DNA of 64,000 nt, from positions 186,001 to 250,000 of the forward strand of contig NZ_VJZZ01000001.1 of the NCBI RefSeq assembly GCF_009659535.1. Direction: 5' to 3'. Each line of letters starts with the position of its first letter. The stretch's first letter is position 1. The translations under genes and the position numbers were made by a program. Positions 1 to 64,000 of this stretch are shown here, piece by piece. Under the pieces are notes generated by a model, which was given only the letters and a program-made list of their open reading frames with translations, was not told where the DNA came from and searched no databases. Source of the stretch: Aggregicoccus sp. 17bor-14. Lineage in GTDB: Bacteria; Myxococcota; Myxococcia; Myxococcales; Myxococcaceae.

Positions 1-374
1 GCGTCCGGCGCGGCGAGCAGTGCCTCCACCTCGTCCAGCGTGAGGAACACGGGGAGCTTGCGCGGGGAGCGCGGGGTGTCCAGGTCCTCGGTGGGGTCCC
101 GCTCGGCGAGCCGCTCGGCCACGAGGAAGCGATGCAGCTGGCGCACGGCCGCGAGGTGGCGCGCCTGGCTGCGCTTGCTCAGCCCCCGGCGCCCGAGTGC
201 CGCGAGGTGCGCGGAGACGTCCTCGCCCTTCACCCGGGTGAGCTCCGAGACGCCGCCCTTGCGCAGATCGGCGAAGTACGCGGTCAGGTCCGCCGCGTAG
301 GCGTCCACCGTCTTGCCGGAGAGCCCCCGCTCGGAGCGGATGAAGGCGACGAACGCATCGAGATGGCCTTCCAT
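1..374 (-). CDS. xerD: Tyrosine recombinase XerC/XerD, N-terminal part (cut by window edge)
   Basis: Reading left from an ATG whose complement is 372-374, the frame stays open to the window edge and gives about 124 residues. They form the SAM-like N-terminal DNA-binding domain of Xer recombinases: a helix with ERGLSGKTVDAYAADL, then RHLAAVRQLHRFLV, then a linker ending LPVFLTLDEVEALLAAPD, which normally leads into the catalytic domain. Xer proteins resolve chromosome dimers at dif with FtsK. The catalytic R-H-R-Y residues lie outside the window, so activity cannot be judged. The linker before the catalytic domain resembles XerD slightly more than XerC; this is a weak distinction. Confidence 0.85.
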   Translation of the reverse strand, partial: MEGHLDAFVAFIRSERGLSGKTVDAYAADLTAYFADLRKGGVSELTRVKGEDVSAHLAALGRRGLSKRSQARHLAAVRQLHRFLVAERLAERDPTEDLDTPRSPRKLPVFLTLDEVEALLAAPD

Positions 375-421
375 GACGCCGCACAGGGTAGCGGAGCCCG
401 GCCCGCGGGCAAGCTTCCGCC

Positions 422-1030
422 CTACTCGAGCTTGCCCTTGCCCTCGCGCAGCACCTCGAGCTCGTCGCCGATGAGCGAGAGCACCGTGGAGGGCTCGGCC
501 ACGGTGACGCCGCCGTCGAGGATCAGATCCAGGCCGTGGCCCAGCAGCTCCTTGATCTCCTTCGGATCGATGAGCGGCTCGCCCTCGCGGTTCGTGGCCG
601 AGGTCGTCACCAGCGGGTGTCCCAGCCCCGCGGCGAGCGCGCGTGCGAGCGGCGCGTCCGGCACCCGGATGCCCACCTGCTTCTGCTTCGTCATCATCAT
701 CTCCGGCACCTGGCGGGTGGCCGGGAGGATGAACGTGAAGGGCCCGGGGGTGAGGCTCTTCATGGTGCGGTACGCGAAGTTCGACACCAGCGCGTACTTC
801 GCCACGTCCGAGAGATCCGGCACGAGGAAGGAGAGCGGCTTCTTGCGGTTGCGCTCCTTGAGCACGTAGAGCTTCTCGATCGCCTTCTTCGAGAGGAGAT
901 CACACCCCAGCCCGTAGTAGGTGTCCGTGGGGTAGGCGATCACGCCGCCCTTGCCCAGCAGCTCCACGGCGCGCTCCACGTGGCGCGGCTGCGGGTGGAC
1001 GGGATCGACCTCGAGGATGGGCGCGGGCAT
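422..1030 (-). CDS. yciO: YciO/Sua5/YrdC family protein (threonylcarbamoyl-AMP synthase fold)
   Basis: A 202-residue single-domain member of the YrdC fold. TsaC/Sua5 members make threonylcarbamoyl-AMP from threonine, bicarbonate and ATP for t6A modification of ANN-decoding tRNAs. Visible family marks are GGVIAYPTDTYYGLGC near residue 29, the K-x-R region ERNRKKPLSFL, TPGPFTFILPATRQVPE, and the SxN-like loop TTSATNREGEP. The wording TPGPFTFILPAT and the PDLSDVAKYA segment resemble the YciO subfamily more than canonical TsaC; E. coli YciO does not fully replace TsaC, so the t6A role is an inference. The start is ATG at 1030. The divergence and spacing suggest it is transcribed apart from the antiporters upstream. 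Confidence 0.85.
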   Translation of the reverse strand: MPAPILEVDPVHPQPRHVERAVELLGKGGVIAYPTDTYYGLGCDLLSKKAIEKLYVLKERNRKKPLSFLVPDLSDVAKYALVSNFAYRTMKSLTPGPFTFILPATRQVPEMMMTKQKQVGIRVPDAPLARALAAGLGHPLVTTSATNREGEPLIDPKEIKELLGHGLDLILDGGVTVAEPSTVLSLIGDELEVLREGKGKLE

Positions 1031-1040
1031 TCGCGGGCTC

Positions 1041-2339
1041 CTACACCGTTTCTCCCGCGGCGTCCCCGCGGATTTCCCCGCTGCGCTGCAGCGCGCGGCG
1101 GGTGAGCACCGGGCCCACCAGCTCGTGCGCCGTCACCATGGCCACGATGAGCACCTCCACCGCGGCGCCGAACTCCGGGAAGGTGCGCGCGATGAGCGAG
1201 GCCAGGCCGAAGGTGACGCCCGCCTGCGAGATGAGCCCCAGCCACAGGTAGCTGCGCAGCCGCGGGTCCTCCCGCGGCGCGAAGCGGCGGCAGCTCACGA
1301 AGATGGTGAGCGCGCGCACGCCCACGAGCAGCAGCGCTGCCGGCCCCACCTCGCGCAGGGTGTTCAGGTGCAGGCCCGCCCCGGCCGCCGCGAAGAAGAG
1401 CGCGAACACCGGGAGGCTCGCGCGCTGGATGGCCTGGTGCAGTCGCTCACCCGAGCGCTCGTCGAGGTTCGCGATGAGCGCGCCGGCCGAGAGCGCCACG
1501 AGCAGCGGGGACAGGTGCAGGTGCGCGCCGGCCTCCGCGGACGCGAAGCCCAGCCCCACGATGAACAGCGGCAGCTCCGCCTTCACCCGGCGCATGTAGA
1601 GCAGCAGCACCAGCGCGAGCAGCGCCCCCAGCCCCACGGAGCCGAACAGCTCCCACCCCACCCCGCCCAGCAGGCCCACCACGTCGAAGCCCGCGCCGAA
1701 GCTCGCCCGCGCGAGGCCCGCCGCCACCGCGAAGGCCACCATCACGAAGAGGTCTCCGATGATGACCAGCGCCATCAGGAACTCGGTGAAGGTGCCGCGC
1801 GCCTGCGTCTCCTGGACGATCGCGATGGTGACCGTGGGCGAGAAGGACACCACGACGGTGGCCGTCAGCGCGCTCACCGCGAGCGCCTGCGGCAGGGTGA
1901 GCACCGCGAGGAAGGGCAGCAGGGGCCTGAGCAGGAAGAGCGCGATGCCCGTGCTGATGAAGGTGAGCCCGCACACCGAGGCGCAGAGCACGGAGACGCG
2001 CACGCCCACGCGCCGCAGCAGCCCGAGCCGCATCTCGGTGCCCGCCACCAGCGCGATGAGGCTCACCGCGAGCCCCTTCACCAGCTCGAGCCCGGCCACC
2101 CCCTCCTTGGGGATGAAGCCCAGGGCGTAGGGCCCCACCACGACGCCGATCAGCAGGTAGCCGGTGAGCCGCGGCAGCCCTACCCCCTTGGCCACCTTGC
2201 CCGCGAAGAGCCCGCACAGCAGCAGCGCCCCGGCCGCGAGCGTCACCGGGGTGCCGCTGTCCGCGCGCCACACCTGCGCGCGCACGATGATCGCGAGCAG
2301 CCCGATGAGGAAGCCGAGCCGCAGCAGCGCCCCCTTCAC
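1041..2339 (-). CDS. CPA2-type cation/proton antiporter, membrane domain only
   Basis: A 432-residue polytopic protein with about 12 hydrophobic segments, matching the membrane domain of the CPA2 (Kef/Nha-like) sodium or potassium/proton exchangers; no C-terminal RCK/TrkA domain is present. Family-typical segments are GLPRLTGYLLIGVVVGPYALGF near the N-terminus and SFSPTVTIAIVQETQ before a helix with VIIGDLFVMVAFAV. That helix carries a single GD where electrogenic exchangers have DD. The GTG start overlaps the stop of the upstream paralogue by four bases (2336-2339, GTGA), so the two genes are probably translationally coupled. Transport substrate cannot be told from sequence. Confidence 0.85.
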   Translation of the reverse strand: MKGALLRLGFLIGLLAIIVRAQVWRADSGTPVTLAAGALLLCGLFAGKVAKGVGLPRLTGYLLIGVVVGPYALGFIPKEGVAGLELVKGLAVSLIALVAGTEMRLGLLRRVGVRVSVLCASVCGLTFISTGIALFLLRPLLPFLAVLTLPQALAVSALTATVVVSFSPTVTIAIVQETQARGTFTEFLMALVIIGDLFVMVAFAVAAGLARASFGAGFDVVGLLGGVGWELFGSVGLGALLALVLLLYMRRVKAELPLFIVGLGFASAEAGAHLHLSPLLVALSAGALIANLDERSGERLHQAIQRASLPVFALFFAAAGAGLHLNTLREVGPAALLLVGVRALTIFVSCRRFAPREDPRLRSYLWLGLISQAGVTFGLASLIARTFPEFGAAVEVLIVAMVTAHELVGPVLTRRALQRSGEIRGDAAGETV

Positions 2340-3550
2340 GCGGCCTCCTGCGGGGGCGGGGATGCCGGATGCGCGGCTTCACCGAGCAGCGCCCGGAACG
2401 CCCGCTGCGCCAGCAGCTCGTTCACCAGCGCCCCCAGCACCGCCACGTCGAAGAGGTGCTGCGAGCTGCGCCCGGGCACCAGCTGCAGGTACTCGAGCAC
2501 GAGGCACACCGCGAGCCCCCCCTGCGCGATCAGCGCGTAGCCGAGCTTCGGGGGGAGCGAGAGGCGGGGCCCGGCGAGCCGCGCCGCCGCCGCGCCTCCC
2601 ACCAGCTTGCCGAGGAAGCGCAGGCCGAGGAACACCGGCACCAGCAGCCAGGCCACCGTGTCGCGCAGGTCCAGGAAGCTGCCGGCGAGGAACACCAGGA
2701 TGAGGTAGGCGGGCCGCTCGAAGCGCCCCAGCGCACGCGCCACCTGCCCCACCGTGCGGGCGCTCATCAGGGTGAGCGTGGCGCCGCAGGCCACCCCCGC
2801 GAGCAGCGCCGAGATGCGCAGGTACGCGGCCGCGCCGGACACCAGCGCCACCCCGCCCAGCAGCGTGGCCGCGAGCTCCGCCGGATCCCGGGTGCGCCGC
2901 GTGAGGTAGGCGAGCAGCGCGCCGCAGGCGAGCCCCGTCACCAGCGCGACCGCGACGAGGGTGAGCCCCTCGCCTGCCGTGCGGGCCGCGCCCAGCGCGA
3001 GCGCGAGCGCGAGGACGCCGAGGCCCACCACGTCATCCAGGGTGGTGAGCAGCGCGATGGACAGCCCCCGCAGCCGCGAGAGCCGTCCGCTGCGGTAGCC
3101 GAACACGGCGAAGTGCCCCGAGGAGAGGCTGGCCGCCGCCCCCAGCAGCGCCGCGGCGCCCGCGGCGCCCGTGGGCGGGAGCGAGGAGCTGAGGATCAGG
3201 GGCAGCGAGAAGGGGGCCGCCACGAACAGGAAGGCAATGGCCGCGTGGGCCGCCCCCGCGCCCACCACCGGCAAGGGCAGCAGCCGCAGCAGGCGCGGGT
3301 CCAGGTTCAGCCCCACGATCACGCCGGCGAGCCCCAGCCCCAGCGCGACCACGGGCCGCAGGGCCTCGAGATCCTGGCGGGTGAGGACGCCGGCGAGGCC
3401 CGGGCCCAGCAGGGCGCCGAAGACCAGGAAGAGCAGGCCGCTCGCCGCGAGCTGCGCGAGCGCGGGGAAGCGCGCGGGATCGAGCACCGTGCGGCTCGAG
3501 GCGAGCATGGAGAGCGCCGCGACGGCGAGAAAGACGAGCAGCGCTTGCAC
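2336..3550 (-). CDS. Cation/proton antiporter paralogue with DD motif
   Basis: A 404-residue polytopic protein, GTG start, of the sodium/proton exchanger superfamily and again lacking a soluble regulatory domain. The helix with ALLTTLDDVVGLGVLALALALG carries the paired aspartates expected of electrogenic, NapA-like exchangers; the downstream partner has GD at this place. A preceding loop reads SLSSGHFAVFGYRSG. It sits between a small PII-like gene 82 bases upstream and the second antiporter, which it overlaps by four bases. Two unequal antiporter subunits in one transcript could form a heterodimer, or act as two independent exchangers; the sequence alone does not decide. Confidence 0.82.
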   Translation of the reverse strand: MQALLVFLAVAALSMLASSRTVLDPARFPALAQLAASGLLFLVFGALLGPGLAGVLTRQDLEALRPVVALGLGLAGVIVGLNLDPRLLRLLPLPVVGAGAAHAAIAFLFVAAPFSLPLILSSSLPPTGAAGAAALLGAAASLSSGHFAVFGYRSGRLSRLRGLSIALLTTLDDVVGLGVLALALALGAARTAGEGLTLVAVALVTGLACGALLAYLTRRTRDPAELAATLLGGVALVSGAAAYLRISALLAGVACGATLTLMSARTVGQVARALGRFERPAYLILVFLAGSFLDLRDTVAWLLVPVFLGLRFLGKLVGGAAAARLAGPRLSLPPKLGYALIAQGGLAVCLVLEYLQLVPGRSSQHLFDVAVLGALVNELLAQRAFRALLGEAAHPASPPPQEAA

Positions 3551-3632
3551 GGGCCGGGTGCTTACACCGCTCGGCTCAGCGCGTCACCCCCGCAGTCTTG
3601 CCCCTGTCGGGTGCCCGGGAGCGGGCCGGCTT

Positions 3633-3971
3633 TCAGCTGCGCCCGTGCAAGGGCGCGCCCATCACGGGCAGCGCCACGATGCGCCCCATGGGCGGCTCGT
3701 CCGCGTCCATCTCCAGCTGCACGCGGCTCACCAGCCGCTCGACCTCCTCGCGGGGGAAGTCCGGCAGCAGGCTGACCAGGATGAGGCGATCCTCGTCCGC
3801 GCCCAGCGCCAGGCTGCGCAGGCCGGCGAACACGGGCACCTCGGCGGAGAGCGCGGCGGCGGCGCTGCGCGCGCGCACCACCAGCGGCTCGGGGATGCCG
3901 AACTCGCGCAGCCGGCGGATCGCCCGCTCCGGCTGCTCGGCTTGCTCCAGGAAGGTGAGGAAGAGGTACAC
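3633..3971 (-). CDS. Small alpha/beta protein, possible PII-like regulator of the antiporters
   Basis: A 112-residue soluble protein starting at GTG (3971). The predicted pattern is beta (YLFLTFLE), a helix (PERAIRRLREFGI), beta (PLVVRA), beta (DRLILVSLL), a helix (REEVERLVSRVQLEM), beta (GRIVALPVMGAPLHG). This double beta-alpha-beta order with a final strand fits a ferredoxin-like, PII-like fold. Small PII-like proteins are known next to membrane transporters, where they sense nucleotides, and this gene leads the two antiporter genes in the same direction. No PII T-loop or cysteine motif is recognisable, so the assignment is inference and the safe name is hypothetical protein. Confidence 0.5.
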   Translation of the reverse strand: MYLFLTFLEQAEQPERAIRRLREFGIPEPLVVRARSAAAALSAEVPVFAGLRSLALGADEDRLILVSLLPDFPREEVERLVSRVQLEMDADEPPMGRIVALPVMGAPLHGRS

Positions 3972-4011
3972 GGACCCGCCGTCTTAGCGGGTCCGCGCGC
4001 CTTCCGCCACG

Positions 4012-4437
4012 CTACTCGGTGCGATCCGGTGCCGGGCTGGACGCCCCGCTCGCGTCGACCGGAGCGGCATTCTCATCCTTGGTCATGGCCGCGCGCGCCG
4101 CGCGCTTGCCCTCTTCGATCAGCTTCTTGACCTTCTGCCCGCCCTTGCGGCCGATCTCCTCGTAGAAGTTGGGGCCACGCGTCGCCTTCACGCGGTCGCC
4201 GCCCTTCTTGCCGATCTCCTCGTAGAACTTGGCGCCACGCTCGGCCTTGACCGTCTCGCCGCCCTTGCGCCCGATCTCCTCGTAGAAGGAGCGGCCGCGC
4301 TCGGCCTTCACGGTGGCGCCGCCCTTGCGGCCGATCGTCTCGTAGAACTCGCGGCCACGCTCGTTGCGAACGGTCTCCCCGCCCTTACGACCCGCCTCGG
4401 CAACGGTCATGCTGCCCTTGTTGTCCTTGTCCGACAT
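4012..4437 (-). CDS. KGG-repeat general stress protein (GsiB/Em-like)
   Basis: A 141-residue, very hydrophilic protein of the KGG-repeat family (GsiB and plant Em/LEA relatives), associated with desiccation and general stress. After MSDKDNKGSMTVAEAGRKGG come tandem 20-residue units built on GRxFYEEIGRKGGxTVKAER, about four full copies, then a basic helix KKLIEEGKRAARAAM and an acidic tail. The open frame extends to 4584, but ATG at 4437 is preferred: GGGAG lies just upstream, and the N-terminal extension is unlike the family. Each unit is exactly 60 bases, so the repeat is nearly as regular in DNA as in protein. Probably monocistronic; the 288-base gap to the divergent neighbour holds its promoter. 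Confidence 0.88.
   Translation of the reverse strand: MSDKDNKGSMTVAEAGRKGGETVRNERGREFYETIGRKGGATVKAERGRSFYEEIGRKGGETVKAERGAKFYEEIGKKGGDRVKATRGPNFYEEIGRKGGQKVKKLIEEGKRAARAAMTKDENAAPVDASGASSPAPDRTE
4141..4380. repeat. 60-base tandem repeat inside the KGG gene, four units
   Basis: Four consecutive 60-base units start with GCCCTT at 4141, 4201, 4261 and 4321, with a partial fifth from 4381. Each encodes one 20-residue KGG unit. Differences fall mostly at third positions or in the two variable residues before FYE. Such in-frame units can change copy number by slippage or recombination without breaking the reading frame. Confidence 0.85.
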
Positions 4438-4601
4438 GTCGTCTCCCTTCACGTTCGCACCCTCCCCCTCGTTGTTCGTGCGCCTTGGGTGAAAGATGGA
4501 TCCGGAGCGCCCCAATGCAAGCAAGCCCCTTACACCGCCAGACGTCCGCAGCTGACCCCTTCCGCCCAAAAGGCAAGGCGGCACGCGGGGTTAGAGCGCT
4601 A

Positions 4602-4616
4602 CTTGTCCACGACAAG
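4602..4616. promoter_or_regulatory. Inverted repeat, possible operator between divergent genes
   Basis: CTTGTC-cac-GACAAG is a perfect 6-base dyad with a 3-base spacer, flanked on each side by AGCGCT (4595-4600 and 4624-4629). It lies in the gap between the KGG stress gene and the divergent TVP38-like gene, a place where an operator is expected. No matching regulator is encoded in the window, so the role is inference. Confidence 0.3.
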
Positions 4617-4725
4617 CGTTCCAGCGCTCGGCTGCCTGCCTGCCGCTTAACGGGGTAGAGGCGGGGTTGCGTTGCGCTGGGGGTCCCGGGCGCCCACCTT
4701 CCCTCGGGTACAAAAGGGAGGTTGC

Positions 4726-5484
4726 GTGAAGGGTCGCGGCGCGAAGTTCTGGATCAAGGTGCTCACCCCCGTCTTCGCGTCGATCGGCGGCCTGGTGGCG
4801 CTGCGCCTGCTCGGTCCGGACATCATGAGCCAGCGCGACCTGCACGAGCTGATCGCCCCGCTCGGCCGCTGGGCGCCGCTCGCCTTCGTGGCCTTCCTCG
4901 CCGTGCGTCCCCTGCTGCTGCTGCCGGGGCAGATCTTCACCGCGGTGGGCGGCATGGTGTTCGGCTCGCTCATGGCGAGCGTCTACTCGCTGGTCGGCAG
5001 CTTCCTCTCCGCCGCCCTGCTCTTCCTGGTCTCCAAGCGCTTCGGCACGCGGCTGATGAAGCGGGTCGCGGGGCCGAGCTACGGCAACCTGAAGCGGGTG
5101 GCCAAGCGCCACGACTTCAAGTTCGCGCTGCTCACCTGCATCAACCCGCTGCTGCCCACCGACGTGATGCTGGTCGCGGCCGCCTGCTCGGGGGCCCGCT
5201 TCCTGCCCACCGTGGCCGGGGTGATGCTCGGCACCCTGCCGGGCACCTTCCTCACCGCCCAGTTCGGCAGCGGGCTCGCCCAGGGCCGCACGGTGATGAC
5301 CGTGGTCTCGGGCGCCGGCATGGTGCTCTCGCTGGTGTTCGGCGTGGTGTTCGGCCGCCAGGTGTACCGGGAGCTGCAGGAGGGCGCTCCGCCCGAGCCC
5401 GCTCCCCCGGAAGGCGCGGCGGCGGACCACGGCGCCGAGGAGCCTGCACCGCTCGCCCCCTGCGCTGCGCCGCCCGCGACGTAG
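4726..5484 (+). CDS. TVP38/TMEM64 (DedA-like, SNARE-associated) membrane protein
   Basis: A 252-residue membrane protein of the TVP38/TMEM64 family, distantly related to DedA proteins implicated in lipid flipping and envelope homeostasis. Hydrophobic helices include VLTPVFASIGGLVALRLL, WAPLAFVAFLAVRPLLLLPG and the re-entrant glycine-rich region GMVFGSLMASVYSLVGSFLSA; family features are the FGTRLMKR loop and the INPLLPTDVM segment. The C-terminus is a short acidic, proline- and alanine-rich cytoplasmic tail. The frame is open from 4672, but GTG at 4726 with GGGAGG at 4716-4721 is a clear start. The gene converges on the amidase gene, with a hairpin between them. Confidence 0.85.
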   Translation: MKGRGAKFWIKVLTPVFASIGGLVALRLLGPDIMSQRDLHELIAPLGRWAPLAFVAFLAVRPLLLLPGQIFTAVGGMVFGSLMASVYSLVGSFLSAALLFLVSKRFGTRLMKRVAGPSYGNLKRVAKRHDFKFALLTCINPLLPTDVMLVAAACSGARFLPTVAGVMLGTLPGTFLTAQFGSGLAQGRTVMTVVSGAGMVLSLVFGVVFGRQVYRELQEGAPPEPAPPEGAAADHGAEEPAPLAPCAAPPAT

Positions 5485-5488
5485 GCCG

Positions 5489-5520
5489 CCGCAGGCCGCA
5501 CAGCTCCGGGGCGGCCGCGG
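5489..5520. terminator. GC hairpin between convergent genes
   Basis: The left arm CCGCaGGCCGC (5489-5499, one bulged A) pairs with GCGGCCGCGG (5511-5520) across an 11-base loop, giving ten G-C pairs. It starts 4 bases after the TVP38-like stop and ends 3 bases before the amidase stop on the other strand, so it could end transcription in both directions. There is no T-tract. Confidence 0.5.
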
Positions 5521-5523
5521 GCC

Positions 5524-7257
5524 TCAGTCCACCTTCGCCAGCTCGTTGCGATTGTTGAGGAAGCCCTCGACGCCGCGCGCGATCGCGAGCGCCACCTCCT
5601 GCTGGTACGCCGGCGAGGCGAGCAGCTTCTCCTCCTCGGGGTGCGAGAGGAACGAGGTCTCCACCAGGATGGCGGGCATCTTCACGCCCAGCAGCACGTA
5701 GAACAGCGCCTCCTTGTGCCCCAGGTCCTTGATGCCCGCGTGCCGCTGCGCGAGCTGCCCCACCAGGCTCTTCTGCACCTGGGTGGCCAGGCGGGTGGAC
5801 TCCTCGGTGTTCGCCTTGGTGGCGAGGTCCGCGAGGATGAACTGGAGGTCCGAGATGCTCTTCTCGCTCGAGGCGTTCTCGCGCGCGGCGAGCCGGATGG
5901 AGTAGCGGTCCGCCGAGGTGTTGAGCGTGTAGGTCTCCACCCCGCGCAGCTTGCGGTTCACCGCCGAGTTGCAGTGCACGGAGATGAACAGGTCGCCCTT
6001 CGCCTCGTTGGCGAAGCGCGCGCGATCCTCGAGCCGCACGAAGCGGTCGCCGTCGCGGGTGAGGATGACCTCGAGGCCGCGCTCGGTGAGCACCGCCGCG
6101 AGCCGCTGCGCCACCGCGAGCGAGACGTCCTTCTCGCGCGTGCCACCCTTGCCGATGGCGCCCGTGTCGTGGCCGCCGTGCCCGGCGTCGATGACGACCC
6201 GGCGCACCTTGAGGCCGAGCTGCTCGGCCAGGGTGAGCTCCGCCTCGCGCGAGTTGCGCGCCACCGCCTTGAGGCGCGCGCGCGCCGTGGCGCCGTCCAC
6301 CGCCGCGAGCGGCGCGGGGGCCTGCGCCGCGGGCTTGGCCTGCAGCACCACGGGCTGGGCGCGCGGCGCCGGCGCCTCCGCGGGGGCGCGCGAGGCGCTG
6401 GGCGGCGCGAGCACGGGGTCGCGCGCGAGCCGGCTGATCGCTTCGATGACGCCGGTGCCCGCGCGGGCGTCGCTCACGTTGGCCACCTCGAGCTCCGGAA
6501 CGGCCTCGGCGGGCTTCGCGTCGGCGGGCTTCGCATCAATGGCCTTCGCGTCAGCGCTCTTCGTGTCCGCAGCGCGCGCCTCCGCGACCTGCGTCTCGGA
6601 AGCCTTCGGAGCGGACGGCTTGGACTCGGAGAGCTTGACCTCGATCACCTTGGCCGCGCTCGACACCTTCGCCTTCGAGGCCACCTTGGCCTCCGCGGGG
6701 GCGTGGGGCGCGGGCTTCGCCTCGGCCACCGCGCGCTCGCGGTGGGTGGGCGCCGGGGCGGCAGGGAGCGAGGCGAGGAGCGCGCGCAGGGCGTGGGCCT
6801 GGTCTCCGCGCGGGGCCTGGGCGAGCGCGTCGGTGGCGAGCTTGCGGGCGGCCTCGGGGCGCTCCAGGCGATCCAGCTGGATGCGCGCGAGCGCGAGCGC
6901 GGCGTCGTCCGCGAGCCGGTGGCGCGGGTGCGCCTGCACCAGCCGCTCGTAGGCGTGGATGGCGCCCTGCAGATCGTCGTCCACGAGCGAGATGCGGCTC
7001 AGCTCGTTGAGCAGCTCTCCGGCGGTGAACAGCGCCTCGGGGGCGCGGTCGCTCTTCGGGTAGTCCTTGGCCACCTGGCTGAACTTCTCGGCCACGTTGA
7101 GCCAGTGGTGGCGCAGCTTGCGGCGCGCGGGGTCCGCCTTCAGCGTGTAGTACGCGCGGCGCGCCCCTTCGTAGGCATGGTCCGCCGTCTCGCGCTTGGC
7201 CGCGGCCGCCGAGGCGCACAGCAGGGGGATGAGCAGCAGCACGAGGCGCGTCGACAC
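5524..7257 (-). CDS. N-acetylmuramoyl-L-alanine amidase, AmiC type, with N-terminal helical repeat domain
   Basis: A 577-residue secreted zinc amidase that cleaves the bond between MurNAc and L-alanine in peptidoglycan. A signal peptide (residues 1-20, ending ASAAAA) is followed by a TPR-like helical region (about 25-165), a long Ala/Lys/Pro-rich linker (about 170-340) and an Amidase_3 domain (about 350-570). Zinc-ligand motifs are visible: DAGHGGHD with His360, the REKDVSLA glutamate, ISVHCN and LVETSFLSHPEE. GTG at 7257 is preceded by GGAGG. The linker holds short degenerate KAxDAKPADAK-type repeats. The N-terminal helical region probably serves as a partner-binding or divisome-targeting module; that role is inference. 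It lies downstream of mutS on the same strand, 106 bases away. Confidence 0.92.
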   Translation of the reverse strand: MSTRLVLLLIPLLCASAAAAKRETADHAYEGARRAYYTLKADPARRKLRHHWLNVAEKFSQVAKDYPKSDRAPEALFTAGELLNELSRISLVDDDLQGAIHAYERLVQAHPRHRLADDAALALARIQLDRLERPEAARKLATDALAQAPRGDQAHALRALLASLPAAPAPTHRERAVAEAKPAPHAPAEAKVASKAKVSSAAKVIEVKLSESKPSAPKASETQVAEARAADTKSADAKAIDAKPADAKPAEAVPELEVANVSDARAGTGVIEAISRLARDPVLAPPSASRAPAEAPAPRAQPVVLQAKPAAQAPAPLAAVDGATARARLKAVARNSREAELTLAEQLGLKVRRVVIDAGHGGHDTGAIGKGGTREKDVSLAVAQRLAAVLTERGLEVILTRDGDRFVRLEDRARFANEAKGDLFISVHCNSAVNRKLRGVETYTLNTSADRYSIRLAARENASSEKSISDLQFILADLATKANTEESTRLATQVQKSLVGQLAQRHAGIKDLGHKEALFYVLLGVKMPAILVETSFLSHPEEEKLLASPAYQQEVALAIARGVEGFLNNRNELAKVD

Positions 7258-7363
7258 CAGGGAGCCTCCGGGTTCGGGGACTACAGAGGTGTGGCACGCA
7301 CCCCCGGACCCGGCAAATTTTCAGCCCGCGTGCGGTGTGGGTGCGTGGGCGTGGAGTGTTCGC

Positions 7364-10108
7364 TCAGGCCTTCCCGTTCAGCTCCTTCTGCAGCCGCGCG
7401 AGCAGGTTCAGCGCCTCCAGCGGCGTGGTCTGATCCACCGCGACGCTCTTGAGGGCCTCCAGCGCCCGCTGCGCTGCGGGCGAGAGGGCCGGCGGGGCCT
7501 CGGCGACGAAGAGCCCCAGCTGCGCAGTCGGGGCCGCCGGGCGGGTGCGCCGGGTGAGGCGCGGGTGGCCTGCCTCGTCCAGCTCTCCCGACTCGAGGTT
7601 CTGCAGGATGTCCCGCGCACGCCCCACCACCTCGGGCGGAAGGCCCGCGAGCCGCGCCACCTCGATGCCATAGGAGCGGTTTGCGCCGCCGGGCACCAGC
7701 TTGCGCAGGAACAGCACCTTGCCGCCCTGCTCCTTCACCGCCACGCACAGGTTCTTCACCCGGGGCTTCTCGCGCGCGAGGTCCACCAGCTCGTGGTAGT
7801 GCGTGGCGAAGAGCGTGCGCGCGCCGAGCCGGTCGTGCAGGTGCTCGGCCACGGCCCAGGCGATGGACAGGCCGTCGAAGGTGGAGGTGCCGCGGCCGAT
7901 CTCGTCCAGGATGACGAGGCTCCTGCGGGTGGCGTGGTGCAGGATGTGGCTGGTCTCGGTCATCTCCACCATGAAGGTGGACTGGCCGCGCGCGAGGTTG
8001 TCTGCGGCCCCGACGCGGGTGAAGATCCGGTCGCACAGCCCGATGCGCGCCCGGCGCGCCGGCACGAAGCAGCCGGCCTGGGCCATCAGGGCGGTGAGCG
8101 CCACCTGCCGCATCACCGTGCTCTTGCCGGCCATGTTGGGGCCGGTGATGACCACGAGCTGCGCCTCGGTGCGGTCCAGGTGCAGATCGTTGGGCACGAA
8201 GGCCTCGCCCGGCCCGAGCATGCGCTCCACCACCGGGTGGCGCCCCCCGACGATCTCGATCACCTCCGAGTCGTCCACCTCCGGGCGGCTGTAGCCGTAC
8301 TCGGCGGCGCAGCGCGCGAAGGAGAGGAGCGCGTCACAGGTGGCCACGGCCTCCGCGGCCGAGCGCAGGCGCGGCGCGGCGGAGATGACCTGGGCCCGCA
8401 GCTCCTCGAAGAGCTGCAGCTCGAGCGCGCAGCGGCGCTCCTCCGCCGTGAGCACCTGCTCCTCGTACTCCTTGAGCTCGGGGGTGACGAAGCGCTCGGC
8501 GCCCACCGTGGTCTGCTTGCGGATGTAGTCCGCGGGCACCCGGTCCAGGTTGCTGCGGGTGACCTCGAGGTAGTAGCCGAAGACCTTGTTGTAGCGGACC
8601 TTGAGCGAGGAGATGCCGGTGCGCTCGCGCTCGCGCTGCTCGATCTGCAGCAGCAGGTCCTTGCCCGAGGTGGAGAGCGCCACCAGCCGGTCCAGCTCCG
8701 CGTGGAAGCCGGCGCGGATGAGCCCGCCCTCCTTCAGGGTGACGGGTGGCTCGTCGGCCACGGCGCGCGCGAGCAGCTCCCCCAGCTCGGGCAGCGCGCC
8801 GAGCGGGCCGCACAGCGAGCGCAGGAGCGGTGCCTGGCAGCGCGCGAGCGCCGCTGCGAGCCGCGGCAGCTGCGCGAGGCCGAGCCCCAGCGCGCGCAGG
8901 TCCCGCGCGTTGCCCGCGCCCAGCGAGAGCCGGCCGCACAGCCGCTCGAGGTCTCCCACCTCCTTCAGGAGGTTCGCGAGCTCCTCGCGCCACACGCTCT
9001 TGCCGGAGAGCTCCTCGACGGCGTCCAGGCGCGCGTGCACCTCGGGCAGGGCGCACAGGGGTGCGGAGAGCCAGCGCGCGACGCGGCGCGCGCCGAGGCT
9101 GGTGCAGGTGCGATCCAGCACGCCCAGCAGCGAGCCCTTGCGCGCGCCGTCGCGCAGCGTGCGCAGCACCTCGAGGTTCGCGCGCGAGGCCTCGTCCATG
9201 AGGAGGCAGTCCGCGCGCTCGAGGCGGCTGAGCCGGTCCACGTGGGAGGCGGCGGTGCGCTGGGTCTCCTTGAGGTAGCGCAGCGCGGCCCCCGCGGCGC
9301 CGCGCGCGAGCGCGCTGCCCTCCAGCCCGAAGGCCTCGAGCGAGGCGACGGCGAAGTGGGCGCGCAGGTAGGCGGCGGCGCGCGCGGGCTCGAAGGCGGC
9401 GGGCTCCTGCTCGGCCACGGCCGGAGCGCGCGGCAGCCGCCCGAGCACCTGGGCGAGCTCGGGCGCGGCGCGGCAGCCCTCGGGCACCAGCAGCTCGCGC
9501 GGTTCGTAGCGGGCGAGCACCTCCGCGAGCTCCAGGGCGCTGGCGGCCTCGGTGGTGAGGAACTCGCCGGTCGAGGCCTCGAGCAGGGCCGCGCCGAAGC
9601 CGCTCGCCGTCCAGTGCAGGGCGGCGAGGAAGTTGGGGGCGCCGGGCTCCAGCACCTCCTCGTCCAGCACCATGCCGGGGGTGATGACGCGCGTCACCTC
9701 GCGGCGCACGATGCCCGGCCCGCTGCCCGGCTCCTCCACCTGCTCGCAGATGGCCACGCGCAGGCCGTGCTCGATGAGCCGGGCGATGTAGCGGCGCGCC
9801 GAGTGGTAGGGCACCCCGCACATGGGCACCTTGTTGTCGCCCTTGGCGCGCGCGGTGAGGGTGATCTGCAGCAGCTCCGAGGCGCGCACGGCGTCCTCGA
9901 AGAACATCTCGTAGAAGTCCCCGAGCCGGAAGAAGAGCACCGCGTCCGGGTGCAGCGCCTTGAGCTCCAGGTACTGGCGCATCATCGGGGTGAGCGCCGC
10001 CACGTCGCGCGGCACTGCGAGGGCATTCGCGCCCTCCGCGCCCACCTCCAGCGCCTCGGGCCCGCCCGCTTCCGCTGCCTCTGCTGCCTTCGCCTGCGTC
10101 ACGCCCAT
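7364..10108 (-). CDS. mutS: DNA mismatch repair protein MutS
   Basis: A 914-residue MutS that recognises mismatches and small loops and recruits MutL in an ATP-dependent way. The mismatch-stacking motif GDFYEMF lies at residues 63-69 (Phe65, Glu67). The ATPase domain has Walker A GPNMAGKST at about 656-664, Walker B LVILDEIGRGTSTFDG near 730-745, and TLFATHYHELVDLA. About 40 residues precede the usual N-terminus (E. coli MutS is 853 residues). The gene is complete and in frame. It is divergent from nhaA, with a 135-base shared promoter region. Confidence 0.98.
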   Translation of the reverse strand: MGVTQAKAAEAAEAGGPEALEVGAEGANALAVPRDVAALTPMMRQYLELKALHPDAVLFFRLGDFYEMFFEDAVRASELLQITLTARAKGDNKVPMCGVPYHSARRYIARLIEHGLRVAICEQVEEPGSGPGIVRREVTRVITPGMVLDEEVLEPGAPNFLAALHWTASGFGAALLEASTGEFLTTEAASALELAEVLARYEPRELLVPEGCRAAPELAQVLGRLPRAPAVAEQEPAAFEPARAAAYLRAHFAVASLEAFGLEGSALARGAAGAALRYLKETQRTAASHVDRLSRLERADCLLMDEASRANLEVLRTLRDGARKGSLLGVLDRTCTSLGARRVARWLSAPLCALPEVHARLDAVEELSGKSVWREELANLLKEVGDLERLCGRLSLGAGNARDLRALGLGLAQLPRLAAALARCQAPLLRSLCGPLGALPELGELLARAVADEPPVTLKEGGLIRAGFHAELDRLVALSTSGKDLLLQIEQRERERTGISSLKVRYNKVFGYYLEVTRSNLDRVPADYIRKQTTVGAERFVTPELKEYEEQVLTAEERRCALELQLFEELRAQVISAAPRLRSAAEAVATCDALLSFARCAAEYGYSRPEVDDSEVIEIVGGRHPVVERMLGPGEAFVPNDLHLDRTEAQLVVITGPNMAGKSTVMRQVALTALMAQAGCFVPARRARIGLCDRIFTRVGAADNLARGQSTFMVEMTETSHILHHATRRSLVILDEIGRGTSTFDGLSIAWAVAEHLHDRLGARTLFATHYHELVDLAREKPRVKNLCVAVKEQGGKVLFLRKLVPGGANRSYGIEVARLAGLPPEVVGRARDILQNLESGELDEAGHPRLTRRTRPAAPTAQLGLFVAEAPPALSPAAQRALEALKSVAVDQTTPLEALNLLARLQKELNGKA

Positions 10109-10243
10109 CCCCGCCCTTCTCGCACGCGCGCCGCGCCCGGATCAACGCGCCCGCCGTGCCCCCGGGCGAAATTACCGTCCCCCTCCGACACGCCCCGTCC
10201 GGTTTCGCTTGGCACACCGCCACCCCGCGTGCACTTTCGGGGG
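10109..10243. promoter_or_regulatory. Divergent promoter region mutS / nhaA
   Basis: The 135 bases between two divergently transcribed genes must hold both start regions. AAGGGCGGGG precedes the mutS ATG. The nhaA ATG follows almost directly on a G-run. No convincing -35/-10 pair or palindrome stands out. Confidence 0.4.
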
Positions 10244-11578
10244 ATGGCGCTCCCCACCCGCACGCCCACGCCGCTGCCTCCCCTGTTCCGGGCGGTGATC
10301 GTGCCGCTCAAGGCCTTCTTCCAGCTCGAGGCGGCGAGCGGCATCCTGCTCGCCGCCTGTGCGCTGGTGGCGATGCTCTGGGCGAACTCGCCCTGGGCCG
10401 GGAGCTACGGGCTGCTCTTCGACGCGCCGCTCTCGCTGGGGGTGTACGGCCACGCGGTGGGCTTCACCTTCCGCGAGCTCGTCAACGACGGGCTGATGAC
10501 GCTGTTCTTCTTCCTGGTGGGGCTGGAGATCAAGCGCGAGCTCGTGGTGGGCGAGCTGCGCACGCTGAGCCGGGCGCTGCTGCCGCTCATCGCCGCGCTG
10601 GGCGGGATGCTCTTTCCCGCCGCCATCTACCTGCTCTTCAACGCGGGCACGCCGGCGGCGCGCGGCTGGGCCATCCCCATGGCCACGGACATCGCGTTCA
10701 GCATCGGGTGCCTCGCGCTGCTCAAGGGGCGCGTGGGCCACCCGCTGGTGGTGTTCCTCACGGCGCTCGCCATCTTCGACGACATCGGCGGCATCCTGGT
10801 GATCGCGCTCTTCTACGGCACCGGGCTGCACGCGGCCTGGCTCCTGGGCGCGCTGGGTGTGGTGGCGCTGCTCTTCGCGGCCAACCGCCTCTACGTGCGC
10901 AACGGCATGGTCTACGCGCTGCTGGGCGCGGCGCTCTGGTACTGCATGCACCACGGCGGCGTTCACGCCACCATCGCGGGCGTGGTGCTGGGGATGATGG
11001 TGCCCACGCTGCCCACGCGCACCGGGCGCGACGTGCTCGGCGACCTGCGCCGCTACCTCGACCAGTGCCTCCACGAGTCGCAGGACGAGGACGTGCGCAA
11101 CGAGCAGATCCTCTACATCGAGGAGCGGCTCGAGGACGTGGAGCCGCCGCTCAACCGCTTCCTGCACCTGTGGCACGGCTACGTAGCCTTCGGCATCGTC
11201 CCCCTCTTCGCGCTCGCCAACTCGGGCATCTCGCTCGCGGGCATGGGGCTCGCGGAGCTGTTCTCTCCGCTCACGCTCGGGGTCATCGCCGGGCTCTTCG
11301 TGGGCAAGCAGCTGGGCATCGCGCTCTTCACCTGGGGCGCGGTGAAGCTGCGCATCTCCCCTGCCCCCAGCGGCTCGCGCCAGGTGCAGATCCACGGGGT
11401 CGCAATCGTGGCGGGCATCGGCTTCACGGTGGCGCTGTTCGTCGCCGGGCTCGCCTTCGGGGGCGAGCCCGCGCTGCTGCGGGAGGCGAAGCTGGGCATC
11501 CTGCTCGGCTCCCTGCTCTCGGCGCTGGTGGGCTACGCGGTGCTGCGCCTGGTCGGCCCGGGACGCGCCCACTCCTGA
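10244..11578 (+). CDS. nhaA: Na+/H+ antiporter NhaA
   Basis: A 444-residue inner-membrane exchanger that expels sodium in exchange for two protons. The paired transport aspartates are in FDDIGGILVIALFY (Asp179-Asp180, matching Asp163-Asp164 of E. coli). Other family segments are FFFLVGLEIKRELVVGEL, WAIPMATDIAFSIG and VAIVAGIGFTVALFVAGLAF. A charged loop ESQDEDVRNEQILYIEERLEDVEPPLNRF before the last helices is typical of the longer NhaA branch. ATG at 10244 is preferred; a GTG at 10229 is in frame. The frame is open far upstream because it shadows mutS. Confidence 0.95.
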   Translation: MALPTRTPTPLPPLFRAVIVPLKAFFQLEAASGILLAACALVAMLWANSPWAGSYGLLFDAPLSLGVYGHAVGFTFRELVNDGLMTLFFFLVGLEIKRELVVGELRTLSRALLPLIAALGGMLFPAAIYLLFNAGTPAARGWAIPMATDIAFSIGCLALLKGRVGHPLVVFLTALAIFDDIGGILVIALFYGTGLHAAWLLGALGVVALLFAANRLYVRNGMVYALLGAALWYCMHHGGVHATIAGVVLGMMVPTLPTRTGRDVLGDLRRYLDQCLHESQDEDVRNEQILYIEERLEDVEPPLNRFLHLWHGYVAFGIVPLFALANSGISLAGMGLAELFSPLTLGVIAGLFVGKQLGIALFTWGAVKLRISPAPSGSRQVQIHGVAIVAGIGFTVALFVAGLAFGGEPALLREAKLGILLGSLLSALVGYAVLRLVGPGRAHS

Positions 11579-11636
11579 GGCCCGCGCGCCTGCAGGCCCT
11601 TTGCCCCTGCCCCCCTCCCGTGGGAGGGTGGGCGGC

Positions 11637-13319
11637 GTGAACCTCCAGGAACTCAACCGGGTGCGGCAGATCGGCGTGATTGCCGCGCGCCATGGCTTCG
11701 GGGAGCTGACCGAGCGCGCCGGGGTGTGGCGGATGTTGGGCAAGCGCGAGCGCGTGGAGGTGAGCGCGGACGCCCAGCGCGCCTCCACTGCGCGCCGCTT
11801 CCGGATGTTGCTCAACGACCTCGGCCCCACCTTCGTGAAGCTGGGGCAGATCCTCTCCACCCGCGCGGACCTGCTGCCCGCGGAGTTCGTGGAGGAGCTC
11901 GCGCACCTGCAGGATGCCGTGGAGCCCTTCCCGCTCGCGCAGGTGCACGAGCAGATCCGCAGCTCGCTGGGCGGAGAGGTGCAGGAGTTCTTCGCCGAGA
12001 TCGACCCGACCCCCCTGGCCGCGGCCTCCATCGCCCAGGTGCACCGCGCCGTCACGCGCGAGGGCGTGGAGGTGGCGGTGAAGGTGCAGCGCCCGGGCAT
12101 CGGGGAGCAGATCCGCAGCGACCTCGGGGTGCTGCGCACGCTGGCGCGCCTGCTCGAGGCGACGGTGGAGGAGACGGGCATCTACAGCCCCTCGGGCATC
12201 GTGGAGGAGTTCGACCGGGCCATCCACGAGGAGCTGGACTTCCTCAACGAGGCGGCCAACACCCGCGCCTTCTACGAGAACCACCGCGAGCGCCCCTACC
12301 TGCGCGTGCCGCAGGTGCACGCGGAGCTCAGCAGCCGCACGGTGCTCACGCTGGAGTTCCTGCGCGGCACCAAGTTCAGCCAGGCGCAGCTCGCCCCCGA
12401 GCAGCGCGAGCAGCTGGCCAAGAACATCGTGGACGCGAGCTTCCGCCAGCTCTTCGAGGACGGGCTGTTCCACGGAGACCCCCACCCGGGAAACATCCTG
12501 GTGATGGAGGGCGGCGTGCTCGCCCTGCTCGACTACGGCGTGGTGGGGCGGCTGTCCAAGCCCATGCAGGACACCCTGGTGATGCTGTGCATGGCGGTGG
12601 CGCTCAAGGACAGCGACTCCGTGGCGCGCATCCTCTACCGGGTGGGCGTGCCGGACGGGCGCGCGAACCTGGTGGGCTTCCGCAACGACATCGACGGGCT
12701 GCTCAACTCGCATCTGCCCCGCACGCTCGCCGAGGTGGACGCGCAGACGCTGATGCGCGACCTGCTGGATCTCGCGGTGAAGTACCGCATCCGCATCCCC
12801 AAGGAGTACGCGCTGCTCAGCCGCGCCTCGGTGGCCACCGAGGGCATGCTGCGCACGCTCTACCCGGAGCTGGACATCCAGGCGGTGGCGCTGCCGTACG
12901 CGAAGGAGCTGCTCGCGGGCCGCTACGACATGGGGCAGCTGCAGGGCGGGCTGATGAAGACGCTCTTGCGCTTCCAGTCGCTCGCGAGCGACCTGCCCAC
13001 GCAGCTGTCCCAGATCCTGCTGGACATGGAGTCCGGCAAGTTCAGCGTCACGGTGCGCGCGGACCAGTTCGACAAGCTCAACGCGAACCTGCGCGCCGCC
13101 GCGGTCATCGCCTTCCTGGGGCTGTGCGCGTGCGGCTTCATCGTGGGCGCGTTCATCTCCTTCGCCCAGAAGCCCTGGCTCTACGGCGGGGTGCCGGTGC
13201 TGGGCGTGGTGGCGATCGCGCTCGCGGCGATGCTCTTCGGCGCCGCCTTCACCTGGTACCTGTTCGGCGCGCGCTTCGGCAAGGTGCGGGTGAGCCGCTT
13301 CCTCAAACCCCGGCGCTGA
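11637..13319 (+). CDS. UbiB/ABC1/ADCK family atypical kinase
   Basis: A 560-residue ABC1-family protein-kinase-like ATPase, a group linked to ubiquinone biosynthesis and to lipid handling. Diagnostic motifs are FVKLGQILSTR (KxGQ, Lys68), the alanine-rich nucleotide loop AAASIAQVHRA, VAVKVQRPG, the ExD motif EELDFLNEA, and the catalytic FHGDPHPGNILV with LLDYGVVG. Two membrane helices close the protein (AAAVIAFLGLCACGFIVGAF and VPVLGVVAIALAAMLFGAAF), as in UbiB. GTG at 11637 is chosen because GGGAGGG lies at 11622-11628; the frame itself opens at 11601. No ubi genes are adjacent, so the substrate pathway is not shown by context. Confidence 0.93.
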   Translation: MNLQELNRVRQIGVIAARHGFGELTERAGVWRMLGKRERVEVSADAQRASTARRFRMLLNDLGPTFVKLGQILSTRADLLPAEFVEELAHLQDAVEPFPLAQVHEQIRSSLGGEVQEFFAEIDPTPLAAASIAQVHRAVTREGVEVAVKVQRPGIGEQIRSDLGVLRTLARLLEATVEETGIYSPSGIVEEFDRAIHEELDFLNEAANTRAFYENHRERPYLRVPQVHAELSSRTVLTLEFLRGTKFSQAQLAPEQREQLAKNIVDASFRQLFEDGLFHGDPHPGNILVMEGGVLALLDYGVVGRLSKPMQDTLVMLCMAVALKDSDSVARILYRVGVPDGRANLVGFRNDIDGLLNSHLPRTLAEVDAQTLMRDLLDLAVKYRIRIPKEYALLSRASVATEGMLRTLYPELDIQAVALPYAKELLAGRYDMGQLQGGLMKTLLRFQSLASDLPTQLSQILLDMESGKFSVTVRADQFDKLNANLRAAAVIAFLGLCACGFIVGAFISFAQKPWLYGGVPVLGVVAIALAAMLFGAAFTWYLFGARFGKVRVSRFLKPRR

Positions 13320-13322
13320 AAG

Positions 13323-13361
13323 GGGCTCGCCGCACGCGCCCTCAGGCGGCGCGGCGAGCCC
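13323..13361. terminator. Perfect 11-bp GC hairpin between convergent genes
   Basis: GGGCTCGCCGC (13323-13333) is the exact reverse complement of GCGGCGAGCCC (13351-13361). The hairpin begins 3 bases after the ABC1 kinase stop and ends 10 bases before the protease stop on the other strand. It could act as a bidirectional terminator. No T-run follows on either strand. Confidence 0.6.
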
Positions 13362-13371
13362 GGAGCCCCCG

Positions 13372-15201
<1,830 letters not shown>

Positions 15202-15381
15202 TCGTCGGATCTCCGTTGTGGCTCCGCCCGTAGCTCCGTCCTTCCGGGACCACCCGCCGGGCGCGCGCAGTGCGGGCATTCAAGCACGGCGCGCCCCCCC
15301 GAGCCCACCCCTTCCGCGCGGTGCTGTCTCCTCGGGGACCAGGCGGCCGCGGGGTGTCCGAAATGCCCTAGCACCCGCGCC

Positions 15382-18300
15382 CTAGCCCTCTGCAGGGTGC
15401 GCGGCCTCCGTACCGCCCTTGCGCGCGGCGCGGGTGGCGAGCCGGGTCTTCGCCCGATCCGCCACGACGTAGAAGGCAGGCACCACCAGCAGGCTGAGCA
15501 CGGTGGAGACCGAGAGCCCGCCGAGCACCGCGACCGCCATGGGCGCGCGCGTCTCGCTGCCGGCGCCCAGGCCCAGCGCCGCGGGCACGGCGGCCATCAT
15601 GGTGGCGACCGACGTCATCATGATGGGGCGCAGGCGCGTGGGGCCGGCGCGCAGCATCGCGCCGTGCGCATCGAGCCCCTCCTCGCGCGCCTGGGTGGCG
15701 TAGTCCACGAGGATGATCGAGTTCTTCTTCACGATGCCCATCAAGAGCAGCAGGCCGATCATGCTGAAGATGTTGAGCGAGGTGCCGGTGGCCCACAGCG
15801 CGAAGCCCGCACCGGCCACCGAGAGCGGCAGGATGGTGAGCACCGTGACGGGGTGGAGGAACGAGTTGAACTGCGAGGCGAGCACCATGTAGGCGACGAG
15901 GATGCCGAGGCCCAGCGCGAAGAGCAGGCTGCTCATGGACTCGCGGAAGGCCACGCTCGCGCCGCCCAGCACCAGGCGGGTGCCCTCGGGGAGATCCTTG
16001 CCCAGCGCCTCCACGGAGGCCAGGGCCTCGGCCTGGTTCGCTCCCGGCGCCACGTTGGCGAAGATGCTGATCGCGCGCTCGCGGTCCATGCGCGTGATCG
16101 CCTGCAGCGCGGGGCGCTCCTCCTGCGTCACCAGGGCGCTGAGCGGCACCAGGCTGCCGTCGCGCGCGCGGACCTTGAGCGCGGCCAGGTCCTCGGGCCG
16201 CGAGCGCTGGCCGGCGAGCAGGCGCATGCGCACGTCGATGCGGCGCCCGCCGGTGCTGTACTTGCCCACCCGGATGCCGCCGACGAGGGCGTTGATGGTG
16301 GTGGCCACCGTCTCCACGGAGATGCCCAGGTCGGCGGCGCGCGCGCGGTCCGGGGTGATGCGCAGCTCGGGCATGCCGATCTGGTAGTCGGAGTCCACGT
16401 CCACCACCTTGCCGCTCTGCTGCAGCTTGCTCTTGAGCTCGGTGCTGGCCTCCACCAGCCCCGGCCAGTCCGCGCCGCGCACGCTGAACTCCACCGGGTA
16501 GCCGCGCTGCGCGGTGAAGCCGCTCTGCGAGGGGTCCTGCACCGAGGCGCGCAGGCCCGGGTAGCTGTTGAGCTCCTTGCGCAGGAGCTGCTGGAACTCC
16601 GCCTGGCTCATGCGCTGCTCGGGCGGCACCAGCGTCATCATGATGAAGCCGCCGTTCACGCCGCCGCCTCCGCCGCCGCCCGTGACGGCGAAGGTGCGCG
16701 CCACCTCGGGGCGGCTCGCGATGAAGGCGTCCGCGCGGCGCATCAGCGCGTCCGTCTCCTCGAGGCTCGAGCCCACGGCGGTCTGCAGGCGCACGGTGAG
16801 CCGGCTCTGGTCCTGGCTGGGCACGAACTCGCTGGGCAGCGCCTTGAACGCGAGCCCCGCGGCGAGCGTGAGCACGAGGCCCGCCGCGAGCACGCGCCAG
16901 GGGCGCGCGAGGCCCCAGGCGAGAGCGCGCGCGTAGGTGCGCTCCAGGCGCTCGAAGCCGCGGTCCACCGCGAGCCCCACCCGGCCGCGGTGCTCGCGCG
17001 AGGTCTTCACCAGCTGGGCGCAGCGCGCCGGCGCCAGCGTGATGGCCTCCAGGTAGCTCAGGAGCACCGCCACGCACAGCGTGACGCCGAACTGGAGGAA
17101 GAACTTGCCGATGACCCCCTTCATGAAGACGACGGGCAGGAAGATGGCGCACACGGCGAGCGTGGCGGCGAGCGCCGCGAAGGTGATCTCGCCCGTACCC
17201 TCGCGCGCCGCGCGCACGCGGTCCTTCCCCATCTCCGAGTGCCGGTAGATGTTCTCCAGCACCATGATGGCGTCGTCCACGACGATGCCCACGGCGAGCG
17301 CGAGCCCCAAGAGCGTGAACGTGTTGAGGGTGAAGCCGAGGAAGTAGATGACCGCCACCGTGCCCAGGAGCGACATGGGGATGGCGAGCACCACGTTGAG
17401 CGTGCTGGAGAAGGAACCCAGGAACAGCCAGCACACGAGCGCCGTGAGGAGACAGGCGAGCAGCAGCTCGAACTCGATCTCGTGCACGCTCTCCTTGATG
17501 AACTGGGTGGAGTCGAAGTTGATGCCGATCTCCATCCCCTCGGGCGCCGTCTTCTGCAGCTCGGCAATCTGCGCCTTGATGCCCTCGGCCACGGCCACCG
17601 CGTTCGCCCCGCGCTGCTTCTTCACGCCCAGGCCCTGCGCCGGCTGCCCGTTGGCGCGCGAGATGCGGCGCTGGTCCTCGAAGCCGTCCTCCACCAGGGC
17701 CACGTCCGAGAGGTACACGGGCTGCCCGTCCACGTTGCGGATGACGATGTTGCGCAGGGTGCCGAGGTCCAGCGCCTCGCCCATCACGCGCACGTTGACC
17801 TCGCGCCCTTCCGTCTCGATGCGGCCCGCCGGGAGCTCCACGTGCTCGCGCTGCAGCGCCTGCGTCACGTCCGTGACGGTGAGCGCCTTGGCGTCCAGCT
17901 TCTGCGCGTCCACCCAGATGCGCACGTTGCGCTCGAGCGAGCCGCCCAGCTGGATCTCCCCCACCCCGGGCACCGTCTGCAGCTTCTCCTTCACCCGGTA
18001 GCGGGTGAAGTCCGCGATCACCTGCTGGCTGAAGGGGCCGTTGACGCCCAGCCACATGATGGGCTGGTCCTCGGGATTGCTCTTGGAGATGACGGGCGGG
18101 TCCGCGTCCTGCGGGAGCCGGCGCTGCACCTGGCTCACCTTGGCCTGCACGTCCTGCAGCGCGAGGTCCACGTTGCGCGAGAGATCCAGCTCCACCGTGA
18201 TGGAGCCGGAGCCCTGGCGCGCGGAGGACGTGATGCTCTTCACGCCCTCCACCTGCACCACGGCCTCCTCGATCTGCTCGACGAGATCGTTCTCCACCGC

Positions 18301-18471
18301 CTCCGGCGAGGCGCCCTCCCAGCTGACGCTGATGTTGATGGTGGGGAAGTCGATGTCCGGGAACTGGCTGATGCCGATGCGCTGGGCGGCCACCAGTCCG
18401 AAGACGATGGTCGCGCCCATCAGCATCCAGGCGAAGACCGGGCGCTTGATGCAGGTCTCGGTGATGTTCAT
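15382..18471 (-). CDS. RND efflux transporter, inner-membrane pump (AcrB/MexB family)
   Basis: A 1029-residue, 12-helix RND transporter of the hydrophobe/amphiphile efflux family, exporting substrates with proton energy. It begins MNITETCIKRPVFAWMLMGA, typical of the family. The proton-relay aspartates are in GIVVDDAIMVLENIYRH and the conserved lysine in LLLMGIVKKNSIILVDYA. Two large periplasmic loops are present; the second carries an unusual run of seven glycines near residue 597, encoded by a CCG-rich tract at 16661-16682. The ATG overlaps the upstream membrane-fusion gene by four bases. It completes a TolC-MFP-RND operon. Substrates cannot be read from sequence. Confidence 0.96.
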   Translation of the reverse strand: MNITETCIKRPVFAWMLMGATIVFGLVAAQRIGISQFPDIDFPTINISVSWEGASPEAVENDLVEQIEEAVVQVEGVKSITSSARQGSGSITVELDLSRNVDLALQDVQAKVSQVQRRLPQDADPPVISKSNPEDQPIMWLGVNGPFSQQVIADFTRYRVKEKLQTVPGVGEIQLGGSLERNVRIWVDAQKLDAKALTVTDVTQALQREHVELPAGRIETEGREVNVRVMGEALDLGTLRNIVIRNVDGQPVYLSDVALVEDGFEDQRRISRANGQPAQGLGVKKQRGANAVAVAEGIKAQIAELQKTAPEGMEIGINFDSTQFIKESVHEIEFELLLACLLTALVCWLFLGSFSSTLNVVLAIPMSLLGTVAVIYFLGFTLNTFTLLGLALAVGIVVDDAIMVLENIYRHSEMGKDRVRAAREGTGEITFAALAATLAVCAIFLPVVFMKGVIGKFFLQFGVTLCVAVLLSYLEAITLAPARCAQLVKTSREHRGRVGLAVDRGFERLERTYARALAWGLARPWRVLAAGLVLTLAAGLAFKALPSEFVPSQDQSRLTVRLQTAVGSSLEETDALMRRADAFIASRPEVARTFAVTGGGGGGGVNGGFIMMTLVPPEQRMSQAEFQQLLRKELNSYPGLRASVQDPSQSGFTAQRGYPVEFSVRGADWPGLVEASTELKSKLQQSGKVVDVDSDYQIGMPELRITPDRARAADLGISVETVATTINALVGGIRVGKYSTGGRRIDVRMRLLAGQRSRPEDLAALKVRARDGSLVPLSALVTQEERPALQAITRMDRERAISIFANVAPGANQAEALASVEALGKDLPEGTRLVLGGASVAFRESMSSLLFALGLGILVAYMVLASQFNSFLHPVTVLTILPLSVAGAGFALWATGTSLNIFSMIGLLLLMGIVKKNSIILVDYATQAREEGLDAHGAMLRAGPTRLRPIMMTSVATMMAAVPAALGLGAGSETRAPMAVAVLGGLSVSTVLSLLVVPAFYVVADRAKTRLATRAARKGGTEAAHPAEG

Positions 18472-19697
18472 CGCGCTGCGCCTCCTCCGGCATCCCGGCC
18501 GCCGGCGCCCTGCGCCTCCGGCTCCGTGCCCGGCTCGCCGCGCACGGGCGTCTTCGGGGCGGCGCTGATGCGCACCGGCGCCCCCTCGCGCAGCGCCTCC
18601 GCGCCACGCACCACCAGCTGCTCGCCCACCTTCAGGCCCTGGCGCACCTCCACCAGGCCTCCCGTGGTGCGCAGGCCCAGCTCCACCACGCGCTCGTGCG
18701 CCTTGCCCCCCTCCACCACGTAGGCGAGGAAGCCGCGCTCGCTGGGGCGCACCGCGGTCTGCGGGATGACGGGCGCGTTGCTCGCGCTGCCCACCGGCAC
18801 CGTCACCGTGGCGAAGGCGCCGGGGCGAAGCTGCCGCGCGCCCTCGCCCGTCACCTCGCCCGTCACCGCCACCATGCGGCTGTTCGGGTCCGCGCTCGCC
18901 GCCACGTAGGTGAGCTTCGCGCTGAAGGTGTCGGCCGCGTCGCGCGTGGTGAAGCGCGCGGTGAGGCCGGGCTTGAGCCGCGCGGCCTCGCCCTCCGGCA
19001 CGGTGAAGCGCAAGAGCAGCGGGTCTCGCTGCAGGAGCGTGGCGAGCACCGTGCCGGGCTGCACGTACTGGCCGGTCTGCACGTTGCGGCTCTGCAGGGT
19101 GCCGTCCATGGGCGCGCGCACGTAGGCGTCGCGCAGGTTGAGCTCGGCCTGGTCGAGCGCGGCCTTCGCGGCGCTCACCTGGGCCGCGGCCGAGCGCGCG
19201 CGGGTGCGGAAGCTCTCGATCTCCTCGGCCGGCAGGAGGCCCGGGCTCTTCTGGTTCACCGCCTCGCGGCGCGCGAAGCCCGCCTCCGCGTCCGCCTGCT
19301 CGGCGCGCGCGCGCTCCACCGCGGCCTTCGCGGAGGTGACGGCGAGCGCATAGCGGCTGGGCTCGATCTCGGCGAGCACCGTGCCCTTCTTCACGTCCTC
19401 GCCCTCGCGAAAGCGCACCCGGTCCAGCGCGCCCGCCACCCGCGCGGTGATCTGCACGCGCTCGAAGGCCTCCACCGCGCCCACCGCGTGGATCGCGTAC
19501 TCCACGTCCTGCGCCTGCACCGGCGCGACCTCGACCGGGAACTGCATCGCGCCGCGGCCACCGCCGGGGCCCCCGCCGCCCTTGCCCTTGCCGGCGGCAG
19601 GGCCTGCGCCCTCCTCCTGCCCCTTGTTGCAGGCACCCAGCGCACCCACGGCGCCGAGCGAGAGGGCCACCCACAGGACTGCCTTCACCGGTCTCAT
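18468..19697 (-). CDS. RND periplasmic adaptor (membrane fusion protein), predicted lipoprotein
   Basis: A 409-residue HlyD/AcrA-type adaptor joining the RND pump to a TolC channel. MRPVKAVLWVALSLGAVGALGAC ends in a lipobox (LGAC), so it should be lipid-anchored. A Gly/Lys-rich stretch with GKGKGGGGPGGG follows. The lipoyl half-motif VAGALDRVRFREGEDVKKGTVLAEIE, an alpha-helical hairpin around 110-165, the second half-motif NLRDAYVRAPMDGTLQSRNVQTGQYVQPG and beta-barrel segments are all in order. The frame opens at 19823, but ATG at 19697 gives the clean signal peptide. The stop overlaps the RND start; the TolC gene ends 4 bases upstream. Confidence 0.93.
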   Translation of the reverse strand: MRPVKAVLWVALSLGAVGALGACNKGQEEGAGPAAGKGKGGGGPGGGRGAMQFPVEVAPVQAQDVEYAIHAVGAVEAFERVQITARVAGALDRVRFREGEDVKKGTVLAEIEPSRYALAVTSAKAAVERARAEQADAEAGFARREAVNQKSPGLLPAEEIESFRTRARSAAAQVSAAKAALDQAELNLRDAYVRAPMDGTLQSRNVQTGQYVQPGTVLATLLQRDPLLLRFTVPEGEAARLKPGLTARFTTRDAADTFSAKLTYVAASADPNSRMVAVTGEVTGEGARQLRPGAFATVTVPVGSASNAPVIPQTAVRPSERGFLAYVVEGGKAHERVVELGLRTTGGLVEVRQGLKVGEQLVVRGAEALREGAPVRISAAPKTPVRGEPGTEPEAQGAGGRDAGGGAAR

Positions 19698-19701
19698 CTC
19701 T

Positions 19702-21048
19702 TCAAGGCTCCTTGCCCAACGCATCCAGCCCCTGCGCCGCCCGCAGATCCAGCAGCGCGAGCCCCAGCCCGAAGCGCGCCCGCGCAAGCGCGACCTCCGC
19801 CTCGAAGAGCCGCAGGTTCGCATCCGACACCGCGAGCGCCGAGGCCAGCCCCTGGCGGTACAGCTCTCCCGTCTCGTCCACGTTGCGCCGCGCCACCTTC
19901 GCCGCGAGCTCGCCCTGCTTCAGGCTCGCGCGCGCCCGGGTGAGCCCGACCTGCGCCTGCGAGAGATCCACCTTCACGCGCCGCAGGCTCGCATCGAGCT
20001 CCAGGCGGCTCGCGCGCGCGAGGGCCGCGCGCTCGCGGCGCTCGGCGTAGCGCTCGCCCCCGTCGAAGAGCGTCCAGGTGAGATCCAGGCTGACGAAGCC
20101 GTCGGTGTGCGCCGCGTTGCCGCCGATGGCGTCCTCGGACCAGCGGTACTGCCCGGAGAAGCCGAGCGAGGGCAGCAGGCGCGCGAGCGGCTCCTGCGCG
20201 TTGGCCTTCAGCGCCTCCATGCGCCAGCGCAGCGCCGCGAGATCCGGCCGCCGGTCCACCGCGTCCTGCACCTGCCCAGCCACGTCTGCGCCCGCGGGAG
20301 CGGCCTGCGCGGCCTCGAGCAGCGCCACCGGCTCGGCAAGCGCGCCCTGCGGCGGCGCGACGAGCAGGTAGCCCAGCTCGAGCACGCTCTGGTCCGCGGA
20401 GCCCCCGGCGTCCGCGGCCTCCACCTCGGCGCTGGCCACCTCGAGCTCCGCCCGGGTGACGTCGTTGGTGCTCGCCAGGCCGCCTTCCGCGCGGGCGCGC
20501 GCGTCCGCGAGGCTCTTCTGCGCGAAGGTGAGCCGCTGCTGCGCGGCGCCCTGCACCTGCTGCGCATTGAGGGTGGCGAGGAAGGCATCCGCGGCCTCGA
20601 AGCCGATGAGCCTGCGGGCCTCGCGCGCCTCGAGGTCCGCCGCGCGGCTGTCCAGCTTCGCCGCGCGGTAGAGGGGAAAGCCGCGCGCATCGAACAGGGT
20701 CATCCGGGCGCTGGCGGCGCTGGAGAGGGCGCTCGCGGCCTGGGTCACCTGCGGCTCGCCGTTCACCACGCGGGTGGTCTCGCGCAGGCGGCGCGTGTAG
20801 GTGCCGGTGAGCGCGAGCTCGGGGAAGAAGAAGGCGCGGGCGCGGCTCACCCGGGCGCCCGCGGCCTGCGCCCGCTCGCCCGCGGCGAGGGAGCGCTCGT
20901 TGCGCTCCTGCGCGAGCGACACCGCCTGCTCGAGCGTGAGCGGGGCGCCGGGCGCGGCCGCGCGGGCCTCCTGGGCGAGCGCACCGGCGGAGCCCGCGAG
21001 GGCGCAGGCCAGCGCGAGGGCGGAGGGCAGACGGGAGGGATGGAGCAT
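19702..21048 (-). CDS. TolC-family outer-membrane efflux protein
   Basis: A 448-residue outer-membrane channel of the TolC/OEP family. A signal peptide (MLHPSRLPSALALACALAGSA...LAQ) precedes two repeats of long coiled-coil helices: the first includes TLEQAVSLAQERN and SRARAFFFPELALTGTY, the second PDLAALRWRMEALKANA, LPSLGFSGQYRW and SLDLTWTLFDGG. The length agrees with the family. ATG at 21048 is preferred; a GTG at 21066 lies in frame but has no ribosome site. First gene of the TolC-MFP-RND operon, divergent from the Mla/Mce operon. Confidence 0.92.
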   Translation of the reverse strand: MLHPSRLPSALALACALAGSAGALAQEARAAAPGAPLTLEQAVSLAQERNERSLAAGERAQAAGARVSRARAFFFPELALTGTYTRRLRETTRVVNGEPQVTQAASALSSAASARMTLFDARGFPLYRAAKLDSRAADLEAREARRLIGFEAADAFLATLNAQQVQGAAQQRLTFAQKSLADARARAEGGLASTNDVTRAELEVASAEVEAADAGGSADQSVLELGYLLVAPPQGALAEPVALLEAAQAAPAGADVAGQVQDAVDRRPDLAALRWRMEALKANAQEPLARLLPSLGFSGQYRWSEDAIGGNAAHTDGFVSLDLTWTLFDGGERYAERRERAALARASRLELDASLRRVKVDLSQAQVGLTRARASLKQGELAAKVARRNVDETGELYRQGLASALAVSDANLRLFEAEVALARARFGLGLALLDLRAAQGLDALGKEP

Positions 21049-21249
21049 GGGCAGAGGCAGGGTCACGGCGGGGCGGCGCCCGGCGCGCCATATAGACGGG
21101 TCAGAGGTGCTGGGCTACCGCATTACCAGCAACAGCGCGGCGCCGGTCCCCGTATCGGGCTCAAGGTGAAAAAGTCGCAGCACGGCGACGCCGGGCGCCC
21201 CAGAATGCGAGCCCGATGGATTTATTCCGCACAGGCGGGGCCTAGGGCC
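21049..21249. promoter_or_regulatory. Divergent promoter region, efflux operon / Mla operon
   Basis: These 201 bases separate the start codons of two envelope operons transcribed in opposite directions and must contain both promoters. The sequence is locally less G+C-rich around CCATATAGACGG (about 21089-21100) and GGATTTATTCCG (about 21216-21227), plausible melting regions. No dyad operator was recognised and no regulator gene is adjacent. Confidence 0.4.
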
Positions 21250-21945
21250 ATGGATCTGCGCGCGACAGAGGTGGAGGTCCTACACGCGGGGCGACGTTCG
21301 CTCGCCGGCGTGAGCACGGCCTTCGCCCCGGGGAGCCGGGCGCTGGTGCTGGGGCGCGCGGGCGCGGGCAAGACGCTGCTGCTGAAGGCGCTGGCGGGCC
21401 TGGTGCGCCCCTCGCGCGGGGCGGTGCGCTGGGACGGCGCAGACGTGGCGCAGATGGGGCCGGCCGAGCGGCGTGAGCGCCAGGCGGGCTTCGGCTTCGT
21501 GTTCCAGACGGACGCGCTCTTCGACTCGATGAGCGTGCTGGACAACGTGCTGCTGCCCCTGCGCCGCCGCCGCGTCCCCGAGGCGCAGGCGCTCGCGCGC
21601 GGGCTGCAGGTGCTCGAGGCGGTGCGCCTGTCGCACGCGGCGCAGACGCTGCCGGAGCTGCTCTCGGGCGGCATGCGCAAGCGCGCGGGGCTCGCGCGCG
21701 CGCTCGCGGCGAGCCCCTCGGTGCTGCTCGCGGACGATCCCTTCGCCGGGCTGGACCCGGGCACTGCGCGCCAGGTCGCCTCCGTGCTGCTCGAGGTCGC
21801 GGGCAGCAGCACCCTGCTGGTGGCCGCGCCCGAGCCTCCGCCGGAGCTGCCCTTCGAGCGCTGGCTGGTGCTGCGCGGCGGAGAGCTGGTACACGACGGC
21901 CCACCGGCGCCGGCCCGGCTCGAGGAAGTGGAGGCAGAACCGTGA
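21250..21945 (+). CDS. MlaF-like ABC ATPase A with degenerate catalytic residues
   Basis: A 231-residue ABC ATPase of the Mla/Mce (MKL) type. Walker A GRAGAGKT is at 35-42, the Q-loop Gln at 86 in VFQTDALFDSMSVLDNV (a phrase very close to MlaF), and an intact signature LSGGM at 138-142. The Walker B segment reads VLLADDPFAGLD, so the catalytic Glu is replaced by Asp163. The H-loop reads LLVAAPEP, with Ala193 where the switch His is expected. Its own ATP site is therefore predicted to hydrolyse poorly, while its signature can serve the partner ATPase encoded at 23455. First gene of a tightly overlapping five-gene operon; the stop overlaps the permease start by four bases. Confidence 0.93.
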   Translation: MDLRATEVEVLHAGRRSLAGVSTAFAPGSRALVLGRAGAGKTLLLKALAGLVRPSRGAVRWDGADVAQMGPAERRERQAGFGFVFQTDALFDSMSVLDNVLLPLRRRRVPEAQALARGLQVLEAVRLSHAAQTLPELLSGGMRKRAGLARALAASPSVLLADDPFAGLDPGTARQVASVLLEVAGSSTLLVAAPEPPPELPFERWLVLRGGELVHDGPPAPARLEEVEAEP

Positions 21946-22718
21946 GGCGCGCGCTGGGCAGGGTGGGCACGCAGGCGCTGCTGGGCGCGCAGGCCGCGGG
22001 AGCGCTCGCGGTGGTGGCGGCGCGCACGGTGCTCGCGCTGCCGCGCCTCGAGCGCCGCGAGCTCGCGCGGGGGCTCGTGGACTTCGGCCACGGCTCGCTG
22101 GGGCTCACGCTGGTGACGGCGGCCATCGCGGGGGCCACGGTGGTGGCCCAGACGGGGCTGTACGTGCAGCGCTTCGGCACCCGCAGCATCCTCGGGTGGG
22201 CCGCGGGCTACGCGGTGCTCTGGGAGTTCGGCCCGCTGCTGCTGGGGCTGCTGATGGCGGCGCGGCTGGGGGCACGCAACGCGGCGGAGCTCGCGTCGCT
22301 CTCCACCGGCGGGCAGCTGGAGGGCCTGCGCGGCATCTCGCTGGATCCCTTCGCGCTGCTGGTGGCCCCGCGCGTCGTCGCCATGGGGGTGAGCGTGACG
22401 GCGCTCAGCGCGCTGGCCTTCCTGGTCTCGGTGCTCTTCGAGTCGATGGCGGCCCGGCTGCTGCTGGGGCTGCCCCTGCGCAGCTTCTTCCAGAGCTTCG
22501 CGGACATGCTGCGCCCGGTGGACCTGCTGGGCGGGGTGCTGAAGGCGGCGAGCTTCGGGCTCGCGATCGCGCTGGTGTCCACCGCGGTGGGGCTGCGCGC
22601 GCGCGGCGGGGCGCGCGCGGTGGGCCAGGCCGCGGCGAGCGCGGTGGTGCTCAGCTGCGCGGCCATCTTCCTGCTCGACTTCCTCCTCACGCTCGCGCTG
22701 GCGGGGCTCGCGGGATGA
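21942..22718 (+). CDS. MlaE/YrbE-like permease A
   Basis: A 258-residue inner-membrane permease of the MlaE/YrbE family, about five to six helices, which forms the membrane core of MCE phospholipid transporters. The conserved region is EFGPLLLGLLMAARLGARNAAELASL (95-120). The coupling segment that usually reads EQ-x-x-ALE is here TGGQLEGLR (122-130), followed by DPFALLVAPRVVA. GTG start overlapping the ATPase A stop (GTGA). A second, different permease follows at once, so a heterodimeric membrane core is likely, as known for mycobacterial YrbEA/YrbEB. Confidence 0.92.
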   Translation: MRRALGRVGTQALLGAQAAGALAVVAARTVLALPRLERRELARGLVDFGHGSLGLTLVTAAIAGATVVAQTGLYVQRFGTRSILGWAAGYAVLWEFGPLLLGLLMAARLGARNAAELASLSTGGQLEGLRGISLDPFALLVAPRVVAMGVSVTALSALAFLVSVLFESMAARLLLGLPLRSFFQSFADMLRPVDLLGGVLKAASFGLAIALVSTAVGLRARGGARAVGQAAASAVVLSCAAIFLLDFLLTLALAGLAG

Positions 22719-23458
22719 ACCTCCTGCGCCAGGCGGGCTCCCCTGCCCTGCTGCTGCTGCGCACCGTGCGGGCCGCCGCGCGCGAGGGCGTGTCCGCGCG
22801 CGAGTGCCTGCGCCAGCTGCACGAGGTGGGCAGCCGCAGCGCGTGGCTGGTGGTGAGCGGCATGGCCTTCTTCGGCGCGGTGCTCATCACCATCGCCAAC
22901 GGCCAGGCGCGCCGCTTCACCGGCAACCTCGTCATCCTCGGCCCCGCGTACTTCGAGCTGATGGTGCGCGAGTTCGGCCCCGTGGTGTCCGCGCTGCTCA
23001 CGGCGGCGCGCGCGGGCGCCTCGCACGGGGCGGAGCTCTCCACCATGAGCATCCAGGAGCAGGTGGAGGCGCTGGAGATGTCCGCGGGAGATCCGCTCGC
23101 GGACCTGGTGGCGCCGCGCGCCATCGCGGGCGCGCTGGGGGTGCCGCTGCTGTGCATCGTGGGGACCATGGCCGCGTGCACCTCGGCGGTGCTCACGGCC
23201 ACCTGGGCCTTCGGCGTGGACGGGATGGCCTTCGTGGACCCGCGCTTCGTGGACGGGTGGGACGTGCTCGCGGCGCTGCTCAAGTCGGTGGGCTGCGGGC
23301 TCTTCATCCCGGTGGCGGCGGCGAGCGCGGGGCTGCGCGCGCGCGGCGGCGTGGAGGCGGTGGGCGAGGCCACCACGCGCGCGGTGGTGGCCGCGTGCAT
23401 CGGGTGCCTCTTCATCGACTTCGGCGTGGCGCTCGCGTTCCTGCTGGGGGGCGTGTGA
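22715..23458 (+). CDS. MlaE/YrbE-like permease B
   Basis: A 247-residue MlaE/YrbE permease paralogous to the preceding gene. It keeps the canonical segments: EFGPVVSALLTAARAGASHGAEL (86-108) and the coupling motif EQVEALEM at 115-122, followed by DPLADLVAPRAIAG. Membrane segments match the first permease in number and order. The ATG overlaps the upstream stop by four bases (22715-22718), and its own stop overlaps the GTG of ATPase B. The difference in coupling motif between the two permeases parallels the asymmetry of the two ATPases. Confidence 0.92.
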   Translation: MNLLRQAGSPALLLLRTVRAAAREGVSARECLRQLHEVGSRSAWLVVSGMAFFGAVLITIANGQARRFTGNLVILGPAYFELMVREFGPVVSALLTAARAGASHGAELSTMSIQEQVEALEMSAGDPLADLVAPRAIAGALGVPLLCIVGTMAACTSAVLTATWAFGVDGMAFVDPRFVDGWDVLAALLKSVGCGLFIPVAAASAGLRARGGVEAVGEATTRAVVAACIGCLFIDFGVALAFLLGGV

Positions 23459-24183
23459 GCGCCCTGCTCTTTCGCGGCGTCACCAAGGCCTTCGTCCCCG
23501 GGCGCCCCGTGCTCAGCGGGCTCAGCGCGGACGTGTCCACCCGCGACGTCACCTTCGTGGCGGGCGCGAGCGGCTCGGGCAAGAGCGTGCTGTGCCGGCT
23601 CGCGGCGGGGCTCTTGCGCCCGGACGCCGGCGAGGTGGAGCTGTTCGGTGAGCCCGTGCACCGGCTGCCCGAGCGCGCGCTGCGCCGGCTGCGCCAGCGC
23701 GCGCCCTACCTCGTGCAGGGCCCGGCGCTGCTGGACTGGCGCACGCTGAGCGAGAACGCGGCGCTGGCGGACCGCCGCGCGAGCCCCGAGCGCGTGCAGG
23801 AGGCGCTCGGGCGCGTGGGGCTGCGGGAGCTCGGAGACCGGCTGCCCTCGCAGGTGGGCCCGGGCGCCAAGAAGCGCACGGCGATCGCGCGGGCGCTGGT
23901 GCTCGCGCCCGAGTACCTGCTGATGGACGAGCCCACCACGGGGCTGGACCGGGTGGCCACCGCCCAGGTGGAGGAGGTGCTGCACGGCCTCAAGCGCTCG
24001 GGGCTGGGGGCGCTGGTGGTGTCGCACGACTACCGGCTGCTCACGGCGCTCGCCGACCGCGTGCTGGTGGTGGCCGAAGGCCGCAATGCGTTCAGCGGCA
24101 CGCCCGCCGAGTTCCTGGCATCTTCCCTTCCCGAGGTGCGCGCCCTGACCGCGCCCTATCTGGAGACGGCAGCAGATGGATGA
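23455..24183 (+). CDS. MlaF-like ABC ATPase B with degenerate signature motif
   Basis: A 242-residue ABC ATPase. Walker A GASGSGKS (37-44), Q-loop Gln88, Walker B YLLMDEPTTGLD with the catalytic Glu159 and switch His191 in LVVSHDYR are all intact. The signature position reads LPSQVGPGAKKR, so LSGGM is replaced by VGPGA (134-138), losing the signature Ser and a Gly. It is thus the complement of ATPase A: pairing its Walker motifs with the signature of ATPase A gives a complete ATP site, while the other site is degenerate on both sides. GTG start in a GTGA overlap; the 3' end overlaps the MCE gene by eight bases. Confidence 0.93.
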   Translation: MSALLFRGVTKAFVPGRPVLSGLSADVSTRDVTFVAGASGSGKSVLCRLAAGLLRPDAGEVELFGEPVHRLPERALRRLRQRAPYLVQGPALLDWRTLSENAALADRRASPERVQEALGRVGLRELGDRLPSQVGPGAKKRTAIARALVLAPEYLLMDEPTTGLDRVATAQVEEVLHGLKRSGLGALVVSHDYRLLTALADRVLVVAEGRNAFSGTPAEFLASSLPEVRALTAPYLETAADG

Positions 24184-25189
24184 GCGTCGGTTGGAGATCA
24201 AGGTGGGCGCGCTGGTGGTCGCGGCGCTCGCCGGCGTGTTCGGGCTGCTGTACCTGATGGGCGAGCTGTCCCTGTCCTCGGGCGGCGCGCTCAAGGTGGA
24301 CTTCTCGCACACGGGCAACGTGGTGAAGGGGGCGCCGGTGAAGCTGGGCGGCGTGGCGGTGGGGCGCGTGGAGGAGATCCGCCTGCTGCCGGACCGCCGC
24401 GACCCTGCAGGCAACCCTCTGCCCGTACAGATGGCCCTCAGCGTCTCTCCCGAGGCCCTCGCCGCGCTGCGCTCGGACGTGCGCGTGACGGTGGCCACGG
24501 TGGGCCTGCTGGGCGAGCCCTACCTCGAGCTCACCCCGGGCTCCGCGCGCGCCGCGCCCCTTCCGGCGGAGGCCGTGGTGCGCGGCACGGACGCGCCGCG
24601 CCTGGACGTGGTGGCGCTGCAGCTCTCCTCCTTCCTGGACGCCGCGAGCAGCGCCCTCGCCAAGGATCCCGAGGGGCTGATGGGGCTCGCGAGCAACGTG
24701 AGCAACCTGGCGCGGCGCCTCAACGAGATGCTGGGCCAGAACGACGCGGACGTGCGCACCCTGGTGAGCGAGCTGTCCGCCGCCTCCAAGGACCTGCGCG
24801 TGCTCGCCCACGACGCGCGCGTGGCGATGCACCCGGGCGGCTCCGGGGCGCGCCTCCTCGACGACGCGGCCGCGGTCGCGAGCGTGGCCAAGCGCGACCT
24901 GCCTGGCATCTCCGCGTCCGCTGGCCGCACGCTCAACGGGCTCGCCAACATCACCGGGGGCCTCACGCCCGAGGACGGCGAGCGCGTGCGCGCCGCCCTC
25001 CAGAGCTACACGGCCGCCGGGGCACACCTGGAGCAGGTGGCGGCCCGCGCCGATCGCCTCCTCGCGCGCATGGAGGCCGGCGAGGGGACGCTGGGCGCCC
25101 TGCAGAAGGATCCGCAGCTCTACGAGGAGCTCAAGGCCCTGGTCACGGATCTGCGCAAGCACCCGTGGAAGGTGCTCTGGAAGGACTGA
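24176..25189 (+). CDS. MCE-domain substrate-binding protein (MlaD-like)
   Basis: A 337-residue MlaD-like protein. A short cytoplasmic start MDERRLEIKVG is followed by a membrane anchor (ALVVAALAGVFGLLYLMGEL) and one MCE domain (about 35-125, with VKGAPVKLGGVAVGRVEEI). A long helical C-terminal region (about 140-337) with heptad-like patterns follows; E. coli MlaD is about 183 residues, so this tail is an extension of the kind that builds a needle or tunnel in longer MCE proteins. It ends the operon. No MlaB, MlaC or MlaA gene is in the window. Confidence 0.93.
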   Translation: MDERRLEIKVGALVVAALAGVFGLLYLMGELSLSSGGALKVDFSHTGNVVKGAPVKLGGVAVGRVEEIRLLPDRRDPAGNPLPVQMALSVSPEALAALRSDVRVTVATVGLLGEPYLELTPGSARAAPLPAEAVVRGTDAPRLDVVALQLSSFLDAASSALAKDPEGLMGLASNVSNLARRLNEMLGQNDADVRTLVSELSAASKDLRVLAHDARVAMHPGGSGARLLDDAAAVASVAKRDLPGISASAGRTLNGLANITGGLTPEDGERVRAALQSYTAAGAHLEQVAARADRLLARMEAGEGTLGALQKDPQLYEELKALVTDLRKHPWKVLWKD

Positions 25190-25303
25190 GGCGCACCATT
25201 TCGGAGCAGCCGTCCCGCGCCACTTCGGATCACCTCCCGGAGCGCCGGGCCTGAATCCGCGCCCTTGCGCGCGGCACCGTGGTTGCTCTGCCCCCCTGCC
25301 GGA

Positions 25304-25321
25304 GCGCCCCCACCGGGGCGC
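25304..25321 (+). other. 5'-leader hairpin before the MBL hydrolase gene
   Basis: GCGCCCC-cacc-GGGGCGC is a perfect 7-bp stem with a 4-base loop. It ends 5 bases before the GGAGG ribosome site (25327-25331). It may shape translation of the MBL gene, or end the Mla operon transcript; there is no T-tract. Confidence 0.3.
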
Positions 25322-25338
25322 CCGACGGAGGCAGGGCC

Positions 25339-26178
25339 ATGATGGAGCTTCGATTCCTGGGAGTGCGCGGCAGTGTGGCGGTGTCCGGTGCGCACGCGGC
25401 GCGCATCGGCGGCAACACCGCCTGCGTCGAGGTGACGAGCGCAGGGCACCGGCTCGTGCTCGATGCGGGCACGGGCGTGCGCGCGCTGGGCGAGCGGCTG
25501 ATACAGGAGAGCGGCCCCCAGAAGGCCACCCTGCTCTTCAGCCATCTGCACTGGGATCACGTGCAGGGCTTTCCCTTCTTCGCCCCTGCGTACGCGCCCA
25601 CCACGCAGCTCACCCTGTACGGGCCCGGCCCGGGCGGCGACGTGGCGCTCGAGCGCGTGCTCTCCTCACAGATGCAGGCGCCCAGCTTCCCGGTGCCCCT
25701 CTCGGCCATGCGCGCGCGCATGCGTTTCTGCGAGGCGCTCTCCGGGGTGCCGCTGGAGGTGGGGCCCTTCCGCATCACGCCCTTCGCGCTGCCGCACCCG
25801 CAGGGCTGCCTCGGCTACCGCATCGAGGAGGGGGGCCGCGCCTTCGTCTACGCGACGGACGTGGAGCTCTCGCGCGCTGGGGTAACGCCCGCGCTCGGGC
25901 GCTGGATGGAGGGCGCGGACGTGCTCTGCCTCGATGCGCAGTACACCCCGGACGAGTACGCGGGCCGCAGCGGCCCTGCGCGCCGCGGCTGGGGGCACAG
26001 CACCATGATGGATGCCGCGCAGATCGCCGCGCACGTGCAGGCGCAGCGGCTGCTGCTCTTCCACCACGACCCCGCCCGCACGGACGAGCAGGCCGAGGAG
26101 ATGGCGGAGGCCGCGCGCACCCACTTCGCCGCGGCGGAGCCCGCGCGCGAGGGCAAGGTGCTGCGCCTGGGCGCCTGA
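25339..26178 (+). CDS. MBL-fold metallo-hydrolase
   Basis: A 279-residue metallo-beta-lactamase-fold enzyme. The metal motif HLHWDH is at 69-74, with further ligands in the LPHPQG, YATDVE and LFHHDPARTD regions; the C-terminal HHDP with GHSTMMDAAQIA resembles the PhnP/RNase Z/cyclic-nucleotide phosphodiesterase side of the superfamily. The N-terminal MELRFLGVRGSVAVSG-x-IGGNTACVEV is characteristic of a subgroup often found near signalling genes. GGAGG lies 7 bases before the ATG at 25339 (a second ATG follows at once). The substrate is unknown; hydrolysis of a cyclic nucleotide or phosphoester is possible. Confidence 0.88.
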   Translation: MMELRFLGVRGSVAVSGAHAARIGGNTACVEVTSAGHRLVLDAGTGVRALGERLIQESGPQKATLLFSHLHWDHVQGFPFFAPAYAPTTQLTLYGPGPGGDVALERVLSSQMQAPSFPVPLSAMRARMRFCEALSGVPLEVGPFRITPFALPHPQGCLGYRIEEGGRAFVYATDVELSRAGVTPALGRWMEGADVLCLDAQYTPDEYAGRSGPARRGWGHSTMMDAAQIAAHVQAQRLLLFHHDPARTDEQAEEMAEAARTHFAAAEPAREGKVLRLGA

Positions 26179-26194
26179 GCCGCGTGCCGCGACG

Positions 26195-27727
26195 ATGGAC
26201 TCGGCGATGGACTGGTATACTCCGCTGCTCTCCGCCATGACCCGCTCTCCCGATGCCGCCCAGGTGCTCCTCTCCGTCGGAAGCCTGCTGGGGCAAGAGG
26301 TGGACCTGGACGCGGTGCTGCAGACGCTGGTGGACCGCATCGCCACCACGCTGCAGGCGGACCGCGGCACGCTCTGGCTCCTGGACCCGGCGCGCGGCGA
26401 GCTCTTCACGCGCGCCGCGCACCTGCCCGAGGTCTCCCAGCTGCGCCTCAAGCTGGGCCAGGGCGTGGCCGGGCACGTGGCGCAGACGGGCGAAGCGGTG
26501 AACGTGCCCGACCCCCAGGGCGAGCGCCGCTTCTTCCCGGACATCGACCGCATGACGGGCTACCGCACCACGAGCCTGCTCGCGGTGCCGCTGCGCGACG
26601 AGGGCGCGCAGCTCTACGGCGTCCTGCAGGTGCTCAACCGCCGCGGCGCGGAGCGCTTCGACGCGGAGGACCAGGCGCGGCTCGAGGCGATCGCCGCGCA
26701 GCTGGGCGCGGCGCTGCAGCACACCAGCCTCTACCGGGAGCTGCAGCGGGCGCGCGAACAGCCGGGTGCCCCGGTCGCCTACTTCTACAACCGCATCATC
26801 GGTGAATCGCCCGCGCTGCGGGCGCTCTACCGGGTGGTGCAGAAAGCCGCGCCCACGGACGCGACGGTGCTCATCCGCGGAGAGAGCGGCTGCGGCAAGG
26901 AGCTGTTCGCGCGCGCGGTGCACGTGAACGGCCCGCGGCGCGAGCGCCCCTTCGTGAAGGTGGACTGCGCGGCGCTGCCCGCGGCGCTGATCGAGAACGA
27001 GCTGTTCGGCCACGAGAAGGGGGCCTTCACCGGTGCGGACGGCCGCGTGGAGGGCAAGTTCGAGGCGGCCCAGGGCGGCACCGTCTTCCTCGACGAGCTC
27101 GGAGAGCTGCCGCTCGCGGTGCAGGGAAAGCTGCTTCGCGTGCTGCAGGACCGCGAGTTCGAGCGTGTGGGCGGCACGCAGACGGTGCGCGTGGACGTGC
27201 GCATCGTGGCGGCGACGCACCAGGATCTCCCACGCAAGGTGGCCGAGGGCAGCTTCCGGGAGGACCTCTATTACCGCATCAAGGTGGTGGAGCTGCTCTT
27301 GCCACCGCTGCGCGAGCGTGGCCCGGAAGACATCGAGCGGCTCGCGCGCCACTTCCTCGCCGAGGCCACCCGCCGCCACCGCCTGCGGCCCGCGCCGCGG
27401 CTCTCGGCCGCCGCGCTCGAGCGGCTCAAGGCCTACCGCTGGCCCGGCAACGTGCGCGAGCTGGAGAACTGCATCGAGAGCGCCGCCGTGCTCTCCGAGG
27501 GGGAGATCCAGGCCGAGCACCTGCCCCTGCCCTCGCCCGCGCCGCGTGGGGCGCCCGCGGCCGAGGGCGGGGATGTGCTGCTCCCGCTCGCCGAGGTGGA
27601 GCGCCGGCACATCCTGCGGGTGCTCGAGGCGGTAGGCGGAAATCGCACCGCCGCCGCACGAACCCTGGACATTGGACGCAACACACTTGGCCGCAAGCTC
27701 AAGGAGTATGGGCTCGGGGAGGAGTAG
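26195..27727 (+). CDS. Sigma54-dependent activator with N-terminal GAF domain
   Basis: A 510-residue bacterial enhancer-binding protein. A GAF sensor (about 25-180) is followed by an AAA+ domain: Walker A GESGCGKE (229-236, with Cys where Thr is usual), the sigma54-contact loop GAFTGA (276-281), the Walker B region [13 protein letters not shown], and [13 protein letters not shown]-terminal Fis-type helix-turn-helix has [29 protein letters not shown]. It should activate sigma54 promoters in response to a small molecule or redox signal bound by GAF; no receiver domain is present. ATG at 26195 is used; 26207 and 26237 are in-frame alternatives without clear ribosome sites. Confidence 0.95.
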
Positions 27728-27739
27728 GATCGCGCGCGC

Positions 27740-28249
27740 ATGGAGATCCACTACGAGTTCACCCTCGAGGACCTGAAGGCGCTGCTCGGCTGGTACCAGG
27801 GGCCCGAGCTCGCGCGCAGGCAGCGGCTGCACCGCTGGGCGGGCAGCGCCTGGCTCGCGCTCATGGGCGCCTCGCTCGCCATCGGGCTCGAGGCGCCCCT
27901 CCCCGCCTGGCTCGCGGTGGCGGCCGTCCCCGCGCTCTTCTGGTGGCGTTACCCGGAAGAGATCCGCCGGCGCGCCGAGCGGCACGCAGCGAGCCAGCTG
28001 CGTCAGGCGGACCGCGAGGGACGCCTCGGCGCCTGCAGCCTGAGCATCACGCCGCAGGGCCTCCGCCTGCGCAGCCCGGGCGCCGACCGCAGCTGGGGTT
28101 GGGAGCGGGTGCAGCAGGTGATCGCGACCGAGACCCTGGTGCTCGTGCTCACCGGCCGGGAGGATCTCGTCGCCGTGCCGCGTCGTGCCCTTCCTCCGGA
28201 CGTGGCGCCCACGGACCTGTTCGTGCGCGTGCGCAGCCGCGTCGCCTGA
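27740..28249 (+). CDS. YcxB-like membrane protein
   Basis: A 169-residue protein of YcxB-like design: an N-terminal strand-rich start (MEIHYEFTLEDLKALL), two membrane helices (about 36-50 and 52-68, with WLALMGASLAIGL and WLAVAAVPALFWWRYP), then a cytoplasmic beta domain with SLSITPQGLRLRSPGADRSWGWERVQQVIATETLVLVL. The function of the family is unknown. It starts 12 bases after the sigma54 activator and may be co-transcribed with it. Its stop lies in the loop of a strong hairpin. Confidence 0.75.
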   Translation: MEIHYEFTLEDLKALLGWYQGPELARRQRLHRWAGSAWLALMGASLAIGLEAPLPAWLAVAAVPALFWWRYPEEIRRRAERHAASQLRQADREGRLGACSLSITPQGLRLRSPGADRSWGWERVQQVIATETLVLVLTGREDLVAVPRRALPPDVAPTDLFVRVRSRVA

Positions 28250-28260
28250 GGCGGCTGCGC
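28231..28260. terminator. Perfect 10-bp hairpin overlapping a stop codon, convergent junction
   Basis: GCGCAGCCGC (28231-28240) pairs exactly with GCGGCTGCGC (28251-28260). The 10-base loop contains the TGA stop of the YcxB-like gene (28247-28249). The convergent hydrolase gene ends at 28269. A likely bidirectional terminator without T-run. Confidence 0.55.
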
Positions 28261-28268
28261 GGGCGCGC

Positions 28269-29273
28269 TCAGGGCGCGAGCGTGCGGCCGAAGAAGGCGA
28301 CGAGCTCGTCGGCGAGCTCGCGGTGCAGGGCCCCGCGGTCCACTCCGGGCGGGTCCTCGCAGATCATCGGAACCCGCTGGCGTTGCTCCGGCCCACAGGG
28401 AGCGAGGAAGACGTAGTGGCCGGCCTCCGGGAACAGCCGGTACTCGGGCGGGCGGGGCAGTCCGCCGCGCACCCGCTCGGCATTGTCCGCGAGGGGGAGC
28501 ACCTCGTCCTTTCCGGCGGCGTAGAGCCGCACCGGCACCTTCACGCCCTTCAAGGCGGCCCGGTCGAAGGGGAGCGCCAGCGGGGCCATGACGGCGAGCG
28601 CCCGCACGCGCGGGTCGGCGCGCGCCCGTAGCTTCGGATGCAGTACCCGAAGCTCGAAGCGCCCTCCCCCACACAGCTCGGCGTCGGTGGGGTGGGCGCG
28701 GCAGTAGCGCTGCCACAGGCGAAAGTCGGGCCGCGCGCCTCCCAGGACGAGGGTGGTGTAGCCGCCCGCGGAGAAGCCGGCGGCGCCGATGCGCCGCGGG
28801 TCCACGTGCTCGCCGAGCCCCGGGGCCGCGAGCACGGCGTCCACCAGTGCCGACATCTGGAGGGGCCGGCCGAGCAGCACGGCATCAGAGCCGGCGCCCG
28901 AGGTGTCCTGCGCGTTGTCCAGCGGGTGATCCAACGAGGCCACGACGAAGCCGTGTGAGGCGAGCGCGGTTGCGAGATCGTGGTGACCGAGCCGCGTGCC
29001 GCCATGACCGTGCGAGAGGACCACGAGGGCGAAGCGCCCAGGCGCGATGGGCGCACCGTCGGAGGCGTCCACCCGGTAGGGGCCCAGGGCCGTGGGAGGC
29101 CCCGCGGTCGCAGCAGGATAGAAGGCGATGGCCTTCATCTCGCCGCCGCCCACGGGATCCTTCACGGAGAGGGCACGAAACCCTGCGCCTGCCGCGCTCG
29201 CGGGCGCAGCGCACAGCGTCAGGCATAGGATGAGGCACGCAGTCAGCCGGGTGGCGAGCATGCGCGGCACCAT
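28269..29273 (-). CDS. Secreted alpha/beta hydrolase (PAF-acetylhydrolase/chlorophyllase-like)
   Basis: A 334-residue exported hydrolase. A signal peptide (MLATRLTACLILCLTLCAAPASA, from the second Met at 29261) is followed by an alpha/beta-hydrolase domain: the oxyanion region VVLSHGHGGTRLGHHDLATALASHGFVVASLDHP, nucleophile elbow GFSAGG, and a late His in PEAGHYVFLAPCG. This architecture resembles the platelet-activating-factor acetylhydrolase / dienelactone-hydrolase-like group, which cleaves short esters. Cysteines in the second half (RYCRAH, ELCGGG, APCGPE, ICEDPP) suggest disulfides. The true start may be 29261. Confidence 0.85.
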   Translation of the reverse strand: MVPRMLATRLTACLILCLTLCAAPASAAGAGFRALSVKDPVGGGEMKAIAFYPAATAGPPTALGPYRVDASDGAPIAPGRFALVVLSHGHGGTRLGHHDLATALASHGFVVASLDHPLDNAQDTSGAGSDAVLLGRPLQMSALVDAVLAAPGLGEHVDPRRIGAAGFSAGGYTTLVLGGARPDFRLWQRYCRAHPTDAELCGGGRFELRVLHPKLRARADPRVRALAVMAPLALPFDRAALKGVKVPVRLYAAGKDEVLPLADNAERVRGGLPRPPEYRLFPEAGHYVFLAPCGPEQRQRVPMICEDPPGVDRGALHRELADELVAFFGRTLAP

Positions 29274-29378
29274 GCCACCGTCACCGCTCTACCGCAGGTG
29301 GCTACGACCGCAGGGCGAGCCCCTCCTCGGCGCGAGGTCCCCAGTCGAGAGCCGCTGGGCGCTATCATCGCGCGCGCC

Positions 29379-29696
29379 ATGGTGCCCCTCCCCAGCCACC
29401 GCGCGAAGCACGACGCCCCGCCGCCTCTGCCCGTGAAGGAGCAGCTGCGCCAGCGTCTGCTGCGCGAGCTCGGGGGCGGCGACGGGGGCCGCATCCGCTG
29501 CCCGCGCTGCCGCTGGAAGCCGCGGGCCTCGGATCGCTGGGGCTGCCGCTGCGGGCACTCCTGGAACACCTTCGACACCCGCGGCCGCTGCCCGCAGTGC
29601 GACTACCAGTGGCAGAACACGCAGTGCCTGCGCTGCCACGAGTTCTCGCCGCATGAGGACTGGTACGCGCCCGCGGGCGAGCCGGAGGCGCGCTAG
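29379..29696 (+). CDS. Small zinc-ribbon protein, unknown function
   Basis: A 105-residue basic protein with four cysteine pairs: CPRC, CRCGH, CPQC and CLRC, enough for two zinc ribbons. A short helix (VKEQLRQRLLRELGG) precedes them. The C-terminal HEFSPHEDWYAP is also conserved-looking. The fold suggests nucleic-acid or protein binding; no specific family was recognised. ATG at 29379 is used because the upstream part of the frame lacks coding character. Its last four bases overlap the end of the convergent GIDE-like gene. Confidence 0.7.
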   Translation: MVPLPSHRAKHDAPPPLPVKEQLRQRLLRELGGGDGGRIRCPRCRWKPRASDRWGCRCGHSWNTFDTRGRCPQCDYQWQNTQCLRCHEFSPHEDWYAPAGEPEAR

Positions 29697-30595
29697 AGGC
29701 GGGAGAGGACGAAGGCCGCGCAGACCACCAGCGCCGCCGCCGATCCGAGCAGCGTCCACGCGCGGCGCAGCAGCTGCGCTCCGGCCGCTTCCCCGTCGCT
29801 GCCCAGCACCAGCAGCGCGGGTCCGCCCTGCAACCCCTTGAGCGCGCAGCGCCCGGGCACCGCGCCGCGCACCAGCGCGCCCACCACGAGGCAGGGCTCC
29901 CCGATGCGCCCCACCCGCTCCCAGGACATCGCGGCCTCCACGGGCTCCGGGCCTGCCGGCAGCCGCGGGTCCAGCGAGGCCACCGAGACGCCCGCGCGGC
30001 AACGGCGCGGCTCCAGCGGAGCAATCACCTGCGAGGGCGCGAAGGTCACCGCCACCTCGTGGCGCTCGCCCCGCAGCGTCACCAACGACGCGTGGCCCCG
30101 CTCCTGGGTGAGCAGCGCGCCGCGCCCGCCGTCGCTCCCACCCTCTTCGTTCGCGCGCAGCTCGGACTCGTAGAAGGCGCACACCAGGCCCGCGGGCGAG
30201 GTCACCGTGCCGCGCGCGCCGAGGCGCCCGCGGAACACGCCCACGCCCCTCTCGCCGCGCAGCGCCTCCCCCACCGCCTCGTCCACGTCCCGGGGCGCAA
30301 GCGCACGCAGGGCCTCGGCGCGGCGGTGTTCGCGCAGGCCGCGCACCACGAACTGCGCCGCCACCGCCAGCAGCACGGCGCTCAGGAGCGGGCCGAGAAT
30401 GGGCTCCAGGGAGAGAGGGACGGGCCCCAGGCTCGTCGCACAGCACAGGCAGCCCAGCGCGAAGAGCGCGAACGTGAGGCGCGGCGCCAGCGCCGAGGGC
30501 ATCCACGCCTGGCGGCGCGCGAGCCAGTACGCCGTCATCCCCAGGCCTGCCAGCCCCGCTGCGAACGCCGGTACTCCCGCTGCCGCTGCCCCCAT
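29693..30595 (-). CDS. Membrane protein with GIDE-like domain
   Basis: A 300-residue membrane protein. Helices at about 5-25, 37-57 and 63-85 are followed by a soluble domain and a C-terminal helix (LLGSAAALVVCAAFVLSRL). The soluble part contains SPAGLVCAFYESEL and later MSWERVGRIGEPCLVVGALV, a pattern like the GIDE domain shared by the mitochondrial E3 ligase MUL1 and many bacterial membrane proteins of unknown function. No RING finger is present, so ligase activity is not implied. Its stop overlaps that of the convergent zinc-ribbon gene by four bases. Confidence 0.65.
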   Translation of the reverse strand: MGAAAAGVPAFAAGLAGLGMTAYWLARRQAWMPSALAPRLTFALFALGCLCCATSLGPVPLSLEPILGPLLSAVLLAVAAQFVVRGLREHRRAEALRALAPRDVDEAVGEALRGERGVGVFRGRLGARGTVTSPAGLVCAFYESELRANEEGGSDGGRGALLTQERGHASLVTLRGERHEVAVTFAPSQVIAPLEPRRCRAGVSVASLDPRLPAGPEPVEAAMSWERVGRIGEPCLVVGALVRGAVPGRCALKGLQGGPALLVLGSDGEAAGAQLLRRAWTLLGSAAALVVCAAFVLSRL

Positions 30596-30697
30596 CCGCT
30601 CCCCCTCCCGCCAGTCCCCGTCAAGGTGGGGACGCGGGTCGGGTGATGCAAGCAGAGTGCCGCGCGCGGCGAGCCGGCGCGCAGTGTCGCGCAGCGC

Positions 30698-32755
30698 TCA
30701 CTCCGCGGGCGCGTCGGAGATCTTCTTCCGCGGGCGGGGAAGCTCGGTTCCCTTGATCTGTAGATCGTCGAAGGTGCAGGCCTGGTTGCGGCAGCCCAGC
30801 GCGACCTTCGCCACGCGCCCCTGGAGCCCGGGGAGGAACTTGCGGGCGTAGCGCTGGTTGTTGAGGAAGGCCTGGGCCTCGACCCCGTTCTTGCGCCGCT
30901 CGAGCTGCAGGCGCACGAGGTAGGGCCCCTCGCGAGGCACGGGCATCTCGTCCTCGACGAGGTCCTCGAGATCCTGCGCGCTGTTGCCCACGATCTCCTC
31001 GCCGTCCGGGCCGAGGTAGCGCCACGACAGGCGCATGCCCACGCCGGGGATGGCGAAGGCGGAGACCTGCAGATCCTTGATGCGGAAGGCCAGCTCGCCG
31101 AAGTGCTGGGCATCCTCCTCGACCGCGAACTGGGGCCCCAGGGGCTGCACGTCCATCAGCACCTGGGCGCTGAAGTCGTCGCTGCTGTAGTAGCGGTGCG
31201 CGAGGTAGGCGCGCGGCACCAGGCGCCCGCCGTCGCTCTCGCTGCCCGCCTGCTGCACGCTGAGCTGCCCGCCCTGCACCTTCCAGCTGCCCGCCCAGAG
31301 GTTGAGCTCCTCGGTGCCCTGCGCATCGAAGCGCAGGCCCAGCTGCGAGCGCCCCGCCTCGAGCGCCTTCGCGTCCGCCGCGACGAAGAGCTCGGCGTTG
31401 GTGTTGGGGGGAAAGCCCTTGGGGCCGGGCTTCACGTGCACGCCCTGCGCCCCGATGACCACCTGCTTGCCGTCCTTGCCATCCACGTGGAGGCTGACCG
31501 GCCCGACCACCGCGCGCACGATGAGCCCGAGCACCACGAGCCCACCGACGACCGAGAGGCCGCGCCGCACCCCGCGCCAGCCCACGCGAAGCCCCGCGGC
31601 GACGGAGGAGCCCGCGGCAGGAACGGCCGCGCCGCTGGCCACATGCAGCACCACCGCGCCGGAGGGGCTGCTCCCCGTGAGGACCTCCAGCGCGGCGCAG
31701 GCCTCGGCAGCGCTCGGGTAGCGCGCCTCGGGCTCGTTCTCGAGCATGCGCGCGACCACCGCGTCCACGCGCGGGTCCAGCTCGGGGTTGCGCTCGGAGG
31801 GCAGGCGGAAGCGGCCCACGGGGAGCTCCCCGGTGAGCAGCTCGTAGAGCACCACGCCGAGCGAGAACAGGTCCGCGCGCCCGTCCACGTGCTTCGCGTC
31901 GCGGCGCTGCTCGGGCGCCATGTAGTTGAGCGTGCCCATGGCCACCGAGGTCGCGGTGACCTGCAGGCGCGCGCCGGGCAGCTGGATGCCGGCGAGCCCG
32001 AAGTCCGCCACCTTCGCGTGGCCGCGCGAGTCGAGGAGGATGTTCTCCGGCTTGAGGTCGCGGTGGACGATCCCCTCCTCGTGCGCGCACTGCACCGCGC
32101 GCGCCACCTGCAGCACGATGCGCAGCGCCTCGAGCGGAGCGAGCCGGCCCATCACCTCGCGCAGCGAGCGGCCCTCCACGTACTCCATGACGAAGTAGTA
32201 GTGCTCGCCCGCGCGGCCGCGGTCGATGATCTGCACGATGTGCGGGTGGCTGAGCGCCGCGAGCGCCGTGGCCTCCTTGTCGAAGCGGGTGACGAACTCG
32301 GGGTCCTGCGCGAGCTTGGGCGGCAGGAGCTTCACCGCCACCGTGCGCCCGAGCGACTCCTGGCGCGCGAGCCACACCTCGCCCATCCCGCCGCGCCCCA
32401 GCACCTGGAGCAGCTGGTAGCCGGGGAGCACCGGCGCACTGCCCGGCACGAAGGTGCCGTCGAACGAGGCGCCGTCCACCCCGTGCACCGCCGCCGCAGC
32501 CGCGGGCCCCGGAGCCGGGCCCACGGGCCGGGGCGTCACGCGGGGCGCGCGGGCGACGCTGCCCTCGGGCACCACCGTGTTGCGATCGTGCACCGTGCTC
32601 ACGGCGGCCCGCACCACGTTGCGCGGAGCCCGTTCATTCGTGCTCGCGGAGCTCACCTCGAAGGCCGTCCCGCAGCTGCACAGCAGGCGCTGGCCGCGAG
32701 GCGCGTGCGCCACGTCGTGCGGCGCCTGACAGTGCGGGCAGGCCTGGGTGCTCAT
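30698..32755 (-). CDS. Transmembrane Ser/Thr protein kinase with N-terminal zinc ribbon and C-terminal jelly-roll-like sensor
   Basis: A 685-residue Hanks-type kinase. The N-terminus has a zinc ribbon (CPHC at 6-9, CSC at 26-28). The kinase domain (about 113-370) is intact: GRGGMGEVW, Lys142 in VAVKLL, HRDLKPEN (231-238), DFGL (251-254) and MAPEQ. A membrane helix near 395-415 (VGGLVVLGLIVRAVVGP) leads to an extracytoplasmic beta-rich domain with LNLWAGSWKVQGGQLSV and ACTFDDLQIKG, resembling the 3-keto-disaccharide hydrolase/LamG-like jelly roll, a plausible ligand sensor. The ATG overlaps the stop of the upstream cyclase gene by four bases. The frame extends to 32902 but that part is antisense to the cyclase. 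Confidence 0.93.
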   Translation of the reverse strand: MSTQACPHCQAPHDVAHAPRGQRLLCSCGTAFEVSSASTNERAPRNVVRAAVSTVHDRNTVVPEGSVARAPRVTPRPVGPAPGPAAAAAVHGVDGASFDGTFVPGSAPVLPGYQLLQVLGRGGMGEVWLARQESLGRTVAVKLLPPKLAQDPEFVTRFDKEATALAALSHPHIVQIIDRGRAGEHYYFVMEYVEGRSLREVMGRLAPLEALRIVLQVARAVQCAHEEGIVHRDLKPENILLDSRGHAKVADFGLAGIQLPGARLQVTATSVAMGTLNYMAPEQRRDAKHVDGRADLFSLGVVLYELLTGELPVGRFRLPSERNPELDPRVDAVVARMLENEPEARYPSAAEACAALEVLTGSSPSGAVVLHVASGAAVPAAGSSVAAGLRVGWRGVRRGLSVVGGLVVLGLIVRAVVGPVSLHVDGKDGKQVVIGAQGVHVKPGPKGFPPNTNAELFVAADAKALEAGRSQLGLRFDAQGTEELNLWAGSWKVQGGQLSVQQAGSESDGGRLVPRAYLAHRYYSSDDFSAQVLMDVQPLGPQFAVEEDAQHFGELAFRIKDLQVSAFAIPGVGMRLSWRYLGPDGEEIVGNSAQDLEDLVEDEMPVPREGPYLVRLQLERRKNGVEAQAFLNNQRYARKFLPGLQGRVAKVALGCRNQACTFDDLQIKGTELPRPRKKISDAPAE

Positions 32756-34389
32756 GCGAGCCCGCGGATGCGGAAGGTGGGGACGCCCCTGCCCTTGCCC
32801 TTCACCTGCAGCACCGGCAGCGCCTCGGTCCGGAAGCCCGCGCCGGCCCTGTCCACGGTGGACTCGGCCGCGAGCACCTCGCCCGCGGCGGCGAGCCCGC
32901 ACAGGCGGCTCGCGGTGTTGACGGTGTCGCCAATGGCCGTGAACTCGTGGCGCTCGGCGCTACCCATGTAGCCCACGACCGCCTGACCGGTGTTCACGCC
33001 GATACCCACGCCGATGGGCTTCTTGCCCTGGGCCACGCGGCGCTGGTTCAGCTCCTCCACCGCGTCCTGCATCTCCAGCGCGGCGCGCAGCGCGCGCGAG
33101 GCGTCGTCCGGGTGGCTCGAGGGCGGCCCCCACACGGCCATCACGCAGTCGCCGATGAACTTGTCCAGGTTGCCCTCGTGGCGGAACACCACCTGGGCCA
33201 TGGCGGTGAAGAAGTCGTTGAGCATCTCCACCGTGTCCTGGGGCGACTCGTCCTCCGCGAGCGTGGTGAAGCTGCGGATGTCCGCGAAGAGGCAGCTCAC
33301 CTCCGCGAGCCGGCTCTGGCGCAGGTCCTCGATCTTCCCCTGGATGACCGCGTCCGCGACCGCGCGCGAGAGGAAGCGGCTGAGCTCGGCGCGGGTGAGC
33401 GCCTCGGCGCGCACCTGCTCGGCGAGCGCCGTATTCTCCAGCGCGATGCCCGCCTGCGCGGCGATGCCCGAGAGGATGGCGAGGTCCTTCTCGCTGAAGG
33501 CGTTGATGCGCTGGCGCGTGTCGAGGAAGAGCACCGCCTTCACGCTGCCGTTCGACAGCAGCGGCACCGCCATGGCGGAGCGGATGCCCTGCGCGACGAT
33601 GCTCTCGGCGGCGCTGAAGCGCTCGTCCAGGATGGCGTCCGCGGTGAGCACCGCGCGGCGGCTCTCCGCCACGCGCCGCAGCACGGTGTCGCTGAGCACC
33701 ACCTCGGCCTGGCCGCCCTGGCGGTTGCGCGCCACCACGGGGCGGAAGCGCGGCTCGCCCTCCGCCCCTTCCAGGGTGAAGATGACGCCGTTGTCCGCGG
33801 CGAGCAGCTGGAAGGCCACGGCGAGGATCTGCTCGAAGAGATCGTCCTGCTTGCCGCGCAGGCTCACCTGGCGGTGGAACTCGTGCGCGATGCGCAGCTT
33901 CTCGTAGTCGCGCCGCAGCGCCGCCACGTCCGTCAGCTCCTCGGCGGGGCGGAAGTTCTGCGGCACCGGGTCCATCTGCGCGAGGAAGGCGGGCGCGCTC
34001 GCGGCCGAGGCCACCACCGTGACGCCGGGGGCGGCGCGCCCGGGGCGCTCCTCGCCGGCGCGGAACACGAGCCGGCAGCTGCCCAGGGAGATCTCGTCTC
34101 CGTCGCGCAGCCGCAGCTCGCGCACCACGCGCCGGCCGTTGACGAAGGTGCCGTTGGAGGAGTTCAGGTCGCGCAGCACGAAGTCCGCGCCCTCGCGCTC
34201 GATGAGCGCGTGCTCCTTGGAGACCTCGCGGTCCACCAGGCGCAGGGTGTTGGACGGGTGGCGCCCCAGCGTCACCCGGGGCTGATCCAGCGCGAAGTCG
34301 CCGCGCTGTCCGTCCGCGAAGGTGCCCGTGAGCCGGGGTCCGGACGCAGGGGCGCCGCGGTCTGCGGGAGTGCTGGCAGGCTGCGGCAT
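32752..34389 (-). CDS. FHA-GAF-adenylate/guanylate cyclase
   Basis: A 545-residue class III nucleotide cyclase. An FHA domain (about 35-112: VTLGRHPSNTLRLVDREVSKEHALI and DLNSSNGTFVNG) binds phosphothreonine peptides. A GAF domain (about 165-320) follows, then a linker helix and the catalytic domain (about 350-525) with CLFADIRSFTTLAED and FIGDCVMAVWG supplying the two metal aspartates, and VGYMGSAERHEFTAIGDTVNTASRL. It makes cAMP or cGMP; the nucleotide was not decided. The gene overlaps a Ser/Thr kinase gene, so the FHA domain may read phosphorylation by that kinase. Confidence 0.93.
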   Translation of the reverse strand: MPQPASTPADRGAPASGPRLTGTFADGQRGDFALDQPRVTLGRHPSNTLRLVDREVSKEHALIEREGADFVLRDLNSSNGTFVNGRRVVRELRLRDGDEISLGSCRLVFRAGEERPGRAAPGVTVVASAASAPAFLAQMDPVPQNFRPAEELTDVAALRRDYEKLRIAHEFHRQVSLRGKQDDLFEQILAVAFQLLAADNGVIFTLEGAEGEPRFRPVVARNRQGGQAEVVLSDTVLRRVAESRRAVLTADAILDERFSAAESIVAQGIRSAMAVPLLSNGSVKAVLFLDTRQRINAFSEKDLAILSGIAAQAGIALENTALAEQVRAEALTRAELSRFLSRAVADAVIQGKIEDLRQSRLAEVSCLFADIRSFTTLAEDESPQDTVEMLNDFFTAMAQVVFRHEGNLDKFIGDCVMAVWGPPSSHPDDASRALRAALEMQDAVEELNQRRVAQGKKPIGVGIGVNTGQAVVGYMGSAERHEFTAIGDTVNTASRLCGLAAAGEVLAAESTVDRAGAGFRTEALPVLQVKGKGRGVPTFRIRGLA

Positions 34390-34426
34390 CAGGTGGGAGA
34401 CCTCACCGGCGGGAGACTAGCAGAGC

Positions 34427-34468
34427 CCCCCTGGAGCGGGGAGTGGCGGCGCCCGCCCCACCAGGGGG
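34427..34468 (-). terminator. Hairpin after the envelope lipoprotein gene
   Basis: CCCCCTGG (34427-34434) pairs with CCAGGGGG (34461-34468). The region between is G+C-rich with further pairing potential. It lies downstream of the lipoprotein gene and before the cyclase start, so it may separate the two transcripts. There is no T-tract. Confidence 0.35.
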
Positions 34469-34478
34469 CAGGCGGGCT

Positions 34479-35411
34479 CTAGGTCCCGGGGGCCGCCGCC
34501 GGGGCGGCGCGCACGCTCGGCGGGTCGGTCTTGATGGCCAGGCCGAACGCCGGGTACAGCGTCACGCCGCCCAGGTTGCGCTCGCGGCCGAGCACGTTCG
34601 CCTTCGACGAGGTGTAGCCGCCGGTGAGCTCCGCGAAGAGGTGCACGTACCGGTAGCCCACCGCGACGCCGAAGGTGGAGCCCCAAAAGTGCCCCGTCAC
34701 CTTCGAGGGGACGGTGCCAGGCAGGTTCACGATCTTCCCCGCCTGCTCCTCGGCCTGCTGCAGCGTCTGCTCGATGGTGGTGTGGCTGTAGACGTACTTG
34801 GGCGCGGCGTAGACCTTGAACGCGTCCCCCACGTCGAAGCTCGCGTACACCGGCACCTCCACGTCCCAGCGGGAGAAGTCGTCCAGGTGCACGAAGGAGA
34901 GCGCCTCCACGAGCGGGCCGCTGAAGACCTGCTTCGAGACCGCGAGCCCGATGGCCAGGTCCTTCGAGGTGCGCGCGAGCCGGTTCAGCTCCGGGGACTC
35001 TTCCCCGCCGTGCAGCAGGCGGTACTTCGCGTCCAGGCGCAGGCTGGTGCTGCTGTAGCGGATGCCCGCGTCCAGGTTGCGGGCGACACCGGTGCGGGCC
35101 ATGAACTCGTAGTTCACGCCGGGCGGCTCCACGGCGAGCGCGATGCCCGCGCCGAGCAGCGCCTGCTGGTCCTCCTCGGTGAGGCTGTAGTCCTCGCCGT
35201 TCACCAGGTGGTCCTTGATGCGGCGCGCCTGGTCCTTGCCCAGCTTGCCCACGTCCAGGATGGTGCCCAGCGGCGCGTAGGCGCCGAGGCCCGCGCTCAC
35301 CTGCACCTGCCCCCGCTCGAGCGGGACGGCGGTCTGCAGGGTGGAGAGGGTGCTCGCGCAGCCGGAGGCGAGGGTGAGCAGGACGAGGAGAGGCAGACGC
35401 GGGGAGAGCAT
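34479..35411 (-). CDS. Predicted envelope lipoprotein with beta-rich body
   Basis: A 310-residue protein. MLSPRLPLLVLLTLASGCAS is a lipoprotein signal (LASGC, Cys18). The rest alternates polar and aromatic or hydrophobic residues, as in outer-membrane beta structures: VQVSAGLGAYAPLG, NLDAGIRYSSTSLRLDAKYRLL, VEVPVYASFDVG, FKVYAAPKYVYSH, TFGVAVGYRYVHLFAELTGGYTSS. The frame opens at 35453, but ATG at 35411 is preceded by GGGAAGAC. No named family was recognised. It diverges from truD over a 92-base gap. Confidence 0.72.
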   Translation of the reverse strand: MLSPRLPLLVLLTLASGCASTLSTLQTAVPLERGQVQVSAGLGAYAPLGTILDVGKLGKDQARRIKDHLVNGEDYSLTEEDQQALLGAGIALAVEPPGVNYEFMARTGVARNLDAGIRYSSTSLRLDAKYRLLHGGEESPELNRLARTSKDLAIGLAVSKQVFSGPLVEALSFVHLDDFSRWDVEVPVYASFDVGDAFKVYAAPKYVYSHTTIEQTLQQAEEQAGKIVNLPGTVPSKVTGHFWGSTFGVAVGYRYVHLFAELTGGYTSSKANVLGRERNLGGVTLYPAFGLAIKTDPPSVRAAPAAAPGT

Positions 35412-35503
35412 GTCTTCCCAGACTATGCGCTCGCCGGGGGAGCTGTCAGGCAAAGTGGATTCGCGCCTTTATCGGAGGGGCCCGCGCTGGTAAGGGAGCA
35501 TCC

Positions 35504-37081
35504 GTGCGAATCAAGCAAAAGCCCGAGGACTTCAGCGTCAAGGAGTCCTACCGTTTCGACGAGGTGGCCGGCGGCCGCTTCCGCGTCTACCTCATGGACA
35601 AGCAGAAGCTGTCCACCTTCGATGCGGCGGACCGCATCCGCGAGCGCTTCGGGCTCAAGCCGGGCGTCATCAGCTACTGCGGCCTCAAGGACAAGCAGGG
35701 GCGCACCGAGCAGCTCATCGCCGTGGACGGCGCGGACGTGGACATCCAGGAGCCGGATCTGCGCCTGAAGTACCTGGGCCGCACCGACGCCGCCCTCAGC
35801 GCGCGCAACATCACGTCCAACCGCTTCTCCGTCACCGTGCGCGACCTGTCCCCCGAGGACCTGGGCCCGCTCAACGTGGCGGCCGCCGAGGTCAACCGCC
35901 TGGGCGTGGTGAACTACTTCGACAGCCAGCGCTTCGGCTCGCTCAAGCACGGCCAGGGCTTCATCGCCAAGGATCTCATCCGCGGCGACTACGAGACGGC
36001 GCTCAAGAACTACCTCGCCAAGCCCAGTGAGCTGGACCGCAGCGAGGACGCGAAGGTGAAGCAGTTCTGGCGCGACAACTGGGGCAAGTGGACGGCGCGC
36101 GTGCCCTTCGAGGGCAGCGGCAAGTACTTCCGCGTCCTCAAGTCGCTGCGCGACAAGCCCAACGACTACCTCAAGGCCTTCCTGCAGATCGACTCGGCGT
36201 ACCGGGCGATGCTGCTCTTCACCTACCAGAGCTTCCTCTGGAACGAGGGCGTGCGCCGGCTGCTGCAGCTCACCCTGCCGCGCGAGAAGCTCTTCCCCCT
36301 GCGCTACCAGGCGGGCACCCTGCTCTTCCACCGCGACGCGGACGCGGACACGCTGCGCATGCTGCGCGACGCGACCTTCCCCCTGCTCTCGCCCACCTCG
36401 GACCTGAGCAAGCTCAGCCCGCAGATGCGCGAGGCGGTGGAGTGGAGCCTGGGCAAGGAGAAGCTCAAGCTGCAGGACCTGGTGGTGAAGGACGCGCCCA
36501 AGCTCCTGTACTTCAAGCACGAGGAGCGCCCCATCCTCTCCTTCCCGCACAAGCTGGTGCTGGGCCGCCCCCAGGCGGACGAGGTGAACCGCGGGCAGAC
36601 GAAGGTCAACGTGGCCTTCACCCTGCCCCCCGGCGCCTACGCCACGCTGGTCGTGAAGCGGCTCTTCCACTTCGGCTACCGCGACGACACCCCGGAGGAG
36701 ATCCGCAACACCTCGCGCGGCATCGTGAAGCGCGAGGACTTCCTCCCGCCCGAGGAGGCCGCCGCCTTCGCCGCGGCCCGTGCCGCCGCCGAGGGCGGAC
36801 GCAGCGCCCCTGCACGGGGGAGCTCCGCGCGCCTCTCTCCCACCCGCGGGGCGGCGCCCTCCGTGCGCTCGGGCGCACCTTCCCGCACCTCCGCCGCCCC
36901 CCGCGCCGCAGCCAGCGCCCAGACCGCGGCGCTCGCGGCCCGGGCCCCCGCAGCGCCTGCCGAGACGCCGGCCCGCGAGGAGCCCAAGGGCTTCCGGGAC
37001 GTGATGCGGACGAAGAAGGCGGCGAAGCGCCAGGCCCAGCAGGAGACGGCCAAGCGTCTGGAATCACGCCGGAAAAAGTAG
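35504..37081 (+). CDS. truD: tRNA pseudouridine(13) synthase TruD with long C-terminal tail
   Basis: A 525-residue TruD, which isomerises U13 of tRNA to pseudouridine. The catalytic motif GLKDKQGRTEQ gives Asp63; the N-terminus KQKPEDFSVKE and the TruD-specific NYFDSQRFGSLKHGQGF are clear. The insertion domain is present (about 155-330). E. coli TruD has 349 residues; here about 100 extra residues after 420 form an Ala/Pro/Ser/Arg-rich, probably disordered tail ending in a basic helix (KGFRDVMRTKKAAKRQAQQ). GTG start at 35504. The tail could bind RNA; that is inference. Confidence 0.95.
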   Translation: MRIKQKPEDFSVKESYRFDEVAGGRFRVYLMDKQKLSTFDAADRIRERFGLKPGVISYCGLKDKQGRTEQLIAVDGADVDIQEPDLRLKYLGRTDAALSARNITSNRFSVTVRDLSPEDLGPLNVAAAEVNRLGVVNYFDSQRFGSLKHGQGFIAKDLIRGDYETALKNYLAKPSELDRSEDAKVKQFWRDNWGKWTARVPFEGSGKYFRVLKSLRDKPNDYLKAFLQIDSAYRAMLLFTYQSFLWNEGVRRLLQLTLPREKLFPLRYQAGTLLFHRDADADTLRMLRDATFPLLSPTSDLSKLSPQMREAVEWSLGKEKLKLQDLVVKDAPKLLYFKHEERPILSFPHKLVLGRPQADEVNRGQTKVNVAFTLPPGAYATLVVKRLFHFGYRDDTPEEIRNTSRGIVKREDFLPPEEAAAFAAARAAAEGGRSAPARGSSARLSPTRGAAPSVRSGAPSRTSAAPRAAASAQTAALAARAPAAPAETPAREEPKGFRDVMRTKKAAKRQAQQETAKRLESRRKK

Positions 37082-37193
37082 GCGCGCTGTCGTGAAGCAA
37101 TGGAGGGGACAGTGACGCGTATCCAGAGGCGTGAACGCTCTAACCCTCAACGCGGCGATTGGAGATGGGCCCTTCCCGATGCTGGGGATGCTC

Positions 37194-37760
37194 ATGTCTG
37201 AGGCTGCCCCCTCGCTCCCCTGGCAGGCAGACGTCCGGGCAGCGCGCCGGGGCGACTCGTCGGCCTTCGAGTCCCTCGTCCGCAGCGTGCAGCGCCCGGT
37301 CTACGGCCTGGCGCTGCGGCTGCTGAGCAACGAGGCCGAGGCGGCGGAGGTGGCGCAGGAGGCCTTCCTGCGGGCCTACCAGAACCTGCACCGCTACGAC
37401 GATGCGCGGCCCTTCGATCTCTGGGTCATGGCCATCGTCCGCAACCTCTGCCTCGACCTGCTGCGCCGCCGCACCAAGGTGCGCACCGAGGAGCTGGAGC
37501 CCATGAAGGAGGTGCTCGGCAGCGGCGAGCCCTCGCTCGAGCAGGGCGCCATCGACCGCGAGGAGCGCCGCTCGCTCGAGAGCGCCATGGCGACGCTGTC
37601 CGCGGACGACCGCGAGGTGCTCGCCCTCTACTACGTGCAGAAGCGCACCACGAAGGAGATCGCGCAGGTGCTGGGCGTTGCCCCCGGCACCATCATGGCG
37701 CGGCTCTTCCGGGCCCGCGAGAAGCTGCGCAAGAAGATGACTCCGGAGGAGCTGTCATGA
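37194..37760 (+). CDS. ECF RNA polymerase sigma factor
   Basis: A sigma70-family ECF factor of about 188 residues. Region 2 runs from RAARRGDSSAFESLVRSVQ through EVAQEAFLRAYQNLHRYD to FDLWVMAIVRNLCLDLLRRR; region 4 has LSADDREVLALYYVQKRTTKEIAQVLGVAPGTIMARLFRAREKL. The frame opens at GTG 37131; ATG at 37194 is preferred because GGGGA lies 6 bases upstream and the first codons of the longer version lack the G/C third positions typical here. The stop overlaps the anti-sigma ATG by four bases. Probably released by the anti-sigma under an envelope or metal signal. Confidence 0.93.
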   Translation: MSEAAPSLPWQADVRAARRGDSSAFESLVRSVQRPVYGLALRLLSNEAEAAEVAQEAFLRAYQNLHRYDDARPFDLWVMAIVRNLCLDLLRRRTKVRTEELEPMKEVLGSGEPSLEQGAIDREERRSLESAMATLSADDREVLALYYVQKRTTKEIAQVLGVAPGTIMARLFRAREKLRKKMTPEELS

Positions 37761-38266
37761 CCCACGACTTCGATCAGTGCCCGGAGCTCGAGCAGCTGTT
37801 CACCGAGCTGGAGCAGGGAGAAGGTCCCGCCCTGCAGCACGCCTACGGCTGCGAGGCCTGCCGCATGGTGCTCGAGGAGCACCGCCAGCTGGAGAAGGAC
37901 CTGTACCGGCTCGCAGACCCGCTCCCCCCGCCCTCGCTCGTGATGAACGTGATGGCCCGGGTGGCGCAGGAGCCGGCCCCCGTCCACCGCGAGCTGTGGA
38001 CGGCGCTGCCCATCCTGCTGGTCACGCTCGTCGCCGGGCTCGGCCTCATCCTGAGCAACGACGCGCTGCTGTCCCGGGTGAGCGTGAGCGTCGCCGCCGT
38101 CTTCACGAAGGCCGGCACCTTCCTCGGGGCGCTCAACACCGGCATGGATGCCCTCTGGGCCACCGCCGCCGTCCCGGTCGCCATCGGCGCCTTCCTCGTC
38201 CTCGTCCTTCCCCTGCTCGGGCTGAAGCGCCTCGCGGGCCCCCTTCCCACCACTTCCGAAGCGTGA
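37757..38266 (+). CDS. Zinc-containing anti-sigma factor (ZAS type), membrane-anchored
   Basis: A 169-residue protein. The cytoplasmic N-terminus carries H-x3-C-x2-C (His28, Cys32, Cys35 in QHAYGCEACR), the mark of ZAS anti-sigma domains that clasp their ECF partner. A central helix (about 85-103, LPILLVTLVAGLGLILS) and a second one (about 136-157, VPVAIGAFLVLVLPLLGL) span the membrane. It is translationally coupled to the sigma gene and followed 8 bases later by the STN-domain gene, so the three form one operon. Confidence 0.88.
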   Translation: MTHDFDQCPELEQLFTELEQGEGPALQHAYGCEACRMVLEEHRQLEKDLYRLADPLPPPSLVMNVMARVAQEPAPVHRELWTALPILLVTLVAGLGLILSNDALLSRVSVSVAAVFTKAGTFLGALNTGMDALWATAAVPVAIGAFLVLVLPLLGLKRLAGPLPTTSEA

Positions 38267-38274
38267 GTGCTGCC

Positions 38275-39720
38275 ATGAACATCCGAGCTCGCGTCCTCTC
38301 TGCTGCTCTCGTCCTCTCCTCCACCGGTGCGCTCGCCCAGAGCGCCCCGCCCCCGGCCGCCCCTGCGGCGGCCGCGGCCTCCAGCCCCAAGATCGAGGTG
38401 AGCTTCCGGGGCTCGCTGCGCGATGCCCTCAAGAAGATCGCCGAGACGGGCGGCCTCAACCTGGTCGTCACCGGGGACCTGGACCGCCCGGCCGAGGTCC
38501 ACCTCAAGAACGTGAGCGCCGAGCAGGCGCTGCGCACGGTGGCCCGCGCCTACAACCTCAAGATGGACGCGGACGAGGGCATCTACACGCTGCGTCCCAT
38601 GACGGACGCGGAGATCGCCGCCCGCCCTGCCGCCCCCGTGCCCCCGGCCGCGCCGGCGGCCCCCGAGGCGCCCAAGGCTCCGCAGCCGCCCGAGGCCACT
38701 GCGGAGGCGGGCAACGTGGGTGACGAGGCGGTCAGCCCCGAGGAGGTGCGCGAGCGGGTGCGCGAGCAGGCGAAGCGCGTGCGCCGCCACGGCCGCGACG
38801 ACAACGACGTGGTGGCGCGCGGTCAGTCGCTCACCGTGAACAAGGACCAGGCGGTCAACAGCGCCGTCGTCTACAACGGCACGCTCACCGTGGACGGCAC
38901 CGTGGAGGACGACGCGGTCGTCTTCGGCGGGAACATGGAGGTCACCGGGCACATCGAGGGCGATGCCACGGCCTTCGGCGGCAACATCATCCTCAAGCCG
39001 GGCGCCACGGTGGACGGCGACGTGGCCTCCTTCGGTGGCACGGTGACGCGCAGCGAGGGTGCCAACGTCGGCGGCAGCAGCGAGTCCTTCGGCGGCAACC
39101 GCATCGGCAAGGAGGTGGCGCTCGGCATCAAGGAGGCGCTGGGTGACCACAAGGTCGAGCGGCACGACGACGCGGACTCCGACGAGCACGAGGAGCACGA
39201 CTCGGACCGCCACCCGATGGGCAGCTTCGCCGGCTTCCTGCTCTCCTTCGCGGTGATGTTCGGGCTCGGCCTGCTCCTGATGCTCTTCGCCCCGGCGCGG
39301 ATGAAGGAGATCGAGGCGGAGATCAAGCGCGACCCGGTGAAGAACGGCCTCGTCGGCCTGCTCGGGGTCATCGCCCTCATCCCGCTGACGGTGGTGCTGT
39401 GCATCACGCTCATCGGCATCCCGGTCGCCTTCGCGCTCTGGGTGCTCGCCTTCCTCGGGCTGCTCATGGGGGTCACCGCCTTCGCCAACGAGATCGGCCT
39501 GCGCATCCCGGTGCTGCGCGGCCGCAAGACCCAGGCTGCGGTGCTCGCCCTGGGGCTGCTGCCGATGATGCTGCTCTTCAAGATTCCGGTGCTCGGCGCC
39601 ATCGCCTTCGCCCTGGTCGCCTTCATCTCGGCCGGCGCGGTCATCCGCACCCGGCTCGGCCACCGCGGAGGAGGCCGCGGGATTCCGGAGCCCATCATCC
39701 CCTCGCCCAGCGCGCTGTAG
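38275..39720 (+). CDS. STN-domain protein with bactofilin-like repeats and membrane helices (ECF operon)
   Basis: A 481-residue envelope protein with unusual architecture. A signal peptide (1-22, ending ALAQ) is followed by an STN/secretin-type short domain (about 38-107, with GSLRDALKKIAETGGLNLVV). A proline-rich linker and a charged helix (EEVRERVREQAKRVRRH) lead to a beta region (184-276) with four FGG(N/T) turns spaced 17-19 residues apart, like the polymer-forming bactofilin helix. Then come a His/Asp/Glu-rich stretch (291-313, four His) and about five membrane helices (317-457). STN domains elsewhere carry signals to anti-sigma systems, and this gene follows a sigma/anti-sigma pair, so a sensor or target role is likely. 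No full-length homologue was recognised. Confidence 0.85.
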   Translation: MNIRARVLSAALVLSSTGALAQSAPPPAAPAAAAASSPKIEVSFRGSLRDALKKIAETGGLNLVVTGDLDRPAEVHLKNVSAEQALRTVARAYNLKMDADEGIYTLRPMTDAEIAARPAAPVPPAAPAAPEAPKAPQPPEATAEAGNVGDEAVSPEEVRERVREQAKRVRRHGRDDNDVVARGQSLTVNKDQAVNSAVVYNGTLTVDGTVEDDAVVFGGNMEVTGHIEGDATAFGGNIILKPGATVDGDVASFGGTVTRSEGANVGGSSESFGGNRIGKEVALGIKEALGDHKVERHDDADSDEHEEHDSDRHPMGSFAGFLLSFAVMFGLGLLLMLFAPARMKEIEAEIKRDPVKNGLVGLLGVIALIPLTVVLCITLIGIPVAFALWVLAFLGLLMGVTAFANEIGLRIPVLRGRKTQAAVLALGLLPMMLLFKIPVLGAIAFALVAFISAGAVIRTRLGHRGGGRGIPEPIIPSPSAL

Positions 39721-39745
39721 CGCAGGAGAACGCGGGCAGTTTCGT

Positions 39746-39776
39746 GAGGGCCGGCTCCCGCGTGGGGCCGGCCCTC
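39746..39776 (+). terminator. Perfect 10-bp hairpin ending the ECF operon
   Basis: GAGGGCCGGC (39746-39755) pairs exactly with GCCGGCCCTC (39767-39776) around an 11-base loop that can pair further (CCC/GGG). GCTGCGTTTGGGG follows, giving only a short T-run. It lies 26 bases after the stop of the STN gene. Confidence 0.65.
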
Positions 39777-39893
39777 GCTGCGTTTGGGGGTGCCCGGCGG
39801 GTTGCTTCGGAAGCGGGGAGGCGTGGAGGTTGCGCGCACTGCGCGCGCAGGCTTTGACCGCTCGGGAGCGCTGCGGGACGTTCGCGGTCACCC

Positions 39894-41225
39894 ATGCGCC
39901 GCCTCTCCGATGCCACCGTGCAGGGCCGGGCCATCACCCTCGAGCTCGAGGGCGAGGCGGTGCCCGCCGTGGAGGGAGAACCCCTGGCGTGCGCGCTCGC
40001 CGCCGCCGGCCGAGGCGCCTTCACCTGTGGGCCCGGTGCTGGAGCTCGCCGCGGCGCCTTCTGCTTCAGCGCGACGTGCGCGCAGTGCCTCCTGCGGGTG
40101 GATGGCGTGCCGAACGTCTTCGCCTGCCGCACCCCCGCGCGGTTGGGGATGCGCCTGGAGTGGCAGCTGCAGTGCGCGCCGACGCGCGAGGCGCTGCTCG
40201 GTGCCTTTGACTGGCTCATGCCGCAGGGGCTGCTCGCCGGTGCGCCGCTCACCGACGCGGCGCTGGCCAGCGTGGTGACGGAGCTCGCGAGCCTCGGGTT
40301 GCGGCCCGACCGCGAGCCTCCGCCGCTGCTGCCCGCGCGCGAACTGCGCACGCGCGTGGCGGTGGCCGGAGGTGGTGCAGCGGGGCTCGCCGCCGCGGCC
40401 GTGCTGGGAGCGCACGGCGTCCCCTTCCTCCTCTTCGAGCGCGAGCCGCACGTGGGGGGCCGGCTTCGCCACGGCCCGCCCGAGCCGGGGGCCCCCCGCA
40501 TCATCGACCCGGGAGAGCTGCCCACCTCTGCCCTGCGGCGCAGCTCCGCGGTGCTCGCGCTGCAGCAGGATGCGGCGGGGCGCTACCTGCTGGTGCTCGG
40601 GCTCGAGCCCATGGGGGTGCGCGTGACGAAGGTGTACGCGGAGCGCTTCCTGCTTGCGGTGGGAGGTCCGCCGGCGCGGCTCGACTTCCCCGGGAGCACG
40701 CTGCCCGGGGTGTACGCGGCGCGTGCGCTGAGCCGGCTCGTGCGCCTGCACGGACTGGTGCCCGAGACCGCGGCCTTCGTCGGCTGGGGGCCGGAGCTCT
40801 ACGGCGCGGCGCGGCTGTGCGCCGAGCACGGCACCGAGGTTCGCGCGGTGGTGGACCTCCGCGGGCCGCCTCCACCGGATGCTCCTTTCAGGTCCCGCAT
40901 CGGACGCGAGCCGGAGGCGCTCGGCGCCGAGGCGGTCGAAGCCTTCGCGTTCACGGCCGAGGGCGCGGGTCGGCAGAGGTTCCCGTGCGGCACCGTCGGG
41001 GTCGCGGTGCCGCCCCTGCCCGCGCTCGAGCTCGCGGTCCAGGGAGGGGCGCGCGTGCGCTCCGAAGGCGAAGGGCGCCCACGCGCCATCGAAGCGGACG
41101 ACGAGGGACGAACTGCCGCCGCGGACGTGCGCGTGGCCGGAGACATGGTGGGTTGCGTGAGCACCCTCGAAGCAGCGCACGGCGGCGAACGTGCAGCCGA
41201 GGGTATTCTCCGGGACCTGCGCTGA
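39894..41225 (+). CDS. 2Fe-2S / FAD-dependent oxidoreductase (HcnAB / sarcosine-oxidase-alpha-like)
   Basis: A 443-residue fusion. The N-terminal part is a Fer2_4-type 2Fe-2S domain with cysteines at about 58, 63, 66 and 83 (GAFCFSATCAQCLLRVDGVPNVFACRTP spacing), as in HcnA and the alpha subunit of heterotetrameric sarcosine oxidase. After a linker, a dinucleotide-binding fold begins VAVAGGGAAGLAAAAVL (FAD) and a second region has TAAFVGWGPELYGAARLC. The C-terminus with VAGDMVGCVSTLEAAHGGERAA is the FAD end motif. HcnABC and amine dehydrogenases need partner subunits; none is adjacent, so the substrate is unknown. The start ATG at 39894 has no strong ribosome site. Confidence 0.83.
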   Translation: MRRLSDATVQGRAITLELEGEAVPAVEGEPLACALAAAGRGAFTCGPGAGARRGAFCFSATCAQCLLRVDGVPNVFACRTPARLGMRLEWQLQCAPTREALLGAFDWLMPQGLLAGAPLTDAALASVVTELASLGLRPDREPPPLLPARELRTRVAVAGGGAAGLAAAAVLGAHGVPFLLFEREPHVGGRLRHGPPEPGAPRIIDPGELPTSALRRSSAVLALQQDAAGRYLLVLGLEPMGVRVTKVYAERFLLAVGGPPARLDFPGSTLPGVYAARALSRLVRLHGLVPETAAFVGWGPELYGAARLCAEHGTEVRAVVDLRGPPPPDAPFRSRIGREPEALGAEAVEAFAFTAEGAGRQRFPCGTVGVAVPPLPALELAVQGGARVRSEGEGRPRAIEADDEGRTAAADVRVAGDMVGCVSTLEAAHGGERAAEGILRDLR

Positions 41226-41282
41226 GGCAGCGGCCCGCCGCCAAGGTGCCTTCCCCCATCCAACCTGCGCAGCAGGACGCAA

Positions 41283-41307
41283 GACGGAGGGGCTCATCCC
41301 CTCCGTC
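41283..41307. terminator. Perfect 10-bp hairpin between convergent genes
   Basis: GACGGAGGGG (41283-41292) pairs exactly with CCCCTCCGTC (41298-41307) around the loop CTCAT. It lies between the ends of the oxidoreductase gene (41225) and treZ (41325 on the other strand), a likely bidirectional terminator. Confidence 0.7.
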
Positions 41308-41324
41308 ACACCTCCCCGGGGAGC

Positions 41325-43190
41325 TCAGCCTCGCAGGAGCACGGCCGCGGGGCCTTCGAGCTGAAGGCGGCCGTCGCGCAGGGGTGAGGCCTCGGTGGTG
41401 CCTCCGAAGCGCGGCTCCTCCGTGTGCAGGACGAGCCGTGCGCCTGGGGGCGCCGCCCAGTCGAGCGGCCCGCGCACGTTCACGACGAGCGTGAGGCGCG
41501 CGTCTCCCGCGTGCCGCTCGAGCAGGAAGGCCGTGGGGCCGAGCGCCTTCGCGTCGAAGCTGTCGCGCGTGCGGCGCTGCAGCGCGGGCTCCTCGGCGCG
41601 CAGGCTCAAGAGCTCCCGGTAGAGCGCGAGCACGCCCGCGTGCGGGGGCTCCTTCGCTTCGTCCCAGCGCAGCACCGAGCGGCGGAAGGTCTCCAGCGAC
41701 TGCGGGTCCGGCACCTCGGTCCCGACGAAGTTCTTGAACCCCGCGAACTCCTTGCGCCGCCCCTCGGTGACGAGCCGCCCCAGCTCCTCGTTGTGGTCCG
41801 TGAAGTAGAGGAAGGGCGTGCTCGCGTTCCACTCCTGCCCCATGAAGAGCAGGGGCGTGTAGGGGCTGAGCAGGAGCACGCCGCTCATCGCGCGGTAGGC
41901 CGCGGGCGACACGTGCTCGCCGAGGCGCGCCCCGTCCGCGCGGTTGCCCACCTGGTCGTGGTTCTGGATGCAGTGCACGAAGTGGTAGGGCTCGAGCCCC
42001 GAGGCCGGCGTGCCGCGCGCATGGCCCAGGTTCTTCGACTGCTGCCCCTCGTAGAACCAGCCCTTGCGCAGGGTGGCCGCGAGGTCCTCGGTGCTGCCCG
42101 TGTAGTCCTGGTAGTAGCCCTCGCTGTCGCCCGCGAAGAGCCGGCGCATCTGGTGGTGGAAGTCATCCGCCCAGACTCCGTCCAGCCCCAGGCCGCCGCG
42201 CTCGCGCGGGGTGACGAGCCGCTGCTCGTTGCGCTCGTCCTCCGCGATGATCACCACCTCGCGCCCCTCCCCTGCCCGGCGCGCGCGCTCGACGATCTCC
42301 TCCAGCAGGTGGGGCTTGCCGTCGTCGATGATCGCGTGCGCGGCGTCGAGCCGCAGCCCATCCGCATGGAAGTCGCGGATCCACATCTCCACGTTGCGCA
42401 GCACGAGCTCGCGCACCGGCGCGCTCTGCTCGCCGTCGTAGTTCACCGCGTCGCCCCACGGCGTGTGGTGGCGCCCGGTGAAGTAGTGCGGCGAGTAGCA
42501 GCTGAGGTAGTTCCCGTCCGGACCGAAGTGGTTGTAGACGGCGTCGATCAGCACCGCGAGCCCCGCCGCGTGCGCTGCATCCACGAGCCTCCGCAGGCCC
42601 TCCGGCCCCCCGTACGCCGCGAGCGGCGCGAAGAGCTCCACCCCGTCGTAGCCCCAGTTGTGCTTCCCCGGGAAGCTCGCGAGCGGCATCAGCTCGAGCG
42701 TGTTCACGCCCAGCGAGCGCAGGGCCGCGAGCCGCGGGATGAGCGCCTGGAAGGTGCCCTCGGGCGTCGCGGTGCCCACGTGCACCTCGTAGATGACGAG
42801 CGCGTCCGCCGGCAGCCCCTTCCAGCCCGCATCCGTCCACGCGAAGTCCGCCGTCACCACCTGGGAGGGGCCGTGCACCCCCATCGGCTGCGAGCGCGAC
42901 CACGGGTCCGGAAAGGGCCCCAGCCCGTCCACCTCCAGCTTGTACAGCTGCCCGGGCTGTCCGCCGGCGAGCTCCGCGTAGAAGTAGCCGGCCGCCCCGG
43001 CTCCGGCGTCTTTGGTGCCTTCGGGCCGCATGGGCAGCTTCAGCACTGCCTTGCCGTCCGCCCCGTGCAGCACCACCTCGACCTTCTGGTGCCCGGGCGC
43101 CCACACGCGCCAGCACAGCCGCCCCGGCTCGCTCCACCCGCCCAGCGCGGGCACCGCCGCGCGCGCCCTCTCTGCCGTCGCCTTCTGCAC
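41325..43190 (-). CDS. treZ: Malto-oligosyltrehalose trehalohydrolase TreZ
   Basis: A 621-residue GH13 enzyme that releases trehalose from maltooligosyl-trehalose made by TreY. An N-terminal beta-sandwich (about 20-110, RVWAPGHQKVEVVL) precedes the barrel with IYEVHVGTATPEGTF, DAVYNHFGPDGNYLS, nucleophile Asp in GLRLDAAHAI, acid/base Glu in VIIAEDERNEQ and HCIQNHDQVGNRADG. The C-terminal beta domain ends near 621. The GTG at 43190 has AGGAGG 5 bases upstream. TreY is not in the window, so glycogen-to-trehalose conversion would need a partner elsewhere. Confidence 0.95.
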   Translation of the reverse strand: MQKATAERARAAVPALGGWSEPGRLCWRVWAPGHQKVEVVLHGADGKAVLKLPMRPEGTKDAGAGAAGYFYAELAGGQPGQLYKLEVDGLGPFPDPWSRSQPMGVHGPSQVVTADFAWTDAGWKGLPADALVIYEVHVGTATPEGTFQALIPRLAALRSLGVNTLELMPLASFPGKHNWGYDGVELFAPLAAYGGPEGLRRLVDAAHAAGLAVLIDAVYNHFGPDGNYLSCYSPHYFTGRHHTPWGDAVNYDGEQSAPVRELVLRNVEMWIRDFHADGLRLDAAHAIIDDGKPHLLEEIVERARRAGEGREVVIIAEDERNEQRLVTPRERGGLGLDGVWADDFHHQMRRLFAGDSEGYYQDYTGSTEDLAATLRKGWFYEGQQSKNLGHARGTPASGLEPYHFVHCIQNHDQVGNRADGARLGEHVSPAAYRAMSGVLLLSPYTPLLFMGQEWNASTPFLYFTDHNEELGRLVTEGRRKEFAGFKNFVGTEVPDPQSLETFRRSVLRWDEAKEPPHAGVLALYRELLSLRAEEPALQRRTRDSFDAKALGPTAFLLERHAGDARLTLVVNVRGPLDWAAPPGARLVLHTEEPRFGGTTEASPLRDGRLQLEGPAAVLLRG

Positions 43191-43324
43191 CCGACCTCCT
43201 GACCGAATTTCGTCGAAGCTTTTCAGGGAGTTAAGCCTTCCCGGGGCTGCGTGCCCGGCCGCCCACGCCCAGGAGCCGTCCGGCCGAGCGCTCGCCTGCT
43301 CCGCTCACCGTCGGGGACCGGGCA

Positions 43325-43783
43325 GTGGACCGAGGGCCCGAGGGGCACGCCCGTTCAGTGTCAGAGGGGGTGCTTATAAAGATTCCCGTGAGCCACTCCT
43401 CGCACACGACCCGGGTCCTCGAGCAGCGCAACCTCCTCGGTGGGGCTGATCTGGTGACGCAGATCACCCGCGGCAAGCGCACCGAGCAGCGCACCCTCCA
43501 CGTGGATGGGCGCTGGAAGGTGGGCTTCGCGGCGGCGCTCGCCCTGGTGGTGGGCCACGGGCGCCAGGAGGCCAACGAGGCGGTCCCCTCGATGACCCGC
43601 TGCCCGCGCTGCGGCCTCATGGGCCGCACGGACGAGGACTTCGGCACCCGCGTCATCCGCGGCCAGCGCCGCCCGCAGTCCTGGTGCCGCAGCTGCCGCT
43701 CCGCGCACGTGACGAGCGGCAGCAGCACCTCGAGCACCCGCCCCATGCAGTTCGAGTGGGGCTTCGCGTCCGCGTCCCGCTAG
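43325..43783 (+). CDS. Hypothetical zinc-ribbon protein
   Basis: Up to 152 residues. After a basic start (RVLEQRNLLGGADLVTQITRGKRTEQRTLHVDGRWKVGF) comes a zinc ribbon, CPRCGLMGRTDEDFG...WCRSCR, and a Ser/Thr-rich tail. No family was recognised; nucleic-acid binding is plausible from the ribbon and charge. The start is uncertain: GTG at 43325 follows GGGGA, while GTG at 43370 and 43388 are in frame. The 3' end is 4 bases from the convergent hydrolase gene. Confidence 0.6.
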   Translation: MDRGPEGHARSVSEGVLIKIPVSHSSHTTRVLEQRNLLGGADLVTQITRGKRTEQRTLHVDGRWKVGFAAALALVVGHGRQEANEAVPSMTRCPRCGLMGRTDEDFGTRVIRGQRRPQSWCRSCRSAHVTSGSSTSSTRPMQFEWGFASASR

Positions 43784-43787
43784 CCCG

Positions 43788-44702
43788 TCAGGCAGGAAGG
43801 CCGTCCACGAAGTCCTTCACCTCGGCCGCGTGCTCGGGCCCTGCCTCGAGCAGCCCCGCGTGGCCTGCGTTCTCGATGCGCCGCCAGCGGGCGTGGGGCA
43901 GCGCCTGGCGCATGCGCTCCAGCTCGGCCATCGGGACGAAGCGATCGTTGGCCGCGGCGATGATCTGCGTGGGCACCTTCACCCGGGGCAGCACGTCCGA
44001 GGCGTGGCCCTCCAGCAGCCCGCGCAGCGTCTGCCAGTAGGCGAGCGGGTCCATGCGCTTGAGGGCCTGCATGAAGGTGTCGATGTCCTCGCGCGGCGCG
44101 CCCGGCTGCAGCACGCCGAGCGCGCGGCCCACCGGGTAGGTCGCAGGCGAGGCGAGCGCCGCCTGCGCGAGCGGCGCGGCCACCGGCACCAGGGGCGTGA
44201 GCGCGCGCAGCACCCCGCGGGTGAGCGCCCGGGCGCCGCGGCGCAGCGGCGCCCGGCTCCAGGAGCCGGGGATGCCGGGGGCGCCGGCGATGAGCGTCAT
44301 GGAGGGCACCAGCTCGGGGCGCGTGCGGAACAGCTCGAGCAGCACGCGCACGCCCATCGAGAAGGCCACGTGGTGCGGAGGGCGGCCATCCGAGCGGCGC
44401 ATGGCGTCCTCGGTGACGCGCGCCAGGTCGTCCACCTGGGTGGGCACGTCGTACGCGCCGCTCACGGCGACGCCGCTCGCGCCATGCCCGCGGTAGTCCC
44501 AGTGCACCACCCGGTAGTCCTCCTGCAGCGCCCCGACGATGAAGCGCCAGAAGTTCTCCGTGGTGCCGATGCCGTTGGTCAGCAGCACGGTGCGCCGCGC
44601 GCCGAGCGCGCTCGGGTCGGGGGCGTCGCCCAGGTGGATGTGGGAGGCGAGCGGCGTGCCGTCGCGGGCGAGGACGTAGTGGCGGGCGCTGCGGGTGGGC
44701 AT
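43788..44702 (-). CDS. Alpha/beta hydrolase
   Basis: A 304-residue cytoplasmic alpha/beta hydrolase. The oxyanion region is VLLTNGIGTTENFWRFIVGALQ, followed by YRVVHWDYRGHGASG. The nucleophile elbow reads HVAFSMGVRV, with Ala in place of the first Gly of GxSxG. The acid lies in AAANDRFVPM, and the His in ENAGHAGLLEAGPEH. This order fits epoxide-hydrolase or lipase-like members. ATG at 44702 is preferred over 44744, whose extension is Pro-rich. The gene is divergent from a PhyH dioxygenase gene with a 95-base gap. Confidence 0.85.
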   Translation of the reverse strand: MPTRSARHYVLARDGTPLASHIHLGDAPDPSALGARRTVLLTNGIGTTENFWRFIVGALQEDYRVVHWDYRGHGASGVAVSGAYDVPTQVDDLARVTEDAMRRSDGRPPHHVAFSMGVRVLLELFRTRPELVPSMTLIAGAPGIPGSWSRAPLRRGARALTRGVLRALTPLVPVAAPLAQAALASPATYPVGRALGVLQPGAPREDIDTFMQALKRMDPLAYWQTLRGLLEGHASDVLPRVKVPTQIIAAANDRFVPMAELERMRQALPHARWRRIENAGHAGLLEAGPEHAAEVKDFVDGLPA

Positions 44703-44797
44703 GGGGAGTGGGCCAAGCTTGGGGGCGCAGGGGCCCGGGCGCAACGCTGCTCTCGGGGCGCTGGACGCGGAGGCGCTGGCCGTGGACAGTGGGGCGC

Positions 44798-45616
44798 ATG
44801 GCCTCCCCCTCCCCGCCTCCCGCCCTGCTCGGCGTCGACCCGGGTGCAGTGGATCTGCGCGCGCCGCTCGCCCACTACGCTGAGCACGGCTACGCGCGGC
44901 TGGGGCCGGTGCTGAGCGAGGCGGGCCTCGAGGCGCTGCGCACGCGCGTGGACGACCTGATGCTCGGCCGGGTGAGCTACCCCGGCCTCTTCTTCCAGCT
45001 GGACGCGGAGAGTGGCCGCTACGAGGACGCGCCCCTGGGGCTCGGCTACCAGGGGCCCTCGCTGGGCTACCGCAAGCTCGAGAAGCTGGAGAAGGATCCG
45101 CTCTTCCTCGCCTGGCTGCAGAACCCGCTCTTCGAGCGCGTGGTGCGTGAGCGCATCGCGGGGGACGCGGTGCTCTACCGCGCCATCGTCTTCTCCAAGG
45201 GCGCGTCGGGCGGCAGCAACCTGCCCTGGCACCAGGACGGCGGGAAGCTGTGGGGCCTGAGCGCAGAGCCGGAGCTGCAGATCTGGACCGCGCTGGACGA
45301 CGCGCCGGAGGGGGGCGGCTGCCTCGAGGTGGTGCCAGGCAGCCACCGCGCGGGGCTGGTGACGCCCATCGGCGGCGTCATCCCGGAGGACCGCGTGCAG
45401 GAGGCTCGCGCCGAGGCCCGGGCCGTCGCGGTACCGGTGCGGGCCGGCGAGGCGCTGCTCGTGCACAACCACGTGTGGCACCGCTCGGGACGCGGGCGCC
45501 CGGGGCAGCGGCGGCGCGCCTTCAGCGCCTGCTACATGAGCGCGAGCACGCGCTGCCTGCGCACGAAGAAGGCCCCGCGCGTCTTCTTCCCGGTGTTCCG
45601 CGCGCCTACTGGCTGA
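44798..45616 (+). CDS. Phytanoyl-CoA dioxygenase (PhyH) family protein
   Basis: A 272-residue Fe(II)/2-oxoglutarate oxygenase. The metal triad is visible: His145-x-Asp147 in PWHQDGG and His228 in NHVWHRSG. Typical segments are SKGASGGSNLPWHQD, IWTALDDAPEGGGCLEVVPGSHRAG and RRRAFSACYMS, the Arg binding 2-oxoglutarate. The frame opens at 44708, but ATG at 44798 follows GGGG and begins the domain. Substrates of bacterial members vary widely, so none is assigned. The 3' end overlaps the convergent DUF2267 gene by 11 bases. Confidence 0.88.
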   Translation: MASPSPPPALLGVDPGAVDLRAPLAHYAEHGYARLGPVLSEAGLEALRTRVDDLMLGRVSYPGLFFQLDAESGRYEDAPLGLGYQGPSLGYRKLEKLEKDPLFLAWLQNPLFERVVRERIAGDAVLYRAIVFSKGASGGSNLPWHQDGGKLWGLSAEPELQIWTALDDAPEGGGCLEVVPGSHRAGLVTPIGGVIPEDRVQEARAEARAVAVPVRAGEALLVHNHVWHRSGRGRPGQRRRAFSACYMSASTRCLRTKKAPRVFFPVFRAPTG

Positions 45617-46064
45617 GTCGCCAGAGCGCGCGCAGGTCCTCCGGGAGGTTGTTCGCCACGTCGTCGGCCTCGCCCTCGCTGATGCGGTCGCGCAGCGCCA
45701 TGATCACCGCGCGCACGATGGGCTCCACCTCGTCCTGGGGCAGGCGCAGGTCCTGCGCCACGCTCTGCAGGAAGGCCTCGCGGCCGTAGCGCCGGCGCTC
45801 GCCGGAGGACAGCTCGCGCCCGGAGGGCAGGAAGGCGACGAGCCGGCGCGGCAGCTGCGCCTCCAGGTGGCGCGCCTGCCCGGGCAGGATGCGGCGCTCG
45901 AGCGCGCAGAGCACGGAGATGGAGGCGGCCTCCGCGAGCGCTTGCGGAAGCTCGCCCACGGCGCACACGTGCTTGAGGAAGCGCGCGTACGTGGAGCGGG
46001 TGTGCGAGAGGTGGCGCTGCAGCTTTCGCTGCGCGGCGAACGCCGGATCCGGAGCGTGGTGCAT
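45606..46064 (-). CDS. DUF2267 family protein
   Basis: A 152-residue all-helical protein. Segments RFLKHVCAVGELPQALAEAASISVLCALERRILPGQARHLEAQLP and EAFLQSVAQDLRLPQDEVEPIVRAVIMALRDRISEGEADDVANNLPEDLRALW show the paired helical repeats of DUF2267, common in stress-related bacterial loci. ATG at 46064 has GGAG 6 to 7 bases upstream; the longer start at 46097 is less likely. Function unknown. Its end overlaps the convergent dioxygenase gene. Confidence 0.82.
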   Translation of the reverse strand: MHHAPDPAFAAQRKLQRHLSHTRSTYARFLKHVCAVGELPQALAEAASISVLCALERRILPGQARHLEAQLPRRLVAFLPSGRELSSGERRRYGREAFLQSVAQDLRLPQDEVEPIVRAVIMALRDRISEGEADDVANNLPEDLRALWRLSQ

Positions 46065-46247
46065 GTCGTTCTCCTGCCCGCGGGCAACGATGGGCATCGC
46101 GGGGGCATGCGCCAGTCCCCGACCGGCCCCTCGTGCGATCCTTCCTTCGCGTGCTGGACGCTCTGGTGTAACGGGAGGTCGCGCGGCCGCGGCCCCGGGC
46201 TACGGTGGTCCTCCGCTCGCCGTCGCGCCCCCTGCCGCGCCCCCCTC
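46065..46247. promoter_or_regulatory. Divergent region DUF2267 / phospholipase D gene
   Basis: The 183-base gap between two divergent genes presumably holds both promoters. The PLD-family ATG at 46248 lacks any purine-rich ribosome site just upstream (the preceding 25 bases are nearly all C, G and T), so its mRNA may be leaderless. No dyad element was found. Confidence 0.3.
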
Positions 46248-47702
46248 ATGTCGCTGCCCCCCGTCCTCACCGAGCTCTGGCCCCACGTGCTCGCCGGCCT
46301 CACCGTGCTCAGCAGCCTGCTGAGCTCCGGGCACGCCGTGCTGCACAAGCGCGACTCGCGCGCGGCGGTGGGCTGGGTGGGGCTCATCTGGCTCGTCCCG
46401 CTGGTGGGCGCGCTGCTCTACGTGCTGCTGGGGGTGAACCGCATCCGCCGGCGCGGCAAGACGCTGGGCCTGGGGCGCGGCACGCTCGCCCACCCACCCC
46501 CGGTGTGCGCCTGCGCGCCCGAGCACCTCGCACGCTCGGTGCCGGCCGCGGCCCACCTCGCGCCGCTCGCCCGGCTCGCGGGCGCCGTGGTGCGCCGCCC
46601 GCTCTTGCCCGGCAACCGGATGACGCCGCTGGATGGAGGGGATGCGGCGTACGGGGCGATGCTGCAGGCGATCGAGGAGGCCCAGCAGTCCATTTCGCTG
46701 TGCACGTACATCTTCGACAACGACGCCATGGGCCGGCGCTTCGTGGACGCCCTCGCGCGCGCCCAGGCGAGGGGCGTGCAGGTGCGCATCCTCATCGACT
46801 CGGTGGGAATGCGCTACTCGTGGCCCTCCATCGCGTGGAAGTTGCGGCGGGCGCGGCTTCGGCACGGGCTGTTCCTGCGCTCGCTGCTCTCCTTCCGCAT
46901 CGCGTTCCTCAACCTGCGCAACCACCGCAAGATCCTGGTGGTGGACGGCCGGGTGGGCTTCACCGGCGGGATGAACATCCGGGCGAGCTTCACCACGCAG
47001 CCGGGCCGCCCGCCGCGCGGGCGCGACCTGCACTTCCGCATGGAGGGGCCGGTGGTGGCGCACCTGCAGGAGTCCTTCGCCGAGGACTGGGCCTTCACCA
47101 CCCGCGAGGTGCTCGAGGGCGAGGCCTGGTTCCCGCAGCTCGGGGCCGTGGGCCCGATGCTCGCGCGCGGCATCAGCGACGGGCCGGACGAGGACTTCGA
47201 GACGCTGCGCACGCTGCTGCTGGGCGCGCTCGCGTGCGCGCGCGAGAGCGTGCGCATCGTGACGCCCTACTTCCTGCCGGACGCCGCGCTCAACACCGCG
47301 CTCAACGTGGCGGCGCTGCGCGGCGTGCGGGTGGAGATCGTCCTGCCGGAGAAGGGAAACCTGCCGGTGGTGCAGTGGGCCTCGCGCGCGCAGCTGTGGC
47401 AGGTGCTCGAGCCCGGCTGCCGCGTCTTCCTCAGCCCGCCGCCCTTCGATCACACGAAGCTGATGGTGGTGGACTCCACCTGGGGCCTGGTGGGCTCGGC
47501 GAACTGGGACCCGCGCAGCCTGCGGCTGAACTTCGAGTTCAACGTGGAGCTCTACGATCCCGCCTTCGCCCGCGAGCTGGACGCGATGGTGGACGCCCGG
47601 CTGCGCGCCGCGCGCCCGCTCACGCTCGCCGAGGTCGACGCCCGCTCGCTGCCCGCCAAGCTGCGCGACGGGCTCGCCCGGCTGCTCTCGCCCTATCTGT
47701 AG
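46248..47702 (+). CDS. Cardiolipin-synthase-like phospholipase D family protein
   Basis: A 484-residue membrane-associated PLD-superfamily enzyme. Two N-terminal helices (about 12-30 and 43-62, WVGLIWLVPLVGALLYVLLG) precede two HKD motifs: NHRKILVVDGRVGFTGGMN in the first half and DHTKLMVVDSTWGLVGSANWDPRS in the second. This is the ClsA-type layout, which joins two phosphatidylglycerols into cardiolipin. Both catalytic His-Lys-Asp sets are complete. It is followed, 100 bases later, by a diguanylate cyclase. Confidence 0.92.
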   Translation: MSLPPVLTELWPHVLAGLTVLSSLLSSGHAVLHKRDSRAAVGWVGLIWLVPLVGALLYVLLGVNRIRRRGKTLGLGRGTLAHPPPVCACAPEHLARSVPAAAHLAPLARLAGAVVRRPLLPGNRMTPLDGGDAAYGAMLQAIEEAQQSISLCTYIFDNDAMGRRFVDALARAQARGVQVRILIDSVGMRYSWPSIAWKLRRARLRHGLFLRSLLSFRIAFLNLRNHRKILVVDGRVGFTGGMNIRASFTTQPGRPPRGRDLHFRMEGPVVAHLQESFAEDWAFTTREVLEGEAWFPQLGAVGPMLARGISDGPDEDFETLRTLLLGALACARESVRIVTPYFLPDAALNTALNVAALRGVRVEIVLPEKGNLPVVQWASRAQLWQVLEPGCRVFLSPPPFDHTKLMVVDSTWGLVGSANWDPRSLRLNFEFNVELYDPAFARELDAMVDARLRAARPLTLAEVDARSLPAKLRDGLARLLSPYL

Positions 47703-47802
47703 GCGCGGGCGCTTTGCGCGTTTTGCCCGGGTTCGGGGCCGAAAGCCGAAGCCCGATCCCGAAGCGCGATCCACGCCGTATAGGGTAGGTCAAAGGTCAT
47801 CC

Positions 47803-49674
47803 ATGGACGCCTACGCCCTCATCGCCGACTCCGATCCCCGCCGCCTCGAGCTCTACTCCGGAATCGTGCAGCAGCAGGGGTTGCAGCCCGTGCTGGTGCG
47901 CGACGGAGACGCCGCGCGCCTGGCCCTGCGCAAGCACGGGGCGCCCGCGCTGCTGGTGACGGATCTCTCGCTCCCGCGCTGTGACGGCTTCGCGCTCCTC
48001 TCCGAGCTGCGCAAGCTCGCGCCCGAGGACAAGGCCCCGGCCGTGGTGGTGTCCGCCTTCCTGGAGCTGCGCAACGCCGCCTTCCAGCGCCGCACGGAGC
48101 TCGGCATCTCGGAGCTGCTGGCCAAGAGCGCGCCGGCGGACAGCGTGAACAAGGCGATCGTGCGCGCGCTGGTGCGCCCCAAGAGCGTGCGCCCCGCCGC
48201 CCCGGCCTCGCCGCCTGCCCCTCCCACGGCCCCCCGCGCGAGCCAGGACCCGCGGCGCGAGGTGGCAATGAAGGAGGCCGGCCTGATGAGCGGCGCGCCG
48301 CAGGACGCGGGGCTCGAGCGGATCCTGCGCGAGACGGCCGCCGCCATGGGCACCTCCATGGCGCTCATCTCGCTCGTGGCGCGAGACCGCCAGTACTTCG
48401 AGGGGCACTTCGGGCTGCCGGCGCCGCTCGCCGAGCAGCGCGGCACGCCCGTGGAGTGGGCCTTCTGCCGCCACGTGGTGGACGCGGACGTGGCCGAGCC
48501 CCTGGTGGTGCCGGATGCGGCGCAGAGCCCGGTGTTCCGCGACAACCCGCTGGTGCGCGACTTCGGCGTGCGCTCCTACGCAGGCGCGCCGCTCGTCACT
48601 CCGAGCGGCGCGGTGCTGGGCACCCTGTGCGTGCTGGACCAGCGCCCGCTCGCGCTCGGCGCCGAGCAGGTGGACGCGCTGCAGGGCATCGCCCGGCGCG
48701 TCGGAGGCGAGCTGGAGCTGCGCTCGCGCTCGCCCGGCGCAGACCCGCTGGATCGCACACTTGCCGCGCTGATGCAGGCGCTGCGCACGAGCGGCGCGGG
48801 CGAGCCGCTCACCGGGGCGCTCTCCTACGTGCGCGAGGTGTTCGACGCGCTGGACGTGGGCATGGTGCTCTACGACGGGCGCCGCCAGGTCATCCTCGCG
48901 AACCGCTCCGCGGGGCGCTTCATCGGCGCCGAGCCGCAGGGGCTCACGGGGCTCACGCGCGAGGGGCTGGTGGAGACGATCGCCGCTCTCGCCGTGGACC
49001 CTGCGGACCTGCGCCGGCGCATGCATGTCCTGCCCAGCGGGCCCTTCGCCGCGCGCGACGAGCTCGAGCTGCTGCGCCCCGAGCGCCGCACGCTGCGCTG
49101 GGTGGCGCGGCCGGTGCGGCTGCCGGACGGCAGCGACGGGCAGATCGCCATCTTCACGGACATCACCGTGGAGCGGCGCCTGCAGGAGGAGCATGCGCGG
49201 CTCGCCTCCACGGATCCGCTCACGGGCTTGTGGGCCGGTGCGGGCGCCGAGGACGCGCTCGCGCGCGAGTTCTCGCGCGCCCGGCGTTACGGCTCGCCCC
49301 TGGCCATCGCCCTGCTCGACGTGGACCACCTCAGGCGCGTGAACGAGCAGCTGGGGCGCTCCGCAGGAGACCGCGCGCTCAAGGAAGTCTCGGACGTGCT
49401 CAAGCGCACCGCGCGCAACACGGACGTGCTCATCCGCTGGGGAGGCGAGGAGTTCGTCGCCCTCCTGCCCGGCGTGGGGCTCCAGGGTGGCCGCGAGTTC
49501 CTGAAGCGGCTGCAGGCGGCCGTGGCGGCCGTGGACGTGGGGGCCGAGACGCCGCTCACGCTCTCGGCCGGCCTCGCCGAGCTGCGCCCGGAGGACGACC
49601 TGCAGGCCCTGCTGCTGCGCGCAGACACCCGCCTCTACGAGGCGAAGAGCGTGGGCGGCAACACCGTGCGCTAG
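47803..49674 (+). CDS. REC-GAF-PAS-GGDEF diguanylate cyclase
   Basis: A 623-residue signalling enzyme making cyclic-di-GMP. The receiver domain (1-125) has acidic residues Asp9 and Asp11 and the phospho-acceptor Asp54 in LVTDLSLPRCDGF. A GAF domain (about 165-310), a PAS-like region (about 345-460) and a catalytic domain (about 465-623) follow. The active site reads WGGEEF (GGEEF at 547-551), and an inhibitory I-site RNTD (538-541) lies five residues before it, so product inhibition is expected. It is probably phosphorylated by a histidine kinase encoded elsewhere. Confidence 0.95.
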   Translation: MDAYALIADSDPRRLELYSGIVQQQGLQPVLVRDGDAARLALRKHGAPALLVTDLSLPRCDGFALLSELRKLAPEDKAPAVVVSAFLELRNAAFQRRTELGISELLAKSAPADSVNKAIVRALVRPKSVRPAAPASPPAPPTAPRASQDPRREVAMKEAGLMSGAPQDAGLERILRETAAAMGTSMALISLVARDRQYFEGHFGLPAPLAEQRGTPVEWAFCRHVVDADVAEPLVVPDAAQSPVFRDNPLVRDFGVRSYAGAPLVTPSGAVLGTLCVLDQRPLALGAEQVDALQGIARRVGGELELRSRSPGADPLDRTLAALMQALRTSGAGEPLTGALSYVREVFDALDVGMVLYDGRRQVILANRSAGRFIGAEPQGLTGLTREGLVETIAALAVDPADLRRRMHVLPSGPFAARDELELLRPERRTLRWVARPVRLPDGSDGQIAIFTDITVERRLQEEHARLASTDPLTGLWAGAGAEDALAREFSRARRYGSPLAIALLDVDHLRRVNEQLGRSAGDRALKEVSDVLKRTARNTDVLIRWGGEEFVALLPGVGLQGGREFLKRLQAAVAAVDVGAETPLTLSAGLAELRPEDDLQALLLRADTRLYEAKSVGGNTVR

Positions 49675-49696
49675 CCCCGCCGTTATAGTGCGCGTC

Positions 49697-51883
49697 ATGG
49701 CTCCTTCCCGCGCGGCGCGCACGCACTTCAGGACCTGCAACCTCTGCGAGGCGATGTGCGGGGTGCGCATCGACGTGGAGGAAGTGGACGGAGCCGAGCG
49801 CGTGAAGTCCATCCGCGGCGACGACGCGGACCCCTTCAGCCGCGGGCACATCTGTCCCAAGGCCGTGGCGCTCAAGGACCTGCACGAGGACCCGGACCGG
49901 CAGCACCGCCCGCTGCGGCGCACCGCCACCGGCTGGGAGGAGCTCGGCTGGGAGGCGGCGCTCGACGAGGCCGCCTCGCGCCTGCACGCGGTGCAGCAGC
50001 AGCACGGCCGCGACGCGGTGGCCACCTACCTGGGCAACCCCACGGTGCACAACCACGGCGCCATGCTCTTCGGCCCGCTGCTCCTGCGCACCCTGCGCAC
50101 CCGCAACGGCTTCTCGGCGACGTCCGTGGATCAGCTGCCGCACATGCTCGCGGCGCACCTGATGCTGGGCCACCAGCTGCTCATCCCCATCCCGGACATC
50201 GACCGCACCCACTACTTCCTCGCGCTCGGGGCAAACCCGCTCGCCTCCAACGGCAGCCTGATGACGGCGCCGGACGTGAAGGGGCGGCTGCGCGGCGTGC
50301 AGGCGCGCGGCGGCAAGGTGGTGGTGGTGGACCCGCGGCGCACCGAGACGGCGCACGCCGCGGACGAGCACCTCTTCATCCGCCCCGGCACCGACGCGCT
50401 CTTCCTCTTCGCGCTGCTGCGCGAGGTGCTCGCGAGCGGCCCGCGCCTGCACCACCTGGAGGGCGCGGTGGTGGGGCTGGACGCGCTGCGCGCAGCTGCG
50501 AGCGAGTTCACGCCCGAGCGCGTGGCGCCGTACACCGGCATCCCGCCCGAGCAGGTGCGCCGCATCGCGAGCGAGCTGCTCGCCGCGCCCAGCGCCGTGG
50601 TCTATGGGCGCGTGGGCACCTCCACCCAGGCGTTCGGCAGCCTCTGCCACTGGCTCATCAACGCGCTCAACGTGGTGAGCGGGAACATGGACCGCCCGGG
50701 CGGGGCGATGTTCACGCGGCCCGCCTTCGACATCGTCGGAGGCCCGCGCGCGCTCGCCTCCAGCCGCGGCGGCTTCGGGCGCTGGAAGAGCCGGGTGCGG
50801 GGGCTGCCCGAGTTCGGCGGAGAGCTGCCGGTGGCGGCGCTCGCCGAGGAGGTCCTCACCCCGGGCGAGGGGCGAATCCGTGCGCTCCTCACCTTCGCGG
50901 GCAACCCCGTGCTCTCCACGCCCAACGGCGGCCAGCTGGAGCGGGCGCTGGGCGCGCTCGACTTCATGGTGAGCGTGGACCCGTACCTCAACGAGACCAC
51001 GCGCCACGCGCACCTCATCCTGCCGCCCACGACGCCGCTCGAGCGCGGCCACTACGACATCGCCTTCCACGCGCTCGCGGTGCGCAACACGGCGAAGTAC
51101 TCGCCGCCCCTCTTCGAGAAGCCCGCGGGGGCGATGCACGACTGGGAGATTCTGCTCGGCCTGCAGGAGCGTCTCGAGCGGCTGCGCCACGGCCGGAGCC
51201 TCGCGCGCGCGGCGAAGCACCGCGCGCTGCGGCGGCTGGGGCCCGAGGGCATCCTCGCCGTGGGGCTGCGCTTCGGGCCCTACGGCGCCGGCCGCAACCC
51301 GCTCAAGCGGGGCCTGGGCCTCTCCACGCTGCGCAAGGCGCCGCACGGCGTGGACCTCGGGCCCTTGCAGCCCTGTCTTCCAGGCCGCCTCGCCACGCGC
51401 GATCGCCGCGTGCAGCTCGCCCCCGAGCCCTTCCTGCAGGACGTGGCGCGGCTGCGCGCGGCCTTCCCCGAGACGGCCGGCGACCCGCTGGACGGACAGC
51501 TGCTGCTCATCGGCCGGCGGCACGTGCGGGACAACAACTCGTGGATGCACAACGTGCCCAAGCTGGTGAGCGGCAAGGCGCGCTGCACGCTCATGCTGCA
51601 CCCGAAGGATGCGCAGGCGCGCGGGCTCGCGGAGGGCGCGCTCGCCCGGGTGCGCTCGCGCGTGGGCGAGGTCACCGTCCCGGTGCAGGTGACGGACGAG
51701 GTGATGCGCGGCGTGGTGAGCCTGCCCCACGGCTACGGCCACACGCGCCCGGGCGTGAAGGCCGGGGTGGCCGTGCAGCACGCGGGGGTGAGCGTCAACG
51801 ATCTCACCGACGACCAGGCCGTGGACGCCCTGAGCGGCAATGCCGCGTTCAGCGGCGTCCCCGTCCACGTGCAGCCCGCCTGA
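49697..51883 (+). CDS. Molybdopterin oxidoreductase (formate-dehydrogenase/DMSO-reductase family)
   Basis: A 728-residue molybdenum enzyme. The N-terminus binds a 4Fe-4S cluster: Cys14, Cys17, Cys21 and Cys53. Molybdopterin-binding segments include FLALGANPLASNGSL, VVVDPRRTETAHAAD, FIRPGTDALFLFALL and AGNPVLSTPNGG, and the C-terminal cap has RDNNSWMHNVPKLV and VSLPHGYGH. No twin-arginine signal is visible, so it is probably cytoplasmic. ATG at 49697 is used; GTG at 49688 is an alternative. The electron-transfer partner and substrate are not shown by neighbours. Confidence 0.92.
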   Translation: MAPSRAARTHFRTCNLCEAMCGVRIDVEEVDGAERVKSIRGDDADPFSRGHICPKAVALKDLHEDPDRQHRPLRRTATGWEELGWEAALDEAASRLHAVQQQHGRDAVATYLGNPTVHNHGAMLFGPLLLRTLRTRNGFSATSVDQLPHMLAAHLMLGHQLLIPIPDIDRTHYFLALGANPLASNGSLMTAPDVKGRLRGVQARGGKVVVVDPRRTETAHAADEHLFIRPGTDALFLFALLREVLASGPRLHHLEGAVVGLDALRAAASEFTPERVAPYTGIPPEQVRRIASELLAAPSAVVYGRVGTSTQAFGSLCHWLINALNVVSGNMDRPGGAMFTRPAFDIVGGPRALASSRGGFGRWKSRVRGLPEFGGELPVAALAEEVLTPGEGRIRALLTFAGNPVLSTPNGGQLERALGALDFMVSVDPYLNETTRHAHLILPPTTPLERGHYDIAFHALAVRNTAKYSPPLFEKPAGAMHDWEILLGLQERLERLRHGRSLARAAKHRALRRLGPEGILAVGLRFGPYGAGRNPLKRGLGLSTLRKAPHGVDLGPLQPCLPGRLATRDRRVQLAPEPFLQDVARLRAAFPETAGDPLDGQLLLIGRRHVRDNNSWMHNVPKLVSGKARCTLMLHPKDAQARGLAEGALARVRSRVGEVTVPVQVTDEVMRGVVSLPHGYGHTRPGVKAGVAVQHAGVSVNDLTDDQAVDALSGNAAFSGVPVHVQPA

Positions 51884-51892
51884 GCGGCTCAG
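51880..51892. other. Palindrome spanning two convergent stop codons
   Basis: CTGAGC-g-GCTCAG is a perfect dyad. It contains the TGA of the molybdopterin gene (51881-51883) and, on the other strand, the stop of dnaE2 (51889-51891). The two genes end five bases apart, so there is no room for a separate terminator. Confidence 0.5.
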
Positions 51893-54800
51893 CGCGCGAG
51901 GGCGCGCTGCGGCGCGGGCTCCGCCCCGAGCGCGATCGGCTCCAGGTGCTGCACCTTCACGTTGCTCACCTTCCCGTTGCGCTCGAGCAGCCCCTCGCCC
52001 ACGAGGAAGAGCGCGCCGTGGATGTCGCGGCGGTAGCGCTCGTAGAGGTCCGGCGGCACGACGAGGTTGGCGATTCCCGTCTCGTCCTCGAGCGAGAGGA
52101 AGCAGAAGCCCTTCGCGGTGGGGGGCTTCTGGCGGCAGATGAGCATGCCGCCCACCGCCACGCGCCGCCCGCCGCTCACCCGCGCGAGCCCCTCGGCCGT
52201 CACCGCGCCGCGCCGCTGCAGCATCGGGCGCAGCAGCGCGAGCGGGTGGCGCTCGAGCGAGAGCCCCACCGTGTCGTAGTCCTGGCTCACCCGCTCGGCG
52301 ACGCCCATGGCGGGCAGCGCCACGCGCGTCGAGTCCATGGGCAGGCCGAAGAAGAGGTCGTCCTCCTCGAGCGGGCCCAGGGCCTGGATCTCCCACAGCG
52401 CCTCGCGCCGCGCGCTGGCCAACGAGCCCAGGGCCCCCGCGAGCGCGAGCCGGGTGAGCTCGTGGCGCGGCACCCGGGCCCTGCGCGCCAGCTCCCCGAT
52501 GCTCGGGTAGGGCCCCCCGCGCAGGCGCGCGCGCTCCAGCGCCCGGCCCGTCTCCTCGCGCAGCCCCTTCACCAGCCGCAGGCCGAGCCTGAGCGCCCCG
52601 CCCTCCTCCAGCGTGCAGTCCCAGCCGCTCGCGTTCGCGTCCACCGCGCGCACGCGCACCCCGTGGCGCTGCGCGTCCGAGACCAGGGTGTGCGCCGCGT
52701 AGAAGCCCATGGGCTGCGAGTTGAGCAGCGCCGCAGTGAAGGCCTGCGGGTAGTAGCACTTGAGCCAGGCCGAGGCGTACGCGATGAGCGCGAAGGAGGC
52801 CGAGTGGCTCTCCGGGAAGCCGTAGTGCGCGAAGCCGCGGAACTGCTCGAAGAGGCCTTCCGCGAACTCGCGCGGGTAGCCGCGCTGGACGCACCCGTCC
52901 ACGAAGCGGCGGTGGTAGGGCCCCAGCAGGCTCTCGGCGCGCTTGTGGCCCAGGGTGCGGCGCAGGCCGTCCGCCTCGCCGGGGCTGAAGCCCGCGGCCA
53001 CCATGGCGAGCTTCATCGCCTGCTCCTGGAAGAGCGGGATGCCCAGCGTCTTCTCCAGGATGGCGCGCACCTCCTCGGACGGGTAGTCGGGCACCTCCAG
53101 CCCCTCGCGGCGGCGCAGGTAGGGGTGCACCATGTCCCCCACGATGGGGCCGGGGCGGATGAGGGCGATCTCGATGACGAGATCGTAGAAGGTGCGCGGC
53201 TTGAGCCGCGGCAGCATGTTCATCTGCGCGCGGCTCTCGATCTGGAACACGCCCACCGAGTCCGCGTCGCACAGCATGTCGTAGACGCGCGGGTCCTCCG
53301 CCGGGATGGTGGCGAGGCTGAGCGCCCTCCCGAAGTGCTCGCGCACCAGTGCCATGCACTTGCTGAGCACGGTGAGCATGCCCAGGCCCAGCAGGTCCAC
53401 CTTGAGCACGCCCAGCGCGTTGATGTCGTCCTTCTCCCACTGGATGACGGTGCGACCCTTCATCGCCGCGTTCTCCACGGGGATGAGGTCCACGAGCGGC
53501 TCGCGGGTGATGACGAAGCCGCCCACGTGGATGGAGAGGTGGCGCGGGAAGCCCTCCAGCTGCGCCGCGAGCGCCACCGTCTGCTGCACGCGCCCATCGC
53601 GCGGGTCGAGGCCCGCCTCCACCAGCAGCTCCGGGGTGACGCTCTCGTGCGCGTGGCTGCCCGCCACCTTCGCGAGCCGGTCCACCTGGTCCAGCGAGAG
53701 CCCCAGCGCCTTGCCCACCTCGCGCAGCGCGAGCCGGCCGCGGTAGCAGATGACCTCGCACACCATGCCGGCGCGCTGCCGCCCGTGCTTCTCGTACACG
53801 TACTGCAGCACTTCCTCGCGCCGCTCGTGCTCGAAGTCCACGTCGATGTCCGGCGGCTCCCGGCGCTCCATGCTGAGGAAGCGCTCGAAGAGCAGCCCCA
53901 TGCGCACGGGGTCTATCGCCGTGAGGTGCAGCGCGTAGCAGACGGCGGAGTTGGCGGCGCTGCCGCGGCCCTGGCAGAGGATGCCGCGCTCGCGCGCGAA
54001 GCGGACGATGTCCCAGAGCGCGAGGAAGTAGCCGGGAAAGTCCAGCGCCTCGATGAGCTTCAGCTCGTGCTCCACCTGCTTCGCCACCGGCGCGGGGACG
54101 CCCGCGGGGTAGCGCCCGTGCAGCCCCGCGCGCGTGAGCTCGCGCAGGTAGCTCATGGGGGTGTGGCCGGGCGGCAGGTCCTCCTCGGAGAAGTGGTAGC
54201 GCAGATCCTCGAGGCTCGCGCTGCAGCGGCCCGCGAGCTCCTGCGTGCGCGCGAGCGCGTCCGGCAGGTCCGCGAAGAGCCGCCGCATCTCCTCGGGCCC
54301 CTTGAGCGTGCGCTCCGCGTTGGGGAAGAGGCGCGCGCCGGCCTGCGCCACGCGCGTCTTGTGGCGGATGGCGGTGAGCACGTCCTGCAGCGGCTGGCGC
54401 GCGCGCGAGTGGGTGTGCACGTCGTTGTGCGCGAGCAGGGGCGCTCGCAGCGCTGCCGCGAGCGCCTGCGCCTGGGCGCAGCGCGCCGCGTCTCCAGCAG
54501 ACAGCGTGCGGCACACGCCCACGTAGAAGCGCCCCGGGAAGGCCTCCGCGAGCCGCCCCACCTGCGCGAGCGGCGCGGGCGCGGGCAGCAGCGCGAGGAG
54601 CCCCTCGGAGGCCTCCGCCAGCTCGCGCCAGGCGAGCCCCGCCTCCCCCTTGGGGTGGCTCAGGCGGCTGCGGCTGAGCAGCCGGCACAGCTGCGCGTAG
54701 CCCGCGGCATCCTGGGCGTACACCACCACCGGGGGCCCGTCCGTGAGCGTGAGCTCGCTGGCGAGCAGGAAGCGCAGCCCCGCCTCCTTCGCCGCGAGGT

Positions 54801-54948
54801 GCGCCTTCACCGCGCCGTACAGCCCGTCCCCGTCCGTGAGCGCGAGCGCACTCAGCCCCAGGGCGTGGGCTGCGGCCACCAGCTCCTCGGGATGGGAGGC
54901 CCCCCGCAGGAACGAGAAGCTGGAGCGGCAGACGAGCTCGGCGTGCAC
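51889..54948 (-). CDS. dnaE2: Error-prone DNA polymerase DnaE2 (ImuC)
   Basis: A 1019-residue C-family polymerase of the DnaE2/ImuC branch, which performs mutagenic translesion synthesis in the SOS response. An N-terminal PHP domain starts AELVCRSSFSFLRGASHPEELV. The palm has PPDIDVDFEHERREEV (motif at 366-372) and VLKVDLLGLGMLTVLSKC with the metal aspartates. The C-terminus has an OB-type domain with GFCFLSLEDETGIANLVV and lacks the long tail of replicative DnaE. GTG at 54948 is inferred: it begins the PHP homology, and GGGCAGG precedes it. imuA and imuB are not adjacent, unlike many proteobacterial SOS cassettes. Confidence 0.95.
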   Translation of the reverse strand: MHAELVCRSSFSFLRGASHPEELVAAAHALGLSALALTDGDGLYGAVKAHLAAKEAGLRFLLASELTLTDGPPVVVYAQDAAGYAQLCRLLSRSRLSHPKGEAGLAWRELAEASEGLLALLPAPAPLAQVGRLAEAFPGRFYVGVCRTLSAGDAARCAQAQALAAALRAPLLAHNDVHTHSRARQPLQDVLTAIRHKTRVAQAGARLFPNAERTLKGPEEMRRLFADLPDALARTQELAGRCSASLEDLRYHFSEEDLPPGHTPMSYLRELTRAGLHGRYPAGVPAPVAKQVEHELKLIEALDFPGYFLALWDIVRFARERGILCQGRGSAANSAVCYALHLTAIDPVRMGLLFERFLSMERREPPDIDVDFEHERREEVLQYVYEKHGRQRAGMVCEVICYRGRLALREVGKALGLSLDQVDRLAKVAGSHAHESVTPELLVEAGLDPRDGRVQQTVALAAQLEGFPRHLSIHVGGFVITREPLVDLIPVENAAMKGRTVIQWEKDDINALGVLKVDLLGLGMLTVLSKCMALVREHFGRALSLATIPAEDPRVYDMLCDADSVGVFQIESRAQMNMLPRLKPRTFYDLVIEIALIRPGPIVGDMVHPYLRRREGLEVPDYPSEEVRAILEKTLGIPLFQEQAMKLAMVAAGFSPGEADGLRRTLGHKRAESLLGPYHRRFVDGCVQRGYPREFAEGLFEQFRGFAHYGFPESHSASFALIAYASAWLKCYYPQAFTAALLNSQPMGFYAAHTLVSDAQRHGVRVRAVDANASGWDCTLEEGGALRLGLRLVKGLREETGRALERARLRGGPYPSIGELARRARVPRHELTRLALAGALGSLASARREALWEIQALGPLEEDDLFFGLPMDSTRVALPAMGVAERVSQDYDTVGLSLERHPLALLRPMLQRRGAVTAEGLARVSGGRRVAVGGMLICRQKPPTAKGFCFLSLEDETGIANLVVPPDLYERYRRDIHGALFLVGEGLLERNGKVSNVKVQHLEPIALGAEPAPQRALAR

Positions 54949-54961
54949 GCCTGCCCATATA

Positions 54962-54978
54962 CTGCACGCACGTTCAGA
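54962..54978. promoter_or_regulatory. Candidate LexA (SOS) box upstream of dnaE2
   Basis: CTGCACGCACGTTCAGA matches 15 of 17 positions of the Myxococcus LexA consensus as I recall it (CTRHAMRYBYGTTCAGS); the mismatches are A at the B position and A at the final S. It lies 14 bases upstream of the dnaE2 start codon. Known SOS control of dnaE2 in other bacteria makes this a plausible operator. The consensus is from memory. Confidence 0.5.
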
Positions 54979-54999
54979 TGACCGCTCGTTTGTTCGCCT

Positions 55000-55020
55000 G
55001 CCCACACTCGAAGTGTGGGC
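55000..55020 (-). terminator. Perfect 9-bp hairpin after the ompA-like gene
   Basis: GCCCACACT-cga-AGTGTGGGC is a perfect stem with a 3-base loop, 11 bases beyond the stop of the OmpA-family gene on the minus strand and before the LexA-like box. It would insulate dnaE2 from upstream transcription. It lacks a T-tract. Confidence 0.55.
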
Positions 55021-55030
55021 CGCCCATCGC

Positions 55031-56536
55031 TCAGTACGCCTCGGACTGCGAGGTCTGCTCCCCGGGCTGCACCTGGACGACGAGGCGCACGCGGCGGTTC
55101 GCCCGGCGGCCGGCGCGGGTGGACTCCGCGGCCTCCGGCTGCTCGGAGCCGCGTCCGCGCGTCTGCAGGCGCTCGGGCGCGACACCGCGCTGCAGGAGGT
55201 AATGGCGCACCGCCTCGGCGCGCGCCTGCGAGAGGCGGCGGTTGTACGCGGGCGGGCCCTCGCTGTCCGCGTGGCCCTCCACCACCACGAGCTCCAGCTC
55301 CTCGTGCGCCTGCAGCGTGCGGGCGACGTCATCGAGCGTGGCGGGGCAGGCCTGCGAGAGCGCGCTGCTGTTCCAGGCGAAGAGGCACACCTGGGCTTCG
55401 ACGTGCTTCACGGCCTCGGCGCGCGCCCGCTGCGCCTCCGCCTGCGGCGCCGCTGCGACCGGGGCCTGAGGCGCCGGCGCCGGAGCGGGACAGCCCTGCG
55501 GGGCGGGCCCGGGCTCGGTGGGGCACGCATCCCGGGCGTCCGCGACGCCGTCGCCGTCGCGGTCGGCGCTCACCTCGGGCGCACGGCTCGACGGAGCGGG
55601 CGCAGAAGTGCGCGAGGAAGAGGCCGTGGCCGTGTCCAGGGTGAACGCGAGCCCTGCGAGGCCGCGGAAGGTGGGCGTGCCGAAGCTGCGCGAGAGCCCC
55701 GCGCCCGCGAGTGCGTAGGCCTCCACGCGCTGCGCGAAGCGGTAGCGCGCGCCTCCCAGCAGCTCGCTCGAGAGGCGCGCGCCGTCGGTGGGCAGCGAGG
55801 CCCGCAGCGCGAGCTCCCCGCGCAGCCCCTCGCCCTGCGTGTGCAGGAGCGCCGCCGCCTCCAGCTCACTGCGCGTGATGGGGGTGCCCTGGAAGTCCAC
55901 GGTGCGGCGCAGCGAGAAGCCCACCTCGGCGCCCGCGCGCAGCAGCGAGCCGAGCGTGCGCCCCACGCTCAGCGTGGGCCTCAGCTCGCTCTCGCGGGTG
56001 AGCGCGCTGCGGTTGCTCAGGGGCAGCTGCGCGCCGAGCCCCACGGCGAGATCCAGCGGAGCACCGGCCGCCTCGCGCAGCGCGGCCACGCGCACCTGCA
56101 GCCGCGGGTCGCCCACCGCCGTGGCCGCCGGCTGCGCCACCCCGAAGGCCTCCAGCGCATCGCCCTGCTGGTGCACCACCAGCGGCAGCTGCGCACCCAG
56201 CTCCAGCCACGGGGTCGCCGCCCACGCCGCCGTGAGGTGCGTGGTGAAGCGGCTGCCCAGCACGGCGCCGCGCAGCTCGCCGTCGCGCGCGTACTCGATG
56301 GGCGTGCGCTCGTAGTGCCCGGTGAGACCGAGCCGCAGCGCGCGCGGCGCCAGCAGGGCCGCGCCGTCCGCGACGAGCGAGTCGGCCGCGCCGGGGTTGA
56401 GGGTCAGCCTCTCCACGCTCAGCGCAGGCAGGGTCGCCGTCTGGGCCGAGGCCCCCAGGGGAAGGGCCACGGCCCCCACCGCTGCCGCCCACACCCCGCA
56501 CGCTGCCCTGCGCCACGTCCGCTCGAATCGATCCAC
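55031..56536 (-). CDS. OmpA-family outer-membrane protein with beta-barrel-like N-terminus
   Basis: A 501-residue exported protein. A signal peptide (about 1-31, ending LGASAQ) leads to a region of amphipathic strands (about 50-300: LRLGLTGHYERTPIEY, FTTHLTAAWAATPWLELGAQLPLVVH, GYLAG-type repeats), typical of a barrel. A short calcium-binding type III motif (SADRDGDGVADARDACPTEPG) and a proline-rich linker join it to a C-terminal OmpA domain with VVEGHADSEGPPAYNRRLSQARAEAVRHYLLQRGV and RRANRRVRLVV, which binds peptidoglycan. Cysteines in CLFAWNSSALSQAC could form a disulfide. The GTG start at 56536 has GAGGGG upstream. Confidence 0.9.
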   Translation of the reverse strand: MDRFERTWRRAACGVWAAAVGAVALPLGASAQTATLPALSVERLTLNPGAADSLVADGAALLAPRALRLGLTGHYERTPIEYARDGELRGAVLGSRFTTHLTAAWAATPWLELGAQLPLVVHQQGDALEAFGVAQPAATAVGDPRLQVRVAALREAAGAPLDLAVGLGAQLPLSNRSALTRESELRPTLSVGRTLGSLLRAGAEVGFSLRRTVDFQGTPITRSELEAAALLHTQGEGLRGELALRASLPTDGARLSSELLGGARYRFAQRVEAYALAGAGLSRSFGTPTFRGLAGLAFTLDTATASSSRTSAPAPSSRAPEVSADRDGDGVADARDACPTEPGPAPQGCPAPAPAPQAPVAAAPQAEAQRARAEAVKHVEAQVCLFAWNSSALSQACPATLDDVARTLQAHEELELVVVEGHADSEGPPAYNRRLSQARAEAVRHYLLQRGVAPERLQTRGRGSEQPEAAESTRAGRRANRRVRLVVQVQPGEQTSQSEAY

Positions 56537-56828
56537 GAGAGCCCCTCACTCGCGTCCGACACGAGCGAAATTTTCCACACCGTAGCGGGAGCCGGCGGAG
56601 GGGAACAAGGGCAGTCCGGCAAAAAGCGGCGCGTGGACGCGGGATTGCGCTGTCCGGTGCTCGACCGTGCGCGGGGAGCCGCGGAACTACCACCTGAGCG
56701 CACAATTACAGCCTATCGACAATTCTTTGCGGACTGTGAAATATTCCTCACCTGCGCCGGGCGGAAGCCGCGGGTGCTCCCTTCCCTGCTGCCCCGCCTG
56801 CGCTTCCCGTCAGGCCGAGGAGTCCCTG
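56537..56828. promoter_or_regulatory. Divergent promoter region of ompA-like and giant lipoprotein genes
   Basis: These 292 bases are markedly more A+T-rich than the rest of the window, especially 56697-56750. TCGACA at 56716-56721 and AATATT at 56740-56745, 18 bases apart, make a candidate sigma70-type -35/-10 pair for the rightward gene. AAATTTTCC near 56569-56577 is a second A+T patch, closer to the leftward gene. No dyad operator was recognised. Confidence 0.4.
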
Positions 56829-59800
56829 GTGTCCCTCCCCCCGAGCTGCCGCCCCCTCCTCGCCGTCGCCGCTGCGCTCGCACTCAGCGCCTGTGGGGAC
56901 TCGGCGCTGCGCGTCCTCACGCCGTCCATGAGCGCGGCGTCCTTCACCACCCCCGAGGACACGGTGCTGCGGGGCAACCTGCGGCCCGCGGACACCGGCG
57001 GGAGCAGCGCGCTGAGCTTCGCCACCACGAGCGCGCCTTCGCACGGCACGCTGGCGCTGCAGGCGGACGGCGCCTTCGTCTACACGCCCGCGCAGGACTT
57101 CGCCGGCGAGGACCACTTCAGCGTGGAGCTGCGCCGCGGCGAGAGCACCTTCCCTCCCGCCGAGGTGACGATCACGGTGAGCCCGGTGAACGACGCGCCG
57201 GTGCTCAAGGGCACGCTGCCCGCGCTGAGCACCCCGGAGGACACGGCGCTCGCGCTGAGCGCCGCGGACCTGGTCGCCGCCGACGTGGACGACGCCCTCT
57301 CGAGCCTCACCCTGAGCGTGAGCCCGGGGGCGAACTACACCTTCTCCAGCGGGCGCCTCGTGCCCGCGCAGGACTTCCACGGCACGCTCGAGCTGGACGC
57401 GCAGGTGAGCGACGGCAAGGCGCAGGTGCCGGTGCACCTCTCCGTCACCGTCACGCCGGTGAACGACGCGCCCGTCATCTCGGCGCAAGCTGGCGCGCTC
57501 GCCGGCACCGAGGACTCGGCGTTCAGCGTGTCCCTCGCGGACGTGGTGGCGAGCGACGTGGACAACGCCGCGGCCGAGCTCTCGCTCTCGGTGCTCGACG
57601 GCCCGGGCTACACCCACGTGGGCAACACCGTCACGCCCGCGCAGGACCTCAATGGCGCGCTCGCGGTGCAGGTGGCCGTCTCGGACGGCAGCGTGCAGAG
57701 CGCCCCCTTCGCGCTCTCCGTCACGCTCGCGCCGGTGAACGACGCGCCCGTCATCCGCGCACAGGCGGCTCTGCTCACCACGGCCGAGGACACCGCGCTC
57801 GCACTCTCGCTCGCGGACGTCACCGTCACGGACGTGGACAGCGCCCCGGCCGCCTTCACCCTCACCGCCGCGCCGGGCAGCCACTACAGCCTGCAGGGCA
57901 ACACGCTGATCCCCGAGCCGGACTTCAACGGCACGCTGCTCGTCCCGGTGACGGTCTCGGACGAAAGTGTCCAGAGCACTGCCTTCACCCTCTCGGTCGC
58001 CGTCACCCCGGTGAACGACGCGCCCGTCATCCAGGGGCAGGCCCACGCGCTCACCACGGCCGAGGACACCGCGATCACGCTCGTGCTCGCGGACCTCAAC
58101 GTCACGGACGTGGACAGCGCCGCGAGCGCGCTCTCGCTCGTGGTGCTCGATGGCGCGGGCTACAGCCACGTGGGCAACACCGTGACGCCTGCGCAGGATG
58201 CCACCGCGCCCCTCGCCGTGCAGGTGGCGGTGCGCGATGGCAGTGCCCAGAGCGCGACCTTCGCCCTGCAGGTCGGCGTCACGCCGGTGAACGACGCGCC
58301 GGTCATCGACGCCCAGGCGCACGCGCTGTCCACGCTCGAGGACACTGCCCTCACCCTCTCCCTCGCGGACCTGGACCTCACGGACGTGGACAGCGCACCT
58401 GCGGCGCTCTCCCTCGTCGTGCTGGATGGCGCGGGCTACGCGCACACCGGGGCGCAGATCACCCCCGCCCAGGACGCGAACGGCCCGCTCACGGTGCAGG
58501 TGGCCGTGAGTGACGGGCAAGCCCAGAGCGCGCCCTTCTCTCTCGCCGTCAGCGTGACGCCGGTGAACGACGCGCCGGTCATCGCCTCCCAGGCGCACGC
58601 GCTCTCCACCGCGGAGGACACCGCGCTCTCGCTGTCGCTCGCGGACGTGAGCGCCACGGACGTGGACAACACGCAGGCCGAGCTGTCGCTCGCGGTGCAG
58701 GACGGGGCGGGCTACTCACACGTGGGCAACACAGTCACGCCCGCGGCGGACTTCAACGGCACGCTGTCCGTGTCGGTGCGCGTGAGCGACGGGCAGCTGG
58801 ACTCGGCCCCCTTCTCGCTGAGCATCAGCGTCACGCCGGTGAACGACCCGCCCGTCATCACCGCCCAGGCCCGGGCGCTCTCCACGGACGAGGACACGGC
58901 GTTCACCGTGTCGCTCGCGGACGTCTCCGCCAACGACCTCGAGGGCAGCCCCCTCACGCTCGCGGTGCAGGACGGCGCGGGCTACACCCACGCGGGCAAC
59001 GTGGTGACGCCCGTGCGCGACGCGAGCGGCCCCCTCCAGGTGGGGGTGCGCGTGAGCGACGGGACCGCCGAGAGCGCCCTCTTCCTCCTCGATGCCACGG
59101 TGCGCCCGGTGAACGACGCGCCGGTCATCGTCTCCCAGGCCCACGCACTCTCCACCCAGGAGGACGTGCCGCTCACCCTCGGCGTGGACGACGTGAGCAT
59201 CACGGACGTGGACAGCAGCAGCTTCACGCTCGCGGTGCAGGACGACCCGGGCTACAGCCACGTGGGCAACACGGTGACGCCGCCGAGCAACTTCAGCGGC
59301 ACGCTGCGGGTGCCGGTGGTGGTGAGCGACGGCGCCGCCCAGAGCGCCGTCTTCGAGCTCGCCGTCACGGTGGGCGAGGTCAACGACGCCCCGGTCATCA
59401 CCCGCCAGGCGCGCGCCGTGAGCACGCCCGAGGACACCGCCTTCGCGCTCTCGCTCGCGGACGTGACGGTCGTGGACCCGGACAACACCCAGGCCGAGCT
59501 CTCGCTCGTGGTGCAGGACGGGCCCGGCTACGGCCACGTGGGCAACACCGTGACGCCGGCGCAGGACAGCAACGGCGCCCTGCAGGTGGGTGTGCGGGTG
59601 AGTGACGGCACCGACCTGAGCGCCGTCTTCCAGCTGCAGGTGAGCGTCACCCCGGTGAACGACGCGCCCGTCATCGTCTCCCAGGCGCGCCCCCTCGCCA
59701 CGGACGAGGACACCGCGTTCGCGGTGGCGCTCACCGACGTGACGGTCACGGACGTGGACAGCGCGCCCGCCTCCTTCTCGCTCTCGGTGCTGGATGGCCA

Positions 59801-62800
59801 GGGCTACAGCCACGTGGGCAACAGCGTGACCCCCGCGCAGGACGCGAACGGACCGCTGCAGGTGCGCGTGGCGGTGAGCGACGGCACGGACACGAGCCTC
59901 CCCTTCGCGCTCGACGTGACGGTGCGCCCGGTGAACGACGCGCCGGTCATCGCCTCGCAGGCGCATGGCCTCTCGACGCTGGAGGATGCGCCCCTCACGC
60001 TCACCCTCGCGGACGTGGTCGCGGCGGACGTGGACAGCCCCCCGGCCTCCTTCTCGCTCGTGGTGCTCCCGGGCAGCCAGTACACGGTGTCCGGCACGCA
60101 GATCACCCCGGCGTCGCACTACCACGGCCCGCTCACGGTCGACGTGGCCGTCTCGGACGGCGCGGCACAGAGCGCGCCCTTCGCGCTCGCGGTGACGGTC
60201 ATCTCGGTGAACAACGCGCCGGAGATCCTCCAGCAGGCCCGCGCGCTCTCCACGCCGGAGGACATCGCGACCACCCTGGTGCTCTCCGATGTGGTGGCGA
60301 CGGACGCGGACGGCGATGCGCTCACCCTGGTGGTGCTCGATGGCGCGGGCTACAGCCACGCAGGCAACAGCGTCACCCCGGTGCAGGACTTCTTCGGCGC
60401 GCTCAAGGTGCGCGTGGCGGTGACGGACGGCGAGGCCTCGAGCGCGCCCTTCGAGCTGGACCTCACCGTGACCCCGGTGAATGACGCCCCGGTCATCGTG
60501 AGCCAGCACAACGCCCGCTTCACCGCGGAGGACACGGCCCTCACCCTGGTGCTCGGCGACGTCGACGTCACGGACGTGGACCTGCCCCTGCAGACGCTCA
60601 CGCTCGCGGTGCAGGACGGCACGGGCTACACGCACGTGGGCAACAGCGTCACGCCGGCGCAGGACTTCTTCGGAGCGCTCAAGGTGCGCGTCACCGTGAG
60701 CGACGGGACGGCGAGCAGCGCGCCCTTCGACTTCGAGGTCAGCGTCACGCCGGTGAACGACGCCCCGGTCATCACCACCCAGGTGGCCACCCTCTCCATG
60801 CCCGAGGACGGCTCGCTCGAGCTGCCCCTCTCCGCCGTCAGCGTGACGGACGTGGACAGCGACCCCGGCAGCCTCACGCTCAGCGTGGAGGACGGCGCGG
60901 GCTACACCCACGCGGGCAACAGCGTCACGCCCCCGCAGGACTTCAACGGCACCCTCTCCGTGTCCGTGCGCGTGAGCGACGGCGTGGCGAGCTCCGCACC
61001 CTTCTCCGTGAGCATCACCGTGACGCCGGTGAACGATGCGCCCAAGGTGACGAGCCAGCGCGCGCTCGCCATCAACGAGGACGTGACGCTGCCGCTCGCC
61101 GTGAGCGATCTCACCATCGTGGACCCGGACAGCAGCACCTTCACGCTCACCGTGGGTGACGGAGCCAACTACACCCGCTCGGGCAACAGCATCACGCCGG
61201 TCTCGAACTTCTGGGGCACCCTGAGCGTCCCGGTCACCGTGAGCGACGGCAGCCTCAGCAGCCCCACCTTCACCGTCACCGTGACGGTGAACAAGGTGAA
61301 CAAGCTGCCGGTGGTGGGGGCGGACAGCTACAGCACCGTCGGCAACACCGAGCTGCTGGTCTCCACGGCGGCGAGCGGCGTGCTCGCCAACGACTCCGAC
61401 CGCGAGTCCACGCTCGTGGTCAGCGCCTTCTCCGCGACGAGCACCCAGGGCGGCAACGTGGGGGTGAACGCGGACGGCACCTTCTTCTTCCGCCCCAAGG
61501 CGGGCTTCGTCGGCACCGACACGTTCACGTACACCGCCAAGGAGAGCGACAACACGCAGACGGTGGTGGGCACCGTCACGGTGAGCGTGGTGGGCCCGGT
61601 CGTCTGGTACGTGAACAGCGCGAGCACGAACGCGGTGGCGGATGGCCGCTCGCAGTCGCCCTTCAAGAGCCTCACGGCCGCCGGCACCGCCTCGTCCGCC
61701 TCCGTGGCGTCGATCATCTTCGTCTACCGCGGCAACAGCGCGAACGCCGGCGCGGCCTACACCGCCGTGACGCTGGACCCGAACCAGCAGCTGCTCGGTG
61801 AGCCCACGGGTCTCACCCTCGCCCCGAACGTCTCCATCCCGGCCGCCGTGGCGAGCGCCGCCAACATGCCAGTCATCGGGCAGTCGGTGACCCTGGCCTC
61901 GGGCACGGTGGTGAAGAACGTCATCGTGAGCTCCACGGGCAACGGCCTGGTCGGCTCCGGCGTGAGCGGCTTCAGCCTGCTCAACGTGCCCGTCACCGCG
62001 GCCAGCGAGGGCGTGGTGGTGTCCGGCAGCGGCGCGGCCACGCTGGACACCGTGCCGGTGACGAGCACCAACGGCCGGGCGCTCTCGCTCACCGGCTTCT
62101 CCAGCGTCACCGTCCCGCAGCGGAACGTGGACCTCGTCGCCACGAAGGGCGCGGCGCTGGAGCTGGTCACCGTCGGCACCGCGGACGTGAGCGTGAACAG
62201 CCTGAAGTCCACGAACAGCCTCGCACAGGGCGTGCACCTGGAGGGCATCACCACGGGCTCGCTCACGGTGAAGCAGCCGATCTCCATCAGCAGCGCGGTG
62301 GGTGCGGGCGCAGGTGCGCAGCAGGGCATGCTGGTGAGGACCTTCGCCGGCACGCTCGTGCTGCCGCAGCTCGTCATCACCGGCGGCCAGCAGGGCCTGG
62401 TGGTGGACGGCTTCAGCGGCACCCTCTCGCTCGCGCCCACCACGGGCGTCGCGGGCGCGGGCGCGAACATCCAGAACACGTACCTGTCCGGCATCACCCT
62501 GGGCAACGCGAGCGGCGTCACCCTGCGCCGCATCCTGGTGAGCACCGCCAACGGGGACGGCCTGCGCATCCCCGACGGCGCCAAGGTGACGGGCCTCATC
62601 CTCAGCGACAGCACCTTCACCAACACCGGCAGCGCCGCTCCCACCCTGTCGAACTGGGGCCTGAACCTGGGGCGCGGGGCCGCGGGCCGCAACGCGCAGC
62701 TGGACGGCACCTCGTCCATGACGGACGTCACGCTGACCAACTGGGGCAGCGGCGGGCTCCTGCTCGAGAACGGCAGCGGAACGCTCTCGCTCACCCTGCT

Positions 62801-63686
62801 GCGCCTGCTGGTGAAGGGGACGATCGCGGGCCCGGGCATCCTGGTGCGCACGGACGCGACCAACGGTGGACTCCCGCAGCTGACCCTGCTCGTGGACCGC
62901 TGCCAGGTGAATGGCATGCCCTCGGGCAGCAACGGCCTGGACGTGGCCACCGACGGCGGCCGGGCAATCCTCACGGCGACGGTGCAGGACAGCAACTTCG
63001 ACAACGCGAGCATGCTGGGCAACAGCGCGATGCGCTTCAGCGCGGACGGCGCCAGCGCCGCCCTCACCGCCAACGTGCTGCGCAACACGATGCGCAACTG
63101 GGTGGGCCACAGCCTGCTGCTCCAGGGTGGCGATCAGTCCGTGGACCTGCGCGCCACGGTGGATGGCAACACCATCGTGGGCGACACGGCCTTCGCCGCG
63201 ACGAGCCGCTCGCTGGGCAACGGCATCCGCGTGCTGATGGACCCGGACCCTGCGAACACCGCCCTGAGCGGCCGCGTGCTGCTCGCCAACAACACCATCC
63301 AGATGACGGGCCTCTCGGGCATCGACGCCACCGTGCGCCAGTCGCTCAGCTCCGCGGCCAACAACCGCCTGGACCTGCTGGTGCGCAACAACAACATCGA
63401 CGCCCGCAGCGCGGTGGACCCGGCCAACGGCAATGCGCTCGCGGTGCGCGCCACGGGCGCCGGCAGCACGCTGTGCACCTCCGTGACCGGCAACACGCTC
63501 AACGGGGCGAGCTTCGGAGCCCTGTTCCAGCAGACCACCTCGGGCAGCTTCACCGTGCAGGGGCTCGCCACGGCCACCGTCGCCGGCGTGCAGAGCTACC
63601 TGACGGGCAACAACCCCACGGTGTCTCCGTTCCCCACGGCCTCCGGCACCTTCGCCGCGGCCACCGCCAACTGCAACGTGCCCTAG
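56829..63686 (+). CDS. Giant surface lipoprotein with about 16 cadherin/Ig-like tandem repeats and beta-helix C-terminus
   Basis: A predicted 2285-residue lipoprotein. GTG at 56829 has GAGGAG about 7 bases upstream and opens the signal VSLPPSCRPLLAVAAALALSAC (lipobox LSAC, Cys22); the frame is open from 56667. About 16 Ig/cadherin-like units of 90-92 residues follow, each joined by PVNDAPVI...ST-EDTA, with inner motifs like DGAGYTHVGNTVTPAQD. One VCBS/Big-type unit (about 61293-61600, ADSYSTVGNTELLV) ends the array. The C-terminal 690 residues are rich in N, G, T and short strands (VWYVNSASTNAVADGRSQSPFKSLTAAG, then LLVRNNNIDARS), a parallel beta-helix. It probably forms a long surface stalk for adhesion or predation; that role is inference. 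Confidence 0.9.
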   Translation: MSLPPSCRPLLAVAAALALSACGDSALRVLTPSMSAASFTTPEDTVLRGNLRPADTGGSSALSFATTSAPSHGTLALQADGAFVYTPAQDFAGEDHFSVELRRGESTFPPAEVTITVSPVNDAPVLKGTLPALSTPEDTALALSAADLVAADVDDALSSLTLSVSPGANYTFSSGRLVPAQDFHGTLELDAQVSDGKAQVPVHLSVTVTPVNDAPVISAQAGALAGTEDSAFSVSLADVVASDVDNAAAELSLSVLDGPGYTHVGNTVTPAQDLNGALAVQVAVSDGSVQSAPFALSVTLAPVNDAPVIRAQAALLTTAEDTALALSLADVTVTDVDSAPAAFTLTAAPGSHYSLQGNTLIPEPDFNGTLLVPVTVSDESVQSTAFTLSVAVTPVNDAPVIQGQAHALTTAEDTAITLVLADLNVTDVDSAASALSLVVLDGAGYSHVGNTVTPAQDATAPLAVQVAVRDGSAQSATFALQVGVTPVNDAPVIDAQAHALSTLEDTALTLSLADLDLTDVDSAPAALSLVVLDGAGYAHTGAQITPAQDANGPLTVQVAVSDGQAQSAPFSLAVSVTPVNDAPVIASQAHALSTAEDTALSLSLADVSATDVDNTQAELSLAVQDGAGYSHVGNTVTPAADFNGTLSVSVRVSDGQLDSAPFSLSISVTPVNDPPVITAQARALSTDEDTAFTVSLADVSANDLEGSPLTLAVQDGAGYTHAGNVVTPVRDASGPLQVGVRVSDGTAESALFLLDATVRPVNDAPVIVSQAHALSTQEDVPLTLGVDDVSITDVDSSSFTLAVQDDPGYSHVGNTVTPPSNFSGTLRVPVVVSDGAAQSAVFELAVTVGEVNDAPVITRQARAVSTPEDTAFALSLADVTVVDPDNTQAELSLVVQDGPGYGHVGNTVTPAQDSNGALQVGVRVSDGTDLSAVFQLQVSVTPVNDAPVIVSQARPLATDEDTAFAVALTDVTVTDVDSAPASFSLSVLDGQGYSHVGNSVTPAQDANGPLQVRVAVSDGTDTSLPFALDVTVRPVNDAPVIASQAHGLSTLEDAPLTLTLADVVAADVDSPPASFSLVVLPGSQYTVSGTQITPASHYHGPLTVDVAVSDGAAQSAPFALAVTVISVNNAPEILQQARALSTPEDIATTLVLSDVVATDADGDALTLVVLDGAGYSHAGNSVTPVQDFFGALKVRVAVTDGEASSAPFELDLTVTPVNDAPVIVSQHNARFTAEDTALTLVLGDVDVTDVDLPLQTLTLAVQDGTGYTHVGNSVTPAQDFFGALKVRVTVSDGTASSAPFDFEVSVTPVNDAPVITTQVATLSMPEDGSLELPLSAVSVTDVDSDPGSLTLSVEDGAGYTHAGNSVTPPQDFNGTLSVSVRVSDGVASSAPFSVSITVTPVNDAPKVTSQRALAINEDVTLPLAVSDLTIVDPDSSTFTLTVGDGANYTRSGNSITPVSNFWGTLSVPVTVSDGSLSSPTFTVTVTVNKVNKLPVVGADSYSTVGNTELLVSTAASGVLANDSDRESTLVVSAFSATSTQGGNVGVNADGTFFFRPKAGFVGTDTFTYTAKESDNTQTVVGTVTVSVVGPVVWYVNSASTNAVADGRSQSPFKSLTAAGTASSASVASIIFVYRGNSANAGAAYTAVTLDPNQQLLGEPTGLTLAPNVSIPAAVASAANMPVIGQSVTLASGTVVKNVIVSSTGNGLVGSGVSGFSLLNVPVTAASEGVVVSGSGAATLDTVPVTSTNGRALSLTGFSSVTVPQRNVDLVATKGAALELVTVGTADVSVNSLKSTNSLAQGVHLEGITTGSLTVKQPISISSAVGAGAGAQQGMLVRTFAGTLVLPQLVITGGQQGLVVDGFSGTLSLAPTTGVAGAGANIQNTYLSGITLGNASGVTLRRILVSTANGDGLRIPDGAKVTGLILSDSTFTNTGSAAPTLSNWGLNLGRGAAGRNAQLDGTSSMTDVTLTNWGSGGLLLENGSGTLSLTLLRLLVKGTIAGPGILVRTDATNGGLPQLTLLVDRCQVNGMPSGSNGLDVATDGGRAILTATVQDSNFDNASMLGNSAMRFSADGASAALTANVLRNTMRNWVGHSLLLQGGDQSVDLRATVDGNTIVGDTAFAATSRSLGNGIRVLMDPDPANTALSGRVLLANNTIQMTGLSGIDATVRQSLSSAANNRLDLLVRNNNIDARSAVDPANGNALAVRATGAGSTLCTSVTGNTLNGASFGALFQQTTSGSFTVQGLATATVAGVQSYLTGNNPTVSPFPTASGTFAAATANCNVP
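57183..61293. repeat. Tandem 270-276-base repeat array inside the giant gene
   Basis: The junction coding PVND recurs at 57183, 57456, 57732, 58008, 58284, 58560, 58836, 59106, 59376, 59652, 59928, 60204, 60474, 60750, 61026 and 61293. Spacings are 276 in ten cases, 270 in three, and 273 and 267 once each. All are multiples of three. Unit bodies differ mainly at synonymous positions and in a few loops. Confidence 0.9.
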
Positions 63687-63718
63687 AAGGCCCTCCACCG
63701 CTCTGAGAGACTGCTCCC

Positions 63719-64000
63719 ATGGCCGAACCCTTCCTCAGTGAAATCCGGTTGATGTCCTTCGTCTTCGCCCCCGTGGGCTGGGCGCTGTGCAACGGGCAGC
63801 TCTTGCCCATCAACCAGAACCAGGCGCTCTTCTCGCTCCTGGGCACCACCTACGGCGGCAACGGGCAGACGAACTTCGCGCTGCCGGACTTCCGCGGCCG
63901 CGTCCCCATCCACATGGGCGCGGGGCACACGCTCGGCGAGCGCGCGGGCGAACAGGCGCACACGCTGACGCAGTCCGAGATGCCCACGCACGCCCACCAG
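63719..64000 (+). CDS. Phage tail-collar / microcystin-dependent (Mdp) family protein, 5' part
   Basis: The first 94 codons of a tail-collar domain protein: SEIRLMSFVFAPVGWALCNGQLLPINQNQALFSLLGT, TYGGNGQTNFALPDFRGRVPIHMGAG and GEQAHTLTQSEMPTHAH match the collar repeat used in phage tail fibres and in bacterial Mdp-like proteins. The frame runs to the window edge. It starts 32 bases after the giant lipoprotein and on the same strand, so the two may be co-expressed. A clustered set of collar proteins often follows in such loci; that cannot be seen here. Confidence 0.85.
   Translation, partial: MAEPFLSEIRLMSFVFAPVGWALCNGQLLPINQNQALFSLLGTTYGGNGQTNFALPDFRGRVPIHMGAGHTLGERAGEQAHTLTQSEMPTHAHQ

Follow-up and report, generated by a model that had tools for sequence, protein, structure and literature searches.

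The five-gene operon at positions 21250–25189 (+) of the window, by which we mean the whole 64,000-nucleotide stretch of the Aggregicoccus sp. 17bor-14 genome analyzed here, encodes two different ATPases, ATPase A and ATPase B, that very probably work only as an A:B heterodimer, in which one ATP-binding site is hydrolytic and the other degenerate. Comparison of relatives shows that each ATPase conserves only what its partner needs, throughout the phylum Myxococcota and also where the two genes are unlinked.

Reading frames and Pfam matches (PF00005 twice, PF02405 twice and PF02470 once) bear out the gene set and order proposed in the first-pass annotation. In order, the overlapping genes encode ATPase A (21250–21945, 231 aa; PF00005, E 3.9e-28), permease A (21942–22718; PF02405, E 4e-48), permease B (22715–23458; PF02405, E 2e-45), ATPase B (23455–24183, 242 aa, GTG start; PF00005, E 3e-24) and an MCE protein (24176–25189, 337 aa; PF02470, E 3e-13), all on the + strand. 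Both ATPases are of the MlaF/MCE type, and both permeases belong to the MlaE family, with the coupling regions that had been read for them, TGGQLEGLR in permease A and EQVEALEM in permease B. The junctions are GTGA at 21942, ATGA at 22715, GTGA at 23455 and an 8-base overlap at 24176; these end-to-start overlaps make it likely that translation of the five genes is coupled. The MCE protein consists of an N-terminal TM helix, a single MCE domain and a long helical C-terminal part. Its model is good for the MCE domain and of low confidence for the helical part; outside the domain it is too weak a basis for proposing a periplasmic tube, an idea we set aside. The operon itself contains no MlaB, MlaC or MlaA gene, and its single MCE gene is followed on the 3′ side by a gene for a beta-lactamase-fold protein. 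Divergent from the operon, genes for an RND-type pump, a HlyD-type adaptor and a TolC-type outer membrane protein occupy window positions 15382–21066 (−).

Two PF02405 permeases well above cut-off, a PF02470 protein and an MlaF-type ATPase are what is found in an MCE lipid ABC transporter, and lipid transport between membranes is the predicted function of the operon. Against the NCBIfam MlaF equivalog, both ATPases nevertheless score far short of the cut-off or have no listed match. The host genome (6.9 Mb, 38 contigs) encodes five MlaE permeases, namely the operon pair and three single ones, and the ATPases beside the three single permeases (L001–L003) have all motifs intact.

Each site of an ABC dimer combines the Walker motifs, Q-loop and H-loop of one subunit with the signature of the other (PMC7756269). 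In ATPase A, the Walker A motif (GRAGAGKT, residues 35–42; 21352–21375, +), the Q-loop (Q86) and the signature (LSGGM, residues 138–142; 21661–21675, +) are intact, while Asp163 of the Walker B sequence D162-D163-P replaces the catalytic Glu (21736–21738, +). The sequence and its relatives agree with the earlier reading of LSGGM and Asp163. The reported absence of the switch His also stands, with the correction that the equivalent residue is Pro194 (21829–21831, +) in an alignment of 300 sequences and not Ala193; relatives read VSND, VSSD or AAPE in this segment. ATPase B, numbered with the GTG start as residue 1, has the motifs previously ascribed to it: an intact Walker A (GASGSGKS), the catalytic Glu159 (D158-E159-P; 23929–23931, +), the switch His191 (S190-H191; 24025–24027, +), and VGPGA instead of LSGGM at residues 134–138 (23854–23868, +). 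In the ATPase B model (pLDDT 95.5; best Foldseek match, E. coli MlaF), the helix behind the signature begins at Pro136. Since this residue has no backbone NH and the signature Ser is replaced by Gly, the usual gamma-phosphate contacts should be weakened, judging from established ABC structures.

Distant operons were collected by a permease A profile search of 195 genomes and a scan of named contigs, and counts were made after removal of duplicates, leaving 106 A-type, 102 B-type and 88 other ATPases. SGG is present in all 106 A-type sequences, of which 88 have lost the Glu, 94 the His and 105 at least one of the two, and GK[ST] is found in every A-type row listed in the alignment. Conversely, Glu and His are both intact in 102/102 B-type sequences and SGG is present in 0/102. 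The 88 comparison sequences, MCE-type or general ABC ATPases of which most adjoin a single MlaE gene and which come from many phyla besides Myxococcota, retain SGG and His in 88/88 and Glu in 82/88, so that 82 have all motifs. Set against these, a motif split in 105/106 A-type and 102/102 B-type sequences is beyond chance. The six Glu exceptions in the comparison set are all DSP (Glu to Ser) ATPases of Acidobacteriota beside a single MlaE (L227, L237, L249, L253, L254 and L273); they keep LSGGM and His, and in a homodimer Ser would occupy both sites.

Co-occurring losses in the two ATPases, for which an alignment of relatives had been proposed as a check, are thus found across Myxococcota, and they all fall on one composite site. 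Distant A-type sequences are variously DEP without His, DDP with His, DGP with His, or have lost both residues; distant B-type sequences are always DEP with His and never SGG. Across the B-type set the signature varies widely, with the forms GPG, GAG, GDG, GQG, SAG and VAPSE. An ATPase with all motifs, which would speak against the pair, never occurs among the B-type sequences and occurs once among the A-type, in G164 (L119), where Glu and His are both intact.

These counts bear on a different division of labor, in which B would drive transport, either as B2 or paired with an ordinary MlaF, and a catalytically dead A would serve in regulation or assembly without entering the ATP sandwich. The same genomes do contain ordinary MlaF ATPases, and in G191 (100% complete) a genome search found no degenerate A to accompany a B with the signature LGPGQ (L131). 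A scaffold, however, would not need the Walker A and SGG motifs kept in every A row, and B2 by itself would have no canonical signature; we regard this arrangement as improbable.

Within the family of the host, permease A (58–75% identity) is found in about 73 of 96 genomes, and ATPase A and ATPase B in 72/96 each. Both ATPases are present in 69 genomes and neither in 21 (Fisher p about 5e-15, with shared ancestry ignored). The six discordant genomes, with A alone in G018, G022 and G083 and B alone in G020, G047 and G094, mostly reflect loci at contig ends; in G047 (78% complete) there is room for A at the locus, yet no A was found there. In every readable operon of the family, A is DDP without His and B is DEP with His and a GPG-type signature, except for VSPAL in L036; in L008 a His occupies the aligned position of A, and Walker B is still DDP. 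The motif split survives insertions between the operon genes. Two genera carry insertions with unrelated reading frames: 1.4–9.5 kb between the permeases in g2 (L144, L147, L148 and L154), and 2–17 kb between permease B and ATPase B in g3 (L047, L145 and L146).

About a dozen genomes have A and B apart from each other, and the complementary lesions are kept there too. Seven loci have the permeases and B with no adjoining A, and six of the genomes concerned (G105, G187, G189, G190, G193 and G194) encode elsewhere a solo A-type ATPase with intact SGG and the His replaced by Asn or Thr (SND/SNE/STD). No MlaE gene lies within the stretch read around these six solo genes, and the one in G187 sits among housekeeping genes. 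G195 (Sandaracinaceae) has a solo A with His replaced by Ser (SSD), G196 a solo A with DDP and the His kept, and in G158–G160 both ATPases are solo with lesions that are still complementary. We considered whether a B with no neighboring A refutes the pair and rejected this, since a solo degenerate A is found in all such genomes but G191.

Other MlaF-like ATPases with altered motifs were seen outside these pairs. L306 in G195 is DEP and reads VATQN (His to Gln). In G077 (L314:3185–4075) and five sister genomes of genus g19, an orphan ATPase has an intact LSGGM, DDP and a His to Pro change (VITPDV); it has no permease nearby and resembles ordinary MlaF most closely, more than it does clade A.

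The family-wide and unlinked pairs also weigh on the notion of two separate transporters, with A2 on one permease pair, B2 on the other and the weak motifs tolerated. Two permeases and two ATPases would be enough for this, and the genes are separable, A being unlinked in several genomes. A2, however, would have both sites devoid of Glu and His, yet its SGG is invariant, and B2 would have both sites devoid of a signature, yet its Glu and His are invariant; moreover, the operon has only one MCE gene, and in the host's family A and B are missing together. Complementary halves conserved across the phylum and in unlinked genes are not predicted by two homodimers, which we consider very unlikely, nor by an operon decaying under relaxed selection with meaningless lesions, a view hardly credible when, for all that several genera lack the operon altogether, the frames are open in most of the family, the complementary halves are strictly conserved over the whole phylum and the other composite site shows no loss at all. 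Nothing in searches of viral contigs (remote ABC ATPases only) and plasmids (one 39% match, in Hymenobacter) points to an origin in a mobile element.

The heterodimeric, asymmetric pair proposed in the first-pass annotation is supported by the motif split, and further by co-occurrence and co-absence in the family, by the unlinked complementary pairs and by the gene overlaps. Counted against a physical A:B heterodimer are the intact A of G164 and the B of G191 and G047 for which no A was found. Some lineages, in addition, have lost the Glu alone, with a change to Asp and the His kept, and Asp at the catalytic position can still permit slow hydrolysis (PMC7756269). Many of the genomes behind these comparisons are draft MAGs.

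In a tree built with the motif columns removed (quick search, no bootstrap, midpoint root and otherwise unrooted), the A-type sequences, including ATPase A of the operon, form one clade (SH-aLRT 95) and the B-type sequences another (99). In this unrooted tree, the A clade is placed next to MlaF-type ATPases, with B as the sister side. The minimum number of changes is one for the signature, between B and the rest, against at least six for Glu and at least three for His, all within A, and zero for Glu and His within B. The B-type rows were initially sorted by their lost signature, which is circular at the start; gene position behind permease B and the motif-free tree yield the same B set, so this circularity is limited. 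Independent loss of the motifs had been named as an outcome that would contradict the pair. The losses in A are indeed stepwise and repeated, but they always fall on the same composite site, which favors a shared site over two independent decays.

On balance, and with some reserve, we favor an evolutionary reading in which the ATPase of an MCE lipid transporter lineage spanning the phylum is obligately heteromeric and one of its sites never hydrolyzes ATP. In this reading the dead partner can be encoded elsewhere in the genome, and the signature of B decayed first, followed several times by the Glu and/or His of A. Such an order is expected once a site no longer serves hydrolysis. If this is right, relatives retain the intermediates (signature lost with A intact, Glu only, His only, and both), so that the order of decay can be read directly.

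How the A:B heterodimer might work can be sketched from the motifs. The complex would be a lipid ABC transporter of the MCE type in the inner membrane, built around a heteromeric core of permeases A and B and ATPases A and B, on which the single MCE protein would form a ring, presumably a hexamer by analogy with MlaD. In the closed dimer, Walker A/B, Glu159 and His191 of B would face the LSGGM of A at the hydrolytic site. At the degenerate site, Walker A and Asp163 of A, with no His, would face the VGPGA of B; because Walker A of A is intact, this site should still bind ATP, with slow or no hydrolysis. Transport would then proceed at about one hydrolysis per cycle while the degenerate site keeps A and B associated, a mechanism that has been proposed for heterodimeric exporters. 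If so, the asymmetry would tie every lipid step to a single hydrolysis, and permeases A and B would have different jobs. There is debate about which way MCE transport runs and how it uses energy; if confirmed, a complex in which just one ATP site is live would be a clean tool for this question.

Our searches of the open-access literature turned up no description of an asymmetric ATPase pair in an MCE system, and the MCE and Mla terms looked for are absent from a publication on Myxococcus ABC transporter mutants. The closest systems each share part of the arrangement. Similar to MlaFEDB of E. coli, Acinetobacter and Pseudomonas, the operon encodes MlaE-type permeases, MlaF-type ATPases and an MCE protein. 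MlaF, however, carries LSGGM, forms a homodimer and is partnered by MlaB (PMC7367683), whereas the operon here has two permeases and two complementary ATPases, has no MlaB or MlaC gene, and provides no single subunit with all motifs, A being devoid of Glu and His and B of the signature. Mycobacterial Mce1 (YrbE1A/B, MceG) likewise has two different MlaE-type permeases side by side, but combines them with one ATPase and six MCE proteins, in contrast to the two ATPases and one MCE gene found here; MceG forms a homodimer and carries a long C-terminal extension (PMC9882608).

The degenerate-site layout itself is known from type I exporters and from ABCG5/ABCG8, and the operon shares two of its features, namely two different, co-occurring ATPases and lesions confined to one composite site. 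Among human ABC proteins, the signature is altered in all degenerate sites, Glu to Asp is the next commonest change, and H-loop deviations often accompany these (PMC7756269), a pattern that matches the A and B lesions and that we count in favor of the heterodimer. In TAP1/2, TM287/288, BmrCD and CFTR, too, all lesions (an altered signature, a Glu changed to Asp or Ser, and an H-loop change) fall on a single composite site (PMC7756269), but in these type I exporters ATPase and membrane domains are fused, in contrast to the separate MlaE-type permeases and MCE protein of the operon. The ABCG5/ABCG8 sterol transporter is also a lipid-moving heterodimer with one degenerate site, in which the signature and the Walker A Lys are altered (PMC7756269), whereas Walker A is intact here. 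If the A:B heterodimer is real, degenerate-site asymmetry of the kind seen in these transporters would have arisen in the MCE transporter family as well.
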